From a virus, in the IMG/VR virus record IMGVR_UViG_3300045049_000262, positions 1 through 49,155 of that record: a stretch of 49,155 nt of DNA; one strand, written 5' to 3'. Position 1 is the first letter of the stretch. Each line of letters begins with the position of its first letter. This document shows positions 1-49,155 of the stretch, piece after piece. The notes under the pieces were generated by a model that worked only from the letters and a program-made list of their open reading frames with translations, was not told the origin of the DNA and searched no databases. The position numbers and the translations under genes were made by a program.

Positions 1-47
1 TTTTTTAAAGCGGAACCCGACCTGCTATGGTTGCGGTTCAGCGCAAT

Positions 48-121
48 GGCCAGGTGGCAGAGTGGTCATGCAGCGGCCTGCAAAGCCGTGTACGCCGGTT
101 CGATTCCGACCCTGGCCTCCA
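48..121 (+). tRNA. tRNA-Cys (anticodon GCA), integration target
   Basis: The 74-nt cloverleaf has acceptor stem GGCCAGG (48-54) pairing with CCTGGCC (111-117), discriminator T118 (U73 is the cysteine identity base) and an encoded CCA at 119-121. The anticodon loop CTGCAAA gives anticodon GCA, and the T-arm carries GGTTCGATTCC. The 5' part (48-70) is host sequence. The 3' part from 71 onward is duplicated at the far end of the prophage, so the phage DNA restores a full tRNA gene on integration. Confidence 0.97.
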
Positions 122-127
122 TTGCGA
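71..127 (+). repeat. attL core (57-bp direct repeat)
   Basis: This segment begins at CAGCGGCCTG in the anticodon stem and ends at ATTGCGA just past the CCA. It is identical to 49073-49129. Flanking bases differ (G70 versus T49072, T128 versus A49130), which fixes the repeat ends. It lies next to the integrase gene, the usual layout for tRNA-integrating tyrosine recombinases. The actual crossover is probably in the anticodon-loop region, which is an inference from related phages. Confidence 0.95.
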
Positions 128-137
128 TCAAAGACTT

Positions 138-162
138 AGCGCCCACGTGGCGCTTTTTCTTT
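138..162 (+). terminator. Rho-independent terminator after tRNA-Cys (phage-borne)
   Basis: The stem AGCGCC (138-143) and GGCGCT (149-154) encloses loop CACGT and is followed by TTTTCTTT. It lies outside the 57-bp core, so it is phage DNA. The host copy beyond attR starts the same hairpin (AGCGCC-CTCGT-GGC at the window end). The phage thus carries its own tRNA terminator, which protects the integrase region from tRNA transcription. Confidence 0.85.
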
Positions 163-214
163 GCACGAAATCCCGTGCTAAGTGCTTGAAAGAATCGTTT
201 TGCCACCCGATTTC

Positions 215-255
215 AGGAGGCAAACTCGTGTAAGCTTACGGAAAATTCGCTTACG
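215..255 (+). promoter_or_regulatory. Integrase upstream region with CTTACG repeats and an SD-GTG-TAA start-stop
   Basis: A strong AGGAGG (about 215-220) is followed by GTG-TAA at 228-233, a start codon directly followed by a stop. Two CTTACG direct repeats (235-240, 250-255) and an inverted pair GTAAGC/GCTTAC (230-235, 249-254) sit 13-40 bases before the integrase start. They could be operator or arm-type recombinase sites. No convincing -35/-10 pair was seen. Function is inferred from position only. Confidence 0.35.
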
Positions 256-267
256 TGAGTTTCGGGG

Positions 268-1398
268 ATGGCGACAAAGCGCAGGCGCGGGGATAGCTGG
301 CACTACGTTGTAAAGCGAGCAGGACTTCTACCAAAGCCGATCTACCTTACCTTCGACGATGAGGCCGAAGGTGATGAATACGTGCGCCGCGTGGAAGCGT
401 TGCTCGATCGCGGCGTTGTGCCGGACGACTTCAACGAAAAGCGTGAAGTGCAGCGCAGCCTGCGCGAGCACATTTCACGCTACCTGGGCGCCCAGCACGT
501 AGCAAAGGACGATAGCAATCTCCTGGGCATTGTTGCCCAGCGCCTGCCGCGGGATCTGCAGCTTTCGGCGCTGACGTTTAGCTGGGCCACGGGTTGGGTA
601 TCTTCGCTTAAGCGTGAGCAGAACCTTGCCCCGTCGACACTACGAAAACATGTCGGTGCGCTGGCGCGCTGTCTCGACTGGCTTGCTGGCCATGGCGACA
701 TTCCCTTCAATCCACTTCGCTCGCTGCCAAAGGGATACGCCGTCTACACGCCGGCGGATATTGCGGCAGCGAAGGCGGTCGAAGGAGTCGCAAAAGTCGA
801 CACTGAACGTGATCGCCGGCTCGAACCTGGCGAGCCCAGCGAGGAAGAGCGTATACGAGCGGTGCTCGCCGGCGCGAAGCATCCTGATCGGCAACGAGCC
901 CTCGAGCTCAAGTTCGCAGACAAATTGCTGCTGCTGTTCGAGATGGCGTTGGAATCAGCGATGCGCATGCGCGAGATGTATACGCTTTCGATCGATCAGG
1001 TCGACCTGAAGCGTAAAACCATCTTCCTGGACTCGACGAAGAACGGCGACAAGCGTCAGGTGCCGATCACATCCGTGCTGGCGGCGGCGCTCGGTCCGCA
1101 CGTGCGCGGGAGAAAGCCAAGCGAGCTGCTGTTCCCCTGGTGGGATGGCGATTTGTCCGAAAAGTCCCTCAGGCGCACCACATCGAAGTTATCGCGCCAA
1201 TTCACCCGCATCTTCGAAACGGCCGGTTGCGAGGATCTGAATTTCCACGACCTGCGCCATGAAGCAACCTCGCGGCTCTACGAGCGAACTAACCTCAGCG
1301 ACATGGAAATAGCCAAAATCACGGGACACCGGACGTTGGCCATGCTGAAGCGTTATGCGAACCTTCGCGGCTCAGACCTCGCCACTCGACTTTGGTGA
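268..1398 (+). CDS. int: Tyrosine-type site-specific integrase
   Basis: This 376-aa phage integrase catalyses recombination between attP and the tRNA-Cys attB. The C-terminal catalytic domain (about 190-376) shows the tyrosine recombinase residues: R233 (in SAMRMREM), K258 (TKNG), H327 and R330 (HDLRHEA), H354 (GHRTL) and nucleophile Y363 (KRYANLR). The N-terminal and middle parts (about 20-150) would hold the arm- and core-binding regions. Reading starts at ATG 268, the first in-frame start after an upstream TGA. The bases before it give no good Shine-Dalgarno, so translation may be weak. It reads away from attL and overlaps the convergent excisionase-like gene by 27 bp. Assignment is firm. 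Confidence 0.97.
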   Translation: MATKRRRGDSWHYVVKRAGLLPKPIYLTFDDEAEGDEYVRRVEALLDRGVVPDDFNEKREVQRSLREHISRYLGAQHVAKDDSNLLGIVAQRLPRDLQLSALTFSWATGWVSSLKREQNLAPSTLRKHVGALARCLDWLAGHGDIPFNPLRSLPKGYAVYTPADIAAAKAVEGVAKVDTERDRRLEPGEPSEEERIRAVLAGAKHPDRQRALELKFADKLLLLFEMALESAMRMREMYTLSIDQVDLKRKTIFLDSTKNGDKRQVPITSVLAAALGPHVRGRKPSELLFPWWDGDLSEKSLRRTTSKLSRQFTRIFETAGCEDLNFHDLRHEATSRLYERTNLSDMEIAKITGHRTLAMLKRYANLRGSDLATRLW

Positions 1399-1725
1399 GC
1401 CCTTGGCGAGCATTTCATAGCGGGATAGGTCGGGGGCCGCCTTCCGCCTCGTACCGCGCCTGGCGGCCGCCGCCGGCGCAACGCTTCGGCCTTTGGGCCG
1501 GCCGGCCAAGCGCCGGCGTTCCTCGGCCTGCAAGCGACCCTGCTCGTGGATGTAATTGAGCACGTCGGAGCGCAGCAGGACAGCGTGCCGCTGATTCAGG
1601 ATGACGGCCGGAACCTCGCCGCTATCGATCAGCTGCTTCATGGCTTCGTAGCCGATGCGCATGAGCTCCGCAGCCTGCTCAATACCCAACGTCTCGCCAT
1701 TGTTTGTTTCGTTGAACTTGCTCAC
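1372..1725 (-). CDS. Excisionase-like helix-turn-helix DNA-binding protein
   Basis: This 117-aa protein has an N-terminal excisionase-family type fold: an IEQAAELMRIG segment, then YEAMKQLIDSGEVPAV, as in MerR-like/winged-helix Xis proteins. Its C-terminus is very basic (repeated R/K, RRRLAGRPKGR). The start chosen is GTG at 1725, because it overlaps the upstream stop by 4 bp (GTGA) and has GGAGG ten bases before it; a TTG at 1749 is less likely. It is the last gene of the left minus-strand operon and runs into the 3' end of int. Placement beside int and the fold suggest a directionality factor, but this is inferred. Confidence 0.7.
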   Translation of the reverse strand: MSKFNETNNGETLGIEQAAELMRIGYEAMKQLIDSGEVPAVILNQRHAVLLRSDVLNYIHEQGRLQAEERRRLAGRPKGRSVAPAAAARRGTRRKAAPDLSRYEMLAKGSPKSSGEV

Positions 1726-2252
1726 GGCGCCAAGGCCTCCGGCGTCCAAAGAATCGGTTTCTGATCAGATCGAATTGCGGCCTTGCCACGCGCAAGTGGA
1801 TGCTTGGGGCTGCCACTGGCGGCGGTGCCGAGGCAGTGCAGCGGCTTGCCGCCAGCGCGCAGGATATCGACAACGTGGCGCGTGTGCTCGGGCGACGTCG
1901 GCAGGTCACCCCATGCGACCAGGATCAGATCGGCATCGCGCGCCAGGTACTCGAGCCAGCGATCATTCTCCGGTCCGGTCGGGTCAGTCATGGCGTCTAA
2001 GTCGCCGGGATTGGGTGAGCGGCCGCCGGCGTGCTGGTTGGCTAGCATGAATCCGCCGTAGCCCCAGGCGATCGTGAAATTGCGGATGCGGCTCTTGGTC
2101 GGGTCGCTCCTCTCGGCCGTTGCGGTCGACGGGTTGAACAGCACCCAGCCGACGCGCGGGAGTGTTGGTTCCCAAACCTCACGGATCAAATAACGGAACA
2201 GGCCGCAGTCAGAGATCACGCATTCGCTTTCGGGATGGAAGAGATCAGCCAC
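1722..2252 (-). CDS. DUF1643 family protein
   Basis: This 176-aa protein matches the DUF1643 pattern. An LFRYLIREVWE start is followed by VGWVLFNPSTATAE with DPT, then an N-F-A-x-GYGG segment, LANQHAG, DPTGPEND and ILVAWG. The biochemical function of the family is not known to me; it is common in phages and plasmids. The start chosen is GTG at 2252, which overlaps the upstream stop by 8 bp and has GGAGG six bases upstream. Longer ORF extension to 2342 overlaps the neighbouring gene and reads as out-of-frame sequence. It is part of the tightly packed left operon. Confidence 0.85.
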   Translation of the reverse strand: MADLFHPESECVISDCGLFRYLIREVWEPTLPRVGWVLFNPSTATAERSDPTKSRIRNFTIAWGYGGFMLANQHAGGRSPNPGDLDAMTDPTGPENDRWLEYLARDADLILVAWGDLPTSPEHTRHVVDILRAGGKPLHCLGTAASGSPKHPLARGKAAIRSDQKPILWTPEALAP

Positions 2253-3003
2253 CGGCCACCTCCACGCGCTTGAACGCGACCACCCACACCCAAGGGTTGG
2301 AATCCCAGCTGCCGGCGTCGTTGATTGATTCCCACAGCTCACGAAAGCTGCGCTGTGGCCACTTTAAGCGCCGTGCGATTTCTTCATGGGTCTCGCCAGC
2401 AACGTTAACCTTGCCGGGCTCAATCCTTTCACAGAACGTCGCACCGTCCATGGCTCCTTCCGCCAACGCATCTTCATAGCTGATGTCCTGCAGCCTCTCC
2501 ACGCGCACGCCGGTCACTTCCAGCGTGATGCGGCTGGCCCAGCGTGGCATGAATCGCGCATGTCGATAGCGACCAGGTGTTGCAGAGCCTGGGGTTGAGC
2601 CAAAATCGCGCCAGTCCTCGCGGCTGTTGAGAGCACCGTCAGCCTCATAGCGTATCGGGCACCACGGGTTGCGGTAGCCGGCTTCCAGGCACTTCTCTGC
2701 GATCTGAAAACCGGAGCATGCATCGAGCGAGTCGGGCACACGCCAAGCCTCGCGCACCCATAGACGGTCACGCTCGCGAGGATCGCCGTAGGGGCACAGG
2801 AATTCTTCGGACTGATAGGCACCCCCGCCAACGGCTTCAACGCCGAAGCGCGCAACATATCCGTTCTGGTCAAGGCTGATATCGCCCTGGTAATAGCCAT
2901 CGGCGAACGGCTGTTCCTTCATCGCGCGCCGCGTCTGCGTCTTGCGGCCTTCCAGGATCGCGCGCACCATCGGCGCGGAGAACAGAATGGGGAATTCACG
3001 CAT
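2245..3003 (-). CDS. ASCH/PUA-like phage protein
   Basis: This 252-aa protein begins with a characteristic phage pattern (ILFSAPMVRAILEGRKTQTRR), followed by GDRLWVREAW-like sequence (here RDRLWVREAW), a PRWASRITLEVTGVRVERLQDIS segment and an ELWESIND...SWDSNPWVWVVAFKRV end. These are features of the ASCH-like proteins often found in phage early regions. The fold suggests RNA or modified-nucleotide binding, but no function is established. The start is ATG 3003 (GTG 3009 is also possible). Its start codon touches that of the oppositely oriented small ORF at 3002, so the two cannot both have ordinary upstream regions. Confidence 0.8.
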   Translation of the reverse strand: MREFPILFSAPMVRAILEGRKTQTRRAMKEQPFADGYYQGDISLDQNGYVARFGVEAVGGGAYQSEEFLCPYGDPRERDRLWVREAWRVPDSLDACSGFQIAEKCLEAGYRNPWCPIRYEADGALNSREDWRDFGSTPGSATPGRYRHARFMPRWASRITLEVTGVRVERLQDISYEDALAEGAMDGATFCERIEPGKVNVAGETHEEIARRLKWPQRSFRELWESINDAGSWDSNPWVWVVAFKRVEVAGG

Positions 3004-3232
3004 GGTCACACCCGACGAAGTAACGATTGAGATAGCCCATAAGCTCGATCAGGAAGCGACCTTGGACTGTGGCGAAAACATGTACCGCGGGATCTATACG
3101 ATCCGCAGAAACGGCGCGCCAATAGAGCGAGGAAGCACATCAGCTTCTTTCGTGCAGCCCAGCACAGCCGAGATGGGCGCACGCCGAAGGGCCGAAAAGG
3201 CGGTGCAAGCAATGTTTGGCAAGCAGACATAG
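3002..3232 (+). CDS. Small hypothetical protein, opposite strand in left operon
   Basis: A 76-aa ORF begins MVTPDEVTIEIAHKL and has a protein-like composition: mixed acidic and basic residues, one Cys, and a C-terminal helix RRRAEKAVQAMFGKQ. The sequence read on the other strand looks like noise. It fills the only sizeable gap (3004-3236) in the minus-strand operon. GGGGA lies about eight bases before the ATG. It is flanked on both sides by minus-strand genes, and no promoter was recognised. I do not recognise a family. It is probably real, but this is the least certain gene of this arm. Confidence 0.5.
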   Translation: MVTPDEVTIEIAHKLDQEATLDCGENMYRGIYTIRRNGAPIERGSTSASFVQPSTAEMGARRRAEKAVQAMFGKQT

Positions 3233-3236
3233 GCGA

Positions 3237-3881
3237 CTATTCCCTGCTGGCGCCTGGCAGAGGCGTATCGAAGTGCAGGGCGTTCTTGGCTTCCTGCTTG
3301 GCGCGGATCTTCGCCATCACATCCGGCTGACTGATGCGTTCCAGTTCGCGCTGGCCCTCCGCATGCATATCCAGTCCGGCTATGTAGCAGAAGCCGGCCA
3401 GGGTGATCATCACGCCGCCCACCTCTTGGCCAGGTTCACCGACCGGGCGCCCATAGACGTAGTCGACCAGCGTACCCACCCGCGATCGGTCGTACCCGTG
3501 TGCCTGCAACAGCTCCAGCACTTCCTCGAGCAAACGATCGCCGCGCTCCACCATGTTGCTGTAGAGCGATGGCACGAAGCACTCATCCATCCATGCGCCG
3601 ACCCGCGTTTGGAACGGCTCATTTTCAACCTGTAAGCCTTCCGTACAAGTTGTGCTTGGCTCCGATATGCGCACGCGAACAGGGTCGATCCGGATGCCAT
3701 CAAACGCAAAGGCGTTACCGAAAAGCATCAGGTCCTTGTTGGCCATCGCTTGCTGAGCTGCCAAGTGCGATTCGATCGCGGTCAGCCATTCGCGCATGGT
3801 TGCAATTGAAGGCTGCTCGCCTTCGTCAATGTGCGCGGACAAGCCAAAACCCACACTTTGAAGCGTCGTCTGCTGGCTCAT
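3237..3881 (-). CDS. MazG-like nucleotide pyrophosphohydrolase family protein
   Basis: In this 214-aa protein the second half has the all-alpha NTP-PPase layout. A helix RGDRLLEEVLELLQAHGYD carries the E-E-x-x-E metal-binding pattern. EVGGVMITLAGFCYIAGLDM follows, in the position of the second metal-binding helix, though with fewer acids than classic MazG. Related phage proteins are thought to hydrolyse non-canonical or excess nucleotides. The N-terminal ~95 residues are unlike MazG and unassigned. It starts at ATG 3881. The gaps on both sides are short, consistent with operon membership. Confidence 0.7.
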   Translation of the reverse strand: MSQQTTLQSVGFGLSAHIDEGEQPSIATMREWLTAIESHLAAQQAMANKDLMLFGNAFAFDGIRIDPVRVRISEPSTTCTEGLQVENEPFQTRVGAWMDECFVPSLYSNMVERGDRLLEEVLELLQAHGYDRSRVGTLVDYVYGRPVGEPGQEVGGVMITLAGFCYIAGLDMHAEGQRELERISQPDVMAKIRAKQEAKNALHFDTPLPGASRE

Positions 3882-3921
3882 GCGCGTTGCTCCGGGAATG
3901 CGTTGTGTTTGACGCCATCAA

Positions 3922-4149
3922 TCATTGCGGCTTTCTCAATTTGAACATCGGCGGTTGGTTGAGCTCTGCAATTGCGCTGTCGAGCCACCCACGTGTGTAT
4001 TCCTCACCGAACATGGCACGCATGTATTTCGTGGCCGCGTGCCCAAGCATCTCGAGGTAATTGCGAGCCATGTCAGGGGGCATCGTCGCTGCTGCTTGAA
4101 CGGCCGCGATCGCTTCCTTGAGGCCTGGGTCAAGATCCTGATCAGACAT
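3922..4149 (-). CDS. Small hypothetical phage protein
   Basis: This 75-aa protein starts MSDQDLDPGLKEA, followed by predicted helices (AAVQAAATMPPDMARNYLEMLG, KYMRAMFGEEYTRGWLD). The start at ATG 4149 overlaps the end of the upstream gene by 8 bp. The longer frame to 4344 is read-through of the neighbour's antisense and is rejected. No family is recognised. It belongs to a run of five small overlapping genes (3922-4944) probably co-translated. Confidence 0.75.
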   Translation of the reverse strand: MSDQDLDPGLKEAIAAVQAAATMPPDMARNYLEMLGHAATKYMRAMFGEEYTRGWLDSAIAELNQPPMFKLRKPQ

Positions 4150-4396
4150 CACTCGACCTCGGCAGGAAGGGGCAAAGGCGGTCCGCGCACGGGAACGGGC
4201 CGGTGAGCCTGCAGCCATCGCGCGAGCAGGCCATGGGTGCTGGTGCGGCTGGCGCCTCCGTAGCTGGCGGCTCACGACTGATCCATACCGTCTGCCCAAC
4301 ACAGAACTGCATGTCATGCTGCATCTCGACAATGCACCCGGCACGGCTGTTCGAAAGCGTGCTGATGATCTTGGCGGGATAGGACTTGTCAGCCAT
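4142..4396 (-). CDS. Small hypothetical phage protein
   Basis: This 84-aa protein starts MADKSYPAKIISTLSNSR, with a beta-rich first half (RAGCIVEMQHDMQFCVGQTVWI) and a proline/alanine-rich, Cys-containing tail. It starts at ATG 4396 and overlaps the upstream gene by 8 bp (ATGGCTGA). The first half resembles a small SH3-like or barrel fold, but no family is recognised. Its position inside a chain of overlapping early genes supports a real gene. Confidence 0.65.
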   Translation of the reverse strand: MADKSYPAKIISTLSNSRAGCIVEMQHDMQFCVGQTVWISREPPATEAPAAPAPMACSRDGCRLTGPFPCADRLCPFLPRSSDV

Positions 4397-4598
4397 TGGG
4401 CAGGTCCTTCGGCGCACGCTTGCCTTTGATGGCGCCTTTCGCCTCGGCAAGCACGTTTTCGTACGCCATCTCGATCGCCTCTTCAGCCGGTAAGCCGTAA
4501 TCGCGTTCGGACGCACGGCGCAGTTTTTCGGGCGATTGGTAGCCAGCGATGCGCTTCAGCGCGTTGAAATAGACCAGCTCGTTGTTCTGCTTAGCCAT
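4389..4598 (-). CDS. Small hypothetical phage protein
   Basis: This 69-aa, mostly helical, mixed-charge protein contains YFNALKRIAGYQSPEKLRR and EEAIEMAYENVLAEAKGAIKG. It overlaps genes on both sides by 8 bp, typical of translational coupling. Similar short proteins occur in phage early operons, but I know no function. The start is ATG 4598. Confidence 0.75.
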   Translation of the reverse strand: MAKQNNELVYFNALKRIAGYQSPEKLRRASERDYGLPAEEAIEMAYENVLAEAKGAIKGKRAPKDLPNG

Positions 4599-4944
4599 TG
4601 GCCCTCTCCTGGGTATGCGCCTTCACCCACTCGGAATTCTCTGCGCGCCATTCCGCCCAGCTCTCATGGGTGAGCTTGTGGTTGATCCATTCGGGGACGT
4701 CGGGCTTGGGATCGAACGGCTTTTCCTTTGCTTGGCAACGCTCACACTTATGGGTAAAACCGCCGATGTGTTTGGAGCAGAAGTACAAGCCGCAGCCGTA
4801 CCTGCCGCCATATGGCTTCCCGCCGCATACGTATGACAGCCCGCGGTCGATCTCCTCGTTACAGCCCGGGTGATCGCACGTGGCTGGCACCCCATAGCCG
4901 ATATCGCGATCCCAGTGTTTGTCGTAGCCGATAGACCAGCCCAT
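4591..4944 (-). CDS. Cysteine-rich, probable zinc-binding protein
   Basis: This 117-aa protein contains CDHPGC near residue 23, then C...C, FCSKHIGGFTHKCERC, a set of Cys/His residues able to bind two zinc ions in a treble-clef or RING-like arrangement. The C-terminal part is rich in Trp and charged residues (PEWINHKLTHESWAEW). A Zn finger of this kind could bind nucleic acid or protein, but no family is recognised. It starts at ATG 4944 and overlaps its downstream neighbour by 8 bp. Confidence 0.8.
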   Translation of the reverse strand: MGWSIGYDKHWDRDIGYGVPATCDHPGCNEEIDRGLSYVCGGKPYGGRYGCGLYFCSKHIGGFTHKCERCQAKEKPFDPKPDVPEWINHKLTHESWAEWRAENSEWVKAHTQERANG

Positions 4945-4946
4945 GG

Positions 4947-5255
4947 TCAGATCTCCGTGCAGGCGAACATGCGAGGCATGTCACCGCCGTCCGCAATCTC
5001 GATGGCGAGCTGCTCACGAAATGAGCGTGTCAACGTGCGGTCGATCTCTTCCGCGCCGCTATAGTTGAACATCAGGCTATCGAGGTCCGAGTCCGAGACC
5101 AGCTCCGGATATTGGTCATCGCCTTCGAACACGTCGCCGTACGCTTCAACGACGGCCAGCTTGATCTGCTCGCGCGTGCCAGCGCCAACCCACCACTCAA
5201 TATCGTCGATTGCCCAAATATGCACCTGGGTTGGATCGAAGTTGTCCGTGTCCAT
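4947..5255 (-). CDS. Acidic hypothetical phage protein
   Basis: This 102-aa, strongly acidic protein contains VHIWAIDDIEWWVGAG and GDDQYPELVSDSDLDSLMFNY. The start chosen is ATG 5255, with GGAGG seven bases upstream and a TGATG junction with the preceding gene; GTG 5258 is an alternative. Its net negative charge resembles small phage proteins that mimic DNA or bind host factors, but there is no specific evidence for that. No family is recognised. Confidence 0.75.
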   Translation of the reverse strand: MDTDNFDPTQVHIWAIDDIEWWVGAGTREQIKLAVVEAYGDVFEGDDQYPELVSDSDLDSLMFNYSGAEEIDRTLTRSFREQLAIEIADGGDMPRMFACTEI

Positions 5256-5530
5256 CACTTTGCCTCCGTCGGTTCGCTCGGCTCCGTCATTTCGACATAG
5301 GCCGACATAATCTGGAGAAATAGGTGGTCAGCTCCGCGCGACTGAGCTTCTTTGCCCAGCTGCATGGCGGCATTGAGATGGCTGATCTGTTTCGCGGCTG
5401 CGACTTCTTCAATCGCCTTGCGCCATTCCGCCATCTTTTCCTGGTACTGCTCACCCCACAGGAACTGCATTGCCTTGCGGATGCGATACAGCTCGGCGGT
5501 GAGGGTGACTGCCTGTTCGTCCTTGGTCAT
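5255..5530 (-). CDS. Helical hypothetical phage protein
   Basis: This 91-aa protein is almost entirely predicted helix (TAELYRIRKAMQFLWGEQYQEKMAEWRKAIEEVAAAKQ), with coiled-coil character across about residues 10-60. It starts at ATG 5530, overlaps the upstream gene by 4 bp and joins the downstream gene at TGATG. No family is recognised. Confidence 0.75.
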   Translation of the reverse strand: MTKDEQAVTLTAELYRIRKAMQFLWGEQYQEKMAEWRKAIEEVAAAKQISHLNAAMQLGKEAQSRGADHLFLQIMSAYVEMTEPSEPTEAK

Positions 5531-5730
5531 GCCGTGTACCCCTTCAGGTCTTCATAGGCCGCCAACATCGCAATGACGTCGCCGCTCACGACGGCCTGGT
5601 CGGCGCGCTGCAGCGACTGTTCCATCAGGAACGCCGCAGGTCGCCCGGCAAGTCCGATGCTGAGGTATTGCTCTTTGAGTTCGCGCACGCGTGCCTGTTC
5701 GGCAGGCAGTGCTTCTGCCAGTGAAGTCAT
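5527..5730 (-). CDS. Small hypothetical phage protein
   Basis: This 67-aa protein starts MTSLAEALPAEQARVRELK and is helical throughout, ending AMLAAYEDLKGYTA. The start at ATG 5730 has GAGGTGG just upstream and overlaps the end of the adenine methylase gene by 4 bp. The longer frame to 5862 runs antisense through the methylase and is rejected. No family is recognised. Confidence 0.75.
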   Translation of the reverse strand: MTSLAEALPAEQARVRELKEQYLSIGLAGRPAAFLMEQSLQRADQAVVSGDVIAMLAAYEDLKGYTA

Positions 5731-6581
5731 GCCACCACCTCGAATAGGCCTGTGCGGCGTTGTAGGTAAGCCACGCAGGCAGGGTTGAGCCATGCGTGCT
5801 CGATTCGTGTTCCGGCACCACGCGCGGCCGCGATGCGCGCGCTCGTGTGGTGGTGCTCCCATGCGCTCAGCCGGCGCTTGTACAGGGCGGACTCATAGCC
5901 GGTCAGGACTACGCACCCTTGCAGCTCGAGCAGGACCGTGAGCAGCTCATCGTGGTCGACGTCGCTCATTTCATGCCGGTAATAGCCGCGGTTCCCGTTT
6001 TGCATCACCCGCGTTTCGTGCATGTACGGCGGATCGACGAAAAACAGCGTGTCAGGGGTGTCGTGCTGGCGCAGCAGGTCGATCGCCGGGCGGTTTTCGA
6101 TCATGACGCCGGTGAGTCTCTGGCCAGCTGCCTGGAGAGCTTCGGGGTATTCCACCCATAGCTGCTGGCTGGTGCCGTACTTCCGCCGCGTATCGATGCG
6201 AAAGCCTGTCTTGCCCTTTGTTGCGCCGGCGGATCCGAAGCCCATCTGCGCGCGGACAGCGAGGCGCCGCGCGCGCTCAATCCGGTCGGCTGTTGGCTCC
6301 CAGGCGAGGTCGAATTCGTCCCGCGCGTAGGGTGTCAGAGTGCATGCTTCGATCAGTTTTGCTCGATCGGCAGGATCTCGCAGCACTGCAAAGAAGTTGA
6401 CGATGTCCCCGTCCAGGTCGTTGTAGACCTCCGCGTACGATCGTGGCTTCTGGAGCAGCACGCCGGCCGCACCACCGTAGGGCTCGACGTAGCACCGGTG
6501 AGGCGGGAAGAACTGCATCACCCAGTTGGCCAAGCGGAACTTGGCGCCGTGGTAGCGGATGGCGGGGCTGGTGACGCTCAT
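5727..6581 (-). CDS. DNA adenine-N6 methyltransferase (D12 class)
   Basis: This 284-aa enzyme methylates adenine in DNA, using S-adenosylmethionine. It has the order of the alpha/D12 (Dam-like) class. An N-terminal HGAKFRLANW (11-20) and YVEPYGGAAGVLLQK (31-45, motif I) bind SAM. The catalytic DPPY lies at 183-186 (FFVDPPYMHETR). Length fits the family. It is coupled by a 4-bp overlap to the C5 methylase upstream. No restriction endonuclease is nearby, so it is an orphan enzyme, probably shielding phage DNA from host restriction or marking its own regulatory sites. Target sequence is unknown. Confidence 0.95.
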   Translation of the reverse strand: MSVTSPAIRYHGAKFRLANWVMQFFPPHRCYVEPYGGAAGVLLQKPRSYAEVYNDLDGDIVNFFAVLRDPADRAKLIEACTLTPYARDEFDLAWEPTADRIERARRLAVRAQMGFGSAGATKGKTGFRIDTRRKYGTSQQLWVEYPEALQAAGQRLTGVMIENRPAIDLLRQHDTPDTLFFVDPPYMHETRVMQNGNRGYYRHEMSDVDHDELLTVLLELQGCVVLTGYESALYKRRLSAWEHHHTSARIAAARGAGTRIEHAWLNPACVAYLQRRTGLFEVVA

Positions 6582-8707
6582 GCTGCCAAGGCCTCCGGCT
6601 CGTCGACGGTGTCAAGGTTTGCGCGCGCAAGGGCGGCCAGTGGCGGCGGGCTGACGCTGTTGCCGCACATCTTCACCGACGCGCTGTTGCTCAACCTGGT
6701 GCCGTCGGCGGTGCGATCGATGATGTAGTCGGCGGGGAACCCCTGCGCGCGGAACAGCTCCTCCCGGCGAAGCATGCGCAGGCAGATGTCCACGATCACG
6801 TAGGGCGTGCCCTTGATCGTCACTGTGACCAGCGCCAAGCGTTCCTTGGTGGTGGCCGTGGTCAGTGGTTCGCCTGGGTGAGCGTGCTGGCCGCCGGTGC
6901 CGTGATAGCGCATAAGGAAGGCAGCTACTTGCAGCGCACTGGCCTCCTGCTCAGGGCTCAGGGTGCATTCCACGACACCAAAGCGCGTCGCGCCGCCCAG
7001 CGCCGTCTGCATCGGTTCGTCTGCACCACTTCCCTTGGCGTTCTCGCCGAACGCTGTCAGGTGGCCGGTGATCAATGCGTGGTGCTCGCCGCCGGCGCTT
7101 ACGGTTGCCAGCGGATCGCCAGCATCAGCCGCAGTGCTCGTGCCGCGCAGCTTCGCGAGGTTGGCGGTCACCAGGCGTTGCTGAGACCCCGTCCCGGCAA
7201 TTGTCGAAACAGGCTCTTCTGCGCTCCGATTGCGCGAAGGGTGACTGTTTGGGCCGCCGGCGGCTTGCTCAAGGAACGCGGTCATCAAGCCAAGCGCATG
7301 CGCAGCGCCGGCGGGCCGTACCGCACCCGCGCCGCTGGTGATGACAGGTGCTGGCGCATCCACTGCCGCGCCGTTGCTCGCACCTCGGAATTTGACCAGG
7401 TGTGCGGTGGCCACTGCGCAATCAGCCTTGCCAGTGAGCGTGTACCCAGGCTCGGCTGCGGACCTCGGTTCGGTCTGGCCGGCTCGGCCACCAACCCCGA
7501 CCAGCGTGGGCGATACCATCGAGAAGTGGCCGCCTTTCACTCCAGCGCACTGCGTCCGCAATGGGTCGCTGCCCGGCCAGATGCGTTGGGTACTTCCATT
7601 GGCGTGCTCGGTGATGACCGGGGCAACGGTGGCATCGATCGCTGCAAGCTCGCCGCGATTGGCGCCGGTGATCGTCGGCAGCGGTTCGCTGTTGCCGTGC
7701 TGGCGCCGCTCACCGTGATGAGTCAGGGGAATGATGAAAGGCTCGGCCGCGCCCAGCACATACCGCTGGATGCCCTTCGCGATACGTCGCATGGTTGCGT
7801 CGGCCAGCGGCCGCTTGCGGTTGAAGATCGAATTGCCGCGGATTGACCAGTCGATGCAGTGGGCGGCGGTGACGTACGGGTGCGCTCGCCCTGGGCCATG
7901 GGTGGGCTCCGGCCAGCGGATGGTTTCGCCATCACACCGCCATAGACCAAACACGCGTTCGCGGCTGGTACCGGCGCCGTAGTCACAGGCTTTCAGTAGG
8001 CGATATTCGCCGACGTAGCCAAGCTCGCGCATCACGGCATTGAACTTGCGCCAGGTCTCGCCGAGGCGGCGCTTGTCCGGCACCAGATACTGCCGTTGCA
8101 CCGGCACGCGCTCGCCCGGCTCGGCGATGCGATTGGTCATGACGGGCTTGCCGCGGCGCATGACGACCTCGCCGGTCTCTTCGTCGATCAGCGGGACCAT
8201 ATCCAGCGTCACGACGCGGCCGGTGGCCTTGTCGCGCTTGGCGATCAACGGACACCACTGCAGGATCTGCTTTACGTTTTCGAGCGAGATGATCCGCGGC
8301 GCAAGCCCGTGGCGAGCAAGCCGGCCGGCGATCTTCGGAATAACCCAGCTGAGCGATCGCGTTGCTTTGTCGCGCGGCTGTCCGCCCTTTGCCTGGCTGA
8401 AGTGCGTGCAATCGGGCGACGCGTGGAACCATCCAACCAAACGGCCGGCCACCTCGCGCAAGATATCCACCTCCCACACGTCTGCAGGGAGGTGCTGCGT
8501 GAAGGGATGGTTCGCCGCATGCATGCCGATGGCTTGCGGATCGTGATTCACCGCTACGTCCGGATCGCGGCCAAGGGCCTGGCGCAGCGCCTCGCTGGCG
8601 CCACCGCCGCCCGCGAAAAAGTCCACGACGATCTCGCCTGCGCGCAATGCGCTGACCAGCTTGCGATGCGGAAAGTTGAAACCCTGTTGACCGGTTCCGT
8701 CAGCCAT
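6578..8707 (-). CDS. DNA cytosine-C5 methyltransferase with repeat-filled insert
   Basis: This 709-aa enzyme is a C5-cytosine DNA methylase. Motif I is DFFAGGGGASEA (29-40). Motif IV carries the catalytic C100 in SPDCTHFS, the variant seen in phage enzymes in place of the usual PC pair. Motif VI is ENV (143-145), motif VIII lies near SRERVFG (248-254), and motif X is GNSVSPPPL (682-690). Between VIII and X, about residues 338-630 hold eight degenerate units that each start with an (E/D)-P-x-x-T-type step followed by a hydrophobic strand. The start ATG 8707 joins the preceding gene at TAATG. It is almost twice the size of typical bacterial M.HhaI-like enzymes. Confidence 0.93.
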   Translation of the reverse strand: MADGTGQQGFNFPHRKLVSALRAGEIVVDFFAGGGGASEALRQALGRDPDVAVNHDPQAIGMHAANHPFTQHLPADVWEVDILREVAGRLVGWFHASPDCTHFSQAKGGQPRDKATRSLSWVIPKIAGRLARHGLAPRIISLENVKQILQWCPLIAKRDKATGRVVTLDMVPLIDEETGEVVMRRGKPVMTNRIAEPGERVPVQRQYLVPDKRRLGETWRKFNAVMRELGYVGEYRLLKACDYGAGTSRERVFGLWRCDGETIRWPEPTHGPGRAHPYVTAAHCIDWSIRGNSIFNRKRPLADATMRRIAKGIQRYVLGAAEPFIIPLTHHGERRQHGNSEPLPTITGANRGELAAIDATVAPVITEHANGSTQRIWPGSDPLRTQCAGVKGGHFSMVSPTLVGVGGRAGQTEPRSAAEPGYTLTGKADCAVATAHLVKFRGASNGAAVDAPAPVITSGAGAVRPAGAAHALGLMTAFLEQAAGGPNSHPSRNRSAEEPVSTIAGTGSQQRLVTANLAKLRGTSTAADAGDPLATVSAGGEHHALITGHLTAFGENAKGSGADEPMQTALGGATRFGVVECTLSPEQEASALQVAAFLMRYHGTGGQHAHPGEPLTTATTKERLALVTVTIKGTPYVIVDICLRMLRREELFRAQGFPADYIIDRTADGTRLSNSASVKMCGNSVSPPPLAALARANLDTVDEPEALAA

Positions 8708-9273
8708 TACGCGGCCTCCTGTTGAGCAGCGTCCCACTTCTGGATCGCCCACACGATCGCGCGCAGGCACCAAATGAAGTGGAACGTGTAGCTGCGGCAA
8801 TCGGCTTCCCAATCGGTGAAGCGGAAGTCGCCTAATTCATAGTCGCGAATGAACCCGGCGGCTCCAAACTCGTCAGGCTCGATGAAGGCGAGGTCGTGCA
8901 GCACTTCGGCACGGACATCCTCGTCTTCGTCCTCGACGTAGCGTTCGACCGCAGCGGTGAAGGATTCCCATTCGAATTGCGTGAGGCCGTTCCTATCTGC
9001 CGACACGCACTTCTGCGCCCAATAGCTCGGGTTGATGTCGGCGGCTCTATTGCGGAAGAACGTGAACATGTCCGGCACGCGCTCGAACACATAGGTGCCG
9101 CAATCGCCGTGGATGCAGAGGGCGCCTGGCCAGGTGATCACATCGAAACCGAAGCAGCCGGTGCCGGGCTTACGAAAGTTAAGATGTCGGTCTATGCCGG
9201 CGGCGCGCAGGACGGTCATCTGGTGCTCGCGCACATCATGGGCAAAGCGCTCGGCGGTGCATGCGTATTCCAT
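8707..9273 (-). CDS. Conserved phage early protein of unknown function
   Basis: This 188-aa protein fits a pattern widespread in phage early regions. A HLNFRKPGTGCFGFDVITWPGALCIHGD stretch is followed by YVFERVPDMFTFF, INPSYWAQKC, an EFAAV-type acidic helix, and a C-terminal FHFIWCLRAIVWAIQKWD. No catalytic motif is evident and no function is known to me. It joins its neighbours at TAATG on both sides, so it is translationally coupled with the cupin-like gene upstream and the C5 methylase downstream. Confidence 0.85.
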   Translation of the reverse strand: MEYACTAERFAHDVREHQMTVLRAAGIDRHLNFRKPGTGCFGFDVITWPGALCIHGDCGTYVFERVPDMFTFFRNRAADINPSYWAQKCVSADRNGLTQFEWESFTAAVERYVEDEDEDVRAEVLHDLAFIEPDEFGAAGFIRDYELGDFRFTDWEADCRSYTFHFIWCLRAIVWAIQKWDAAQQEAA

Positions 9274-9866
9274 TAGCGCGTCCTCCCATTGTTCTGGGCA
9301 CGCTGCTGGCGCCTGCGCTCTTGGAACTCAGGCCACGGCACCTTGTGGAGCCCGTCGATCAGGTAGCCCCAGAGCTGGCGCTTCGGCCCGGTGATCTGCA
9401 ACAGCCAGGCGTCATTGCCGTTCGGCAGGGTGAAGAAGTGGTAGTCCCACGCCTTGCGGCGGAACACGGCGCCGGCGGCATACAGGTGCCCGTGGTCCGT
9501 GTCATAGGCCACCGGATCCAGCCCGTGGTACCGGTTCACCACCTCGATGTGGTCACGCCACCGATCCAGCTCGCGCGGCACGATCTCGCAGACGGCGCCG
9601 CGCAGGACGACGGTGAGGGAATGGCAGGCCTCATCGTGGAAGATGGGCTCTTCGTTGCTCACCTGCTGGACGACACGCACCGCAAACCACGGGTGGATTT
9701 CGCCGTCGCCATTCGGGTGCTTGCTGCCGATACGGAACAGCCAGTACCGGTGCAGGAGCGGCTTGCCGTCGTCGTGGAGCATATGCTCGTGCGGTGTCCG
9801 CAACGCCCGGTTGATGCACCAGGTGGCGAACCCTTCGAACATCTTGGCTTTCAGCTTTGAGAACAT
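9273..9866 (-). CDS. Cupin-like phage protein
   Basis: This 197-aa protein starts MFSKLKAKMFEGFATW. Its second half has a cupin-type beta-barrel signature: FHDEACHSLTVVLRGAVCEIV, then GAVFRRKAWDYHFFTL and a WLLQITGPKRQLWGYLI end. The histidines in HDEACH and the later H are where a cupin would bind metal. Related phage proteins are annotated only as cupin-fold hypothetical. The start at ATG 9866 is chosen because the upstream extension to 10025 overlaps another gene and looks out of frame. Confidence 0.75.
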   Translation of the reverse strand: MFSKLKAKMFEGFATWCINRALRTPHEHMLHDDGKPLLHRYWLFRIGSKHPNGDGEIHPWFAVRVVQQVSNEEPIFHDEACHSLTVVLRGAVCEIVPRELDRWRDHIEVVNRYHGLDPVAYDTDHGHLYAAGAVFRRKAWDYHFFTLPNGNDAWLLQITGPKRQLWGYLIDGLHKVPWPEFQERRRQQRAQNNGRTR

Positions 9867-9870
9867 GCTG

Positions 9871-10086
9871 TCACCGGGTAAGGGGTTGATGGTCGGAGCA
9901 GGGCGGTCGATTGCCTGGGTAGCGGCTGCCGTGGCCGGCGGCGCATCCGCCAAGGCCTGCTGGCGGATTGATCGGATCAGGGACGAAGCGTTTGCAGTCG
10001 CCACAGCAGGGCCGCTGAACAACAACCTTTGCTGGGATCCGATCGAGATCCGCGCAGTAGGCGGCGAGGCGCCGGTCGTCGATCAC
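9871..10086 (-). CDS. Small cysteine-rich protein
   Basis: This 71-aa protein has PCCGDCKRF, then GGCAAGHGSRYPGNRPPCSDH, giving six cysteines plus His residues in a pattern able to bind zinc. It starts at GTG 10086, three bases after the preceding stop. Small C-x2-C/H-C proteins of this type are common in phage early operons. No function is known. Confidence 0.7.
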   Translation of the reverse strand: MIDDRRLAAYCADLDRIPAKVVVQRPCCGDCKRFVPDPINPPAGLGGCAAGHGSRYPGNRPPCSDHQPLTR

Positions 10087-10089
10087 GGG

Positions 10090-10626
10090 TCAGGTTGCGA
10101 GGCGATCGAGCAGGTCGAGGAGAACGCCGTTGATCCCCGTGATCTGGCTCGCGCGCTGGTGCAGGGCATCGACCAGCGGGACGTTGTGGCTGTCAGCGAC
10201 TCTGCCCAGGACGCCCACGTCGCCAGTGCCATCACGCATCACAGGCGCGAGGCGCACACCCAGTTCGTGCACGAGCTTCTCGGTCTCTTCCGAGACGTTG
10301 ATGAGGTCGAGCATTGCGGCTTCGACAGGCGACGGTGCCGGCGCTGCCGCATTGATGACCGGCTCGGGATCGGGCTCAACTACCGGCGGCACCAGGCGCT
10401 TCGCCAACAGGTCAGCCAACTGGTCGACATCGACATCCGTCAACCGCGATGCTTCGCGATGTTGCTGCTCGCACATCGGGATTCCCTTGTTGGGCGATAC
10501 ATCCAGCAACTCCTGCAGTTCTTCGAGCACCGACCGCGGCTTCGCCTTGCGGATGTGAGAGTGCTGCGCCTTGCGGAGGTTGGTGGTGCGCTTCGCCGCC
10601 ACTTTCTTCTTCGACTTGCTTGCCAT
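10090..10626 (-). CDS. Hypothetical protein with basic N-terminus
   Basis: This 178-aa protein has a first ~30 residues that are very basic (SKSKKKVAAKRTTNLRK, then RKAKPR), possibly nucleic-acid binding. Two helices (VLEELQELLDV, VDQLADLLAKRLV), a proline-rich linker and a helical C-terminus ending in ITGINGVLLDLLDRLA follow. No known domain is recognised. It starts at ATG 10626, preceded by a 212-bp gap that contains inverted repeats. Confidence 0.75.
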   Translation of the reverse strand: MASKSKKKVAAKRTTNLRKAQHSHIRKAKPRSVLEELQELLDVSPNKGIPMCEQQHREASRLTDVDVDQLADLLAKRLVPPVVEPDPEPVINAAAPAPSPVEAAMLDLINVSEETEKLVHELGVRLAPVMRDGTGDVGVLGRVADSHNVPLVDALHQRASQITGINGVLLDLLDRLAT

Positions 10627-10690
10627 GATGGTTCCTTGAATGAGGTGGTTGCCGCCCGGCTGTATCTCGGCGCCGTGGCGGCTAGTCGCT

Positions 10691-10788
10691 TCCGCTCACC
10701 TATAGCCGTATCGGTGAGCCTTCTTCGTCTCGGGAGCGGGGCGGACAGGCAGCCGGCTAAAGCTCGTGCGGATTGCGCCTGTCCACGC
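10691..10788. repeat. Inverted repeats in the 10627-10838 gap
   Basis: The 212-bp gap upstream of the basic protein gene holds two potential hairpins. GCTCACC/GGTGAGC (about 10694-10719, 12-nt loop) is followed by GGACAGGC/GCCTGTCC (about 10743-10784, ~26-nt spacer). Neither is followed by a T-run, so they are not classic terminators. They may be leader RNA structure or protein-binding sites. No gene is convincing here. Confidence 0.4.
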
Positions 10789-10838
10789 ATCCGCCGGTAT
10801 GGCTCGCCCCTTGGCGCTCCCTCTCTGCATGCTTTCGG

Positions 10839-11228
10839 TTACTTGCAGTCGGCCGCGTCGATGTCGGCCTGGGTGATCGTGTATTTCTGCACGTTGTCGA
10901 CGGTGAAAAAGGTCACCTCGCAGTGCTTGCGTGCCCATGCCTCAAGAAAGTCGTTGAGTTCTTTGCGGGCCTCCGGGCTAACGCTTGGGAAGTCCTCCGC
11001 GCACTCACCTCCGACGTCGGATGCGGCATCGCCCATGTCGTCTATTACACGGTCAGCATCGACGAAATCGGCAGCATCCGGCTTGTGCGCAGTCCCAAAC
11101 GAAACAACCCAGCCAGGTTCCACAGTTCCATGCAGGTCGTAGATTCCCTGGATCAGCTCGTCGAGCGATTCGTAGTTGAACTGCTCTTCGTCCAGCGACC
11201 AGCACTTTTCCCCGTCCCCGACACTCAT
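10839..11228 (-). CDS. Acidic hypothetical phage protein
   Basis: This 129-aa protein starts MSVGDGEKCWSLDEEQ and includes VEPGWVVSFGTAHKPDAADFVDADRVID and, near the C-terminus, KELNDFLEAWARKHCEVTFFTVDNV. It is strongly acidic. The start at ATG 11228 has AAAGGAA upstream, lying just after a GC-rich hairpin shared with the next gene (11230-11259). Similar sequences occur in other Xanthomonadales and Burkholderiales prophages, but no function is known. Confidence 0.75.
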   Translation of the reverse strand: MSVGDGEKCWSLDEEQFNYESLDELIQGIYDLHGTVEPGWVVSFGTAHKPDAADFVDADRVIDDMGDAASDVGGECAEDFPSVSPEARKELNDFLEAWARKHCEVTFFTVDNVQKYTITQADIDAADCK

Positions 11229-11229
11229 T

Positions 11230-11259
11230 GCGAATTCCTTTGCCGGCATTCGCCGGCGC
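11230..11259 (-). repeat. Repeated leader element, copy 1
   Basis: A 30-bp segment immediately before the start at 11228 matches 11623-11652 at 26 of 30 positions. On the minus strand it reads as a GCCGGC-centred hairpin followed by AAAGGRATTCGC, the last part being the Shine-Dalgarno region. It could form a hairpin that tunes translation of both genes. See the paired copy. Confidence 0.6.
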
Positions 11260-11269
11260 TATGTATTGG

Positions 11270-11623
11270 TTAAGGCGTCACTTCTTCCATTTCGAGATCG
11301 ATGGAACCCATGTCCGGGACTTCGAAATCGACGATCTTGATTCCGTGGGCGCCCTTGGCCGGCCAACCTTCGGCCTCATCGAGCTCGGCCTGTGCGCCGC
11401 GGAGATTGCTGCCTTCGAGCACGGCGCCGATCAGATACGGGCCAGCGCGGCGAACTGCGGCGAGGACGATGTCGTCGTTGGCTGCTGCGAGTACTTCCTC
11501 TGCGCTGGTCCAGAAATCGTTGATCTCCTTCGCGACCTCCGGCGTCAGGACGTCGTGGTCGACTTCTACGGTGACGCTGATTTCGCCGGCCCATCCCGCC
11601 ATAAGCTTGTAGCGCTTCTTCAC
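11270..11623 (-). CDS. DUF2528 family protein
   Basis: This 117-aa protein starts at GTG 11623. It opens KKRYKLMAGWAGEISVTVEVDHDVLTPEVA, followed by INDFWTSAEEVLA, the typical DUF2528 opening, and ends with an acidic strand (PDMGSIDLEMEEV). DUF2528 proteins are short and phage-borne, with unknown function. Its leader shares a 30-bp hairpin-plus-SD element with the gene downstream of it. Confidence 0.8.
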   Translation of the reverse strand: MKKRYKLMAGWAGEISVTVEVDHDVLTPEVAKEINDFWTSAEEVLAAANDDIVLAAVRRAGPYLIGAVLEGSNLRGAQAELDEAEGWPAKGAHGIKIVDFEVPDMGSIDLEMEEVTP

Positions 11624-11652
11624 GCGAATCCCTTTGCCGGCGCACGCCGGCG
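11623..11652 (-). repeat. Repeated leader element, copy 2
   Basis: This is the second copy of the 30-bp hairpin-SD leader and directly overlaps the GTG start of the DUF2528 gene. Differences from copy 1 lie in the hairpin loop (GCA versus ATT) and one base beside the SD, so the stem CGCCGGC/GCCGGCG is kept. Stem conservation with loop change hints at selection on RNA structure. Confidence 0.55.
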
Positions 11653-11906
11653 CGTTGTGTAAAGAGGCAGTGCGGTGTGTCTCCGTGTCGGCGTTCTGAT
11701 GCCACGCCGTTGCGGCTTCCGGTTGTCACACCGGTTATGTTTACTGGCGCGCGCAGAGCACATTGCCCTTCGATCACGCCGCACTGCCGTACAAGAAAGC
11801 CGCCTGCGAGGTTTTTTCATCCTCAAGCCATGAAGGGAAATGGTCTTCACAGGCGGCTTGCTTGTGCCCCGTGTTGCGCCACGGGGCGGGGCGACAAACA
11901 AAACGG
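11653..11906. other. Noncoding gap with long inverted repeats
   Basis: No convincing gene lies in this ~250-bp stretch; reading frames crossing it look like chance ORFs. It holds a 10-bp perfect inverted repeat AAGCCGCCTG (11797-11806) with CAGGCGGCTT (11850-11859), and a second strong hairpin GCCCCGTG/CACGGGGC (11866-11887). Read on the minus strand, both come after the 63-aa gene at 11907 and could end or attenuate its transcript or form a small RNA. No T-run directly follows the second hairpin. Confidence 0.5.
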
Positions 11907-12098
11907 TTACTGCAGGTCCGACTCGGTCCACCATTTCTTCACGGCACGCCCGTCTGCTGCCTTGTAGAGAACGAGATAGTTGTTCTCGTTATCGATGTAC
12001 TGAGCGCGCCCGATTACGGTGCCGGCTTCGCCGCTGACAGTGATCGTTGCGCTTGCACTCAGATCGAACTTGAAATCACGATTGTCTTGGTCGTCCAT
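11907..12098 (-). CDS. Small conserved phage protein
   Basis: This 63-aa protein is beta-rich: FKFDLSASATITVSGEAGTVIGRA, then NYLVLYKAADGRAVKKWWTESDL. The pattern SGE-x-G-x-VIGRA-x-Y ... DGRAV...WW is one I associate with short phage proteins with an SH3-like barrel, of unknown role. It starts at ATG 12098, with GGAGCAAGTGA upstream. Confidence 0.75.
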   Translation of the reverse strand: MDDQDNRDFKFDLSASATITVSGEAGTVIGRAQYIDNENNYLVLYKAADGRAVKKWWTESDLQ

Positions 12099-12271
12099 TC
12101 ACTTGCTCCAGAAAATTGAAGGTGCCGTCTCTCCGGCTGCCACGTCGTTCTGCGACCTATTGGCTCCAGACGTTCTCGTGCCGCAATTACCGCGTCGTCG
12201 CTCCCGCCGGCATACTCGTGGACAGACTTGCGCCGGATTCGCCTTAGTTCCCTGCCCAGCGAAGAAAACGG
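12099..12271. other. Gap without a clear gene
   Basis: About 170 bp separate the 63-aa gene from the lipoprotein gene. A minus-strand frame crosses it (to 12401) and abuts the next start, but it overlaps the lipoprotein gene extensively, has unusual Arg/Cys-rich composition, and is not called. No promoter or terminator was recognised. Confidence 0.4.
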
Positions 12272-12523
12272 TTACCAGCGAATCGTTGCGTTCCTGAAAA
12301 TCAAGCCCGAGCAAACGGCCCCGGATACAACGCGGCCTTGTGGATTGCGTGCAGTGAAAGAAGTCGCGAACGTGTCGTCTTTCCCGCACGAAGCGAACCA
12401 TGCGTGGCCGGTAACGCGGATATCGGTGAAGCCTTGAGCTTGAAGCGCGCTCGTTGCATCGTTGGTGCTATAGCAGCCAGCCAACGCTGCGCACGCCATA
12501 GCCAGAAGCAAAAGCCTTCTCAT
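12272..12523 (-). CDS. Small phage lipoprotein
   Basis: This 83-aa protein has a lipoprotein signal peptide: basic MRR, hydrophobic LLLLAMACAA and lipobox LAGC with lipidated Cys near residue 17. The mature part contains GFTDIRVTGHAWFASCGKDD and VVSGAVCSGLIFRNATIRW, a pattern seen in many small phage and enterobacterial lipoproteins. It would sit in the outer or inner membrane facing the periplasm. Expression from the early arm suggests a role in changing the host envelope, for example superinfection exclusion, but this is inferred. Start ATG 12523. Confidence 0.85.
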   Translation of the reverse strand: MRRLLLLAMACAALAGCYSTNDATSALQAQGFTDIRVTGHAWFASCGKDDTFATSFTARNPQGRVVSGAVCSGLIFRNATIRW

Positions 12524-12921
12524 GCTGTTTCTCCTGTAGGCCGGCTTTCCGGCGAAGACATGGGATCAGGCACAGAAACGGGGCGCCCGAGCTGGTTGTT
12601 GATGAGCGCTGCAGTGGCTTCGCCCAAGGCTTTGCTGGCGGCCTGCGTATCGCGAAGACTTTTCCGACGGTCCATGCGCAGGCGGAAGCGTTCGGCAAGT
12701 CCGAGCGGCATTTGCATGCGTGAGATGCGCAGGCGCATAAGCGCGGCACGTGCACGTCCACCGTGGTCTTTAACCATAGGCGACATCTCGAACTTCACCG
12801 GCGTGCCTGGCGGATGAATGCCTCGACGCTTCCAGTTCTCGCTGTCGGCATAGAAGCTCAGGGCCGTGTGAAGCTCATTGACCTGGACTTCGAGTATGCG
12901 AATACGCTTGCGGCCGAACAT
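12520..12921 (-). CDS. Hypothetical phage protein
   Basis: This 133-aa protein begins MFGRKRIRILEVQVNEL, then a YADSENWKRRGIHPPGTPVKFEMSPMVKDHGGRARAALMRLR segment common in phage hypothetical proteins, and a variable Arg-rich tail. It overlaps the lipoprotein gene by 4 bp (ATGA). No function is recognised. Confidence 0.75.
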   Translation of the reverse strand: MFGRKRIRILEVQVNELHTALSFYADSENWKRRGIHPPGTPVKFEMSPMVKDHGGRARAALMRLRISRMQMPLGLAERFRLRMDRRKSLRDTQAASKALGEATAALINNQLGRPVSVPDPMSSPESRPTGETA

Positions 12922-13376
12922 CAGGCAGCCATCGTGGCGTGGTCGGCGGTACCGAGAATCGGCTCAACGAATCTGCGAGCCCACGCCGTGGCTGCCAGGT
13001 CGGGCGTGGCGGCGCGATGTCCGCGCACCATGCATGCGCTGCACTCGACGTAGAACTCGACCTTGCAGTTGCCGGTGGCTCGGTACATGCGCGGCCGGTG
13101 CCCGGGATGACACACCTGCAGCGGCGGGTGGTTGGTGACTTGCTTCTCGACCATGGAGGCATCCTCCGTGTGGAAAAGAGGGATGTGGCCGTCGCCAGGC
13201 ACTACGGCCCGGGAGGAAGCCTTATCGCTGGGTACAGGGGGGAGACCAAGCGAGCCTGGCGACAGCCACAAACTGGTGCGCAGGGCGGCGTACTTGCGCT
13301 CGCACGCTGCGGTGAACGAGGCGGCCACGGCCGCTTGTTCGGAAAGGGGGAGTTCGTCGAGGGAGAGGCAGCTCAT
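12921..13376 (-). CDS. Hypothetical protein with Lar-like zinc-ribbon C-terminus
   Basis: This 151-aa protein has a C-terminal half with C-H pairs (VCHPGHRPRMY, then FYVECSACMVRGHRAATPDLAATAWARR). These resemble the second half of Lar-family restriction-alleviation proteins, where a CxxC strand leads to an A...AW helix, but the resemblance is weak. The start at ATG 13376 overlaps the upstream gene by 4 bp (ATGA). A second good start with GGAGG lies at ATG 13154, giving a 77-aa protein consisting of the zinc-ribbon part only, so two products are possible. Confidence 0.65.
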   Translation of the reverse strand: MSCLSLDELPLSEQAAVAASFTAACERKYAALRTSLWLSPGSLGLPPVPSDKASSRAVVPGDGHIPLFHTEDASMVEKQVTNHPPLQVCHPGHRPRMYRATGNCKVEFYVECSACMVRGHRAATPDLAATAWARRFVEPILGTADHATMAA

Positions 13377-13621
13377 GGCAGGCCCCCGATGCGCGCGAGA
13401 GTGGAAGCAGCATCTAGGCATATCTCGCCGAGCTCCCTCCCTTCACCGTTATCGTTGCGATTCCAGGCGACAAGCCGGCGCTGAACATTGATCAAGTCGC
13501 TGATGGCTTCGTAAGTTTCGAGCAGCTGATCAACACGCTCGTGCTCACCGTGCGCACTCAGGGCGCCGGCAGCCAGCTTGATGTTGTCGAGGACGTCGAC
13601 CTTCTGAGCTGGCGCGTTCAT
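13373..13621 (-). CDS. Small helical hypothetical protein
   Basis: This 82-aa protein starts MNAPAQKVDVLDNIKLAAG and is a helical hairpin (ERVDQLLETYEAISDLINVQRRLVAW, then ICLDAASTLARIG). Overlaps of 4 bp exist on both sides. No family is recognised. Start ATG 13621; the longer frame overlaps the membrane protein gene. Confidence 0.7.
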   Translation of the reverse strand: MNAPAQKVDVLDNIKLAAGALSAHGEHERVDQLLETYEAISDLINVQRRLVAWNRNDNGEGRELGEICLDAASTLARIGGLP

Positions 13622-13839
13622 AGCCGCACCGCCTGCAGGATCGGCCACCACAGCCACAGCGCGGCAAGCGCGATCAAGCCGAGGCAGATATCGAAGATGA
13701 CGGGGCTGACCGACTGAGGGGTGCCGTCTTCGCCCGGCACTGGCAGGGCACCTGGCACCGGGTCAATGTACGGACGTTCAACGACGGTAGGGTTTTTCCC
13801 GTGCGTTTCGTTGACCGGTAGGTAGGCATGCAACAACAT
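13618..13839 (-). CDS. Small single-span membrane protein
   Basis: This 73-aa protein has one strong transmembrane segment near the C-terminus (VIFDICLGLIALAALWLWWPIL, about residues 47-68) behind a proline-rich N-terminal part. It is the first gene of the left operon, about 35 bp after the predicted promoter at 13875-13903, so it should be made first. Membrane localisation and early expression suggest a role at the envelope. No family is recognised. Start ATG 13839. Confidence 0.75.
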   Translation of the reverse strand: MLLHAYLPVNETHGKNPTVVERPYIDPVPGALPVPGEDGTPQSVSPVIFDICLGLIALAALWLWWPILQAVRL

Positions 13840-13874
13840 GCGGGTGACCCCTATAGCTTGGCGGCTTGAGGGGT

Positions 13875-13903
13875 AAGGTAGATCAATGGATGAAAAACGT
13901 CAA
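13875..13903 (-). promoter_or_regulatory. Predicted leftward early promoter
   Basis: On the minus strand, TTGACG (13903-13898) and TACCTT (13880-13875) are separated by exactly 17 bases. The promoter points at the 73-aa membrane protein and the whole left arm. The spacer contains one arm of a perfect 10-bp inverted repeat (see next entry). It is not confirmed experimentally. Confidence 0.65.
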
Positions 13904-13938
13904 CCATATGGACGAAAAAAAGATCACATTTTTCATCC
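13888..13938. promoter_or_regulatory. Inverted repeat overlapping the leftward promoter
   Basis: GGATGAAAAA (13888-13897) and TTTTTCATCC (13929-13938) are a perfect 10-bp inverted repeat. The first arm lies between the -10 and -35 boxes of the predicted leftward promoter, and a CCATATGG palindrome (13903-13910) lies between the arms. This is a good place for an operator, but the sequence differs from the repressor-region operators (TGGTT/AACCA), so another regulator may bind it. Confidence 0.5.
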
Positions 13939-14000
13939 GTATCGCCTTGGCGTGGACTTTCGGCTGTAATTAATCAACCAAATCCATTTAGGAGTTCAAC

Positions 14001-14447
14001 ATGTCAGGCAGAAAGTTCCGCATTGCGAGCGCGCTGTTGGTCGGCATGCTGCTATTTGCAGGGGTTGCATCGGCCCAGACGGCGCCGGGGCTCGGCACCA
14101 ACTGGCCGAATGCGCAGGACGTCAGCACGAATCCGCAATATCACGTGTACCGCTGGGTGATGGGCAACATCACCTACCTGCAGGTGAACGACATTGCGGG
14201 CAATGTGAAGTTTGCCGTCGGCGCGGTGAACGGCGTAGCGTTCGTCCTTCCGGTCGGGGCGCCGCAAATGGTGCAAGTGCAGCCTGCGGCCGCGCCGAGC
14301 GCAACGGCGAGCTCGTTGACATCGCCATCAGCGTCGACGGTCTACAGCGATCCAACGATCACTGTGCAGCAAACGAATAGCACGTTCTCGGTGACGCCAT
14401 CGACGCAGATGGTATGCAAGGATCCCGCGGACTGCTCAGGCGGTTAG
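14001..14447 (+). CDS. Secreted/periplasmic protein of unknown function
   Basis: This 148-aa protein has an N-terminal Sec signal peptide (RKFRIASALLVGMLLFAGVASAQ, split predicted after ASA near residue 25). The mature part starts TAPGLGTNWPNAQDVSTNP, and its central region is followed by an Ala/Ser/Thr-rich tail with two late cysteines (VCKDPADCSGG). AGGAG lies six bases before the ATG. It is transcribed alone, away from the left operon, and its end overlaps the convergent membrane-protein gene by 4 bp. It looks like cargo expressed in the lysogen. No family is recognised. Confidence 0.75.
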   Translation: MSGRKFRIASALLVGMLLFAGVASAQTAPGLGTNWPNAQDVSTNPQYHVYRWVMGNITYLQVNDIAGNVKFAVGAVNGVAFVLPVGAPQMVQVQPAAAPSATASSLTSPSASTVYSDPTITVQQTNSTFSVTPSTQMVCKDPADCSGG

Positions 14448-15985
14448 CGGTCACGAAGGAACACGGTGATCGAGGGTTCATCGAGGTAGGTCATGTCTTT
14501 GACCTTTCCCTGGAACGTCTTCGCAAGCCAGCGCACATTCTCGACCGTCAGACACGGGCCTGGGAGCTTGGAAACATCCTGCTTCCCAGGCCATACCTTG
14601 ATCCTGAGCGCTACGGTGCGACTTGCCTGATTCAAGATGCGTAGCTGCATGGACACTCGCCGCGGCTTATAGCGATAGCAGAGGTCGAGCACCAGCTCGT
14701 AGGACGTTCGGTAAAGAAGAACTTCCATATCTTTTGGAAGCTCGTTCGCGAGGCGGGGTACCCGGGCAAGATATTGGATGCCGGATTGCTGCAGCTGATC
14801 GGCGAGCGTGCCATATTTCAGAGCAAATCGGATGCCGCTAGTTTCGAGTGCGTCCAAGTTGAGCGATTGGATCGCCGCAGGAAGCCTTACTGCTGGCGCC
14901 ACGCCCATGCTCCAGCGCATTCCCGCGTTGGCTTCTGCCGACAGCGCATATGGTTCGGCATGGTTGGTATTGAAGTCTTCCAGCTTGCGGTACTGTCGCT
15001 CAAGCTCGATCGCTCCTCGCCGGACAATGCCATCCCCCCACGTGAGATTCTGGCGCGCGAGCCACAAGAGACCATCTCGCTCGCGATCGTAGATTCGAAT
15101 ATTCGCAAAGAGCTGCGACACATGGGCGCCAGTCCCCAGCGTGATCGTGATGACGATCATCATCAGGATTTGCTCTTGCATCAAGTCTGAGTCGTACCAG
15201 TGGCGTAGCGTTAAGCGCATCGCCAAATTGGCAAGGCACGTGAGCACCACGGCTGCAATCCATCCGCGCCGCAGCGCGACCATGGCGGCGGGAAACAGCA
15301 TCAGCAGGCCTGTCGCTATTTGAACGATACGATCGCTGCTTGTGATGTTGAGCAACGTCAATACGCCAATGGCGGCAGCACCTAGGCCGATCTCCATGTG
15401 CGCCTGCTGCTTTGCGCCACGGAACTCGCCGGCCACGCCCATGAATCGCCCCCGCTTCGACCACTGGTATGTCACCACGGCTGGCACGACCATTAGCGCG
15501 CCCAAATAGTGACCGATAAAATAGACGAAGAAGAAATATATTGGGCCGCCCGGCATGTGGCTGGCGCCATGGCCATATCCCACCAGGGAAAGGGCGTACG
15601 TGTTGACGCCGGCGAGCAATGCTGAAGTCAGGGCGCAAGCCTTCAGAACCATCGAAACCGACTGGGTCGCTGTAGTGGAGGGGCCGTTCCAGCGGATAGT
15701 GCGGAGCAAGGCGGCGGCTAAGGGCGCCGTGAACGAAGGTGCTATTGCAGCCCAGAAGAACCAGTTGAAATTGCTCCCAGGCAAAGCGTTCGCTTTGTAG
15801 ATGATCGCACCCGAGCAATCGGCCGCAATGATGAGTGGCCACAGATCAGCGGGCAGCAGCAAGAGCGCGCCCAGCCGGAAGCCGGTGGAGATGAGCCAGT
15901 GCGGTGCCGAAATTTCGCGAAGAGCTGCAAAGCAGAGTGCGTATCCGATGAAGATACACAGGTTCCTTATGCTTTTTCTGCGCAT
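14444..15985 (-). CDS. MASE1-like membrane protein with degenerate kinase-type C-terminus
   Basis: This 513-aa protein has an N-terminal ~300 residues forming about eight to nine hydrophobic segments in a MASE1-like arrangement (LREISAPHWLISTGFRLGALLLLPADLWP, then VYFIGHYLGALMVVPAVV). MASE1 is a sensory membrane module of histidine kinases and cyclic-di-GMP enzymes. The C-terminal ~120 residues look like a worn histidine-kinase ATPase domain: YRTSYELVLDLC sits where the N-box would be, and GPCLTVENVRWLAKTFQGKV plus SITVFLRDR where the G-box and final strand would be. The key Asn and Gly residues are missing. It starts at ATG 15985, 29 bp after the repressor stop and on the same strand, so it is probably co-expressed in the lysogen. 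Confidence 0.75.
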   Translation of the reverse strand: MRRKSIRNLCIFIGYALCFAALREISAPHWLISTGFRLGALLLLPADLWPLIIAADCSGAIIYKANALPGSNFNWFFWAAIAPSFTAPLAAALLRTIRWNGPSTTATQSVSMVLKACALTSALLAGVNTYALSLVGYGHGASHMPGGPIYFFFVYFIGHYLGALMVVPAVVTYQWSKRGRFMGVAGEFRGAKQQAHMEIGLGAAAIGVLTLLNITSSDRIVQIATGLLMLFPAAMVALRRGWIAAVVLTCLANLAMRLTLRHWYDSDLMQEQILMMIVITITLGTGAHVSQLFANIRIYDRERDGLLWLARQNLTWGDGIVRRGAIELERQYRKLEDFNTNHAEPYALSAEANAGMRWSMGVAPAVRLPAAIQSLNLDALETSGIRFALKYGTLADQLQQSGIQYLARVPRLANELPKDMEVLLYRTSYELVLDLCYRYKPRRVSMQLRILNQASRTVALRIKVWPGKQDVSKLPGPCLTVENVRWLAKTFQGKVKDMTYLDEPSITVFLRDR

Positions 15986-16014
15986 ACCCCATCCAGAAAG
16001 TTGCGCGCCCCTGA

Positions 16015-16764
16015 TCACTTCTGGTTTTTTAAACTTTTCCCACCCAGAACGTAAATCACTCGGCCGCGAATGCGTAAGCTCTTCATATCCTCTTCGAGTA
16101 CATCGAACGACTCCAGACGCGGTTTCGTCCCCTGTAAACGAAGACCCGAATTCCCCGAAACTATCCGCCTGACTTGGGCGATGTTCCCCATGTGCAAGGC
16201 GTAAATGCCATCTCCATCGAACGCCGTAACACGCGTGTCGACGAAGCAAATATCTCCATCTTCAATCTCGCCTTCCATCGCCGGCCCGACGTTTTCAACA
16301 ACGCGGACATGCGGCTGGAGCAGGTGAAGATTGTTCCGCAGTAGAGACGATGGAATGTCAATGTAATGTGTACGCTGTAGAGAAAAATCCTCCAAATACA
16401 GGACCCGCTGCAAGCCATCCGGTACGCGACCTGGCAGTTCGGCCACTGGACTTATCGGCTTCCCGGGTGCGTCCTTGAGCGCCGGCTCCTCCCCTGTGCC
16501 GTGATTGAGCCAATTCAGGGTCAGGCCAACGACCCCGGCGTCTTGGGCGGCCCTCTCAATGACACCCCAAGATTCGGGCGTATCGGGGATCAGTCCCTTG
16601 TCGCGATTGAACCAGTTCCACATGTGGCGCGGTATAACGCCGTACCGGGTGCGGAACTGTTTCTCGGTCAGGTTGCAGAGGTGCAATAGCTTGAGGAACC
16701 GCTCGTTCTGCGGTGAGAGGCTGTCCGATTTGGGACGTGTCCGTTTTTTGCCGATTTGCACCAT
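16015..16764 (-). CDS. CI-like repressor with inactive S24 (LexA-type) domain
   Basis: This 249-aa protein has an N-terminal DNA-binding part with a helix-turn-helix (about 31-57, LTEKQFRTRYGVIPRHMWNWF) and a C-terminal LexA/CI-like dimerisation domain (about 150-240). Fold markers are clear: DGDICFVDTR, GIYALHMGN, RGRVIYV. The nucleophile position is Ala162 (GPAM where GDSM is normal). The general-base lysine position is Arg199 (QVRRI for VKR), and no Ala-Gly cleavage pair is seen in the linker. It should therefore bind operators and dimerise but not self-cleave with RecA. It is divergent from the Cro-like gene, with operators between and over its own start codon. Confidence 0.93.
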   Translation of the reverse strand: MVQIGKKRTRPKSDSLSPQNERFLKLLHLCNLTEKQFRTRYGVIPRHMWNWFNRDKGLIPDTPESWGVIERAAQDAGVVGLTLNWLNHGTGEEPALKDAPGKPISPVAELPGRVPDGLQRVLYLEDFSLQRTHYIDIPSSLLRNNLHLLQPHVRVVENVGPAMEGEIEDGDICFVDTRVTAFDGDGIYALHMGNIAQVRRIVSGNSGLRLQGTKPRLESFDVLEEDMKSLRIRGRVIYVLGGKSLKNQK

Positions 16765-16768
16765 TGGT
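16760..16768. promoter_or_regulatory. Operator half-palindrome 1 (ACCA-T-TGGT)
   Basis: ACCATTGGT overlaps the ATG start of the repressor gene. It is one of three related sites in the divergent region and lies 21 bp (two helical turns) from site 2. Binding here would block translation-start-proximal transcription, consistent with autoregulation. Confidence 0.6.
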
Positions 16769-16780
16769 TAAGAATGCCGC

Positions 16781-16791
16781 AACCATTGGTT
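16781..16791. promoter_or_regulatory. Operator palindrome 2 (AACCA-T-TGGTT)
   Basis: AACCATTGGTT has perfect 5-bp arms around one central base. It repeats the core of site 1 and matches the outer parts of the longer palindrome at 16840. It lies between the repressor start and the divergent regulator and is probably a repressor or Cro binding site. Confidence 0.7.
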
Positions 16792-16839
16792 GAACGCAAT
16801 CGCACAAAGCACGGGGTGGATGGCGAATAATTTCGCCTA

Positions 16840-16859
16840 TGGTTGAAAATAGTCAACCA
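16840..16859. promoter_or_regulatory. Operator palindrome 3 and repressor-gene -35
   Basis: TGGTTGA (16840-16846) and TCAACCA (16853-16859) form a perfect 7-bp palindrome with a 6-bp centre. On the minus strand it contains TTGACT. This is followed after about 18 bases by AATTAT, a plausible promoter for the repressor gene, with a ~65-base leader. It also lies ~20 bp before the Cro-like start, so occupancy could control both directions. Confidence 0.7.
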
Positions 16860-16878
16860 ATAGTCTAGGCTCGCCGCC

Positions 16879-17172
16879 ATGAATGGTATCGAGCGCGCAG
16901 TAGAGATTTTCGGGGCCATCTCCACAGGGCCTAAGACCAACCTAGCTCGCGCGATCGGCAGATCGCCGGCAGAGATCGATAAGTGGCTCAAGCGCGGCTG
17001 GGTACCCGCGAAATACTGCGCCGCTATTTCGGCGGTCATACCTGTTGCCATCCCCTTGGCTTTGATCTACGGGCTAGACCCCGACCTCGCGCACCCGATC
17101 AGCCTGCAGGAGCTCAACCCGGATCTGCCGGACGTCATGCCTGTGCGCACTGCAGAAGCGGAGGACGCCTGA
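16879..17172 (+). CDS. Cro/YdaS-like transcriptional regulator
   Basis: This 97-aa protein begins MNGIERAVEIFGAISTGPKTNLARAIGRSPAEIDKWLKRGWVPA. This is the YdaS/Cro-superfamily helix-turn-helix layout, in which an N-terminal helix is followed by LARAIG and a recognition helix ending with a tryptophan-containing W-x-x-x-G-x-VP. The rest is short and proline-rich. Divergent placement from the CI-like repressor across shared operators makes it the probable lytic-switch protein. The start ATG follows AGTCTAGGCTCGCCGCC; a clear SD is absent. Confidence 0.85.
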   Translation: MNGIERAVEIFGAISTGPKTNLARAIGRSPAEIDKWLKRGWVPAKYCAAISAVIPVAIPLALIYGLDPDLAHPISLQELNPDLPDVMPVRTAEAEDA

Positions 17173-17182
17173 CATGGAAGCT

Positions 17183-17491
17183 TCAATGCGTTTGCTGCTG
17201 AAGCAGTTGCCTACGGGCGAAATCGTTGCCGTAATCGAGCAGAGCTTGGGAGTCGATATTCCTGCCGGTGTCCCGACACCATTGCGCGAAGGCGTCCGAT
17301 TGAACCTTCGCCTTGAAAACGCGGACCCCGCTGCGCTCTTGCTGCTCAACAAGCTTATTCGCGGCCTCCTCCCACTCATCGAACGTTGCATGCCACCGGC
17401 GCTGCGTCGGCATAAGCCGTCGGAAGGCTTCGTAGTCATCTCGGGTGAACCAGGGGATGCCAATGGCACTGAGTGGGGCCGAGTTGTTCAT
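17183..17491 (-). CDS. Small conserved phage protein (IPWF-type)
   Basis: This 102-aa protein starts MNNSAPLSAIGIPWFTRDDYEAFRRLMPTQ, followed by FDEWEEAANKLVEQQERSGVRVFKAKV and FAQWCRDTGRNIDSQALLDYG. That pattern is one I recognise from many bacterial and prophage hypothetical proteins. AAAGGA lies before the ATG at 17491. It is on the opposite strand to the Cro and replication genes. The plus-strand frame over the same DNA (17174-17506) is judged a shadow. Function unknown. Confidence 0.8.
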   Translation of the reverse strand: MNNSAPLSAIGIPWFTRDDYEAFRRLMPTQRRWHATFDEWEEAANKLVEQQERSGVRVFKAKVQSDAFAQWCRDTGRNIDSQALLDYGNDFARRQLLQQQTH

Positions 17492-17520
17492 GGGAGCGTC
17501 CTTTGATGATCTATGGCACG

Positions 17521-18030
17521 TCACGGCAACCTGCGCGCGACCCCGTGATTGTGGGACGTTTTGACGTATCCGGCGGGGTACTCGAAGCGACAGTCTGGGC
17601 AGATAAGGTACTTGCGCATTCCCTTGCTCTGCGGCTGGAGATAGCCCGTCTTTCCCGCCGTCACGCACGCCGGACAGCGATAATGAAGTTGGTGCTGCGG
17701 GGCTTCAGTTTCCTTCAAGCGGTAAACCGTTGGGCCTTCGGGAAGCGTCACCAGGTCATAGCGCTCAAGCTCCTTTGCCTTTCGAGCGCTCTCGTCATTC
17801 GTCATTCTGAGCGATTCGATCTGGTCTTTCAGCAGACGGATCTCCTCCTGCGCCGCCAGAGTTTTTTGCTGCGCATCAATCAGGGCAGCGTAGATCTTGG
17901 TGAACTTGTCGCTGAGGGAGTTGGCGATCTCGTTCGCTTTCGCTTCATCCCTCGCCTTGACGGCGCCGACGATCAGATCGATCGCAGTTTTAGTGCTGGA
18001 AAGCAGGCCACCAAGGCTTATTGGTTCCAT
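17521..18030 (-). CDS. Coiled-coil protein with zinc ribbon
   Basis: This 169-aa protein has an N-terminal helix (SSTKTAIDLIVGAVKARDEAKANEIANSL), then a coiled coil (about 50-90, AAQEEIRLLKDQIESLR). A C-terminal zinc ribbon follows, made by CPAC and CPDC about 35 residues apart (RCPACVTAGKTGYLQ, LICPDCRFEYP). The role is unknown; zinc ribbons of this form often bind nucleic acid or partner proteins. It is divergent from the replication initiator gene, with a near-perfect 12-13-bp inverted repeat between them (18031-18090). Confidence 0.8.
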   Translation of the reverse strand: MEPISLGGLLSSTKTAIDLIVGAVKARDEAKANEIANSLSDKFTKIYAALIDAQQKTLAAQEEIRLLKDQIESLRMTNDESARKAKELERYDLVTLPEGPTVYRLKETEAPQHQLHYRCPACVTAGKTGYLQPQSKGMRKYLICPDCRFEYPAGYVKTSHNHGVARRLP

Positions 18031-18090
18031 GACGTCCCCATGTTGGTAGTTGATCGGTTGGCACCATCAGCTTACCGCATGGCGGACGTC
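18031..18090. promoter_or_regulatory. Inverted repeat between divergent genes
   Basis: GACGTCCCCATG (18031-18042) and CATGGCGGACGTC (18078-18090) form an imperfect inverted repeat, with one bulged base across 12-13 bp and ~35 bp between the arms. One arm abuts the ATG of the minus-strand zinc-ribbon gene. The other lies 18 bp before the ATG of the replication initiator. It could be an operator looping two starts together. No strong -35/-10 pair was found within it. Confidence 0.45.
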
Positions 18091-18107
18091 GCCTTTTCGG
18101 GTGCGCG

Positions 18108-18920
18108 ATGAGCGTCGAAGCGATCACCTGGGCGCTTGGACAGGAGGTCCCTCACTCGTCGGCAAAGTTCGTGCTGGTGGTGCTGGCGAACTGCGCGAGC
18201 GGTGATGGAAACGTTGCCTATCCGTCGACGGCCTATCTTTCCGACTCGACATGTCAGGATCGGAAGACCGTTCTTGCGAACCTGCAGCGCCTGCAGGAAA
18301 TGGGTTTCATCACGGATACCGGCCAGCGGGTCGGACGCACGCGCCAGATCATCGTCTATCGTTTGAACATGCCCGAAAACGGTACTGTTAAAGAGTCCCG
18401 AAAACGGAACAGTACCGAAAACGGAACAGTACCGTTTTTCCCGGGAAACAGTACCGTTTTTCCCTCGAAACAGTCCCAAAAACGGGACACGGAACCGTCA
18501 GGAACCGTAAAGGAACCTAAGAGAGAGAGAGACGCGCGCGCGCCGGCGCAGGATGACCCGCTGCCCGATGTCGATCCCGAGCGCTGGCAGTTGTACCTCG
18601 ACCAGCTCGCCGAGGATGGCCGGATGTCGATCAGCCGACTCAAGACGGCGCGCATGCAGCTCATCGCGCTGGCGCACGCTGGGCATGACCCGAACGTCGT
18701 TCTCGAAGCCGCCGTAATGCGCGGCAAGCGCGATCTCAAGGCACTCGCTGCGCAGCTGGCCGGTGAGCTCGTCAATTCCACGCCAGGAGGAACCCATGCA
18801 GACCGCACACAAGGCCGCGGTGGCAGCGCTGTCGAGCGCGTCCGCGCAGCGAACGAACGCGCTGAGCGCGAGGAACAAGCCGCTGGCGCAACAGGGGCAG
18901 GGCGCATCTTCGACGCCTGA
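18108..18920 (+). CDS. Replication initiator, lambda-O-like
   Basis: This 270-aa protein has an N-terminal winged-helix domain (about 1-90): MSVEAITWALGQEVPHSSAKFVLVVLANCASGDG, then YPSTAYLSDSTCQDRKTVLANLQRLQEMGFI, typical of phage O/DnaT-like initiators. The middle (about 88-145) is a low-complexity linker with repeated ENGTV/NGTVPFF units encoded by the iteron array. The C-terminal part (about 155-270) would contact the P-like helicase loader, whose gene overlaps by 125 bp. Position after the switch genes and the iterons in its own gene copy the lambda O arrangement. Confidence 0.88.
   Translation: MSVEAITWALGQEVPHSSAKFVLVVLANCASGDGNVAYPSTAYLSDSTCQDRKTVLANLQRLQEMGFITDTGQRVGRTRQIIVYRLNMPENGTVKESRKRNSTENGTVPFFPGNSTVFPSKQSQKRDTEPSGTVKEPKRERDARAPAQDDPLPDVDPERWQLYLDQLAEDGRMSISRLKTARMQLIALAHAGHDPNVVLEAAVMRGKRDLKALAAQLAGELVNSTPGGTHADRTQGRGGSAVERVRAANERAEREEQAAGATGAGRIFDA
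18372..18508 (+). repeat. Iteron array inside the initiator gene (probable replication origin)
   Basis: Direct copies of CCGAAAACGGWACWGT occur at 18373, 18398 and 18415. Inverted copies ACAGTACCGTTTTTC occur at about 18426 and 18449, with a diverged copy (ACAGTCCCAAAAACGGGAC) at about 18469. Three GGAACC(GT) boxes follow at 18491-18516, then an (AG)n and (CG)n tract. Initiator binding to iterons within its own gene is known for lambda O; here part of the array is inverted, which lambda's is not. Confidence 0.85.
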
Positions 18921-19545
18921 AGCTGTGCCGCCGGCTCAGATGCGCAAACTGTGGCTGCGCATGACCGAGATTTACGGGCACAAATGGACGAGCGCTTACG
19001 GCGAAGATGCTGAGAAGGGCGCAGGACACACATGGGCGAAAGGTCTCGCATCGATCACCCCGCGGCAGATCGCGAATGGCATCAGTTCGGCGATTTCGTC
19101 ATCGGACAGTTGGCCGCCCACGCTGCCCGAGTTTCGGAAGCTGTGTCTGGGCATCCCGTCGTTCGCCGCGGTCCAGTTCGAACTGCGCACCAACAAGGAC
19201 GCGCGTTCGCCGTTCCTTCGTCAGGTGTGGTCCTACGTCGACAGTTACATGTTCGCGCGCGCCGATCAGATTAAGGCGGAACGCATGTTGCGTGAGGCGT
19301 ACGAACTCGCGGTGGAATTTGTGATGCGCGGCGGTCCATTGCCGGCGCCGATATCCGCAGTGATCGAAGCGCCGAAGCCCGAACCTCACCGGCCGGCGCG
19401 GCCGGAGGTGGCGGCCGAAAACATCGCGAAGATCTCGGAATTGCTGCGCGAGAACGAGCCCGGCGTCGAGCAGGTTGAAGCCGAGGCGATCGATGACTCG
19501 TATGCGGAGCCATTCGAGACCACTGAGCAGGAGGAAATTATTTGA
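18796..19545 (+). CDS. Replication protein P-like (helicase loader)
   Basis: In this 249-aa protein the central part (about 55-150) carries the phage P-like pattern: MRKLWLRMTEIYGHKWTSAYGE, WAKGLASITPRQIANGISS, SWPPTLPEFRKLCLG. Lambda P loads the host DnaB helicase at the origin. The N-terminal ~50 residues are Ala/Ser/Gln-rich and flexible; the C-terminus is acidic (EQVEAEAIDDSYAEPFETTEQEE). The start ATG 18796 has AGGAGG five bases upstream and lies inside the O-like gene in another frame. Confidence 0.85.
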   Translation: MQTAHKAAVAALSSASAQRTNALSARNKPLAQQGQGASSTPEAVPPAQMRKLWLRMTEIYGHKWTSAYGEDAEKGAGHTWAKGLASITPRQIANGISSAISSSDSWPPTLPEFRKLCLGIPSFAAVQFELRTNKDARSPFLRQVWSYVDSYMFARADQIKAERMLREAYELAVEFVMRGGPLPAPISAVIEAPKPEPHRPARPEVAAENIAKISELLRENEPGVEQVEAEAIDDSYAEPFETTEQEEII

Positions 19546-19748
19546 TGCGCCAACGGCGTCGCTACCAACCTATCTCGCACCGCGATCACCCTTTGAGCCA
19601 CAGCGTGCTTAACGAAACCAGGTATTGCCGGAAGCATGGCAAGCGCTACCAGCTCAACGTAGTGAGGAACGGTCGCATCGAGGGTGGCGGGTGTCCCCTG
19701 TGTAATCCGCCCAAACCGCCGGTAGAACCGGAAGGGAGCAGCAAGTGA
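19545..19748 (+). CDS. Small zinc-finger-like protein
   Basis: This 67-aa basic protein has YCRKHGKRY and GGGCPLCNPP, giving Cys-x2-His and Cys-x2-Cys pairs for one zinc. It follows the P-like gene at a TGATG junction with AGGAGG upstream. It probably binds nucleic acid, but no family is recognised. Confidence 0.75.
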   Translation: MRQRRRYQPISHRDHPLSHSVLNETRYCRKHGKRYQLNVVRNGRIEGGGCPLCNPPKPPVEPEGSSK

Positions 19749-20260
19749 GTGACCTGAGAAGCGCGCTGCTGCTGGCGGCGCTGCAGCGGAAGGGCAAGCC
19801 GATGGATGGCGACGAGTTGCTCGACCATGCAACCGGGCTTGCCCTGAACGAAGGTTGGACCCCCAACGTTTTGGGGTTCAACCGTAAGGTTGTGGCTCGG
19901 CGCCTGGTCAACATGGAGCGCGAAGGCCTTGTAAAGGTCGTGGCGATGAACCGGGATTCGGTGAACCGCCGTGACACGCCGGTGTACGAGCCGACTGGCG
20001 GATGGGATGCAAGTGCCTTTGTCCCGGGCCCCCAAGGAGAGAGCACGCGGACCTTGCAGGCCGCGCGCACGGAGAAGACGCCGTCCAGCTACGACGCCAT
20101 GTCGCCGCGGCAGCTGCGCGCCATCCTGGAGACGCAGGACATGCTGCTGGAGAGCACCTCGCGCATGATCCAGCACCTGCAGGCCGGCCTGAACGACATG
20201 GCGCAGACGCGCGAGAAGGCTCGGCTGCGTCTCGTTGCCGAAGGGCTGGAGCCGCGCTGA
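19745..20260 (+). CDS. Winged-helix-like protein with coiled-coil C-terminus
   Basis: This 171-aa protein starts at GTG 19745 and overlaps the preceding stop by 4 bp. The first ~85 residues look like a winged helix (LRSALLLAALQRKGKPMDGDELLDHAT, VVARRLVNMEREGLVKVV). After a linker, residues ~125-165 form a long helix (LRAILETQDMLLESTSRMIQHLQAGL). It is possibly a replication accessory or regulatory protein. No named family. Confidence 0.75.
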   Translation: MSDLRSALLLAALQRKGKPMDGDELLDHATGLALNEGWTPNVLGFNRKVVARRLVNMEREGLVKVVAMNRDSVNRRDTPVYEPTGGWDASAFVPGPQGESTRTLQAARTEKTPSSYDAMSPRQLRAILETQDMLLESTSRMIQHLQAGLNDMAQTREKARLRLVAEGLEPR

Positions 20261-20571
20261 TGCCCAGGCATATCGCCCGCGCCCGCAAAGACAACAACCA
20301 CGACCTGATCGTGAAGGCATTCGAGCAGTTGGGCTGCTCTGTGGAAGAGACGGTATGCACCGGGCTTGAAGGCTTCCCCGATCTGCTGGTGGGCTGCATC
20401 GGCGTCAACCACCTGGTGGAGATCAAGAACCCCGATACGGCGTACGGCCGCCAAGGCTTGAACGAGAACCAGCACGCATTCAACGCGCGCTGGCGCGGTG
20501 AACGCATGTGGTCGGTGTCGACCTCCCAGCACGTGGTCACTTTGGTCCAGCATTGGAGGGCCCGCCCGTGA
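20260..20571 (+). CDS. VRR-NUC-like nuclease
   Basis: This 103-aa protein has a compact restriction-fold nuclease core. CTGLEGFPDLLVGCIGVNHLVEIKNPDTAYG gives the PD...ExK triad, followed by LNENQHAFNARWRGER (conserved Gln/His helix) and a final VSTSQHVVTLV. This matches stand-alone phage VRR-NUC domains thought to resolve or trim branched DNA. It starts at ATG 20260 in a TGATG junction. Its place among replication and recombination genes fits. Confidence 0.85.
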   Translation: MPRHIARARKDNNHDLIVKAFEQLGCSVEETVCTGLEGFPDLLVGCIGVNHLVEIKNPDTAYGRQGLNENQHAFNARWRGERMWSVSTSQHVVTLVQHWRARP

Positions 20572-20816
20572 GCACCTACGTAGGGCGCATCAATCTCTGC
20601 AGCGACGTGCCGGGCGTGGCGATCAACGCTCGGGAACAAGTCCCGCCAGAAGCCGAGTGCACCGTCTTTGTCGATGGCGATGGCGGCGTGTTCGTCAGGC
20701 TCGGGAACGTCTGGCAGGGGTCCGCAATGCGGGCGTGGCAAGGCGCAGGCGATTGGACCGCCAGCGAATTGGCCCAGGCGCTGCTGGCCAATGTGCGCGA
20801 GCGGGGCTTGGTATGA
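20568..20816 (+). CDS. Small hypothetical phage protein
   Basis: This 82-aa protein starts STYVGRINLCSDVPGVAINA after GTG, then ECTVFVDGDGGVFVRLGNVW and an amphipathic C-terminal helix. GTG 20568 overlaps the preceding stop by 4 bp and has GGAGG nine bases upstream. No family is recognised. Confidence 0.7.
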   Translation: MSTYVGRINLCSDVPGVAINAREQVPPEAECTVFVDGDGGVFVRLGNVWQGSAMRAWQGAGDWTASELAQALLANVRERGLV

Positions 20817-21145
20817 CCGGCAAGCGCATCCGCGAGCTTTCGCCTACCAGCAGGCGCTACGTACGCCATCCAACGCATCCAATAGGCTCGGCGAATACGG
20901 TTACCTCGGCCGTACGCGCCGCCGAGGAGATTGTGAATCTGGCCAGGCGCGCCGGCACTCTGCTGGTGTTGGTCGACCCAAGCGGCAGCCTCTACGCCAT
21001 GCCGCACAACTGCGAGCGGGCGCGCACTCTCAGCAAAGAGAAGACGTTCTGGATCGTCGGTGTGTTCAACCGGCTGGTTCTTGTGCGCGACCTTGCCGAT
21101 GCGATCGTGTTCGCGTTCCGAGACATAGGAGGCAGGCCCGCGTGA
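20813..21145 (+). CDS. Hypothetical phage protein
   Basis: This 110-aa protein has a basic N-terminus (TGKRIRELSPTSRRYVRH). A beta-alpha-beta-like core follows (EEIVNLARRAGTLLVLVDPSGSLYAM, EKTFWIVGVFNRLVLVRDLADAIVFAF). It overlaps genes on both sides by 4 bp. No family is recognised. Confidence 0.7.
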   Translation: MTGKRIRELSPTSRRYVRHPTHPIGSANTVTSAVRAAEEIVNLARRAGTLLVLVDPSGSLYAMPHNCERARTLSKEKTFWIVGVFNRLVLVRDLADAIVFAFRDIGGRPA

Positions 21146-21648
21146 ACTATGCCCGGTACCAGCAGCTGGAGAGCGGCCTTTCGGGCATAGCCAAGAAGGT
21201 GCTCAGCGTGATCCCTCTGACCGAGGAATGGGACTCACGCAAAATCATGGGCGAGCTTCTGCGCGCCACCCGCTCATCTCCCGACCTTCGCGTCATTGAA
21301 GGGTGCTTGCGCGCCATCCTCGATGCAGGGCTGGCCAAGGAAGTGGCGCGCGGCATGTATCGACGGGTACCAGTCCCGGCAAAGCCGATCGCGATCGCCA
21401 AGCCGCAGCTAGAACCGGAATCCTCCCAGGAAGCGCCCATGCCCAAAGAGAAGCCGCCTATCGATTCGTCGCTGGATAAGTTGGCCAATGCCGCTGCCGC
21501 GCTCCGCGGCCTGGCCTTCCAGTTCAACAAGATCGCCGGGGACATCGAAGACGCCGCCCTGCTGGCTCAGCAGCAGATCCAGGACGAGCGGAAGAAGTCG
21601 GAACGGTTCCACCAGCTCAAGCGGTTGCTGGCGGAGGAAGGTGAGTGA
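21142..21648 (+). CDS. Hypothetical protein, HTH plus coiled coil
   Basis: This 168-aa protein starts at GTG 21142. An N-terminal ~70-residue region resembles a winged helix (VLSVIPLTEEWDSRKIMGELLRAT, RVIEGCLRAILDAGLAKEVARGMYRRV). A proline-rich linker follows, then a C-terminal coiled coil (FQFNKIAGDIEDAALLAQQQIQDERKKSERFHQLKRLL). The layout suggests a DNA-binding regulator or replication accessory factor. It overlaps its neighbours by 4 bp on both sides. Confidence 0.7.
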   Translation: MNYARYQQLESGLSGIAKKVLSVIPLTEEWDSRKIMGELLRATRSSPDLRVIEGCLRAILDAGLAKEVARGMYRRVPVPAKPIAIAKPQLEPESSQEAPMPKEKPPIDSSLDKLANAAAALRGLAFQFNKIAGDIEDAALLAQQQIQDERKKSERFHQLKRLLAEEGE

Positions 21649-22121
21649 AGCGCACCCCGCTCAAACGGGACAAGCCGATGCGCAGGGTCACGCCGCTACG
21701 TACGACGACGGTTGGCTTGCGTCGGGTCGCGCACAGCACCAAGCCGCCCACCGCGGAAGACGAGGAGCGCTTCCAGGCCATGCGCCAGATCGGCTGCGTC
21801 GCTTGCCTCAAGAATCAGGAAGTAGGTCGCGCATCGGCAACGCTGGTGCTGCGCCGCCTGGAAATCCACCACCTGATTTCCGGTGGTCGCCGCATTGGCC
21901 ATCACGCCACCATCTGCCTTTGCCACTTCCACCACCAGGCCAAGTTCCTGCCGTATGTGGATTACGGCTACCAGGCGCAGGCCGCCGCATTCGGCCCGAG
22001 CCTCGAACGTGAGCCGCGGCGCTTCCACGATATGTACGGCACCGACGAAGAATTGCTGGCACGCCAGAATGCGCTGCTGGCACACATGCGCACCACGACG
22101 CCGGAGAACGCTCCCGCATGA
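21645..22121 (+). CDS. Ref/NinG-like HNH recombination nuclease
   Basis: This 158-aa protein has a basic N-terminus (KRTPLKRDKPMRRVTPLR), then CVACLKN. EIHHLISGGRRIGHHATICLCHFHHQAKF follows, holding the HH...HH, Cys and His residues of an HNH zinc nuclease as in phage P1 Ref (RecA-dependent recombination enhancement). A C-terminal ALERE-like helix and final arm follow. Probable role is DNA cleavage at RecA filaments or in recombination. It overlaps its neighbours by 4 bp. Confidence 0.82.
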   Translation: MKRTPLKRDKPMRRVTPLRTTTVGLRRVAHSTKPPTAEDEERFQAMRQIGCVACLKNQEVGRASATLVLRRLEIHHLISGGRRIGHHATICLCHFHHQAKFLPYVDYGYQAQAAAFGPSLEREPRRFHDMYGTDEELLARQNALLAHMRTTTPENAPA

Positions 22122-22651
22122 AGCCATCGCCCTCAAAGCGCAAGCTGGAGCCATGGACCGATAGCCGTCCAGAGCCGCTGGAACTGCTGGCGCGCCTGGC
22201 CGGCAATACGGCGTTTCGGCTGCCCGGCAGTGGCGGCATGCCTACGCTCACCACCGAAGACATCGCCCATGCCCTGGGATGTGTTCGCAGTGAGCGCGCC
22301 AAGACCATTGCGCTGGCCATTGCCACCGGCAACAGGCACGCGTGGCCGAACGTCCACCTCCTGGCATATCCGCGCCTCATCTCGGAGCTGCAGGGCGACC
22401 GGCGCACGCGCCAATTCGTATCCGGCGCAGATAAGTTCCGTGCCCGCATCGTGCTGCACACTGCGTTCCACGATCTGGTTGCATGGCAAGAGCCGAACTG
22501 GAAAGACGGTGCGCTTGGATGCGGCATGACGCAGCGCGATTACAAAACGCTTTACTATTCCGTCTCCGGCTTCCTGCGCACTGATGCCGTAGCTGCCGCA
22601 TACCAAGCTTGCGCAAAGCTATTTGGGAAAAAATCAGATGAAAGTCTTTGA
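22118..22651 (+). CDS. Putative late-region regulator (position-based)
   Basis: This 177-aa basic protein contains LTTEDIAHALGCVRSERAKTIALAI, KFRARIVLHTAFHDLVAW and YKTLYYSVSGFLRTDAVAAAYQACAKLF. It is the last long gene of the replication operon, directly before a promoter-like and terminator-like region ahead of the lysis genes. That is the slot held by antiterminator Q in lambda. I do not recognise a Q family motif, so the role is inferred only from place and size. Confidence 0.6.
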   Translation: MKPSPSKRKLEPWTDSRPEPLELLARLAGNTAFRLPGSGGMPTLTTEDIAHALGCVRSERAKTIALAIATGNRHAWPNVHLLAYPRLISELQGDRRTRQFVSGADKFRARIVLHTAFHDLVAWQEPNWKDGALGCGMTQRDYKTLYYSVSGFLRTDAVAAAYQACAKLFGKKSDESL

Positions 22652-23012
22652 TCTAACTGACACGCAGCTGGATTATTGGGTAGCGCGTTGCGAAAAGTTA
22701 CTTAATGGACATGAGCAACTGTTCCCCAATGAGCGGCCGGTTAAAGGCCTTTGGCTACGCGGTCAACTCTATTCTCCTTCAACGAATTGGGCATTGGGTG
22801 GCCCGCTCATTGAGCGCGAGCAGATTAGTATCCGCCACATTCCATGTCCAATCATGGGACAGATAATTGCCGCCTCAATCGAATATATACCGGCGTCACC
22901 AACAGACCCCGCTCGCATGGGCGCTGGGTGGTGGGCTGGGGATACACCCCTGATAGCCGCTATGCGCGCCTATGTGGCAAGCAAGTTTGGCGATGAGGTG
23001 GAAGACATTTAG
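22638..23012 (+). CDS. DUF2591 family phage protein
   Basis: This 124-aa protein matches DUF2591: MKVFDLTDTQLDYWVARCE, then LYSPSTNWALGGPLIEREQISI and a GWWAGDTPLIAAMRAYVASKFG end. DUF2591 is frequent in phage replication regions, with unknown function. It starts at ATG 22638, inside the 3' end of the preceding gene, with GGGAAA upstream. Base composition is AT-richer than its neighbours. Confidence 0.82.
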   Translation: MKVFDLTDTQLDYWVARCEKLLNGHEQLFPNERPVKGLWLRGQLYSPSTNWALGGPLIEREQISIRHIPCPIMGQIIAASIEYIPASPTDPARMGAGWWAGDTPLIAAMRAYVASKFGDEVEDI

Positions 23013-23062
23013 CGCGCATGTCCCCGCGCATCTGCGCGCTTCTCCGCGCATGTGGCGCGCAT
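23013..23062 (+). repeat. CGCGCAT tandem array before the late region
   Basis: CGCGCAT occurs at 23013, 23025, 23045 and 23056, with a near copy (GCGCGCT) at 23034. The five units lie 9-12 bp apart. The array ends directly before a promoter-like TTGAAA (23063-23068). Helical phasing just upstream of a promoter is typical of activator or antiterminator sites. Confidence 0.7.
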
Positions 23063-23092
23063 TTGAAATTGGGGCCTTTTTGGGGCTAAATC
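23063..23092 (+). promoter_or_regulatory. Candidate late promoter
   Basis: TTGAAA (23063-23068) and TAAATC (23087-23092) are separated by 18 bases. The -10 is weak, matching 3 of 6, which would suit a promoter needing help. A strong terminator follows 25 bp later. Such promoter-then-terminator order recalls lambda pR' and tR'. This is a prediction only. Confidence 0.45.
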
Positions 23093-23117
23093 TGTATCGT
23101 CGACATTTCTACCCTTC

Positions 23118-23147
23118 AAGCCCCGCACATGCGGGGCTTTTTGTTTT
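23118..23147 (+). terminator. Rho-independent terminator before the lysis genes
   Basis: AGCCCCGC-ACAT-GCGGGGCT (23119-23138) is a perfect 8-bp stem with a 4-base loop, followed by TTTTGTTTT. It ends the replication-operon transcript, or acts as the terminator overcome during late expression. The endolysin gene begins 11 bases after it. Confidence 0.93.
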
Positions 23148-23158
23148 CCGGAGTCCAG

Positions 23159-23641
23159 ATGCAACCCAGTGCAGCCGCCATCGCCCTTGTAAAGGCGAGC
23201 GAGAGTCTGCGACTTGAGGCGTATCCCGATCCCGGGACCGGCGCAGAGCCATGGACGATCGGCTGGGGGCACACTGATGGTGTGCATCAAGGGATGCGCA
23301 TTACTGCTCAGCAGGCCGAAGACTTTCTAGCAGCTGATCTCGCGCAAGCTGGGCGCTGGGTCTCGATCCTGGTCAAAGTCCCTTTGTCGCAGGGACAGTT
23401 CGATGCTCTGACGGATTTCGTTTTCAACGAAGGTCCCGAGCATTTGCGAAATTCCCATCTGCTAGCGTTTCTCAACGCCGGCGATGTCGAGGCTGCAGCA
23501 GGCCAGTTCAAGTTTTGGGTAATGGCCGGCGGAAGACCGCTGGCGGGGCTGGTCACGCGCCGCGCTGCAGAAGAGCAGATGTTCAGAGCAAATATGTTTG
23601 CTGGGGTAACCGGCAGTGCCGAAACCCAGGCAGCAAAGTGA
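23159..23641 (+). CDS. Endolysin, GH24 lysozyme (T4/P22-like muramidase)
   Basis: This 160-aa enzyme is a soluble muramidase that cuts the glycan strand of peptidoglycan at lysis. The catalytic signature is complete: E15 in KASESLRLEAY, D24 in PDP and T33 in WTIGWGHT, with a C-terminal RRAAEEQMF motif typical of the family. No signal peptide or SAR segment is present, so it needs the neighbouring holin for export. The start ATG 23159 has GGAG upstream and lies directly after the terminator. Confidence 0.95.
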   Translation: MQPSAAAIALVKASESLRLEAYPDPGTGAEPWTIGWGHTDGVHQGMRITAQQAEDFLAADLAQAGRWVSILVKVPLSQGQFDALTDFVFNEGPEHLRNSHLLAFLNAGDVEAAAGQFKFWVMAGGRPLAGLVTRRAAEEQMFRANMFAGVTGSAETQAAK

Positions 23642-23651
23642 GGATGCCGGC

Positions 23652-23990
23652 ATGACCTTTTCCAGCGTTCTCGTTGTCTTGGGCGTCAAGCTGAGCACTA
23701 CGGTGGCCGGATTTGCTGGCGGCGTTGTGTCTCTTGCGTTCGTGCAGAAGCTCAACCGATGGCAGGCAGTGTGCGCAGTCGTCGTTGGTTGCCTGACCGC
23801 TACGTATTTGAATCCGGTTGTAGATGCCAAGCTTGGCATCGCCCAGCCCGAGTTCGTGAACTGCACAGCCTTCGTCATTGGCTTGTGTGGCATGAACATC
23901 GTTCCGCTGATTAAGGCTGCAGTGTCTAAGTCCGCCCAGCAGCTCGCGGGACGCTTCCAACCCACACAGGGGGATGGAGGTGCACCATGA
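23652..23990 (+). CDS. Holin-like membrane protein, three segments
   Basis: This 112-aa protein has predicted membrane spans at about 3-20 (FSSVLVVLGVKLSTTVAG), 46-64 (WQAVCAVVVGCLTATYLNP) and 84-103 (NCTAFVIGLCGMNIVPLIK), followed by a hydrophilic tail. Size, topology and location directly after the endolysin match a class I-type holin that forms the lesion releasing it. GAGG lies before the ATG. It overlaps the next membrane gene by 4 bp. Confidence 0.8.
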   Translation: MTFSSVLVVLGVKLSTTVAGFAGGVVSLAFVQKLNRWQAVCAVVVGCLTATYLNPVVDAKLGIAQPEFVNCTAFVIGLCGMNIVPLIKAAVSKSAQQLAGRFQPTQGDGGAP

Positions 23991-24286
23991 ACTGGCTTTC
24001 CGCTTTTGACATCATCCCGCTGGTGGTGATCGTGCTGTGTGCGATCGAGCAGCTTCGCTTGGCTGACTGGCGCAAGCATCCACTGGCAACCCTGCTGCTC
24101 GTTTTCCTGGCTGTATTCGCGTTCCACCTCATTGCGCAAAACCTCCGTGGTGCCGCTACACAAGCGTGGCAATTACTGCTCGATTGGGGTCTGGCCATGC
24201 TGTTCGGGTATCAGACCTTGACTTTCAATCAACGGGATATCGATGAGCTGGGTGATTCGGATCACCGGCCGGCGCAGTCCCGCTAA
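23987..24286 (+). CDS. Second holin-like membrane protein
   Basis: This 99-aa protein has two to three hydrophobic spans (FDIIPLVVIVLCAIEQL, LATLLLVFLAVFAFHLI, LLDWGLAMLFGY) and a charged C-terminal tail. It overlaps the first holin-like gene by 4 bp (ATGA). Paired small membrane proteins next to an endolysin often act as holin and antiholin, or as holin plus pinholin. Which is which cannot be told here. Confidence 0.75.
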   Translation: MNWLSAFDIIPLVVIVLCAIEQLRLADWRKHPLATLLLVFLAVFAFHLIAQNLRGAATQAWQLLLDWGLAMLFGYQTLTFNQRDIDELGDSDHRPAQSR

Positions 24287-24305
24287 ATCCACCAAAGGAA
24301 ATCCC

Positions 24306-24803
24306 ATGAAAACCATCCGCTCTTTCGCGGTAGCTGCGGCTATCGCGCTCATCGGTTTGTGTGCTGGTTGCGGCATCAAGCCTCAGCCGCTTACGCCACA
24401 GCAGATTGCCACCATCGCATGCCCGCAGTTGGACCTTGTGCATACGCAGCTCACCGCGCTGAACACGGCGCTGGAGGCTGATCCTGCGACTGCCGCAGTG
24501 GGCGCAAAGGCATCAGAACAGCTTGCTGTCGTCCATGCCATCGTGACGAAGGTCTGCAACGGCGCGGCGGCAGCACCGTTGGTGGATGCATCGAGTATCC
24601 AGGCGTTGATCCAAACCGGATTGCCTGCGCTTGGCTACCTGGCTGGATCGCTACCATTGACGCCGGCCCAGCAGGCGCAGGTGCAGGCAGCGTTGGTGGT
24701 AGCAGAGACCGCGGCAGGCGTCGTTGGAGTGGTAGAGCAGCAGATTAAGGCGGCCCAAGCCGTGCCCACGTCTGCGGCCACGGTCGTGCCGCCGCTGCAA
24801 TGA
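24306..24803 (+). CDS. Lysis-cassette lipoprotein
   Basis: This 165-aa protein has a lipoprotein signal (KTIRSFAVAAAIALIGLCAGC) with the lipobox Cys at about residue 22. The mature part is Ala-rich with a CPQLDLVHTQLTALNTALEADP helix, a KVCNGAAAAPLVD stretch and helical C-terminus. Proteins of this type are common between holin and lipase genes in Burkholderiales/Xanthomonadales phages. A spanin-like role in disrupting the outer membrane is possible, but no spanin motif is visible. AGGAAATCCC precedes ATG 24306. Confidence 0.78.
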   Translation: MKTIRSFAVAAAIALIGLCAGCGIKPQPLTPQQIATIACPQLDLVHTQLTALNTALEADPATAAVGAKASEQLAVVHAIVTKVCNGAAAAPLVDASSIQALIQTGLPALGYLAGSLPLTPAQQAQVQAALVVAETAAGVVGVVEQQIKAAQAVPTSAATVVPPLQ

Positions 24804-25378
24804 ACCCGATCGATTGCGCCCTGCTGGCAAAGCGCGCCTATGCGGACGCGCCAACGGTAGGGAGGGCGGATAGCGCCTCGCGGATGCATGTGTACGGAGA
24901 GGTGCATGTATTCCGTGGCAGCGATGACATTGCCTCCTTTTTGGCAGATGCCGATTGCATCACTGTCGAAACGATGGGCTTCGGCAAGTTGCATGCTGGC
25001 TTCTGGGAAGCATGGTGCGTCATGCGCCGGGACTGCTTAGCGATTCAGGCGCCTAAGGCGGCAGCTGGGCATAGCCTTGGCGGTGTGCTGGCGATCATTT
25101 GCGCGCTGGAGTGGGCACTCAAGGGCGTCATCGTCCCGATATATGCCTTCGAGCCGCCGCGGCTATGCTGCGACGACACGATGCAGATGCTGATCCAGCA
25201 AAAGGGCATTCCATTCTTCGCCACGCGCAACGGCAACGACCTGGTCACGCAAGTGCCGGTTAACATGACGCTTCCAGGCCCACTGACGCAGATCGGCAAA
25301 GGCGTACTGCCCTTCGACAACATCGAAGACCACAGCATCGACAGAGTCATCCAGGCGCTCACTGGTGTTGAGCAGTAA
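24800..25378 (+). CDS. Class 3 lipase-like alpha/beta hydrolase
   Basis: This 192-aa protein has a nucleophile elbow AAGHSLGGVLAII with catalytic Ser92. An acid in RNGNDLVTQVP (D147) and a His in IEDHSIDRV (H178) give the full Ser-Asp-His triad. YGEVHVFRGSDD and ITVETMGFGKLHAGFWEA show the class 3 lipase front half. No signal peptide is present. It lies in the lysis cassette, overlapping the lipoprotein gene by 4 bp and the next gene at TAATG. It might hydrolyse host lipids during lysis, but it could also be a cargo enzyme. Confidence 0.88.
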   Translation: MNPIDCALLAKRAYADAPTVGRADSASRMHVYGEVHVFRGSDDIASFLADADCITVETMGFGKLHAGFWEAWCVMRRDCLAIQAPKAAAGHSLGGVLAIICALEWALKGVIVPIYAFEPPRLCCDDTMQMLIQQKGIPFFATRNGNDLVTQVPVNMTLPGPLTQIGKGVLPFDNIEDHSIDRVIQALTGVEQ

Positions 25379-26163
25379 TGCCGATCGAGATTTCAGTACG
25401 ATCGAACATAAAGGAAGTCAGTAGAAAGCTGGGCATCTTCGCGCAAAAGCAAATCAACTACGCTACTGCGCGCTCATTGAATGATTGCATTCAGGATTGC
25501 CGGCAGGCCGTGCCGAACGCAATGCGGCAAGTTTTTCGCGATCCCGTGCCACGCACACTTAACGCACTGCGATACAAGCCGGCCACGAAATCTACCCTTA
25601 CCGCGACGCTGTGGATCAATGATGACGGTGGAAAGGGTATTGCACCGGCCAAGTATCTGGCCGCCGAAGTGCAGGGTGGTGCTCGCCACCAAAAGCGGTT
25701 CGAGCGAGCACTGCAAATGCGTGGTTTGATGCCGGCTGGGATGTTCGCCATTCCTGCCGAGAGCGCACCGCGCAACGCAAACGGGGATGTGCCGGGTAGC
25801 TTCTACGTGCGCATCCTGTCTTACTTGGCCGCCTTTGGTGAGCAAGGTTATCGCGCCAATATGACGGACAAGAACCGTGCACGCATCGCGGGCATCAAGG
25901 TCAATGCGCGCGGGTTCAAGACCATCACTGGTGCGATGTACTTCGTGTCGCTTGGTCGTGGCAAGGCAAAGCATTTGAAGCCTGGCATCTACAAGAAGTC
26001 AGGCACGCATGGAGTGGATGTCGAGCCGGTGTTCTATTACGTCAGCGCCGCAACGTACAAGCCTCGGCTCGATTTCGAAGGCGTGGTGTTGAAGACCTTC
26101 GGGTCGAACTTCACGCCGCACATGACGAAGCGCCTTGCCGAAGCCGCGGCGACGGCGCGGTGA
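25378..26163 (+). CDS. Phage protein, possible tail/neck-completion type
   Basis: This 261-aa protein begins with a MPIEISVRSNIKEVSRKLGIFAQKQINYATARSLNDC stretch, like minor-tail/neck proteins in which a helix follows a short N-terminal strand. Later it has KYLAAEVQGGARHQKRFERAL, PAESAPRNANGD, and a C-terminal YVSAATYKPRLDFEGVVLKTFGSNF. I recognise the pattern from phage hypothetical proteins adjacent to terminase but not a named family. Its position before the terminase, not in the tail cluster, is unusual. It starts at ATG 25378. Confidence 0.7.
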   Translation: MPIEISVRSNIKEVSRKLGIFAQKQINYATARSLNDCIQDCRQAVPNAMRQVFRDPVPRTLNALRYKPATKSTLTATLWINDDGGKGIAPAKYLAAEVQGGARHQKRFERALQMRGLMPAGMFAIPAESAPRNANGDVPGSFYVRILSYLAAFGEQGYRANMTDKNRARIAGIKVNARGFKTITGAMYFVSLGRGKAKHLKPGIYKKSGTHGVDVEPVFYYVSAATYKPRLDFEGVVLKTFGSNFTPHMTKRLAEAAATAR

Positions 26164-26292
26164 GGTCGTGGCGAGGCGCGGCCCCCGGGGCGTCGTGGGT
26201 CCTTCCACGACCCTGGCGCCGCACGGGACATTCGAGCCGTGATGTCACACCAGCTATGAGTCTGAAAAGTTGTCCGCAGGGTTGTCCGCACC
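26164..26292 (+). other. Candidate cos region upstream of terminase
   Basis: The 129-bp gap between the preceding gene and the small terminase gene contains GCGCGGCCCCCGGGGCG, very GC-rich with a CCCCGGGG palindrome core. It is followed by a hairpin GTCGTGG/CCACGAC (26192-26211) that repeats an earlier GGTCGTGG (26164-26171). Two TGTCCGCA boxes lie just before the TerS start. In lambda-like phages cos lies directly before the nu1 gene, so this is the probable cleavage region. The exact nick sites cannot be read from sequence. Confidence 0.55.
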
Positions 26293-26556
26293 ATGACTGA
26301 GCGACTGGCGGTTCGAGAGTTTGCTCGGCGCGAGGGTTGCAACGAAAAGCAAGTTCGCCGCGCCGTCGAGAAAGGCCTGCTGCGCAAGGATTCCGACGGC
26401 CTGATCAGTGCAGACCAGCTCGGCAATGGTTGGCGGAAAACCAACCGGCGTGGCCGTGATGCGGCTGCGGCCGCAGTTGCGGACAAAATTGCGGACATTG
26501 CGGACAAGCCGCAGCAGAATGTCCGCAAGCCGAATGTCCGCAGCGAAATGTCCGCA
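26271..26556. repeat. Array of eight TGTCCGCA boxes (candidate terminase-binding array)
   Basis: TGTCCGCA occurs on the plus strand at 26271, 26283, 26520, 26535 and 26549, and on the minus strand (as TGCGGACA) at 26478, 26490 and 26499. All eight are exact 8-mers, most within 9-15 bp of the next, grouped 2+3+3. Six lie inside the small terminase gene and two just before it. Lambda's cosB has gpNu1-binding R sites in the same place. Confidence 0.85.
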
Positions 26557-26910
26557 CGCAGCGATGAAAGTGCGGCAGAGGCTGCCGAACGGATCGCCTT
26601 GACCGCCGCACCCTTCGAAAGGGTTGAGGCAGAGCGGATCAAGGAAAACTATCTCGCGCTCCTGAAGAAGCTGGAGTTCGAACAAAAGGAAGGGTCGCTT
26701 GTTGAGTTGGAAGTTGCCGAGCGCGTGCTGTTCGAAGCGGCGCGCGCCCAGCGCGATGTATGGCTCAACTGGCCGTCACGAGTTGGCCCGCTTATCGCAG
26801 CAGACCTTGGGCTTGCGGCGGATCTGGTTACGCAAGTTCTGACGGAGCATGTCCACAAGCAGATCGCTCAGATCGGCGAACCAACCGCTGATTTCGCAGA
26901 CGTCGAGTAA
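26293..26910 (+). CDS. Terminase small subunit
   Basis: In this 205-aa protein the N-terminal ~45 residues form a winged-helix DNA-binding unit like lambda gpNu1 (RLAVREFARREGCNEKQVRRAVEKGLL, then SADQLGNGW). A hydrophilic, Ala-rich linker encoded by the TGTCCGCA-box DNA follows (about 55-95), then a coiled-coil and helical C-terminus (ERIKENYLALLKKLEFEQKEG, VLFEAARAQRDVWLNWPSRV) for oligomerisation and TerL binding. It directs packaging start at cos. Start ATG 26293; overlaps TerL by 62 bp. Confidence 0.9.
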   Translation: MTERLAVREFARREGCNEKQVRRAVEKGLLRKDSDGLISADQLGNGWRKTNRRGRDAAAAAVADKIADIADKPQQNVRKPNVRSEMSARSDESAAEAAERIALTAAPFERVEAERIKENYLALLKKLEFEQKEGSLVELEVAERVLFEAARAQRDVWLNWPSRVGPLIAADLGLAADLVTQVLTEHVHKQIAQIGEPTADFADVE

Positions 26911-29083
26911 GGAAGCTCGCCTATATTTGGCCTGGCGTAGAGGTTGGTGCCCGGACAAGGCCGCTGCGCCTGCGCCGATCGTGGAATCGCCGAAGGCGAC
27001 CAGATTGCATTCGGCATGGCGGCGTGGCTGGACCCCGCCGCCACGCATCAGCGTGCCGCAGTGGGCCGACACATATCGGCAGCTGGCTGAAGCTGGCGGC
27101 TCAAACGGGAAACGTCAGACCTCTGTTGGTCGGTGGGAAACGGCAACCGTTGAAATCGCACGTGGCCCGATGCTTGCCGTCACCGAGCCGGGCGTGCACA
27201 TCATCACCGTCAAGGTGAGCACGCAGTTGCTGAAGACGTCTCTTCTGGAAAACGTCTTCGGGTTCAAGGCGCACCTTGACCCCGGGCCGATGCTGCTGCT
27301 TCAGCCAAAGGACGACGCAGCGGAGCAGTTCAGCAAAGAGCGCATAGCGCCGATGATTCGCGCGACGCCGGTGTTGCGGAAGTTGGTCGGCGGCGGCAAG
27401 ACCCGCAATTCCGACGAGACGCTGCTTTACAAGTCGTTTCCGGGCGGATTTCTCGCGCTGGCAGGTGCCGGCAGTCCGGACAACCTGGCACGACGGCCCA
27501 TCCAAACATTGCTGCTGGATGAGATCAATAAATACCCCATCACCAAGGAAGGTGATCCGATCATGATCGCCGAGGAGCGAACCGCGAAATACGGTGCGAC
27601 CTGGCTGTCCGTACGTGCCTGTACGCCCACGGTCGAAGACGAGTGCAGGATCACTCAGAGCTTCGAAGAATCAGATCAGCGTCAGGCGTCCGTCGAATGC
27701 CCGCATTGTGCGCATCGGCAGTTCCTGGACTTTTTCAAGCACGTCCATTGGGAGAAAGACGGCAACCGTCATTTTCCAAAGACCGCTGCGCTGTTCTGCG
27801 AATCCTGTGGCGCTATGTGGTCGGAAGGTGAACGCCTTCGCGCGCTCAAGACGATACGGTGGCACCAAACGCGGCCGTTTCACTGCTGTAATGAACGCCA
27901 TGTACCCATCGAACGGTACGAGGCTGCATGGAAACTTGCTGATGCGAGCGCCGTCGACGCCATATGGACATGGTGGGCCAGTGATCGCTATGCGGTATAT
28001 CTGGCCAGGTGTCCAACGTGTGGCGCGCATCCGCTCGATCGCGAGCATGCCGGGTTTACAGCGTCAAAGCTGTATAGCCCATGGTCGAAAGACAAGCCTT
28101 CGGACATCGCGGCGAAGTGGATTGCTGCCAAGGATGACGAAGACAAGAAGCAGCCGTTCTATAACACACAGTTGGCGCTGGCGTACAAGCGACACTCTGC
28201 GAGAGATGTGCCGCTTGAACAGCTCGTATCCCGTTGCGAGGTGTGGTCTGCGGAAGTCCCGGATGGTGTAGCCGTCCTGACAGCAGGCATTGATACGCAG
28301 GATTACCGCGTTGAAATCGAGGTCATTGGCTGGGGCGCCAATGAAGAGTCCTGGTCGATAGAACATCACGTGATCGATGGCGAATTCTCCGAACCTTCCA
28401 CCCAGAAGGCGTTGGATGAATACCTCAAGCGGACATGGTGTCGTGCGGACGGACGGCGATTTGAAATCCTGGCGGCTTGCCACGATTCGGGCGGCCATCA
28501 TTCGGAAGCCGTCTATGCGTTTTGCAAGGATCGCATTGGGCGCCGAATCTGGGCAGTGAAGGGTGAGTCGGCCAGGAACGGACAACGCAATCCGGTATGG
28601 CCGACCAAAAAGCCTTCAAGGCGTAGCAAGGCTTCTTACAGGCCGATCATCATCGGCGTGAATGCCGCGAAAGACACCATTTCAACGCGCCTGGCGAAGG
28701 TTCCTGGTCCTGATGGGAAGGTGAGCGGCCCGGGCGCCATGCATTATCCGGTTGACAGGGACATCAACTACTTTGCCCAGATGACGGCGGAGCGGTTGGT
28801 GCTGAAAACAGTTGGCGGCCGGCGGTTCCGCGTATGGGAGCAGCGTCCCGGAAGGGCAAATGAAGCGCTCGACTGCCGTGTTTATGGCTATGCCGCGCTG
28901 TGTGGACTCATCCATTTCGGGCTGAAGCTCAATAAGCGCGCAGCCGACGTGGCCGCGTCGATTGGGCCGCCTCTGCCATTGCCATTAGAACCGGACGGCC
29001 AGCCTACCGCTGACGCAAACAAGGTTGGTCCGCTCGTAAAGGGCGATCAGAAACCTAAAACATTGGCCAGCAAGCTGGCTTAG
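26849..29083 (+). CDS. Terminase large subunit, lambda gpA family
   Basis: This 744-aa protein is the packaging ATPase and nuclease. The GpA pattern is clear: PPRISVPQWADTYRQL, the nucleotide-binding region VKVSTQLLKTSLLENVFG (a deviant Walker A, LLK in place of GK), PKDDAAEQFSKERIAPMI, and the Walker B-like TLLLDEINKYP. Zinc-type pairs CPHC, CESC and CPTC follow, then an acidic nuclease half (GIDTQDYRVEIEVIGWG, DSGGHHSEAVYAFC). Residues 22-33 and 50-61 are an internal duplication of a L-x-x-AWRRGW element. It starts at ATG 26849, inside the TerS gene. Confidence 0.94.
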   Translation: MSTSRSLRSANQPLISQTSSKEARLYLAWRRGWCPDKAAAPAPIVESPKATRLHSAWRRGWTPPPRISVPQWADTYRQLAEAGGSNGKRQTSVGRWETATVEIARGPMLAVTEPGVHIITVKVSTQLLKTSLLENVFGFKAHLDPGPMLLLQPKDDAAEQFSKERIAPMIRATPVLRKLVGGGKTRNSDETLLYKSFPGGFLALAGAGSPDNLARRPIQTLLLDEINKYPITKEGDPIMIAEERTAKYGATWLSVRACTPTVEDECRITQSFEESDQRQASVECPHCAHRQFLDFFKHVHWEKDGNRHFPKTAALFCESCGAMWSEGERLRALKTIRWHQTRPFHCCNERHVPIERYEAAWKLADASAVDAIWTWWASDRYAVYLARCPTCGAHPLDREHAGFTASKLYSPWSKDKPSDIAAKWIAAKDDEDKKQPFYNTQLALAYKRHSARDVPLEQLVSRCEVWSAEVPDGVAVLTAGIDTQDYRVEIEVIGWGANEESWSIEHHVIDGEFSEPSTQKALDEYLKRTWCRADGRRFEILAACHDSGGHHSEAVYAFCKDRIGRRIWAVKGESARNGQRNPVWPTKKPSRRSKASYRPIIIGVNAAKDTISTRLAKVPGPDGKVSGPGAMHYPVDRDINYFAQMTAERLVLKTVGGRRFRVWEQRPGRANEALDCRVYGYAALCGLIHFGLKLNKRAADVAASIGPPLPLPLEPDGQPTADANKVGPLVKGDQKPKTLASKLA

Positions 29084-29091
29084 GAAAATCG

Positions 29092-29364
29092 ATGTCCTGC
29101 GGCTACAACCCCAACACCAGCATTTTTGCTGGGATGTCGACGACTGCGCTGCAGACAGCGCTGAATAACGCGCAGCAGGCATATATCGACCTGACCACTG
29201 GTGGGAAGGTGCAGGTTGCGGCTTATACGCAAGGGGATGGCACGAGGTCCGTGACCTATACGCGGGCGAACATCGCGGATCTGGTCGCGACCATTAAGCA
29301 GCTGCAGGCGCAGCTGGGCATCATCCGCCGCGCGCGGCGTCCGATTCGACCGCTCTATACGTGA
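29092..29364 (+). CDS. Head-to-tail joining protein gpW-like
   Basis: This 90-aa protein has LQTALNNAQQAYIDLTTGGKVQVAAYTQGDGTRSVTYTRANIADLVATIKQLQAQLG, which follows the lambda gpW pattern: two helices around a beta hairpin (VTYT). gpW fills the portal exit for head stabilisation and tail docking. An Arg-rich tail ends the protein. It sits between TerL and portal as in lambda. Confidence 0.88.
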   Translation: MSCGYNPNTSIFAGMSTTALQTALNNAQQAYIDLTTGGKVQVAAYTQGDGTRSVTYTRANIADLVATIKQLQAQLGIIRRARRPIRPLYT

Positions 29365-30995
29365 TGACCAGGCAAGTCCAGATTCTCGACGTGCGCGGTC
29401 AGCCGCTACGTCCCACCAAAGCGAAGATGCTCAATAGTGGGCGCGACGGTGCGCCCTATGATGCGGCCAGCTATTACGACGATCACATGGCGGCGTGGCA
29501 GCCATGGCTTTGGTCGCCGGACACTGAGCTCAACATCTACCGCGACCGCATTGTTTCGCGTGTTCGCGACCTCGTACGCAACGATGGTTGGGCGAGCGGT
29601 GCGGTCACGCGCATTCTCGACAACGTCATCGGCGGGTGCTTTCGCCCGGTGTTCAAGCCGGACTATCGATCGCTGGCGGCTTATACAGGCATCAAGGCCT
29701 TCGATGCTGAATGGGCCGATGAATTCGCGAAGGTTGCCGCCGCCAACTGGCGCGCCTATTCGGAAGACATTGGCCGGTACTGCGATGCGCAGCGCAACCT
29801 GACCATGCCGCAGATGTTTGCGCTGGGCTTCCGCCACAAGCTGGTAGATGGCGATGTCTTGACGCAGTGCCTGTGGAAGCCGGAACGAGTGTCGCTTGGG
29901 CGCGCGCGGTATGCGACGACCTTCCAAATGATCGATCCAGATCGCCTGTCTAATCCGCAGCTGCAGTTTGATCAGCAGACGATGCGCGGTGGCGTGCAGA
30001 TTGATCCGGAAACGGGTGCAGCGGAAGGTTATTGGATACGCCGCGCGCACCAGGGTGATTGGTTCAACGCGGTCAAGAGCATGCAGTGGGACCTGATACC
30101 GCGCGAAACCGCGTGGGGCAGGGCGATCATCATCCATGACTTCGACCATGATCGGGCAAGCCAACATCGCGGCGGCGCCGGCATATTGACACCAGTTCTG
30201 CAGCGCATGCGCATGCTGGCGAAGTATGACGCTACCGAGCTGGACGCCGCGATCATCAACGCGATCTTCAGCGCCTACATCGAGTCGCCCTTCGATCATC
30301 AGCTGGTCGAAGAGGCGATGGGAGATAGCACTGAGCTGAATTCCTATCAGCAATCGCGCAGCGATTTCCATAATGAGCGCAGGCTTGCGCTAGGCGGCGT
30401 GCGCATCCCGACGCTCTTCCCTGGCGAGAAGATCAATACCGTTTCGGCAGCGCGGCCGAACAGCAATTTTGAGGCATTCGAAAAGGCGTTTCTGCGCAAT
30501 GCTGCAGCGGCGACAGGCCTGTCCGCCCCTCAGTTTTCGCAGGACTGGTCGGACATCAATTACAGCAGTGCCCGCGCGGCGCTGATCGAAGCGCACAAGA
30601 CGCTTGGGCGGCAGCGGACCAACTATGCCGTGGGATATGCACAGCGCGTGCTGTGCACGTGGATGGAAGAATCCATGGAGGTAGACGATTACCCACTGCC
30701 GACAGGAGCGCCGGAATTCATCGAATGCCGCGGTATGTATTCGCGGTGCCGCTGGATGGGGCCGGCCCGTGGGTGGGTGGATCCGGTAGCGGAAGTGCAG
30801 GGCGCAGTGATGGGTATGGACGCAGGGCTTTCCACGCTCGAAAACGAGAGCGCCGAGCAGGACCTCGACTGGGAAGAAACGCTCGACCAGCGTGCGAAAG
30901 AAATCGAACGGTTCAAAAAGCTTGGCCTGCCCCTTCCGGCATGGTCAGGCGTGCTGAATGCGACGCAAGCATCGAAGAAGCCGGAGGCAGCGTAA
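29361..30995 (+). CDS. Portal protein, lambda gpB family
   Basis: This 544-aa protein shows gpB landmarks: RDRIVSRVRDLVRNDGWASGAVTRILDNVIGGCFRP, LTMPQMFALGFRHKLVDGDVLTQCLW, FDHDRASQHRGGAGILTPVLQRMRMLAKYDATELDAAIINAIFSAYIESP, and ALIEAHKTLGRQRTNYAVGYAQRVLCTWMEES. It forms the dodecameric ring through which DNA passes. GTG 29361 gives a 4-bp overlap with gpW; ATG 29364 is equally likely. Confidence 0.95.
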   Translation: MMTRQVQILDVRGQPLRPTKAKMLNSGRDGAPYDAASYYDDHMAAWQPWLWSPDTELNIYRDRIVSRVRDLVRNDGWASGAVTRILDNVIGGCFRPVFKPDYRSLAAYTGIKAFDAEWADEFAKVAAANWRAYSEDIGRYCDAQRNLTMPQMFALGFRHKLVDGDVLTQCLWKPERVSLGRARYATTFQMIDPDRLSNPQLQFDQQTMRGGVQIDPETGAAEGYWIRRAHQGDWFNAVKSMQWDLIPRETAWGRAIIIHDFDHDRASQHRGGAGILTPVLQRMRMLAKYDATELDAAIINAIFSAYIESPFDHQLVEEAMGDSTELNSYQQSRSDFHNERRLALGGVRIPTLFPGEKINTVSAARPNSNFEAFEKAFLRNAAAATGLSAPQFSQDWSDINYSSARAALIEAHKTLGRQRTNYAVGYAQRVLCTWMEESMEVDDYPLPTGAPEFIECRGMYSRCRWMGPARGWVDPVAEVQGAVMGMDAGLSTLENESAEQDLDWEETLDQRAKEIERFKKLGLPLPAWSGVLNATQASKKPEAA

Positions 30996-31882
30996 TGCGT
31001 TTTGCACACCTGGCACAGCGGCTTTTCAATTGCCCACTGGCCATCACCCCGGAAAAGGCCGAGGTGGTCATGGCCGCGTTGGCCGATCGTCTTGGCATCA
31101 CGCATCTCTTTCGTAACGATGGCCAATCGGTGGCAATCGTGCCCATGGCTTTCGACTGGGACGACGATGACGCCACGCCGCGCCGATCCCGCAAGGATGT
31201 GGGATATGACATGGTCGGTGATACGGGTATCGCAAAGATCGCTATCGAAGGGACGCTGGTGCAGAAGAACGGTTACCTACGCCCTTCATGCGGAATGACC
31301 GGGTACGACGGCATTCGCGAAAACTTCTTGACCGCACTCACCGACCCGGAAGTGAAAGCCATCGTGCTGGATATCGATTCACCTGGCGGCGAGGTCGCTG
31401 GGTGCTTCGACCTGGTCGATACGATCTATGAGCAGCGCGGCGAAAAGCCCGTCTGGGCCATCCTTTCGGAAAGCGCGTATTCGGCGGCGTATGCCATCGC
31501 AAGCGCGGCAGATCGCATCATCGTGCCACGCACCGGCGGTGTGGGCTCGATAGGTGTGATCTGGATGCATGTGGATTGGTCGCAGGCTTTGTCCGACGCC
31601 GGCGTCAAGGTGACCTTTATCCAATACGGCGACCGCAAAGCGGACGGTCACCCTGAAATTCCGTTGTCAAAAGATGCGCGAGTACGCGTCCAGAATGACA
31701 TTGACACCATGGGCGAGCTGTTCGTGAACACGGTCGCCCGCAACCGAAATATCGCCGCCGCCAAGGTGCGCGAAACGCAGGCCGGAACCTTTCTTGGCGC
31801 CGATGGCGTGAAGCGAGGTCTGGCCGATGACGTTATGGCACCAGATGCCGCCTTCCGGGCTCTCATTGAAGAGCTGGCTTGA
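30995..31882 (+). CDS. S49-family capsid maturation protease, lambda gpC type
   Basis: This 295-aa serine protease processes head proteins. DIDSPGGEVAGCFDLVDTIY (oxyanion region) is followed by SESAYSAAYAIASAAD with nucleophile S163. The Lys partner is K215 in IQYGDRKADGHPEIPLSKDARVRVQ. The fold is SppA/ClpP-like. Separate translation of a scaffold-type protein follows (31908), as with lambda C and Nu3. It joins the portal gene at TAATG. Confidence 0.95.
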   Translation: MRFAHLAQRLFNCPLAITPEKAEVVMAALADRLGITHLFRNDGQSVAIVPMAFDWDDDDATPRRSRKDVGYDMVGDTGIAKIAIEGTLVQKNGYLRPSCGMTGYDGIRENFLTALTDPEVKAIVLDIDSPGGEVAGCFDLVDTIYEQRGEKPVWAILSESAYSAAYAIASAADRIIVPRTGGVGSIGVIWMHVDWSQALSDAGVKVTFIQYGDRKADGHPEIPLSKDARVRVQNDIDTMGELFVNTVARNRNIAAAKVRETQAGTFLGADGVKRGLADDVMAPDAAFRALIEELA

Positions 31883-31907
31883 ATCCAACCGTTACGAGGA
31901 CCGAACC

Positions 31908-32549
31908 ATGAAAGTGCCCATGCTGGCGCGTGCCACCAACTTTGCCCATTTGCTCGGCATGAAGCCGCGCTCTGCTCGCGCCAAGGAGGAGGAAGAGCAG
32001 CGCCGCGCTGAAGAGAAGGAGAACGAGCAAGAGGCCGCGGCGGCCGAGGAAGAGGAGGAAGAAGAGGAGGCCGAGGAGGAAGAGGACGAACGGCGCGGCA
32101 AGAAGGGCAAAAAGGCCAAGAAGGCGAAAAAGGCCAAGCGGGTAGAGGAAGAAGAGGAAGACCCCGACGCCGAGGAGGAGGAGGAGGAAGAGGAGGCCGA
32201 AGAGGAAGAGGACGACAAGAAGGCCAAAGGCTACCGCTCTGGCTATCGCGATGCATTGGCGCGTTGCGCGGCGGTATTCGCCGCGCCGGCCGCTGCCGCA
32301 CGTCCCGACATCGCCGCTCAGCTCGCCTTCGATCCCAACAACCGCATGTCGGCCAAGCAAATGGTCGATGTGGTCACTGCAGCAGCCAATGGCATGCCGC
32401 GCGGTGGGCGTTCATCGCTGCATGAGCGCATGCAAGGCGTTCATGTCGCCTCGGCCGGCCCCGGCGGGGGCGCCCCTCCCGCCAAAGGTTCGCCCGAAGC
32501 TACTGCCGCAGAGATTGCCGCTGCGGTGGCGAAAGCGCGCGGCAAGTAA
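31908..32549 (+). CDS. Acidic scaffold-like head protein
   Basis: This 213-aa protein contains two long Glu-rich tracts (about 25-60 and 78-105) with a Lys/Ala-rich patch between them (GKKGKKAKKAKKAKR). A globular helical C-terminus follows (YRSGYRDALARCAAVFAAPAAAARPDIAAQLAFDP, MSAKQMVDVVTAAA). The C-terminal part and place after the protease resemble the scaffold-like region of lambda-type C-Nu3 proteins. The charge-alternating middle is unusual. The start ATG 31908 is preceded by GAGGACCGAACC. Confidence 0.78.
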   Translation: MKVPMLARATNFAHLLGMKPRSARAKEEEEQRRAEEKENEQEAAAAEEEEEEEEAEEEEDERRGKKGKKAKKAKKAKRVEEEEEDPDAEEEEEEEEAEEEEDDKKAKGYRSGYRDALARCAAVFAAPAAAARPDIAAQLAFDPNNRMSAKQMVDVVTAAANGMPRGGRSSLHERMQGVHVASAGPGGGAPPAKGSPEATAAEIAAAVAKARGK

Positions 32550-32592
32550 TTGCTGGCGGCGTGACATTCATCCCCACTGAGGAATTGGAACC

Positions 32593-33270
32593 ATGACGAT
32601 CACTCCCAATCAAGTTGGGGATTTGCCCCAGCAGCCGTTTACCTACCAGGACACGTATATCCCTGATCAGCTGATCGCGGATGCAAAGCTCCTGGTGTCC
32701 CAGCCCGGTGTTCTTTCCGCTGGTACGCTGCCGCGCGGCAGCGTGCTTGGCATGGTCAACAACAGCGCCGTCGAAATTGTCGCTGGCGCGAACACCGGCA
32801 ATGGAACGGTCGGTGCGGTAAGCGTTGGCACGGCGGGCACCACCGGCGCCTTCACGCTGAAGGCGACTTCCGCGACGAACTTCACCGTCACCGATCCCGA
32901 AGGCAATGCGTTGCCCGCAGCGACGGTTGGTACGCCTTATGCGAATGCGGAAATCAATTTCACCATCACCGCGGGCGGCACCGCATTCGTTGCGGGCGAC
33001 AGCTTCACCGTCACGCTGCCCGATGCGATCGGCACCTACAAATTGAGCGTCGCTACCGCGAGCGATGGCAGTCAAAACCCGAGCGCGATCCTGGCGGATG
33101 CCGCGGATGCGAGCGGCGGCCCGGTGACGATTGGTCTGTATGTCGCCGGCGAATTCAACCAGAACTCGCTCAACTACGATGCCTCATGGACGTTGCCGGC
33201 GCTGCGCGCAGCGCTGCGGTCGCAAACCATCTTCGTGAAATCCGCCGTCTCGGCCGCTGATCCCAGCTGA
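32593..33270 (+). CDS. Head decoration protein D with inserted beta domain
   Basis: This 225-aa protein keeps the D family ends: an N-terminal Y-x-P-D-x-L-x-AD (YIPDQLIADAKLLVSQPGVLSAGTLPRGSVLGMV) and C-terminal GLYVAGEFNQNSLNYDAS...LRSQTIFVKSAV. Between them, about residues 65-150 form a Thr/Gly/Val-rich Ig-like insertion (NGTVGAVSVGTAGTTGAFTL, VTDPEGNALP). Decoration proteins bind the expanded capsid. GAGGAA precedes the ATG. Confidence 0.88.
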   Translation: MTITPNQVGDLPQQPFTYQDTYIPDQLIADAKLLVSQPGVLSAGTLPRGSVLGMVNNSAVEIVAGANTGNGTVGAVSVGTAGTTGAFTLKATSATNFTVTDPEGNALPAATVGTPYANAEINFTITAGGTAFVAGDSFTVTLPDAIGTYKLSVATASDGSQNPSAILADAADASGGPVTIGLYVAGEFNQNSLNYDASWTLPALRAALRSQTIFVKSAVSAADPS

Positions 33271-33296
33271 CCTGACCCAACCGTCGCTCAATAAAG

Positions 33297-33322
33297 AAAG
33301 CCCCGCTTCGGCGGGGCTTTTT
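33297..33322 (+). terminator. Rho-independent terminator after decoration gene
   Basis: AAAGCCCCGC-TTCG-GCGGGGCTTTTT, a UUCG-capped stem of 7-8 GC-rich pairs with a T-run. It sits between decoration and major capsid genes. It may be partial, allowing differential levels of the two highly needed proteins. Confidence 0.9.
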
Positions 33323-33363
33323 CGTTTGGGCTTCCGAAATTTTAGCTAAGAAGGAAATCTCAA

Positions 33364-34455
33364 ATGAGTGGCCCGACCGGTGGCAGCTTTATCTACGATA
33401 CCAATACGCTGATCCAGGTTGTTCCCAACCTGAAAATAGCACAGCAGTTTCTGCTCGACAAATTCTTCCCCAACCTCGTGACCTCGGATTCGGAGCTGGT
33501 ATCGATCGACGTCGACGTCGGTAAGCGCCGAATGGCCCCCTTCGTGTCACCGCTTGTCCAGGGCAAGCTGGTTGAGCAGCGCCGCTACCAGACCAATACC
33601 TTCAAGCCGGCCTATATCAAGGACAAGCGTGCCCCCGACTTGCGCAAGCCCGTCCGCCGCATGATCGGCGAACGCATTGGCGGTGCGCTCACCGGCCGTG
33701 AACGCGAGCAGGCCAACTTGCAGTTCGAAATGGAAGACCAGGTCGATGTCCTCAACCGTCGCTTGGAATGGATGGCCGCGCAAGCCCTGCAGTTCGGCAC
33801 CGTGTTGATTCAGGGCGAAGGCTTCCCGCCGGTGGTGGTGGATTTCGGCCGCGATCCGTCGCTCACGCTTGCGTTGGTGGGCAATCAGCAATGGGGCGTC
33901 ACTGCAAATTTTGACGCCGATGGTCGCGATCCAGTGCCTCCGCTTTGCATCGAGCTGTGGCAGCGCCAGATCCTCAAGAAGTCGGGCGCGGTCGTCACCG
34001 ATATCGTCTTCACGACTTCCGCGTGGCTGTGCTTCCTCAACGGCAAGGGCGTACAGGGCGCGATCCAGTTCCCGAAGCTGGCGGACAGCGGCAATAACAT
34101 CAACCCAGGCCCACAGATCGTCAAAGGCGCGGTCTACAAGGGCCGCTGGGGCCAGTATGACCTCTGGGTGTACAACGACTGGTACGTCGACGATGACAAC
34201 GTTGAGCAACCGATGCTGCCCGACGGTACGATCATCATGTGCGGCCCGGAAATGATGGGCACGCGTGCCTTCGGCCAGATCCTGGATCCCGACTTCAACT
34301 ACGAAGGTCTGCCGTATGCTCCGAAAACGTGGGTGGAAAAGGATCCGGCGCAACGCATCCTCCTCATGCAATCGTCGCCCATCGTTATCCCGAGCCGCGT
34401 GAATGCGTGCCTCGCCGCGACGGTATGCCCGCCTAATACCTCGGAGCCGGTGTAA
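33364..34455 (+). CDS. Major capsid protein, lambda gpE family
   Basis: This 363-aa protein has the gpE pattern: FLLDKFFPNLVTSDSELVSIDVDVGKRRMAPFVSPLVQGK, KPAYIKDKR, RMIGERIGGALTGREREQ, DVLNRRLEWMAAQAL. The C-terminal half has RWGQYDLWVYNDWYVDD, MCGPEMMGTRAFGQI and YEGLPYAPKTWVEKDPAQR. It builds the icosahedral shell. The gene is separated from the decoration gene by a terminator, and AAGGAAATCTCAA gives the SD. Confidence 0.96.
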   Translation: MSGPTGGSFIYDTNTLIQVVPNLKIAQQFLLDKFFPNLVTSDSELVSIDVDVGKRRMAPFVSPLVQGKLVEQRRYQTNTFKPAYIKDKRAPDLRKPVRRMIGERIGGALTGREREQANLQFEMEDQVDVLNRRLEWMAAQALQFGTVLIQGEGFPPVVVDFGRDPSLTLALVGNQQWGVTANFDADGRDPVPPLCIELWQRQILKKSGAVVTDIVFTTSAWLCFLNGKGVQGAIQFPKLADSGNNINPGPQIVKGAVYKGRWGQYDLWVYNDWYVDDDNVEQPMLPDGTIIMCGPEMMGTRAFGQILDPDFNYEGLPYAPKTWVEKDPAQRILLMQSSPIVIPSRVNACLAATVCPPNTSEPV

Positions 34456-34694
34456 TGAGCGGCCCTAATAAGGGCGATGGAAAAGCCAGCGACTTGGGCT
34501 TGGTCGAAGTTACTGTCGCTCCAGGCCGCACCATCAACAAGGCCGGCCCTGGCGAGAGCGTCAAAGTCAGCAGGGAAGATGCTGCAACGCTTCGGCGCCT
34601 CGGGTTTGCGGTTGATCCTGATGCGCCCGTCATCGCGCGTGGTATTGGGCCGACGTTCTCTTCGGAGGAAGGTCCGAAGATCCGCGTCCCCTGA
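34455..34694 (+). CDS. Small protein after the capsid gene
   Basis: This 79-aa protein contains LGLVEVTVAPGRTINKAGPGESVKVSREDAATLRRLGFAVDPDAPV, typical of short SH3-like or loop-forming head-accessory proteins. It starts in a TAATG junction with the capsid gene. In lambda the position matches gpFI, but homology is not evident. A role in capsid assembly or DNA packaging is inferred from position. Confidence 0.7.
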   Translation: MSGPNKGDGKASDLGLVEVTVAPGRTINKAGPGESVKVSREDAATLRRLGFAVDPDAPVIARGIGPTFSSEEGPKIRVP

Positions 34695-34696
34695 CG

Positions 34697-35026
34697 ATGC
34701 CAATGAACTGGGATGCGCTCGTTCTCGCACCATGCGAGAACGTTTTCGGTGAGCCGGCTACTTACACGCCGGCAGCTGGCGGCTCGTTTCCTATCACTGG
34801 CGTCTTTGATCGTGCCTATAAGGAAGTAGGTTTAATCGATCTCGATATCGGCGCCAACACAGTACAGCCGGTGCTTGGCGTTCGGGCGGCACAGTTTCCG
34901 GTGCCTCCGCTGCAGGGCGACATGGTCTTCATCCCAAGCGTCAACATCACGTACTACGTGCGCGATGTTCGTCCAGACGGCCACGGCAGCATCAAGCTGA
35001 TGCTCTCGGATTCGGGGCATTCATGA
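34697..35026 (+). CDS. Head-tail joining protein, FII-like
   Basis: This 109-aa protein has a beta-rich PCENVFGEPATYTPAAGGSFPITGVFDRAYKEVGLIDLDIG segment followed by GVRAAQFPVPPLQGDMVFIPS and YYVRDVRPDGHGSIKLML, a common phage gpFII-type layout. gpFII forms the interface between portal-bound gpW and tail. The C-terminus overlaps the next gene by 4 bp. Confidence 0.82.
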   Translation: MPMNWDALVLAPCENVFGEPATYTPAAGGSFPITGVFDRAYKEVGLIDLDIGANTVQPVLGVRAAQFPVPPLQGDMVFIPSVNITYYVRDVRPDGHGSIKLMLSDSGHS

Positions 35027-35670
35027 CGACCACTGCGGAGGTACGCGCGCTGGTTGTCGGCGCGCTGCAGGCGCCAGGGGCGACCGGTGCTGGACAGAAC
35101 GTTTTCCCGGTGATCGATTGGCCGACATCGGATTCGAGCTATCCGATCATCTATGTGCAGACCGGCCTGGAAGACAAAGAATCGCTTGGCCGGCAGGGTG
35201 CGCCACAGTTCACCGTTACCACGAACTTCCGCATCTGCGCTCGTATTCGCGCGCCGGCGCAGCCTGGCGGTGCTGGCGCGCTAGCCGCGCTCAATGCTGT
35301 GGAGACGTTTCAGCAGCAGATCGAAGTGGCGTTGATCAACAACCCGACCTTGATGGGACCGATCGGACCACTGCAGCAAATTCCATATGTCCGCATCGAG
35401 AAGAAGATCAACGCGGACGGAAATCAGAACCTTGGGGAGATTGTTCTGGACCTTGGCGTTGAGTACTACCAGGGGCCCGAGGATTTCTACCCCATTCCGA
35501 CTTACCCGCTGGAGCAGATCACGGTCGACGCCGATCTGCTCAGCCCGTACGACCCCAACGGCACGTACGCCAATCCTCCTTTCCCTCAGGCCGTAACACC
35601 GGCGCCGCGCACCACCGGTCCGGATGGGCGTGCCGAAGGGAGCCTCGTTATCAATCTCCCGCAGGAGTAG
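35023..35670 (+). CDS. Putative tail terminator (Mu gp37 position)
   Basis: This 215-aa protein has an N-terminal helix (TAEVRALVVGALQAPGATG) leading to strand SSYPIIYVQTGLEDKESLGRQG, a TTNFRICARIRAP strand, helix LNAVETFQQQIEVALINN, and VRIEKKINADGNQNLGEIVLDLGVEY, as in tail-terminator folds (gpU/gp37). Order capsid-joining-this-DUF2635-sheath follows Mu gp37-gp38-L. Assignment rests on fold pattern and order. It starts at ATG 35023. Confidence 0.72.
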   Translation: MTTTAEVRALVVGALQAPGATGAGQNVFPVIDWPTSDSSYPIIYVQTGLEDKESLGRQGAPQFTVTTNFRICARIRAPAQPGGAGALAALNAVETFQQQIEVALINNPTLMGPIGPLQQIPYVRIEKKINADGNQNLGEIVLDLGVEYYQGPEDFYPIPTYPLEQITVDADLLSPYDPNGTYANPPFPQAVTPAPRTTGPDGRAEGSLVINLPQE

Positions 35671-35676
35671 CGACTC

Positions 35677-35871
35677 ATGTTCGTCAAACCCGCGGCCGGT
35701 CTTCGCGTGCGCGATCCGGTCAAGAAGGACTTTTTGCCCGACGAAGGGCGCGAAGTCGCCGACAGCCTGTATTGGCAGCGGCGAATCCTCGACAAGGACG
35801 TGGAACTGGTGAAGCCATCAGCGGCCGCGCTGGCAACCAAGAAGAACGACAGTGCCGGAGGTGAGGCATGA
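35677..35871 (+). CDS. DUF2635 family protein (Mu gp38-like)
   Basis: This 64-aa protein opens MFVKPAAGLRVRDPVKKDFLPDEGREVADSLYWQRRI, the DUF2635 signature, and ends Ala/Lys-rich. In Mu-like phages it lies directly before the tail sheath gene. Exact role unknown; probably tail assembly. It overlaps the sheath start by 4 bp (ATGA). Confidence 0.9.
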   Translation: MFVKPAAGLRVRDPVKKDFLPDEGREVADSLYWQRRILDKDVELVKPSAAALATKKNDSAGGEA

Positions 35872-37349
35872 GCACCGTACCCTTCCAGACTATTCCGCAA
35901 AATCTGCGGTTGCCGCTGTTCTTTGCCGAGGTCAACAACTCGCTGGCGAATACCAACCAGCAGAATCAGCGTGCACTGATCATCGGTCAAATTACCGCCG
36001 CTGGCGCGGCCACGCCGAACGTACCCCTGATCTGCCAGGGCAAGAGCGATGCAGTGGTGCAGGGCGGTGCAGGCTCCATGCTGGCGCTGATGACGCAGGC
36101 TTATATCAATGCCGACTCATTCGGCGAGGTGTGGTACTTGCCTCTATCCGATGCCGCAGGCGCGATAGCTGCGACGGGCACCATCACCTATGCAGGCGCA
36201 CCGACCGCGGCCGGCACCGTCAGCTTGTATATCGCCGGCCAACTGGTAACGGTTGCCGTAAGCACGACCGATACGCCCACGACCATCGCTGCGTCCACGG
36301 TGGCGGCAATCAACGCGATATCGAGCCTGCCCGTCTCGGCAAGTGCAGCGGTAGGTGTGGTTACTCTGACTGCGCTGAACAAAGGCCTGGCCGGCAATGA
36401 CATCGATCTACGGCTCAACTATCTCGGTACCGCCGGCGGCCAGGTGACGCCGCCAGGTATTACGGTGACCATCGCCGCGATGGCAAACGGCGCGACCAAC
36501 CCCACCCTTGCCACCGCCTTGGCCAATCTGGGTGATAAGGCTTTCGACTTCATCGTGTGCCCGTATACCGATACGGCAAGCCTCAACGCCTTGCAGTCTT
36601 TCCTGAGCGATCAAAATGGACGTTGGAGTTGGGAGCAACAGGAATACGGCCATGTGTTCGCCGCCTATCGAGGCACATTCGCCGCGCAGACCACGCTCGG
36701 CACGTCACGCAACAATCAGCATGAATCCATTCTGGGCTTCTACGATTCGCCGAGCCCGAACTGGATCTGGGCGGCTGATTTAGCTGGCACCGCTGCTGTA
36801 GCGCTGCGCGCCGATCCAGGTCGCCCACTTCAAACCCTGACGCTCAGCACAGTGCTGGCGCCGCCGCTGCAATCCCGCTTCCCGCTTACCGAGCGAAATA
36901 CGTTGCTTTTGGATGGCATCTCCACGTTCACCGTGCAACAGGATGGCACCGTCGCCCTGGAGAATGTGATCACGACGTATCAGAAGAACAGCTTCGGTCA
37001 GCCGGACAACAGCTATCTCGAAATCGAGACAATGTTCTTGCTGATGTTCGTGCTGCGCGATCTCGCGAGCGTGATCACCTCGCAGTTCTCCCGCATGAAG
37101 CTCGCCGCCGATGGCACGCGCTTCGCACCGGGCGCGGCGATCGTAACGCCATCGATCATCAAAGCCGCTCTGATCGCGGAATATCAGAACCTTGAATTCC
37201 AAGGTTATGTGCAAGATAGCGAAGGCTTTGCCGCCGGACTGATCGTGCAGCAAAACGCGACCAACCCCAACCGCGTCGACGTCTTGTGGCCCGGCGAGCT
37301 GATCAATCAGCTGCGCACCTTCGCGCTGCTGGCGCAGTTCCGCCTGTAA
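35868..37349 (+). CDS. Contractile tail sheath protein (Mu gpL-like)
   Basis: This 493-aa protein matches the Mu sheath layout. It has N-terminal VPFQTIPQNLRLPLFFAEVNNSLAN, then NQRALIIGQI and GAGSMLALMTQAYINAD. A variable Ig-like insertion follows (about 105-200), then FDFIVCPYTDTASLNALQ, QEYGHVFAAYRGTF and ERNTLLLDGISTFTVQQDGTV, with a C-terminal tube-binding arm YLEIETMFLLMFVLRDL. It proves a contractile (myovirus) tail. GGAGGTGAGGC precedes the ATG. Confidence 0.95.
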   Translation: MSTVPFQTIPQNLRLPLFFAEVNNSLANTNQQNQRALIIGQITAAGAATPNVPLICQGKSDAVVQGGAGSMLALMTQAYINADSFGEVWYLPLSDAAGAIAATGTITYAGAPTAAGTVSLYIAGQLVTVAVSTTDTPTTIAASTVAAINAISSLPVSASAAVGVVTLTALNKGLAGNDIDLRLNYLGTAGGQVTPPGITVTIAAMANGATNPTLATALANLGDKAFDFIVCPYTDTASLNALQSFLSDQNGRWSWEQQEYGHVFAAYRGTFAAQTTLGTSRNNQHESILGFYDSPSPNWIWAADLAGTAAVALRADPGRPLQTLTLSTVLAPPLQSRFPLTERNTLLLDGISTFTVQQDGTVALENVITTYQKNSFGQPDNSYLEIETMFLLMFVLRDLASVITSQFSRMKLAADGTRFAPGAAIVTPSIIKAALIAEYQNLEFQGYVQDSEGFAAGLIVQQNATNPNRVDVLWPGELINQLRTFALLAQFRL

Positions 37350-37372
37350 TCGCCTGACCTCATCCATTTCAT

Positions 37373-37396
37373 AAGCCGCCTTCGGGCGGTTTTTTT
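37373..37396 (+). terminator. Terminator after tail sheath
   Basis: AAGCCGCC-TTCG-GGCGGTTTTTTT is a short GC stem with UUCG loop and a long T-run. It separates sheath from tube gene and may set the ratio of their expression. The tube gene has its own AGAAGAATC region before the ATG. Confidence 0.88.
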
Positions 37397-37414
37397 ATTG
37401 CCCGGAGAAGAATC

Positions 37415-37789
37415 ATGGCGACAAATCCCAATCGCCTTGCTGGTACCGCTTATTTCGCGATCAACGGTGTCAGCTACATGCTCCAAGGGGAGTTTGCTTA
37501 TAGCCCCGGCACAGTCAACCGCGAGTCCCTTTCTGGGATGGACACCGTACACGGCTTCAAGGAGAAGCCGCGTCCGCCGTTCATTTCGTGCACGCTGCGT
37601 GACGCAAAGAACGTCACCGTGGCGGACTTCAATGCCATGGACAGTGAAACCATCACGGTCGAGCTTGCCAACGGCAAAACCATCATCGGCCGCAATATGT
37701 GGACCGTCGAGGCACAGGAGGTGAAGTCGGAAGACGCGACCTTCGATGTGCGATTCGAAGGGCCACAGGGCGCGGTCACGGAGAACTGA
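37415..37789 (+). CDS. Tail tube protein (Mu gpM-like)
   Basis: This 124-aa protein has the pattern NRLAGTAYFAINGVSYMLQGEFAYSPGTVNRESLSGMDTVHGFKEKPRPPFISCTLRDA, followed by DFNAMDSETITVELANGKTIIGRNMWTVEAQEV, which is the Mu-type tail tube family. It forms the inner tube within the sheath. A terminator lies upstream and the chaperone gene 2 bp downstream. Confidence 0.93.
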   Translation: MATNPNRLAGTAYFAINGVSYMLQGEFAYSPGTVNRESLSGMDTVHGFKEKPRPPFISCTLRDAKNVTVADFNAMDSETITVELANGKTIIGRNMWTVEAQEVKSEDATFDVRFEGPQGAVTEN

Positions 37790-37791
37790 TC

Positions 37792-38064
37792 GTGGAAGAA
37801 GAAATCATCGAACTGGACTCGCCCATTACCGAAGGCGATAAAACCCATTCGCAGCTCACCTTGCGTCAGCCGTTCGCCGGCGAGCTGGAAAAGGCGGCGC
37901 GCGCGGATACCAGCGTCGGCGTGGTGATCAACCTCATCAATCTGATCACCAAGATTCCACGCCGCGCGCTGGAGAACGGCCTGTGCCAGACGGATCTGGC
38001 CAAGTGCGACAACTACCTCAATCGTTTTACGCGCGCTGGGCAGCAGGCGGCTGGCCAGAGCTGA
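37792..38064 (+). CDS. Tail assembly chaperone (short form)
   Basis: This 90-aa protein starts at GTG 37792. EEIIELDSPITEGDKTHSQLTLRQPFAGELEKAARADT is the Phage_TAC/Mu gp41-like opening. A helix follows (VGVVINLINLITKIPRRALENGLCQTDLAKCDNYLNRF). It coats the tape measure before tube assembly. The reading frame ends at TGA 38064, but a -1 slip at TTTT (38025-38028) extends it in the next frame (see the following entry). Confidence 0.9.
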   Translation: MEEEIIELDSPITEGDKTHSQLTLRQPFAGELEKAARADTSVGVVINLINLITKIPRRALENGLCQTDLAKCDNYLNRFTRAGQQAAGQS

Positions 38065-38174
38065 TTGCGGAAGTAACAAGGTTCTACCACTGGGGTCCTC
38101 ATGACTATGAGGACCTGACTCTCGACAAGTTGGCTTGGTGGAATGACCAGGCCGTCCGAATGCGCGACTCATGA
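38025..38174 (+). CDS. Frameshift extension of tail chaperone (GpE'-like)
   Basis: The -1 frame after 38025 encodes F-YARWAAGGWPELIAEVTRFYHWGPHDYEDLTLDKLAWWNDQAVRM, matching the GpE' family (WPELIAEV...WWNDQA). In frame, the codons CGT TTT ACG can slip on TTTT so that TTT-TAC is read; the long product would be about 127 aa. It has no start or SD of its own. Such E/E' fusion is known in P2 and Mu-like phages. The final TGA overlaps the tape-measure ATG by 4 bp. Confidence 0.85.
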   Translation, partial: FYARWAAGGWPELIAEVTRFYHWGPHDYEDLTLDKLAWWNDQAVRMRDS

Positions 38175-40141
38175 TCAATTATCGAATCGTTGTCACAGCG
38201 GTGGACCGAGCGACGGCCACTGCAAAGAAGATCAACGAATCGATGGAGCGCATCTCCGCGCCGTTCCGGGAAATCGGCAACTCGGTCAAGAGCCTTGGCC
38301 GCGAGATCGGCGTTGACAAGATCGGTAAGGACATCAAGAACATTGGTAGTCACGCTGTTGGCGCGGCACGCAAGCTTGGATCGATGGTGCCGGCCATGGC
38401 GGCCGTCACGGGTGTGGCCAGCGTTGCTGGCGTGCTGGAGCTGGCCAAGGCCTGGTCGCAGGTCGGTCGAAACGTCACGTACGCATCGCAGAACATCGGT
38501 ATGTCAGCTTCGCAGCTGATGGCGTGGCAGGGTGCGGCGAAGATGGCTGGGCTATCGAGTGATGCCATGGCCGGTAGCCTGCAAGGTCTCGGCCGCACCA
38601 TGGAAGACGCGATGTATGGGCGTAATCAGCAAGCACTCATGCTGTTCAACCGGCTTGGGATCGGCCTGAAGAAGCAAGCGAACGGTCAATGGGATGTGAC
38701 CGGCGAAATGAAGGCGATCGCCGACCAGATCGCCAAGCGCAAAAATCCCCAGCAGCAACAGCTGATCGCGGACACATTCGGTGTTGGCCAGATGTTGCCC
38801 TTCCTTCGCATGGGCTCGAAGGGGATCGAGGAATACCAGAAAACGGCGCAGGGCCTCGGTGCCGTGATGACTGACCAGGACGTTGAGCGCGCCAATCAGT
38901 TTGCGCTGAGTCTGTCGAAGCTCGGTCTTGCTGGCCAAGGGCTCAAGAACTCCATCGGCAGTGCGCTGATCCCCGCGATCAAGCCGCTGGTCGATGAACT
39001 GGCGACATGGATTTCGAAGAATCGCGAGTTGATCGCCACCGATATCGCAGGCTATGCCCAGGACTTCGCGACATGGGTGCGAAGTGTGGATTGGAAACAA
39101 GTCGGGCAGGACGTGACTGACTTCATCAAGGACATCGGCAAGGTCGTCGATATGCTCGGCGGCTGGAAGGGTGCCGCCATCGCTGTAGCGGTCGCCATGA
39201 ATGCGCAGTTGATAGGCGCTGTTCTATCGCTCACGGCTACGTTGGCAAAGGGAAGCATCGGGCTGCTGGCCTATATCGGACAGCTGGGCCGCGCCGAGGC
39301 TGCAGCCTCCAGTCTCGGCGGCGCACTTGGAAGTGTCGGCCGTGCCGGCCTCTATGGTGCTGCACTTGCGGGTGGCGTTTACGCCGGCAACAAAATCGCG
39401 GACGGCCTGGAAGGTACACGTGTGTGGGATATGGCCACGCACTACTTCGCGAAAAATACGGGGCGGCTGCTTGGCGCTGTTGGTTTTAAGGACAATACCT
39501 TCAGTCGTGCCGCGCACTTTGACGGCTACGATCAAAAATACAACGGCGCCGCATCGGTGACGTCGGTGGATCCGCAGCTGGCGGGGCGCGTCGTTAAGTA
39601 CTTCGAGCAGCAGGGCTGGACGCCAGCCCAAGCCCAAGGCATCGCGGCAAATTTGATGCGCGAGAGCGCGCTCAATCCGAACGCCAGTGGCGATAACGGC
39701 AAAGCGTTCGGCCTTGGGCAGTGGCACGCGGACCGGCAAGCTAACTTTGCGGCATGGTCGGGCAAATCCATTCAGGGCGCTGGCATCCAGGACCAGCTGG
39801 CGTTTGTCCAATACGAACTCACCAAGGGGGCCGAGCGCGCCGCAGGTGATCGGCTCCGGCAGGCGCAAACGGCTCAGCAGGCAGGCGAAGTCGTCTCTCG
39901 CTATTACGAGCGGCCCGCTGATGCGAATGGCGAGGCCGCTGCACGTGGCGCACTGGCTGGGCAGCTGGCGGCTCCCCAGGGGCCATATACGAGCGCTGGC
40001 GGCAAGCCAGTCGACGGCAACGTCCACGTTCAGATTGAAATTCCGAATGCGCCTGCCGGCACGAAGGCAAAGACATCGGCCAATGGCAACACGACAGCGG
40101 CAGTGCGCATCGGTTATTCCCAGGTAGGAGCCGCAGCGTGA
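38171..40141 (+). CDS. Tail tape measure protein with C-terminal lysozyme domain
   Basis: This 656-aa protein has an N-terminal helical region (ATAKKINESMERISAPFREIGNSVKSL). Hydrophobic segments follow around 75-105 and 330-420 (KGAAIAVAVAMNAQLIGAVLSLTATLAKGSIGLLAYIG), with alpha-helical stretches between. About residues 455-590 are a phage tail lysozyme domain (RVVKYFEQQGWTPAQAQGIAANLMRESALNPNASGDNGKAFGLGQWHADRQANF). Tape length sets tail length, roughly 100 nm at 0.15 nm per residue. The domain would locally degrade peptidoglycan at entry. Confidence 0.93.
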   Translation: MINYRIVVTAVDRATATAKKINESMERISAPFREIGNSVKSLGREIGVDKIGKDIKNIGSHAVGAARKLGSMVPAMAAVTGVASVAGVLELAKAWSQVGRNVTYASQNIGMSASQLMAWQGAAKMAGLSSDAMAGSLQGLGRTMEDAMYGRNQQALMLFNRLGIGLKKQANGQWDVTGEMKAIADQIAKRKNPQQQQLIADTFGVGQMLPFLRMGSKGIEEYQKTAQGLGAVMTDQDVERANQFALSLSKLGLAGQGLKNSIGSALIPAIKPLVDELATWISKNRELIATDIAGYAQDFATWVRSVDWKQVGQDVTDFIKDIGKVVDMLGGWKGAAIAVAVAMNAQLIGAVLSLTATLAKGSIGLLAYIGQLGRAEAAASSLGGALGSVGRAGLYGAALAGGVYAGNKIADGLEGTRVWDMATHYFAKNTGRLLGAVGFKDNTFSRAAHFDGYDQKYNGAASVTSVDPQLAGRVVKYFEQQGWTPAQAQGIAANLMRESALNPNASGDNGKAFGLGQWHADRQANFAAWSGKSIQGAGIQDQLAFVQYELTKGAERAAGDRLRQAQTAQQAGEVVSRYYERPADANGEAAARGALAGQLAAPQGPYTSAGGKPVDGNVHVQIEIPNAPAGTKAKTSANGNTTAAVRIGYSQVGAAA

Positions 40142-41529
40142 GTTGGTGGGACGAACTCCAGCAAGCGTCCTTCCGGGGCGTTCCGTTTGGCGTGCGCGCC
40201 GCTGAAGGTCGGTTCGGTCGCCGCGCCATTCCGCATTCGTACCCGTTCCGCGATAAGCCCTACATCGAAGATATCGGCCGTTCGATGCGCCGGATCATGT
40301 TGAGCGGCTTTCTGATCGAGAACAGCTTGGTCTATGGCGGCGGCAGTGTGATCGCTCAGCGTGAGCAAATGATCGCCGCGGCGGAAACTCCCGGGCCTGG
40401 CACGCTCATCCATCCAACGCTTGGCCAGCTTACGGTCAGTGTGCCGGAAGATGGTTTTGGCGTCATTGAGCGCTGGGACGAAGGCCGATACTTCGAAATA
40501 AATTTCACCTTCCTGGAGTCTGGTGACCGGATATTCCCGTCCATTTCGACGGCCACGGGCGGCATGCTCAGCAGCCTTGCCGATGCGCTGGATCTGAGCG
40601 CTGCCGCAGACTTCGTGTCGTCGGTGACCTCATCGGTCAACTTGGCGCTGGGCGCCGTGCGAAGCGTTCTAAGCCTTGGCCAAGCGGTGGTGGGTACCGT
40701 GGTCAGCGTTGCTGCTGGGTTCAACGTTCTGGTTGGACAGGCGACCCGTGACGCGACCAGCTTGCTCAACATGGCGAGCCTGTTGACGGGGAATTACGGC
40801 CGCTATGTCAATGCGAACGTTTCATCGGCCTATCAAGCGGGCATTGCGAACACCGGCGCATCCACGCCGACCATCGCGACACTGATCGCCCTGGGTGCTC
40901 AGGATCGGGCAGCCGTCGCCTCAGCTTCTTCCGCGCTGCTGACCGCAGCGAGTGGTCTGGATGGCTCAACGGTTGACGCTTTTCCTGCCGCGGCCCAATC
41001 GGTCACTGCAGCCCTGTCCAGTTCGATCGCGAACCCTGGCGACGCGGTGCGCCTGTTTGGGTCACTGGGCGGTTACACGCCCAACGTGGTAATCAGCGGC
41101 GCCGGGCAGACCCAATCTGCGCAGTTGATCGCGCAGGCGGCAACAGGAGCGCTTCTCCGCCGCGCGGCGATTGGCGCGCTGGCCAGGGCGGTGGCGACGT
41201 ATGTGCCGACGTCCTACGACGATGCAGCCAATGTCCGTTCGGCGGTGACCGCTTGCATCGACAACGAGATACTCATTGCTGGTGACGCCGGCGACGATGG
41301 AAGTTATTTCGCGCTGCGCGCGCTGCGCCAAAGCGTAGTGAGCACACTCACTTCGGTGGGCGCCACCCTGGCGCCGCTGCAGACGTTTTCCTTCAATGCA
41401 CCGCTGCCATCACTGGTGTTGGCGCAGCGCATCTACCAGGACGCCTCGCGCGCCGATGACCTGGTGTCCGAGGCAAACCCGATCCATCCTGCTTTCATGC
41501 CCGCGTCGTTTCGCGCATTGGCCAGCTAA
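40138..41529 (+). CDS. Baseplate/tail protein gpN-like (DNA circularisation N)
   Basis: This 463-aa protein begins MSWWDELQQASFRGVPFGVRAAEGRFGRRAIPHSYPFRDKPYIEDIGR after GTG 40138, the DNA_circ_N opening of Mu gpN. A long Ser/Ala/Val-rich helical middle and C-terminal DEANPIHPAFMP-type end (SEANPIHPAFMPASFRALAS) follow. In Mu it is a tail-hub/assembly protein. It overlaps the tape measure by 4 bp. Confidence 0.92.
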   Translation: MSWWDELQQASFRGVPFGVRAAEGRFGRRAIPHSYPFRDKPYIEDIGRSMRRIMLSGFLIENSLVYGGGSVIAQREQMIAAAETPGPGTLIHPTLGQLTVSVPEDGFGVIERWDEGRYFEINFTFLESGDRIFPSISTATGGMLSSLADALDLSAAADFVSSVTSSVNLALGAVRSVLSLGQAVVGTVVSVAAGFNVLVGQATRDATSLLNMASLLTGNYGRYVNANVSSAYQAGIANTGASTPTIATLIALGAQDRAAVASASSALLTAASGLDGSTVDAFPAAAQSVTAALSSSIANPGDAVRLFGSLGGYTPNVVISGAGQTQSAQLIAQAATGALLRRAAIGALARAVATYVPTSYDDAANVRSAVTACIDNEILIAGDAGDDGSYFALRALRQSVVSTLTSVGATLAPLQTFSFNAPLPSLVLAQRIYQDASRADDLVSEANPIHPAFMPASFRALAS

Positions 41530-41535
41530 GTCAGC

Positions 41536-42618
41536 ATGCAACCCGATGATCTGGTCCTGACCATCAATGGCCAGGCGATTTCCGGCTGGACGGATATCAG
41601 GGTGACGCGCGGCGTCGAACGTTTGCCCTCCGATTGCAGTATTGGGCTGACGGAACTGTATCCAGGCGAGCTGGACCAAGTCGTCATTCAACCAGGGCAA
41701 GCATGCAAGGTGACGATCGGTAGCGACTTGGTGCTCACTGGTTATGTCGATCGTTTCATACCGTCGATCGCCGAAGGGCAGCACAGTATCCAGGCTCTTA
41801 TCAGGTCGAAGTGCGAGGATCTGGTGGACTGCTCGGCCGAATGGCCAAACGGGCAAATCAGCGGCACATCGGCGCTTGATATTGCGCAAAAGCTGGCCGC
41901 ACCGTACGGGATCGGCGTGCAGTGCTCCGTGAGCGGTCTGCCGGCCATTCCGCAATTCAACATGATCCGGGGCATGACGCCATTCGAGATCATCGAGCAG
42001 ATCTGCCGTTATAGCGCGCTGCTCGCGTACGACCTGCCAAGTGGGAACTTGCAATTGGCGCAGGTTGGGACAATGGCTGCGGCCAGCGGCTTCGCACAGG
42101 GCCAAAACGTTCAGTCGGCATCCATCGAATTCAGTGCCGATCAGCGCTATAGCACCTATCGATCGTTCCTCCAGTCGATGGATGTGCTGGGCGATCTTGG
42201 TGACAGCGGCAACCTTCAGTATTCGATTGATGATCCGAACATCGTCAGTCTGCCGCGTCACCGCGAATTGCACATCATCGCCGAAGCTGGCATGGGCGCG
42301 GCCAACGTCAACATTGCATGGCTCCGCATACTTTGGGAGCTGGCGCGCCGCGCCGGCAAGTCCCGTGTCGTGCGGCTTCGCGCAGACAGCTGGCGTGACT
42401 CCGCCGGCGCACTTTGGGCACCGAACACGCTGGTGCCCGTGAGCCTTCCTGTACTGAAGCTTGTTGCCAATGGCTTTGTGATCAGCGAAGTGACCTATAT
42501 CCGCAATGGGGAAGAGGGCACCGTGGCTGACCTGGTGTTGATGCCACCGGATGCATTGAAGCCGGAGCCGATATTGCTGCAGCCCATGTTCGGTGACCTG
42601 GCGGGGACCGCATCATGA
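41536..42618 (+). CDS. Baseplate hub protein (Mu gpP / P2 gpD-like)
   Basis: This 360-aa protein contains [86 protein letters not shown] and [30 protein letters not shown]. These are steps of the gpD-like beta-barrel hub. The spike (gp45) attaches to it. It lies 6 bp after gpN and overlaps gp45 by 4 bp. Confidence 0.92.
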
Positions 42619-43169
42619 GTTCGACTGTTGACATTGCTGGACGTCTCTGGCGGCGGGTTCAATCGGTCGTCGGTCGGGGCAGGGTGTTGGCGCTTAATGA
42701 CGCCGGGCCGGTGCAGATGGTCCAGGTTAAATTGAATGCGATGGAGCTGAGAGACAATACCCCGCGCCTGGCGGAATTTGGTTTTACCTCTGGCCTTCCA
42801 CTCAATGCTGACGTCATTCTGGCCTTTATCGGCGGCGACCGTAGCAATGGCGCAGTGGTCGCGTCGGGCCATCAGCCGAGCCGGCCGAAGAACCTCGCCG
42901 CCGGCGAATGCATGCTCTACGACGAATGGGGTAAGCAGGTCTATCTCACCCAGAACAATGGCATCGTCATCAATGCACAAGGGGCACCGGTGACGGTGAA
43001 TAACGCCTCAAACGTGACGGTCAATGCGACGGGCACGATCACGTTGAGCGCACCAACTACCAAGACATCGCAAGTGTTTCAGGCAGGAAATGGTGCCAGC
43101 GGCACGTTCAAGTCGTCGGACGGCCACACTATCACCGTGCAGAACGGCATCATTACCGCCATCAACTGA
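42615..43169 (+). CDS. Baseplate central spike protein (Mu gp45-like)
   Basis: This 184-aa protein has an N-terminal OB-like region ([58 protein letters not shown]). A C-terminal triple-stranded beta-helix tip of Asn/Val/Thr repeats follows ([40 protein letters not shown]). The spike pierces the outer membrane. No iron-binding HxH tip is seen. Confidence 0.92.
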
Positions 43170-43177
43170 GCATCAGC

Positions 43178-43627
43178 ATGAGCGACATTACAACCATCTG
43201 GGACGCGGAAAACTCCCAGGGCGATTGGGCCGTCGTCGGCGGTGCGCTGCAGAGTGGCGATGACCTGGCCACAGCGGCTTACATCAGCGTATTCACCGAC
43301 AGGTTGGCAAATGCTGACGACGTGCTACCTGACAACTCGGGCGACCGCCGGGGCTGGTGGGGCGATCTTGATCAGGACAAGCCTATGGGATCGCGCATGT
43401 GGCTGCTGGCGCGCTCGAAACTCACCAACAGCGTCGCGCTCAAGGCAAAGACCTACTTGGTCGAGGCATTTCAATGGATGATCGATGATGGCGTGGCAGC
43501 ATCCGTCAATGTCACAGCAACCATCCAGAAGCCCAATTCGCTATACACCCAGGTCCAGATCAACCAGACCGATGGCACAACGCGGTCCTTTGGCTATCGA
43601 TGGGCGTGGCTTCAACTAGCCGCATAG
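43178..43627 (+). CDS. Baseplate wedge protein (Mu gp46-like)
   Basis: This 149-aa protein contains DWAVVGGALQSGDDLATAAYISVFTDRLANADDVLPDNSGDRRGWWGD, the gp46/gp25-like family opening. ALKAKTYLVEAFQWMIDDGVAASVNVT follows. It forms the first ring of the baseplate wedge. A terminator follows. Confidence 0.92.
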   Translation: MSDITTIWDAENSQGDWAVVGGALQSGDDLATAAYISVFTDRLANADDVLPDNSGDRRGWWGDLDQDKPMGSRMWLLARSKLTNSVALKAKTYLVEAFQWMIDDGVAASVNVTATIQKPNSLYTQVQINQTDGTTRSFGYRWAWLQLAA

Positions 43628-43651
43628 CCAACACCGCAAAGTGATTTCCCC

Positions 43652-43679
43652 AGCCGCCTTCGGGCGGCTTTTTTGTTTT
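43652..43679 (+). terminator. Terminator after gp46
   Basis: AGCCGCC-TTCG-GGCGGCT followed by TTTTTGTTTT: a perfect 7-bp stem with UUCG loop and T-run. It lies between gp46 and gp47, splitting the baseplate genes into two transcript segments or allowing read-through regulation. Confidence 0.9.
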
Positions 43680-43693
43680 AGGGATTCCGTGGA

Positions 43694-44863
43694 ATGCCAT
43701 ATCAACGACCGACCTTGTCGACGCTCCGCTCTCAGGCAGCTGCCGACATCAATTCAAACATCGAAGGCGGTGATGGGCTTCTTCGGTTCGCCAATCTATT
43801 TGTGTTGGGCACCGTACTCGCCGGTCTCACGCATGAGCAGTTCGGCTATCTGGACTGGATTGCCCTGCAGGCTAATCCATTCACTGCTACCGACGTTTAT
43901 CTTGAGGCGTGGGCGGCACTCAAAAGCATTTTCCGAGAACCTGCAACGGCCGCCACAGGTACGGCGACCTTTCAGGGAACGGTCGGTTACTCCCTTCCAA
44001 GCGGATCGAAGTTCACGCGCGGCGATGGCTACACCTATGTGACTACTGCCGCGGGCACTGTGGGCGCCGGTGGTACCGTGACCGTGCCAGCCGTTGCTGT
44101 TTTGCCGGGCGTGGATCCTGTCAATTACCCGGGCGGCGGTGGAGCCGCAGGAAACACAGCGGCCGGCACGGTTGTAACATTGACGGTATCGGTACCCGGC
44201 ATCCAATCCACCGGTACGGTGGCCACGGCCTTTACCGGTGGCGCTGACATCGAGCTGGACGGTTCCCTGCGCACGCGCATGCTGCAGGCGTACCAAAACA
44301 CGCCCATGGGCGGTGCGGCATCGGATTACGTCCGCTGGGCTTTGGCTGTGCCAGGCGTAACTCGCGCATGGGTTTCGCGCAATGGCTTCGGTACCGGCAC
44401 TGTCGTCTTGTATGTGATGCTCGATCAAGCCGAGTCGGGTAACAACGGCTTCCCTGTCGGCACCAACGGCATCTCGGCGAACGATACGTTTCCCAGCGGT
44501 GCGCCGCGCGGAACAGTGGCCACCGGTGATCAGCTCAATATCGCCAACCAGATATTCGTAGAGCAGCCCGTCACTGCGCTGGTGTATGTGTGCGGCCCTT
44601 CACCGAACGCCATCAACTTCACGATGAGTGGCATCGGCACACCTCCCTTGGCCACACAGGTCGCCATCCAGGCTGCCATTGGCTATGTGTTCCTCGAGCA
44701 GGGATCGCCGATCGCCGGCGGCAAGGTCTACCTCTCGGACATTGAAACGGCGATTTCGGCCATTTCCGGCACCGAAGGCTTTGTGATCAATAGCCCTACC
44801 GGGAACATCCCAAACGTCGCTGGCGAGCTTCCCGTCCTGGGCACCATTACGTACAACCCATGA
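43694..44863 (+). CDS. Baseplate protein J-like (Mu gp47)
   Basis: This 389-aa protein contains [60 protein letters not shown] Gly/Thr/Val-rich beta section follows (about 85-185), then the [33 protein letters not shown] motif of the J/gp47 family, and a C-terminal [14 protein letters not shown] arm. It builds the wedge-peripheral baseplate. GGAAT lies upstream, and it overlaps gp48 by 4 bp. Confidence 0.93.
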
Positions 44864-45456
44864 CCGCGCCGACCTTCACTAATGCCGACTTCAAGTCGGC
44901 GCTCTGGGCGCTGATGCCGAGAGGCCGCGCATGGAATCGCGAGGCTGGCTCAGTACAGGACCAGGTTCTCGCCGCATTCGCCCCATCCTTCCAGCGAGCA
45001 TCGACCGCGGCGCTCGATCTCATTGCTGACGCGTTCCCTGCGACGACGATCGATTTCATTCCCGAGTGGCAGGCCACACTTGGACTGCCCGACCCGTGCG
45101 CTGGCCCTGCGCCCACGATCGTCCAACAGCGGCAACAGATCGTGGCGCGACTCACCGACAGCGGTGGCCAGTCGCGAAGCTATTTCATCAGTCTGGCGCA
45201 GAAGCTCGGCTACACGATCTCGATCAATAACGACGCGCCTTTCCGATGCGGGCAAAGCGCCTGCGGGCAGCACCTGGGAACGCAGGATTGGTTCTTCAAT
45301 TGGATCGTTTCGGCGCCGCTTTACACGATCAGTCCGTTCCTTGCCGGTCAATCCACAGCCGGCGATCCCCTTAGCACGAATGGCAATGGCGTCCTGGTGT
45401 GCGAACTCCAGGAACGGCAGCCCGCCCATTCCATCCTGACCTTCAAATTCACGTGA
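44860..45456 (+). CDS. Baseplate protein (Mu gp48-like, DUF2313)
   Basis: This 198-aa protein contains [70 protein letters not shown] and [30 protein letters not shown] follow, the YmfQ/gp48 signature of the tail-fibre attachment protein. Two late Cys (CGQSACG) are present. It lies directly before the fibre gene. Confidence 0.93.
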
Positions 45457-45462
45457 GGCTCT

Positions 45463-46443
45463 ATGTATCAGATCGATAACCCGACTGCGGCCGCCGCGCG
45501 ACCAGCAAGCACTGCTGCCGGTAGCGCAGGCTGGTTCACGGATGGTAATCCTGCGGGGAATGTTGCGGCGACCATTGTGCCGGCTGAATGGCTGAACATG
45601 GTGCAGGCTGAGTTGATCAATATCCCTGGCGCCGCGGGCATTGCCCTTAACAAGGCGACGTCGAATCAGGTGCTAGCCGCTCTCATTGCAATGTTCGCTC
45701 CCCCGGCTGGGACGGTGCGGAACGCGAAGATGTCGGTAACGGCAGCGTCTGCATCAGGAACGTTTACCGCTGACCAGATCGTGGTGGCCGCTGCTCTCAA
45801 CGGGCAACCATTCCTACTCGCCAACTTCAATCAAACGATTAATCTGGCTACGACCGGCGCCGGCGGCATGGATACGGGCGCCGCACCGGCCTCAGGGTTC
45901 GTGGCGCTATACGCCATCTACAACCCGACAACGCAGACGGCATCGATCATTGCTACAAATGCAACCAGCGTTGTAGCGCCCACGATCTATGGCGGCGCCA
46001 ATATGCCTGCTGGCTACACAGCGAGCGCGCTCATTGGTGTGTGGCCTACGAATGCGAGCGGGCAATTTGTGGTGGGCGCACAAGTCGACAGGGAATTTTA
46101 TTTTGTTGGCGCGACCGCGGTATCAACGACATCTGCCGTCAGTACTCTAACTGCTGTGAACGCCTCTTCGATTATTCCGAAGAATGCGCGGCGCGTATCA
46201 GGATGGATGGGAATCGTCGGCACCGCAATGAGCAATGGCGTTACCGAAGTGGCTGCAACCTCCGCAGGTGTAGGGGCGTTTCAGTCTGCCATGTCATCCA
46301 CAACAGCCTCTGATAATGATGCCATCGTAGCGAGTTTCAAAGGACTTCCAATCATAACTTCACAAACATTTTATTGGACGTCGAGTGTGAGCAGCGGAAC
46401 ATTTGGGAGTGCTTCTGTAGTTCTATCCGCCTATGAAATCTAA
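45463..46443 (+). CDS. Tail fibre protein
   Basis: This 326-aa protein has a YQIDNPTAAAARPASTAAGSAGWFTDGNPAGNVAATIVPAEWLNMVQAELINI start, which is the typical base-proximal fibre region of Mu-like phages. A Thr/Ser/Ala/Gly-rich, beta-structured shaft and tip follow (GMDTGAAPASGFVALYAIYNPTTQTASIIATN; VSGWMGIVGTAMSNGV). The C-terminal part is unassigned and would determine host receptor. AGGCTCT precedes the ATG. Confidence 0.85.
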   Translation: MYQIDNPTAAAARPASTAAGSAGWFTDGNPAGNVAATIVPAEWLNMVQAELINIPGAAGIALNKATSNQVLAALIAMFAPPAGTVRNAKMSVTAASASGTFTADQIVVAAALNGQPFLLANFNQTINLATTGAGGMDTGAAPASGFVALYAIYNPTTQTASIIATNATSVVAPTIYGGANMPAGYTASALIGVWPTNASGQFVVGAQVDREFYFVGATAVSTTSAVSTLTAVNASSIIPKNARRVSGWMGIVGTAMSNGVTEVAATSAGVGAFQSAMSSTTASDNDAIVASFKGLPIITSQTFYWTSSVSSGTFGSASVVLSAYEI

Positions 46444-46464
46444 ACTTGTTGCGAGGTTACTGGC

Positions 46465-46653
46465 ATGACTGCCTTGAACGTTCAGTTTTCTGATTCCACG
46501 CAGGCAACTATCATTGCGTATTTTAGTAGTCCTCAAGATCCGTCTGAATATGCCAACCTTGGCACTGTAGACACGTCAGATGCACGCTGGAAGACTTTCT
46601 ACAATTCACTTGGTCCCATAGAACAGGAGGGTTTGCCTGCACCAACATCTTAA
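46465..46653 (+). CDS. Small tail-fibre-associated protein
   Basis: This 62-aa protein has NVQFSDSTQATIIAYFSSPQDPSEYANLGTVDTSDARWKTFYNSL, which recurs directly behind fibre genes in Burkholderiales/Xanthomonadales phages. It may be a fibre-assembly chaperone or tip accessory. The plus-strand stop overlaps the minus-strand methyltransferase stop by 4 bp (TTAA), so the tail operon ends without a recognisable terminator. Confidence 0.75.
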   Translation: MTALNVQFSDSTQATIIAYFSSPQDPSEYANLGTVDTSDARWKTFYNSLGPIEQEGLPAPTS

Positions 46654-47735
46654 ATATTGACGTGTGAGAGATCTATCAGCAGAGGATTTATACTTGATTT
46701 CATGTTAGTTTTTATGAGGTCTATGTTGGGAGTGAATTGCTGGTGTCTGAGCACATAGAACATTTTTCTACCTGGATTTAACTGGAAGAAATCGATAAGT
46801 AACTCATGGATGGCTGCTTCGATGCCCTTATCTCGGACAAGGCCATGACGCACGAACAATGCTTCCCACCATGGCTCATTGGCCCATATTAGGTGTCCAT
46901 GTAAAGGCCATCCTTTTTCGTCGCATTGAATTTCTCGCCAAAAACGTGTTCCGTCAGAACCATCCCACTGTGGATGGTATAGTCTAAAAAGATTACCTTC
47001 TTCACCATCATCTCCGTAAGATGGCGAATTGATATAGGCGAAACCTGTTTTACCTATAATATAGGATATCTTTTTTACGTAATTATCGATTTTCAATGGG
47101 CTTATGTGCTCAAGGATGTCCATCGCTAGAAATGCATCGAAGGCTCGATGAAAATCTAACTCACATAGATCTCCATAACGGATGTCACTGTAGACATTTG
47201 GATGCGCCAATAACATCGCAAGATGGCTTACTTCAACGCCGCACACTTCAATGCCTTCCTGCTTTAAAAGTGATATAACGGACCCATTGAAGCATCCAAA
47301 CTCCATGCAGCTTTTTGCGCCAAGACCTTGCACGATTGCTGCAGTTACGCGCTTGTCCAGGTCAATTTCGTGACTCCAAACTCCCTGTGAGTCATAATAT
47401 CTATATTCACTGATAAGATGTTCCATTAATTGGAAATCTGCATCGGAAGATGCTTTGTATATCCAATAGTCGTATCCGCTACGATAATATTTATCTGGAT
47501 ACATATCGATAAGGTTCGGCAGCGTAACTTCCGCTTTTAAAGACGGACCACGTCGACGATTGAATTCAGCTGATTCAATCATTGACTTTGCAAGGCTGGC
47601 GACATCCATCCCTCTTTGAAGTGCGCGCAGGCTTGATTGAAAGCCTCCCTCATCTGGCTCGCGGCCCAGGATGCCTCGGTAAAGAGATTTGATGATCTCG
47701 CTATAGGTAAGGGTGCCGTACTCGTTGCCGTCCAT
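46650..47735 (-). CDS. DUF4214-SAM methyltransferase fusion, accessory gene
   Basis: This protein is about 361 aa. The N-terminal segment (SEIIKSLYRGILGREPDEGGFQSSLRALQRGMDVASLAKSMIESAEF) is a DUF4214 domain often found in surface-associated or glycan-modifying proteins. The C-terminal half is a class I SAM methyltransferase: EFGCFNGSVISLL (motif I), IEVCGVEVSH, FDAFLAMDILEHI and KISYIIGKTGFAYIN. The region is clearly AT-richer than the flanking phage genes. ATG 47735 has GGAG upstream; TATAAT at 47770-47765 would put the transcript start inside the earlier ATGs (47759, 47750). It may methylate a glycan or fibre. Target unknown. Confidence 0.82.
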   Translation of the reverse strand: MDGNEYGTLTYSEIIKSLYRGILGREPDEGGFQSSLRALQRGMDVASLAKSMIESAEFNRRRGPSLKAEVTLPNLIDMYPDKYYRSGYDYWIYKASSDADFQLMEHLISEYRYYDSQGVWSHEIDLDKRVTAAIVQGLGAKSCMEFGCFNGSVISLLKQEGIEVCGVEVSHLAMLLAHPNVYSDIRYGDLCELDFHRAFDAFLAMDILEHISPLKIDNYVKKISYIIGKTGFAYINSPSYGDDGEEGNLFRLYHPQWDGSDGTRFWREIQCDEKGWPLHGHLIWANEPWWEALFVRHGLVRDKGIEAAIHELLIDFFQLNPGRKMFYVLRHQQFTPNIDLIKTNMKSSINPLLIDLSHVNI

Positions 47736-47764
47736 CGCAAACTCCATCATGTTCGCCATCGCCA

Positions 47765-47770
47765 ATTATA
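47765..47770 (-). promoter_or_regulatory. TATAAT -10 box before the DUF4214-methyltransferase
   Basis: A consensus TATAAT lies at 47770-47765 on the minus strand, 12-30 bases before the candidate ATGs. No good -35 was found at 16-19 bases. It supports independent expression of this accessory gene, for example in the lysogen. Confidence 0.55.
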
Positions 47771-47782
47771 GCCGACTGCCAA

Positions 47783-48082
47783 CTATGGCATTTGCCACGG
47801 CCACGGCTCGTCCGGCTCTTCCTGAAACGAACCAACCTTCATCGGCTGGCCCTTGAGCTTCGCCTCGTGGTGCTTGGCATAGCCATCAATCCAGCGCTTC
47901 GCCTGCTTGAAACTTGCCGCATAGTACGGCCCTGGGTACTTCGGACCCCTGCCTGGCGCAAACAGGATCTCCCACTCGTGTCCCGTATCACGCACCCGGC
48001 AGAATGGCTGCGCTGCGTAGTGTAGGCGGAAGTAAAACGCCGCCTCATCGATCCACTGGCGCTTTTCGTAGGAGTAGCCCAT
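47783..48082 (-). CDS. Small hypothetical protein
   Basis: This 99-aa protein starts MGYSYEKRQWIDEAAFYFRLHYAAQPFCRVRDTGHEWEILFAPGRGPKYPGPYYAASFKQAKRWIDGYAKHHEAKL, with an aromatic and basic-rich composition and a Pro/Trp tail (EEPDEPWPWQMP). A helical Arg/Lys stretch could bind nucleic acid. The ATG at 48082 follows the tRNA-Leu-like gene and a TTTTACACG direct repeat (48121-48141). No family is recognised. Confidence 0.7.
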   Translation of the reverse strand: MGYSYEKRQWIDEAAFYFRLHYAAQPFCRVRDTGHEWEILFAPGRGPKYPGPYYAASFKQAKRWIDGYAKHHEAKLKGQPMKVGSFQEEPDEPWPWQMP

Positions 48083-48189
48083 GGCGGAAGGTTACGGCGC
48101 TCCCGTCTCACGCAATCGATTTTTACACGGAATTTTACACGTACCCGGTCAGTGGCTTTTCGCGCGTCGGGCAAGTGATTGTTTTTACT

Positions 48190-48274
48190 TGGTGCCCGGA
48201 GCCGGGATCGAACCGGCACAACCTTGCGGTCGAGAGATTTTAAGTCTCTTGCCCTCCTTGAGGGCAAGCCGGGT
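48190..48274 (-). tRNA. tRNA-Leu (UAA)-like gene, unusual 5' half
   Basis: Read on the minus strand, 85 nt end with an encoded CCA (48192-48190). They include an acceptor 3' strand TCCGGGC, a perfect T-arm GCCGG-TTCGATC-CCGGC, a 15-nt class II variable arm and anticodon stem AGAGA/TCTCT with loop CTTAAAA (anticodon UAA, leucine). The 5' half is odd. The acceptor partner ACCCGGC leaves mismatches at both ends (5 of 7 pairs), and a 9-bp perfect hairpin CTTGCCCTC-AAG-GAGGGCAAG replaces a normal D-arm. It may be a phage tRNA or a remnant. Confidence 0.6.
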
Positions 48275-48291
48275 CCGTCATCATGGCCAGG

Positions 48292-48888
48292 CTAGTCTGC
48301 CTGATCGACAGGTATTTTGACGCCATACCGTTTCGCCTCAGCATCCAACTTAAATTTGAGTGCTTCGAAATCAGACCTATCGTTCATTGCGTAAAAATCT
48401 GCGCGATATTGAACGTAAAGCCGCTCTCCAATAACCGGTCGCAGGATATCCGTGCTGCGAAGAACGTCACTTTCAATTCTTGATGCCTCGGCGGCTTTAG
48501 ACATAGAAATCAACGTGCTGGAAAGCATTACAGTTAGAAAAAGGGTATGCACGCGGAGTACGATTCGGGCCGACTTCTGAGCTAAACCGTGTTCTGGAAT
48601 AGCGTCAAGCATCCTCCTCGCTGACGGTGATGAAATAACGAACATCGCAAAAAGAAATCCGATAAATATGAAATAGACAAGAACGCGTGCTTCGCCGCTT
48701 GGCGCGCTTCTGGCGGCCGTCCAGTAGATTGAATCCTGGTAACCTTTGCTAAATCGAGAAATAAGCTCGGCAATTCCTGAGAACAGTGCACTGAATGCGG
48801 GTGACATTACTCTTTCCCAAAGGCCGCTTCCGAACGCCCCCAGAATAATCGTACCCATAACCCAGCCGATCCATCGCAACGTTTTCAT
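48292..48888 (-). CDS. Membrane protein of unknown function, AT-rich accessory gene
   Basis: This 198-aa protein has three predicted membrane segments: about 5-22 (RWIGWVMGTIILGAFGSGLW), 70-86 (VLVYFIFIGFLFAMFVI) and 109-127 (IVLRVHTLFLTVMLSSTLI), with a soluble C-terminal ~70 residues (SRIESDVLRSTDILRPVIGERLYVQYRADFYAMND). AGGGGAAATTAAGT is a strong SD before ATG 48888. Composition is AT-richer than the head and tail genes. Lone expression next to attR is usual for lysogenic conversion or exclusion genes. No family is recognised. Confidence 0.7.
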   Translation of the reverse strand: MKTLRWIGWVMGTIILGAFGSGLWERVMSPAFSALFSGIAELISRFSKGYQDSIYWTAARSAPSGEARVLVYFIFIGFLFAMFVISSPSARRMLDAIPEHGLAQKSARIVLRVHTLFLTVMLSSTLISMSKAAEASRIESDVLRSTDILRPVIGERLYVQYRADFYAMNDRSDFEALKFKLDAEAKRYGVKIPVDQAD

Positions 48889-49072
48889 ACTTAATTTCCC
48901 CTGTTTTGGCGTCTTTCACCGGCTGGTCGTGGTATCGAGCCGGCCCAGTGTTAGCGCGAGTACGTATGCTATTTCAATCGCAAATTGGTGTCGCAGTGCG
49001 CTGACTATGGCGAAACACCTAGGTGGCAAAGGCGGGCGTCAGGCGAATCAAGTTGTTGAATCGACAAAGAAT
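48889..49072. other. Right-end noncoding stretch before attR
   Basis: No gene is seen in these 184 bases. They contain an inverted repeat CCGGCT/AGCCGG (about 48919-48942). As the phage side of attR, the region is expected to carry arm-type integrase or excisionase sites, but none can be defined from sequence alone. Confidence 0.5.
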
Positions 49073-49129
49073 CAGCGGCCTGCAAAGCCGTGTACGCCGG
49101 TTCGATTCCGACCCTGGCCTCCATTGCGA
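49073..49129 (+). repeat. attR core (57-bp direct repeat)
   Basis: This is an exact copy of 71-127: the anticodon-to-CCA part of tRNA-Cys plus ATTGCGA. It lacks the tRNA 5' half, so it is a tRNA remnant and not a gene. Beyond it lies host DNA with the original tRNA terminator hairpin (AGCGCC-CTCGT-GGC) cut by the window end. Confidence 0.95.
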
Positions 49130-49155
49130 AGAAAGAAAAAAAGCGCCCTCGTGGC

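Follow-up and report, generated by a model that had tools for sequence, protein, structure and literature searches.

The window analyzed here is a whole stretch of 49,155 bp (IMG/VR record IMGVR_UViG_3300045049_000262). It represents a temperate phage: an integrase lies near a tRNA-Cys gene, the head module is lambda-type, and the tail genes are of the baseplate type. The octamer TGTCCGCA recurs immediately before and within its small terminase gene, terS. The features of the locus, in order, are as follows.

26197 to 26203, plus strand: cosQ-like heptamer GGGTCCT, 30 bp before the cosN homolog
26227 to 26238, plus strand: cosN homolog with the predicted 12-nt cohesive end GACATTCGAGCC, at a position homologous to the mapped end of phage BZS1
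26271 to 26278, plus strand: box 1, TGTCCGCA, left pair, R3-like, bp 45 from cosN
26283 to 26290, plus strand: box 2, TGTCCGCA, left pair, bp 57, ending 2 bp before the terS ATG
26293 to 26910, plus strand: terS, small terminase of 205 aa, phrog_57, the family shared with lambda gpNu1
26293 to 26433, plus strand: wHTH DNA-binding domain of TerS, recognition helix at residues 18 to 26, candidate specificity residue 19 (K)
26478 to 26485, minus strand: box 3, TGTCCGCA, inverted, R2-like, bp 252, in linker codons
26490 to 26497, minus strand: box 4, TGTCCGCA, inverted
26499 to 26506, minus strand: box 5, TGTCCGCA, inverted
26520 to 26527, plus strand: box 6, TGTCCGCA, R1-like, bp 294
26535 to 26542, plus strand: box 7, TGTCCGCA, exact octamer
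26549 to 26556, plus strand: box 8, TGTCCGCA, in a frame different from that of boxes 6 and 7
26849 to 29083, plus strand: terL, gpA-type large terminase with Pfam GpA_ATPase and GpA_nuclease (ATPase and nuclease domains), phrog_15

With the listed terL start at 26849, the last ~60 bp of terS (26849 to 26910) are shared with terL. Box 2 takes the place of the terS ribosome-binding site, and no clear Shine-Dalgarno sequence was seen there.

Ten copies of TGTCCGCA were found across the window, 8 of them within 26271 to 26556, while 2.9 would be expected by chance window-wide; the remaining copies lie at 9795 and 35388. One-mismatch neighbors of the octamer were not enriched (64 found versus 61 expected), and eight copies of any 7-mer appeared in none of 60 dinucleotide shuffles of the region from −120 to +300 around the terS start codon. 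Boxes 1 and 2 precede the terS ATG (26293), and boxes 3 to 8 lie within terS. Counted from cosN, the boxes fall at bp 45 and 57 (plus), 252 to 273 (minus), and 294 to 323 (plus), so that their strand order is ++ / −−− / +++. An initial annotation, made from sequence alone, had reported eight exact octamers at these coordinates and on these strands, six of them in the coding region, and had called eight copies in 286 bp far above chance. All of this held, and its proviso that equal frequency of the 8-mer elsewhere would refute the idea did not come into play, with only two other copies present. It had described a single change of orientation, which was incorrect: the orientation switches twice.

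The window TerS matched phrog_57 at 8e-17 (lambda Nu1, 1e-76), and a direct profile link between the two proteins was weak and restricted to the wHTH. AlphaFold2, run with a 62-row alignment, predicted a confident wHTH (residues ~1 to 45, with a pLDDT of 93 to 96 over residues 1 to 40), a low-confidence linker (~51 to 90), and a confident helical C-terminal domain. Foldseek searches with TerS gave no direct match to a gpNu1 structure and only weak MerR/excisionase-like wHTH hits, none with E <0.001. Boxes 3 to 8 correspond to codons ~62 to 88 of terS, that is, to the low-confidence linker.

We then asked how often the linker would carry boxes if only its peptide were kept. Among 20,000 synonymous recodings, 15,985 had no box and the maximum was 4, compared with the 6 observed. 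Boxes 6 and 7 translate as NVR and box 8 translates as MSA; the plus boxes thus occupy two reading frames because the last spacing is 14 bp. Intragenic plus-strand boxes of relatives occur in two or three frames. The suggestion in the initial annotation that the boxes force a repetitive peptide is therefore wrong or at least incomplete. Because recoding never exceeded four boxes and the reading frames are mixed, selection most likely acts on the DNA.

The closest mapped reference is the Serratia phage vB_SspM_BZS1 (MT843275), for which PhageTerm predicted a 12-nt 5′ cohesive end, GCATTGCGCGCC; a comparison of the virion ends with the joined site in the prophage confirmed it (PMC7556043). The BZS1 record begins at this cohesive end, with terS at bp 75, GGTAACA boxes at bp 48, 55, and 67 (plus strand, before terS), and six more boxes in terS. 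BZS1 therefore combines a mapped cosL with boxes before and inside terS, a layout like that of the window, but it differs in its box sequence (GGTAACA) and in having a TerS C-terminus of another type. The passages found in PMC7556043 do not describe the boxes.

In the window, GACATTCGAGCC lies 24 bp before CAGCTA, as in BZS1, the shared downstream element being [CT]AGCTA. Its identity as cosN rests on position, because the sequence departs from the GCATTGCGCGCC consensus. We infer that 26227 to 26238 is cosN; the exact nick positions are likewise inferred, from spacing, since cohesive ends have been mapped only in BZS1. Upstream lies the heptamer GGGTCCT, which we take to be lambda cosQ. The cosQ site has been described as a highly conserved 7-bp site, although its sequence was not printed there (PMC4669245). 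The distance from GGGTCCT to cosN is 30 bp in the window, 30 bp in lambda (48473, before bp 1), and 31 bp in BZS1, and it is 29 to 32 bp in 59 of 62 related loci. The layout recurs in relatives whose box sequences are unrelated, the first box lying at bp 45 to 48 from cosN in 59 of the 66 loci with a recognizable cosN, and the cosN motif (CGGGCATTGCGCGCCGCG) is kept upstream of terS in most relatives. This spacing of cosQ, cosN, and boxes is a direct observation.

In six relatives (L040, L049, L116, L124, L163, and L203), the CATTGCGCGCC type upstream of terS is replaced in the same place by another conserved cosN-like element, GGGCGGGAGCGAAGACTCGCG and its variants, raising the possibility that cosN, too, exists in several types. 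A separate observation concerns the Pseudomonas aeruginosa phages Haddon (L093, 1 to 110) and Turba (L094, 1080 to 1230), both with GTTAAC boxes upstream of terS. The linear Haddon record opens with an inverted copy of a sequence that is contiguous in Turba, which might reflect fold-back at a physical end ~85 to 100 bp before terS.

The locus resembles lambda cos in its gpA-type TerL, its TerS from the PHROG of gpNu1 (phrog_57), the GGGTCCT 30 bp before cosN, the first R site ~50 bp from cosN (R3 at bp 50; window, 45), and the inverted middle R. Lambda specificity is also set by the wHTH recognition helix (PMC9026076, PMC4669245). When applied to lambda, our k-mer enumerator returned CGTTTCC at 53 (+), 114 (−), and 155 (+), matching the reported order and orientation of R3, R2, and R1 (PMC9026076). 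There are also differences. Lambda has three R sites, whereas the window has eight boxes; lambda terS starts at bp 191, after cosB, whereas terS of the window starts at bp 67, inside cosB, with six boxes in codons; and the box and cosN sequences are not the same. In lambda an IHF site lies between R3 and R2, but no IHF-like site (WATCAANNNNTTR, ≤1 mismatch) was found between boxes 2 and 3 of the window (26291 to 26477), although the host IHF consensus is unknown. Phage N15 is similar in that its terS begins close to cosN, at bp 89 (PMC9026076), but it has only one essential R site and lacks an array; the k-mer enumerator found none. The IHF site is absent from N15, so it is not strictly defining for a lambda-type cos.

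To place the array among its relatives, we scanned IMG/VR with TerS alignments and obtained 96 TerS clusters at <90% identity. Arrays were found in about three quarters: in 73 of the 96 clusters the observed repeat count was unmatched by any of 60 shuffles, although one of these (L151) is of low complexity. About a quarter showed no clear array by this k-mer/shuffle method, and no array was found in a neighboring TerS-like wHTH family. About ten box sequence types were present, comprising TGTCCGCA, [TG]GTTCGCA, TGTTTGCA, GGTAACA, GGTTTCA, TGTCCCA, GGTTGAC, GGTTAAC, and a few singletons.

The layout itself is conserved and takes two forms. In the split class, which includes the window, between one and three plus boxes are found at the start codon or immediately ahead of it, with the remainder in linker codons. 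In the upstream class, every box precedes terS in lambda-like order and the linker carries none; L059, for example, has ++ at −151/−144, −− at −75/−63, and ++++ at −46 to −7, positions similar to those of the lambda sites. Whether the array lies inside or outside terS is not tied to box type, because GGTAACA occurs in both anatomies with similar wHTHs. The Acetobacter phage phiAP1 (L314, 1272 to 1482) has boxes of the type GGTTGCA, plus before terS and both inverted and plus within it, and the recognition helix SRPAIKKNI.

Box type followed the recognition helix of TerS. Helices DEKQVRR or SD[KR]LVRR paired with TGTCCGCA, SD[TM]LVR[RK] with GTTCGCA, SRKTVT.WK with GGTAACA, SHTAV.KWQ with GGTTTCA, and DRKT[IV].RW with TGTCCCA. 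On trees of 83 sequences, box type required 10 changes on the wHTH tree (minimum, 9), 21 on the C-terminal tree, and 46 with shuffled labels. Part of the agreement with the wHTH tree is the covariation itself, because that tree includes the recognition helix. Box type thus tracks the TerS wHTH and not the C-terminus.

Within the clade of the window, and counting only loci with at least 4 boxes, one base of the box follows residue 19: it is C with K/R and T with T/M. All 37 loci with K or R at this residue had GTCCGCA, and all 26 with T or M had GTT[C/T]GCA. One locus with S had GTGCGCA, and one with A had GTCCGCA, the sole exception. The single GTTTGCA lineage has H rather than R at residue 22, and this R22H/TGTTTGCA pairing rests on one lineage, because a held-out DNA-pattern search returned only the known locus. 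Residue 19 has switched about five times independently, as resolved among related loci; four of the five pairs agree and none oppose (sign test, P = 0.125). A held-out search with a wHTH query in 399 genomes of one bacterial order recovered only the neighboring family (YARHRG...), without arrays. A DNA search for paired TGTCCGCA hit mainly unrelated arrays that lie in other genes; six TerS loci were also recovered, all with K at position 19, and most were already in the set. The residue-19 rule is best regarded as a strong lead rather than a proven code. It predicts that TerS of the T19 relatives would be specific for TGTTCGCA and TerS of the window for TGTCCGCA.

Arrays of TGTCCGCA with ~11-bp spacing were also seen in unrelated phage contigs (L467, 7525 to 7893; also L399, L418, L453, and L466). 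They flank a domain of a replication-like gene (DUF1376-like, judged by eye) on either side and encode a repeated peptide, SAKCPQNVRIDADK. Here, too, a gene for a DNA-binding protein may contain its own binding sites, perhaps origin iterons.

Pairs of related loci revealed how box types are exchanged. L281 and L055 are 96% identical upstream to cosN, 56% across the cassette of boxes plus wHTH, 84% in the C-terminus, and 91% at the start of terL. The corresponding values are 100%, 60%, 74%, and 84% for L227 and L027 and 73%, 56%, 94%, and 87% for L067 and L046. The cassette identities (56 to 60%) are probably near the level of unrelated DNA for the global alignment used, a background that was not separately measured. 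Since near-identical DNA on one or both flanks encloses differing boxes and wHTHs, the boxes and their presumed reader move together. Boxes plus wHTH are thus exchanged between phages as a unit.

Taken together, these results make it very likely that TerS binds the eight octamers as the R-type sites of the cosB of this phage. The initial annotation had proposed an expanded cosB-type packaging array by comparison with the lambda R sites. That proposal is supported by the cosQ-cosN-cosB spacing, the mapped BZS1 ends, the arrays in relatives, and the tracking of box type with the wHTH; the lambda comparison itself held for site order, the inverted middle site, the ~50 bp from cosN, and the greater number of sites (8 versus 3). 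TerS binding remains inferred, as there are no binding or packaging data for this phage or its box type.

From the spacing and order shared with lambda, the upstream class resembles a lambda cosB in which every R site has been multiplied; the split class resembles this site after a shift of the terS start into it. In the window, R3 would have become two boxes, R2 three, and R1 three; the terS start would lie inside cosB, with wHTH codons filling the spacer between the R3-like and R2-like sites and the R2- and R1-like boxes in linker codons. TerS may dock on the left pair, ~45 bp from cosN, and on the inverted and direct clusters ~190 bp further on. The boxes are multiple and opposed, which suggests that several TerS units could link the left pair to the inverted cluster by folding or bridging the intervening DNA, although such a looped complex is inferred. 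With no IHF-like site found at ≤1 mismatch and a spacer of ~190 bp, the complex could involve a longer loop or a different bending factor. By analogy with lambda, docking of TerS on cosB would anchor TerL at cosN, leading to a staggered cut and the start of packaging.

The alternative that survives best, though we consider it very unlikely, is an operator array serving TerS, or some other regulator with a wHTH, in the transcriptional or translational control of terS and the late operon. In its favor, the left pair of boxes directly precedes the terS start, box 2 sits where a ribosome-binding site would be, and the TerS wHTH weakly resembles MerR/excisionase-type regulators. However, the left pair of the upstream class keeps its 45 to 48 bp from cosN but lies ~140 to 190 bp from the start codon, so box position follows cosN and not the gene start, and box order and orientation agree with lambda cosB. 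Given the place of box 2, TerS bound there might also influence its own expression, and autoregulation could be an additional effect of the boxes.

A second alternative, in which a repetitive linker peptide gave rise to the boxes incidentally, through protein-level selection or slippage duplication, is all but excluded. The linker is rich in Ala, Asp, Lys, and Arg, and the intragenic boxes do lie in its low-confidence codons. Nevertheless, two boxes are noncoding, both orientations and several frames are represented, synonymous recoding never reached six, and upstream-class relatives have the same boxes before terS and none in the linker; we rejected a peptide-level repeat on the recoding, the frames, and the upstream class. 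A headful pac like that of P1, a 161-bp site with seven hexamer repeats in two groups inside the small-terminase gene pacA (PMC10028697), is similar in anatomy but can be virtually ruled out and serves as an analogy only, because P1 packages by headful from methylation-sensitive GATC hexamers, whereas GATC is absent from TGTCCGCA and this locus combines a gpA-type TerL with cosQ and cosN spaced as in lambda, and its relative BZS1 has mapped 12-nt cohesive ends (PMC7556043).

A cosB array remains the preferred reading. The open-access literature covers the cosB genetics of lambda, 21, and N15 and the intragenic pac of P1, but nothing we found in it describes these arrays, their diversification, or any cosB array inside a gene; subscription papers were mostly outside the scope of the search, so this absence is no proof. 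It seems likely that the kind of site is known, lambda cosB, and that what is new is its multiplied, terS-intragenic, and diversified box arrays. A bolder reading, which we favor by a narrow margin, is that packaging specificity in a large group of lambda-type phages resides in a self-contained cassette (cosB boxes with the TerS wHTH, in many cases with the boxes in linker codons). There would be ~10 box types, residues of the recognition helix would specify box bases by a readable rule, and the cassette would be swapped by recombination in the conserved cosN and TerS C-terminus, giving mutually incompatible packaging signals.

A 2022 review called DNA recognition by TerS unclear and controversial (PMC9611059), and the genetics of TerS specificity has been limited to a few lambda relatives (PMC4669245). 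Natural variation now offers ~10 box types, a candidate specificity residue, wHTH/C-terminus recombinants, and intragenic versus upstream versions of a single site. TerS specificity would be predictable from sequence and testable with short oligonucleotides. The arrays also provide a simple way to locate cos sites in prophages, and box types could predict which phages and satellites package each other's DNA. This phage would thus mark its DNA for packaging with eight short copies of one sequence, six of them in the gene for the protein that probably reads them.
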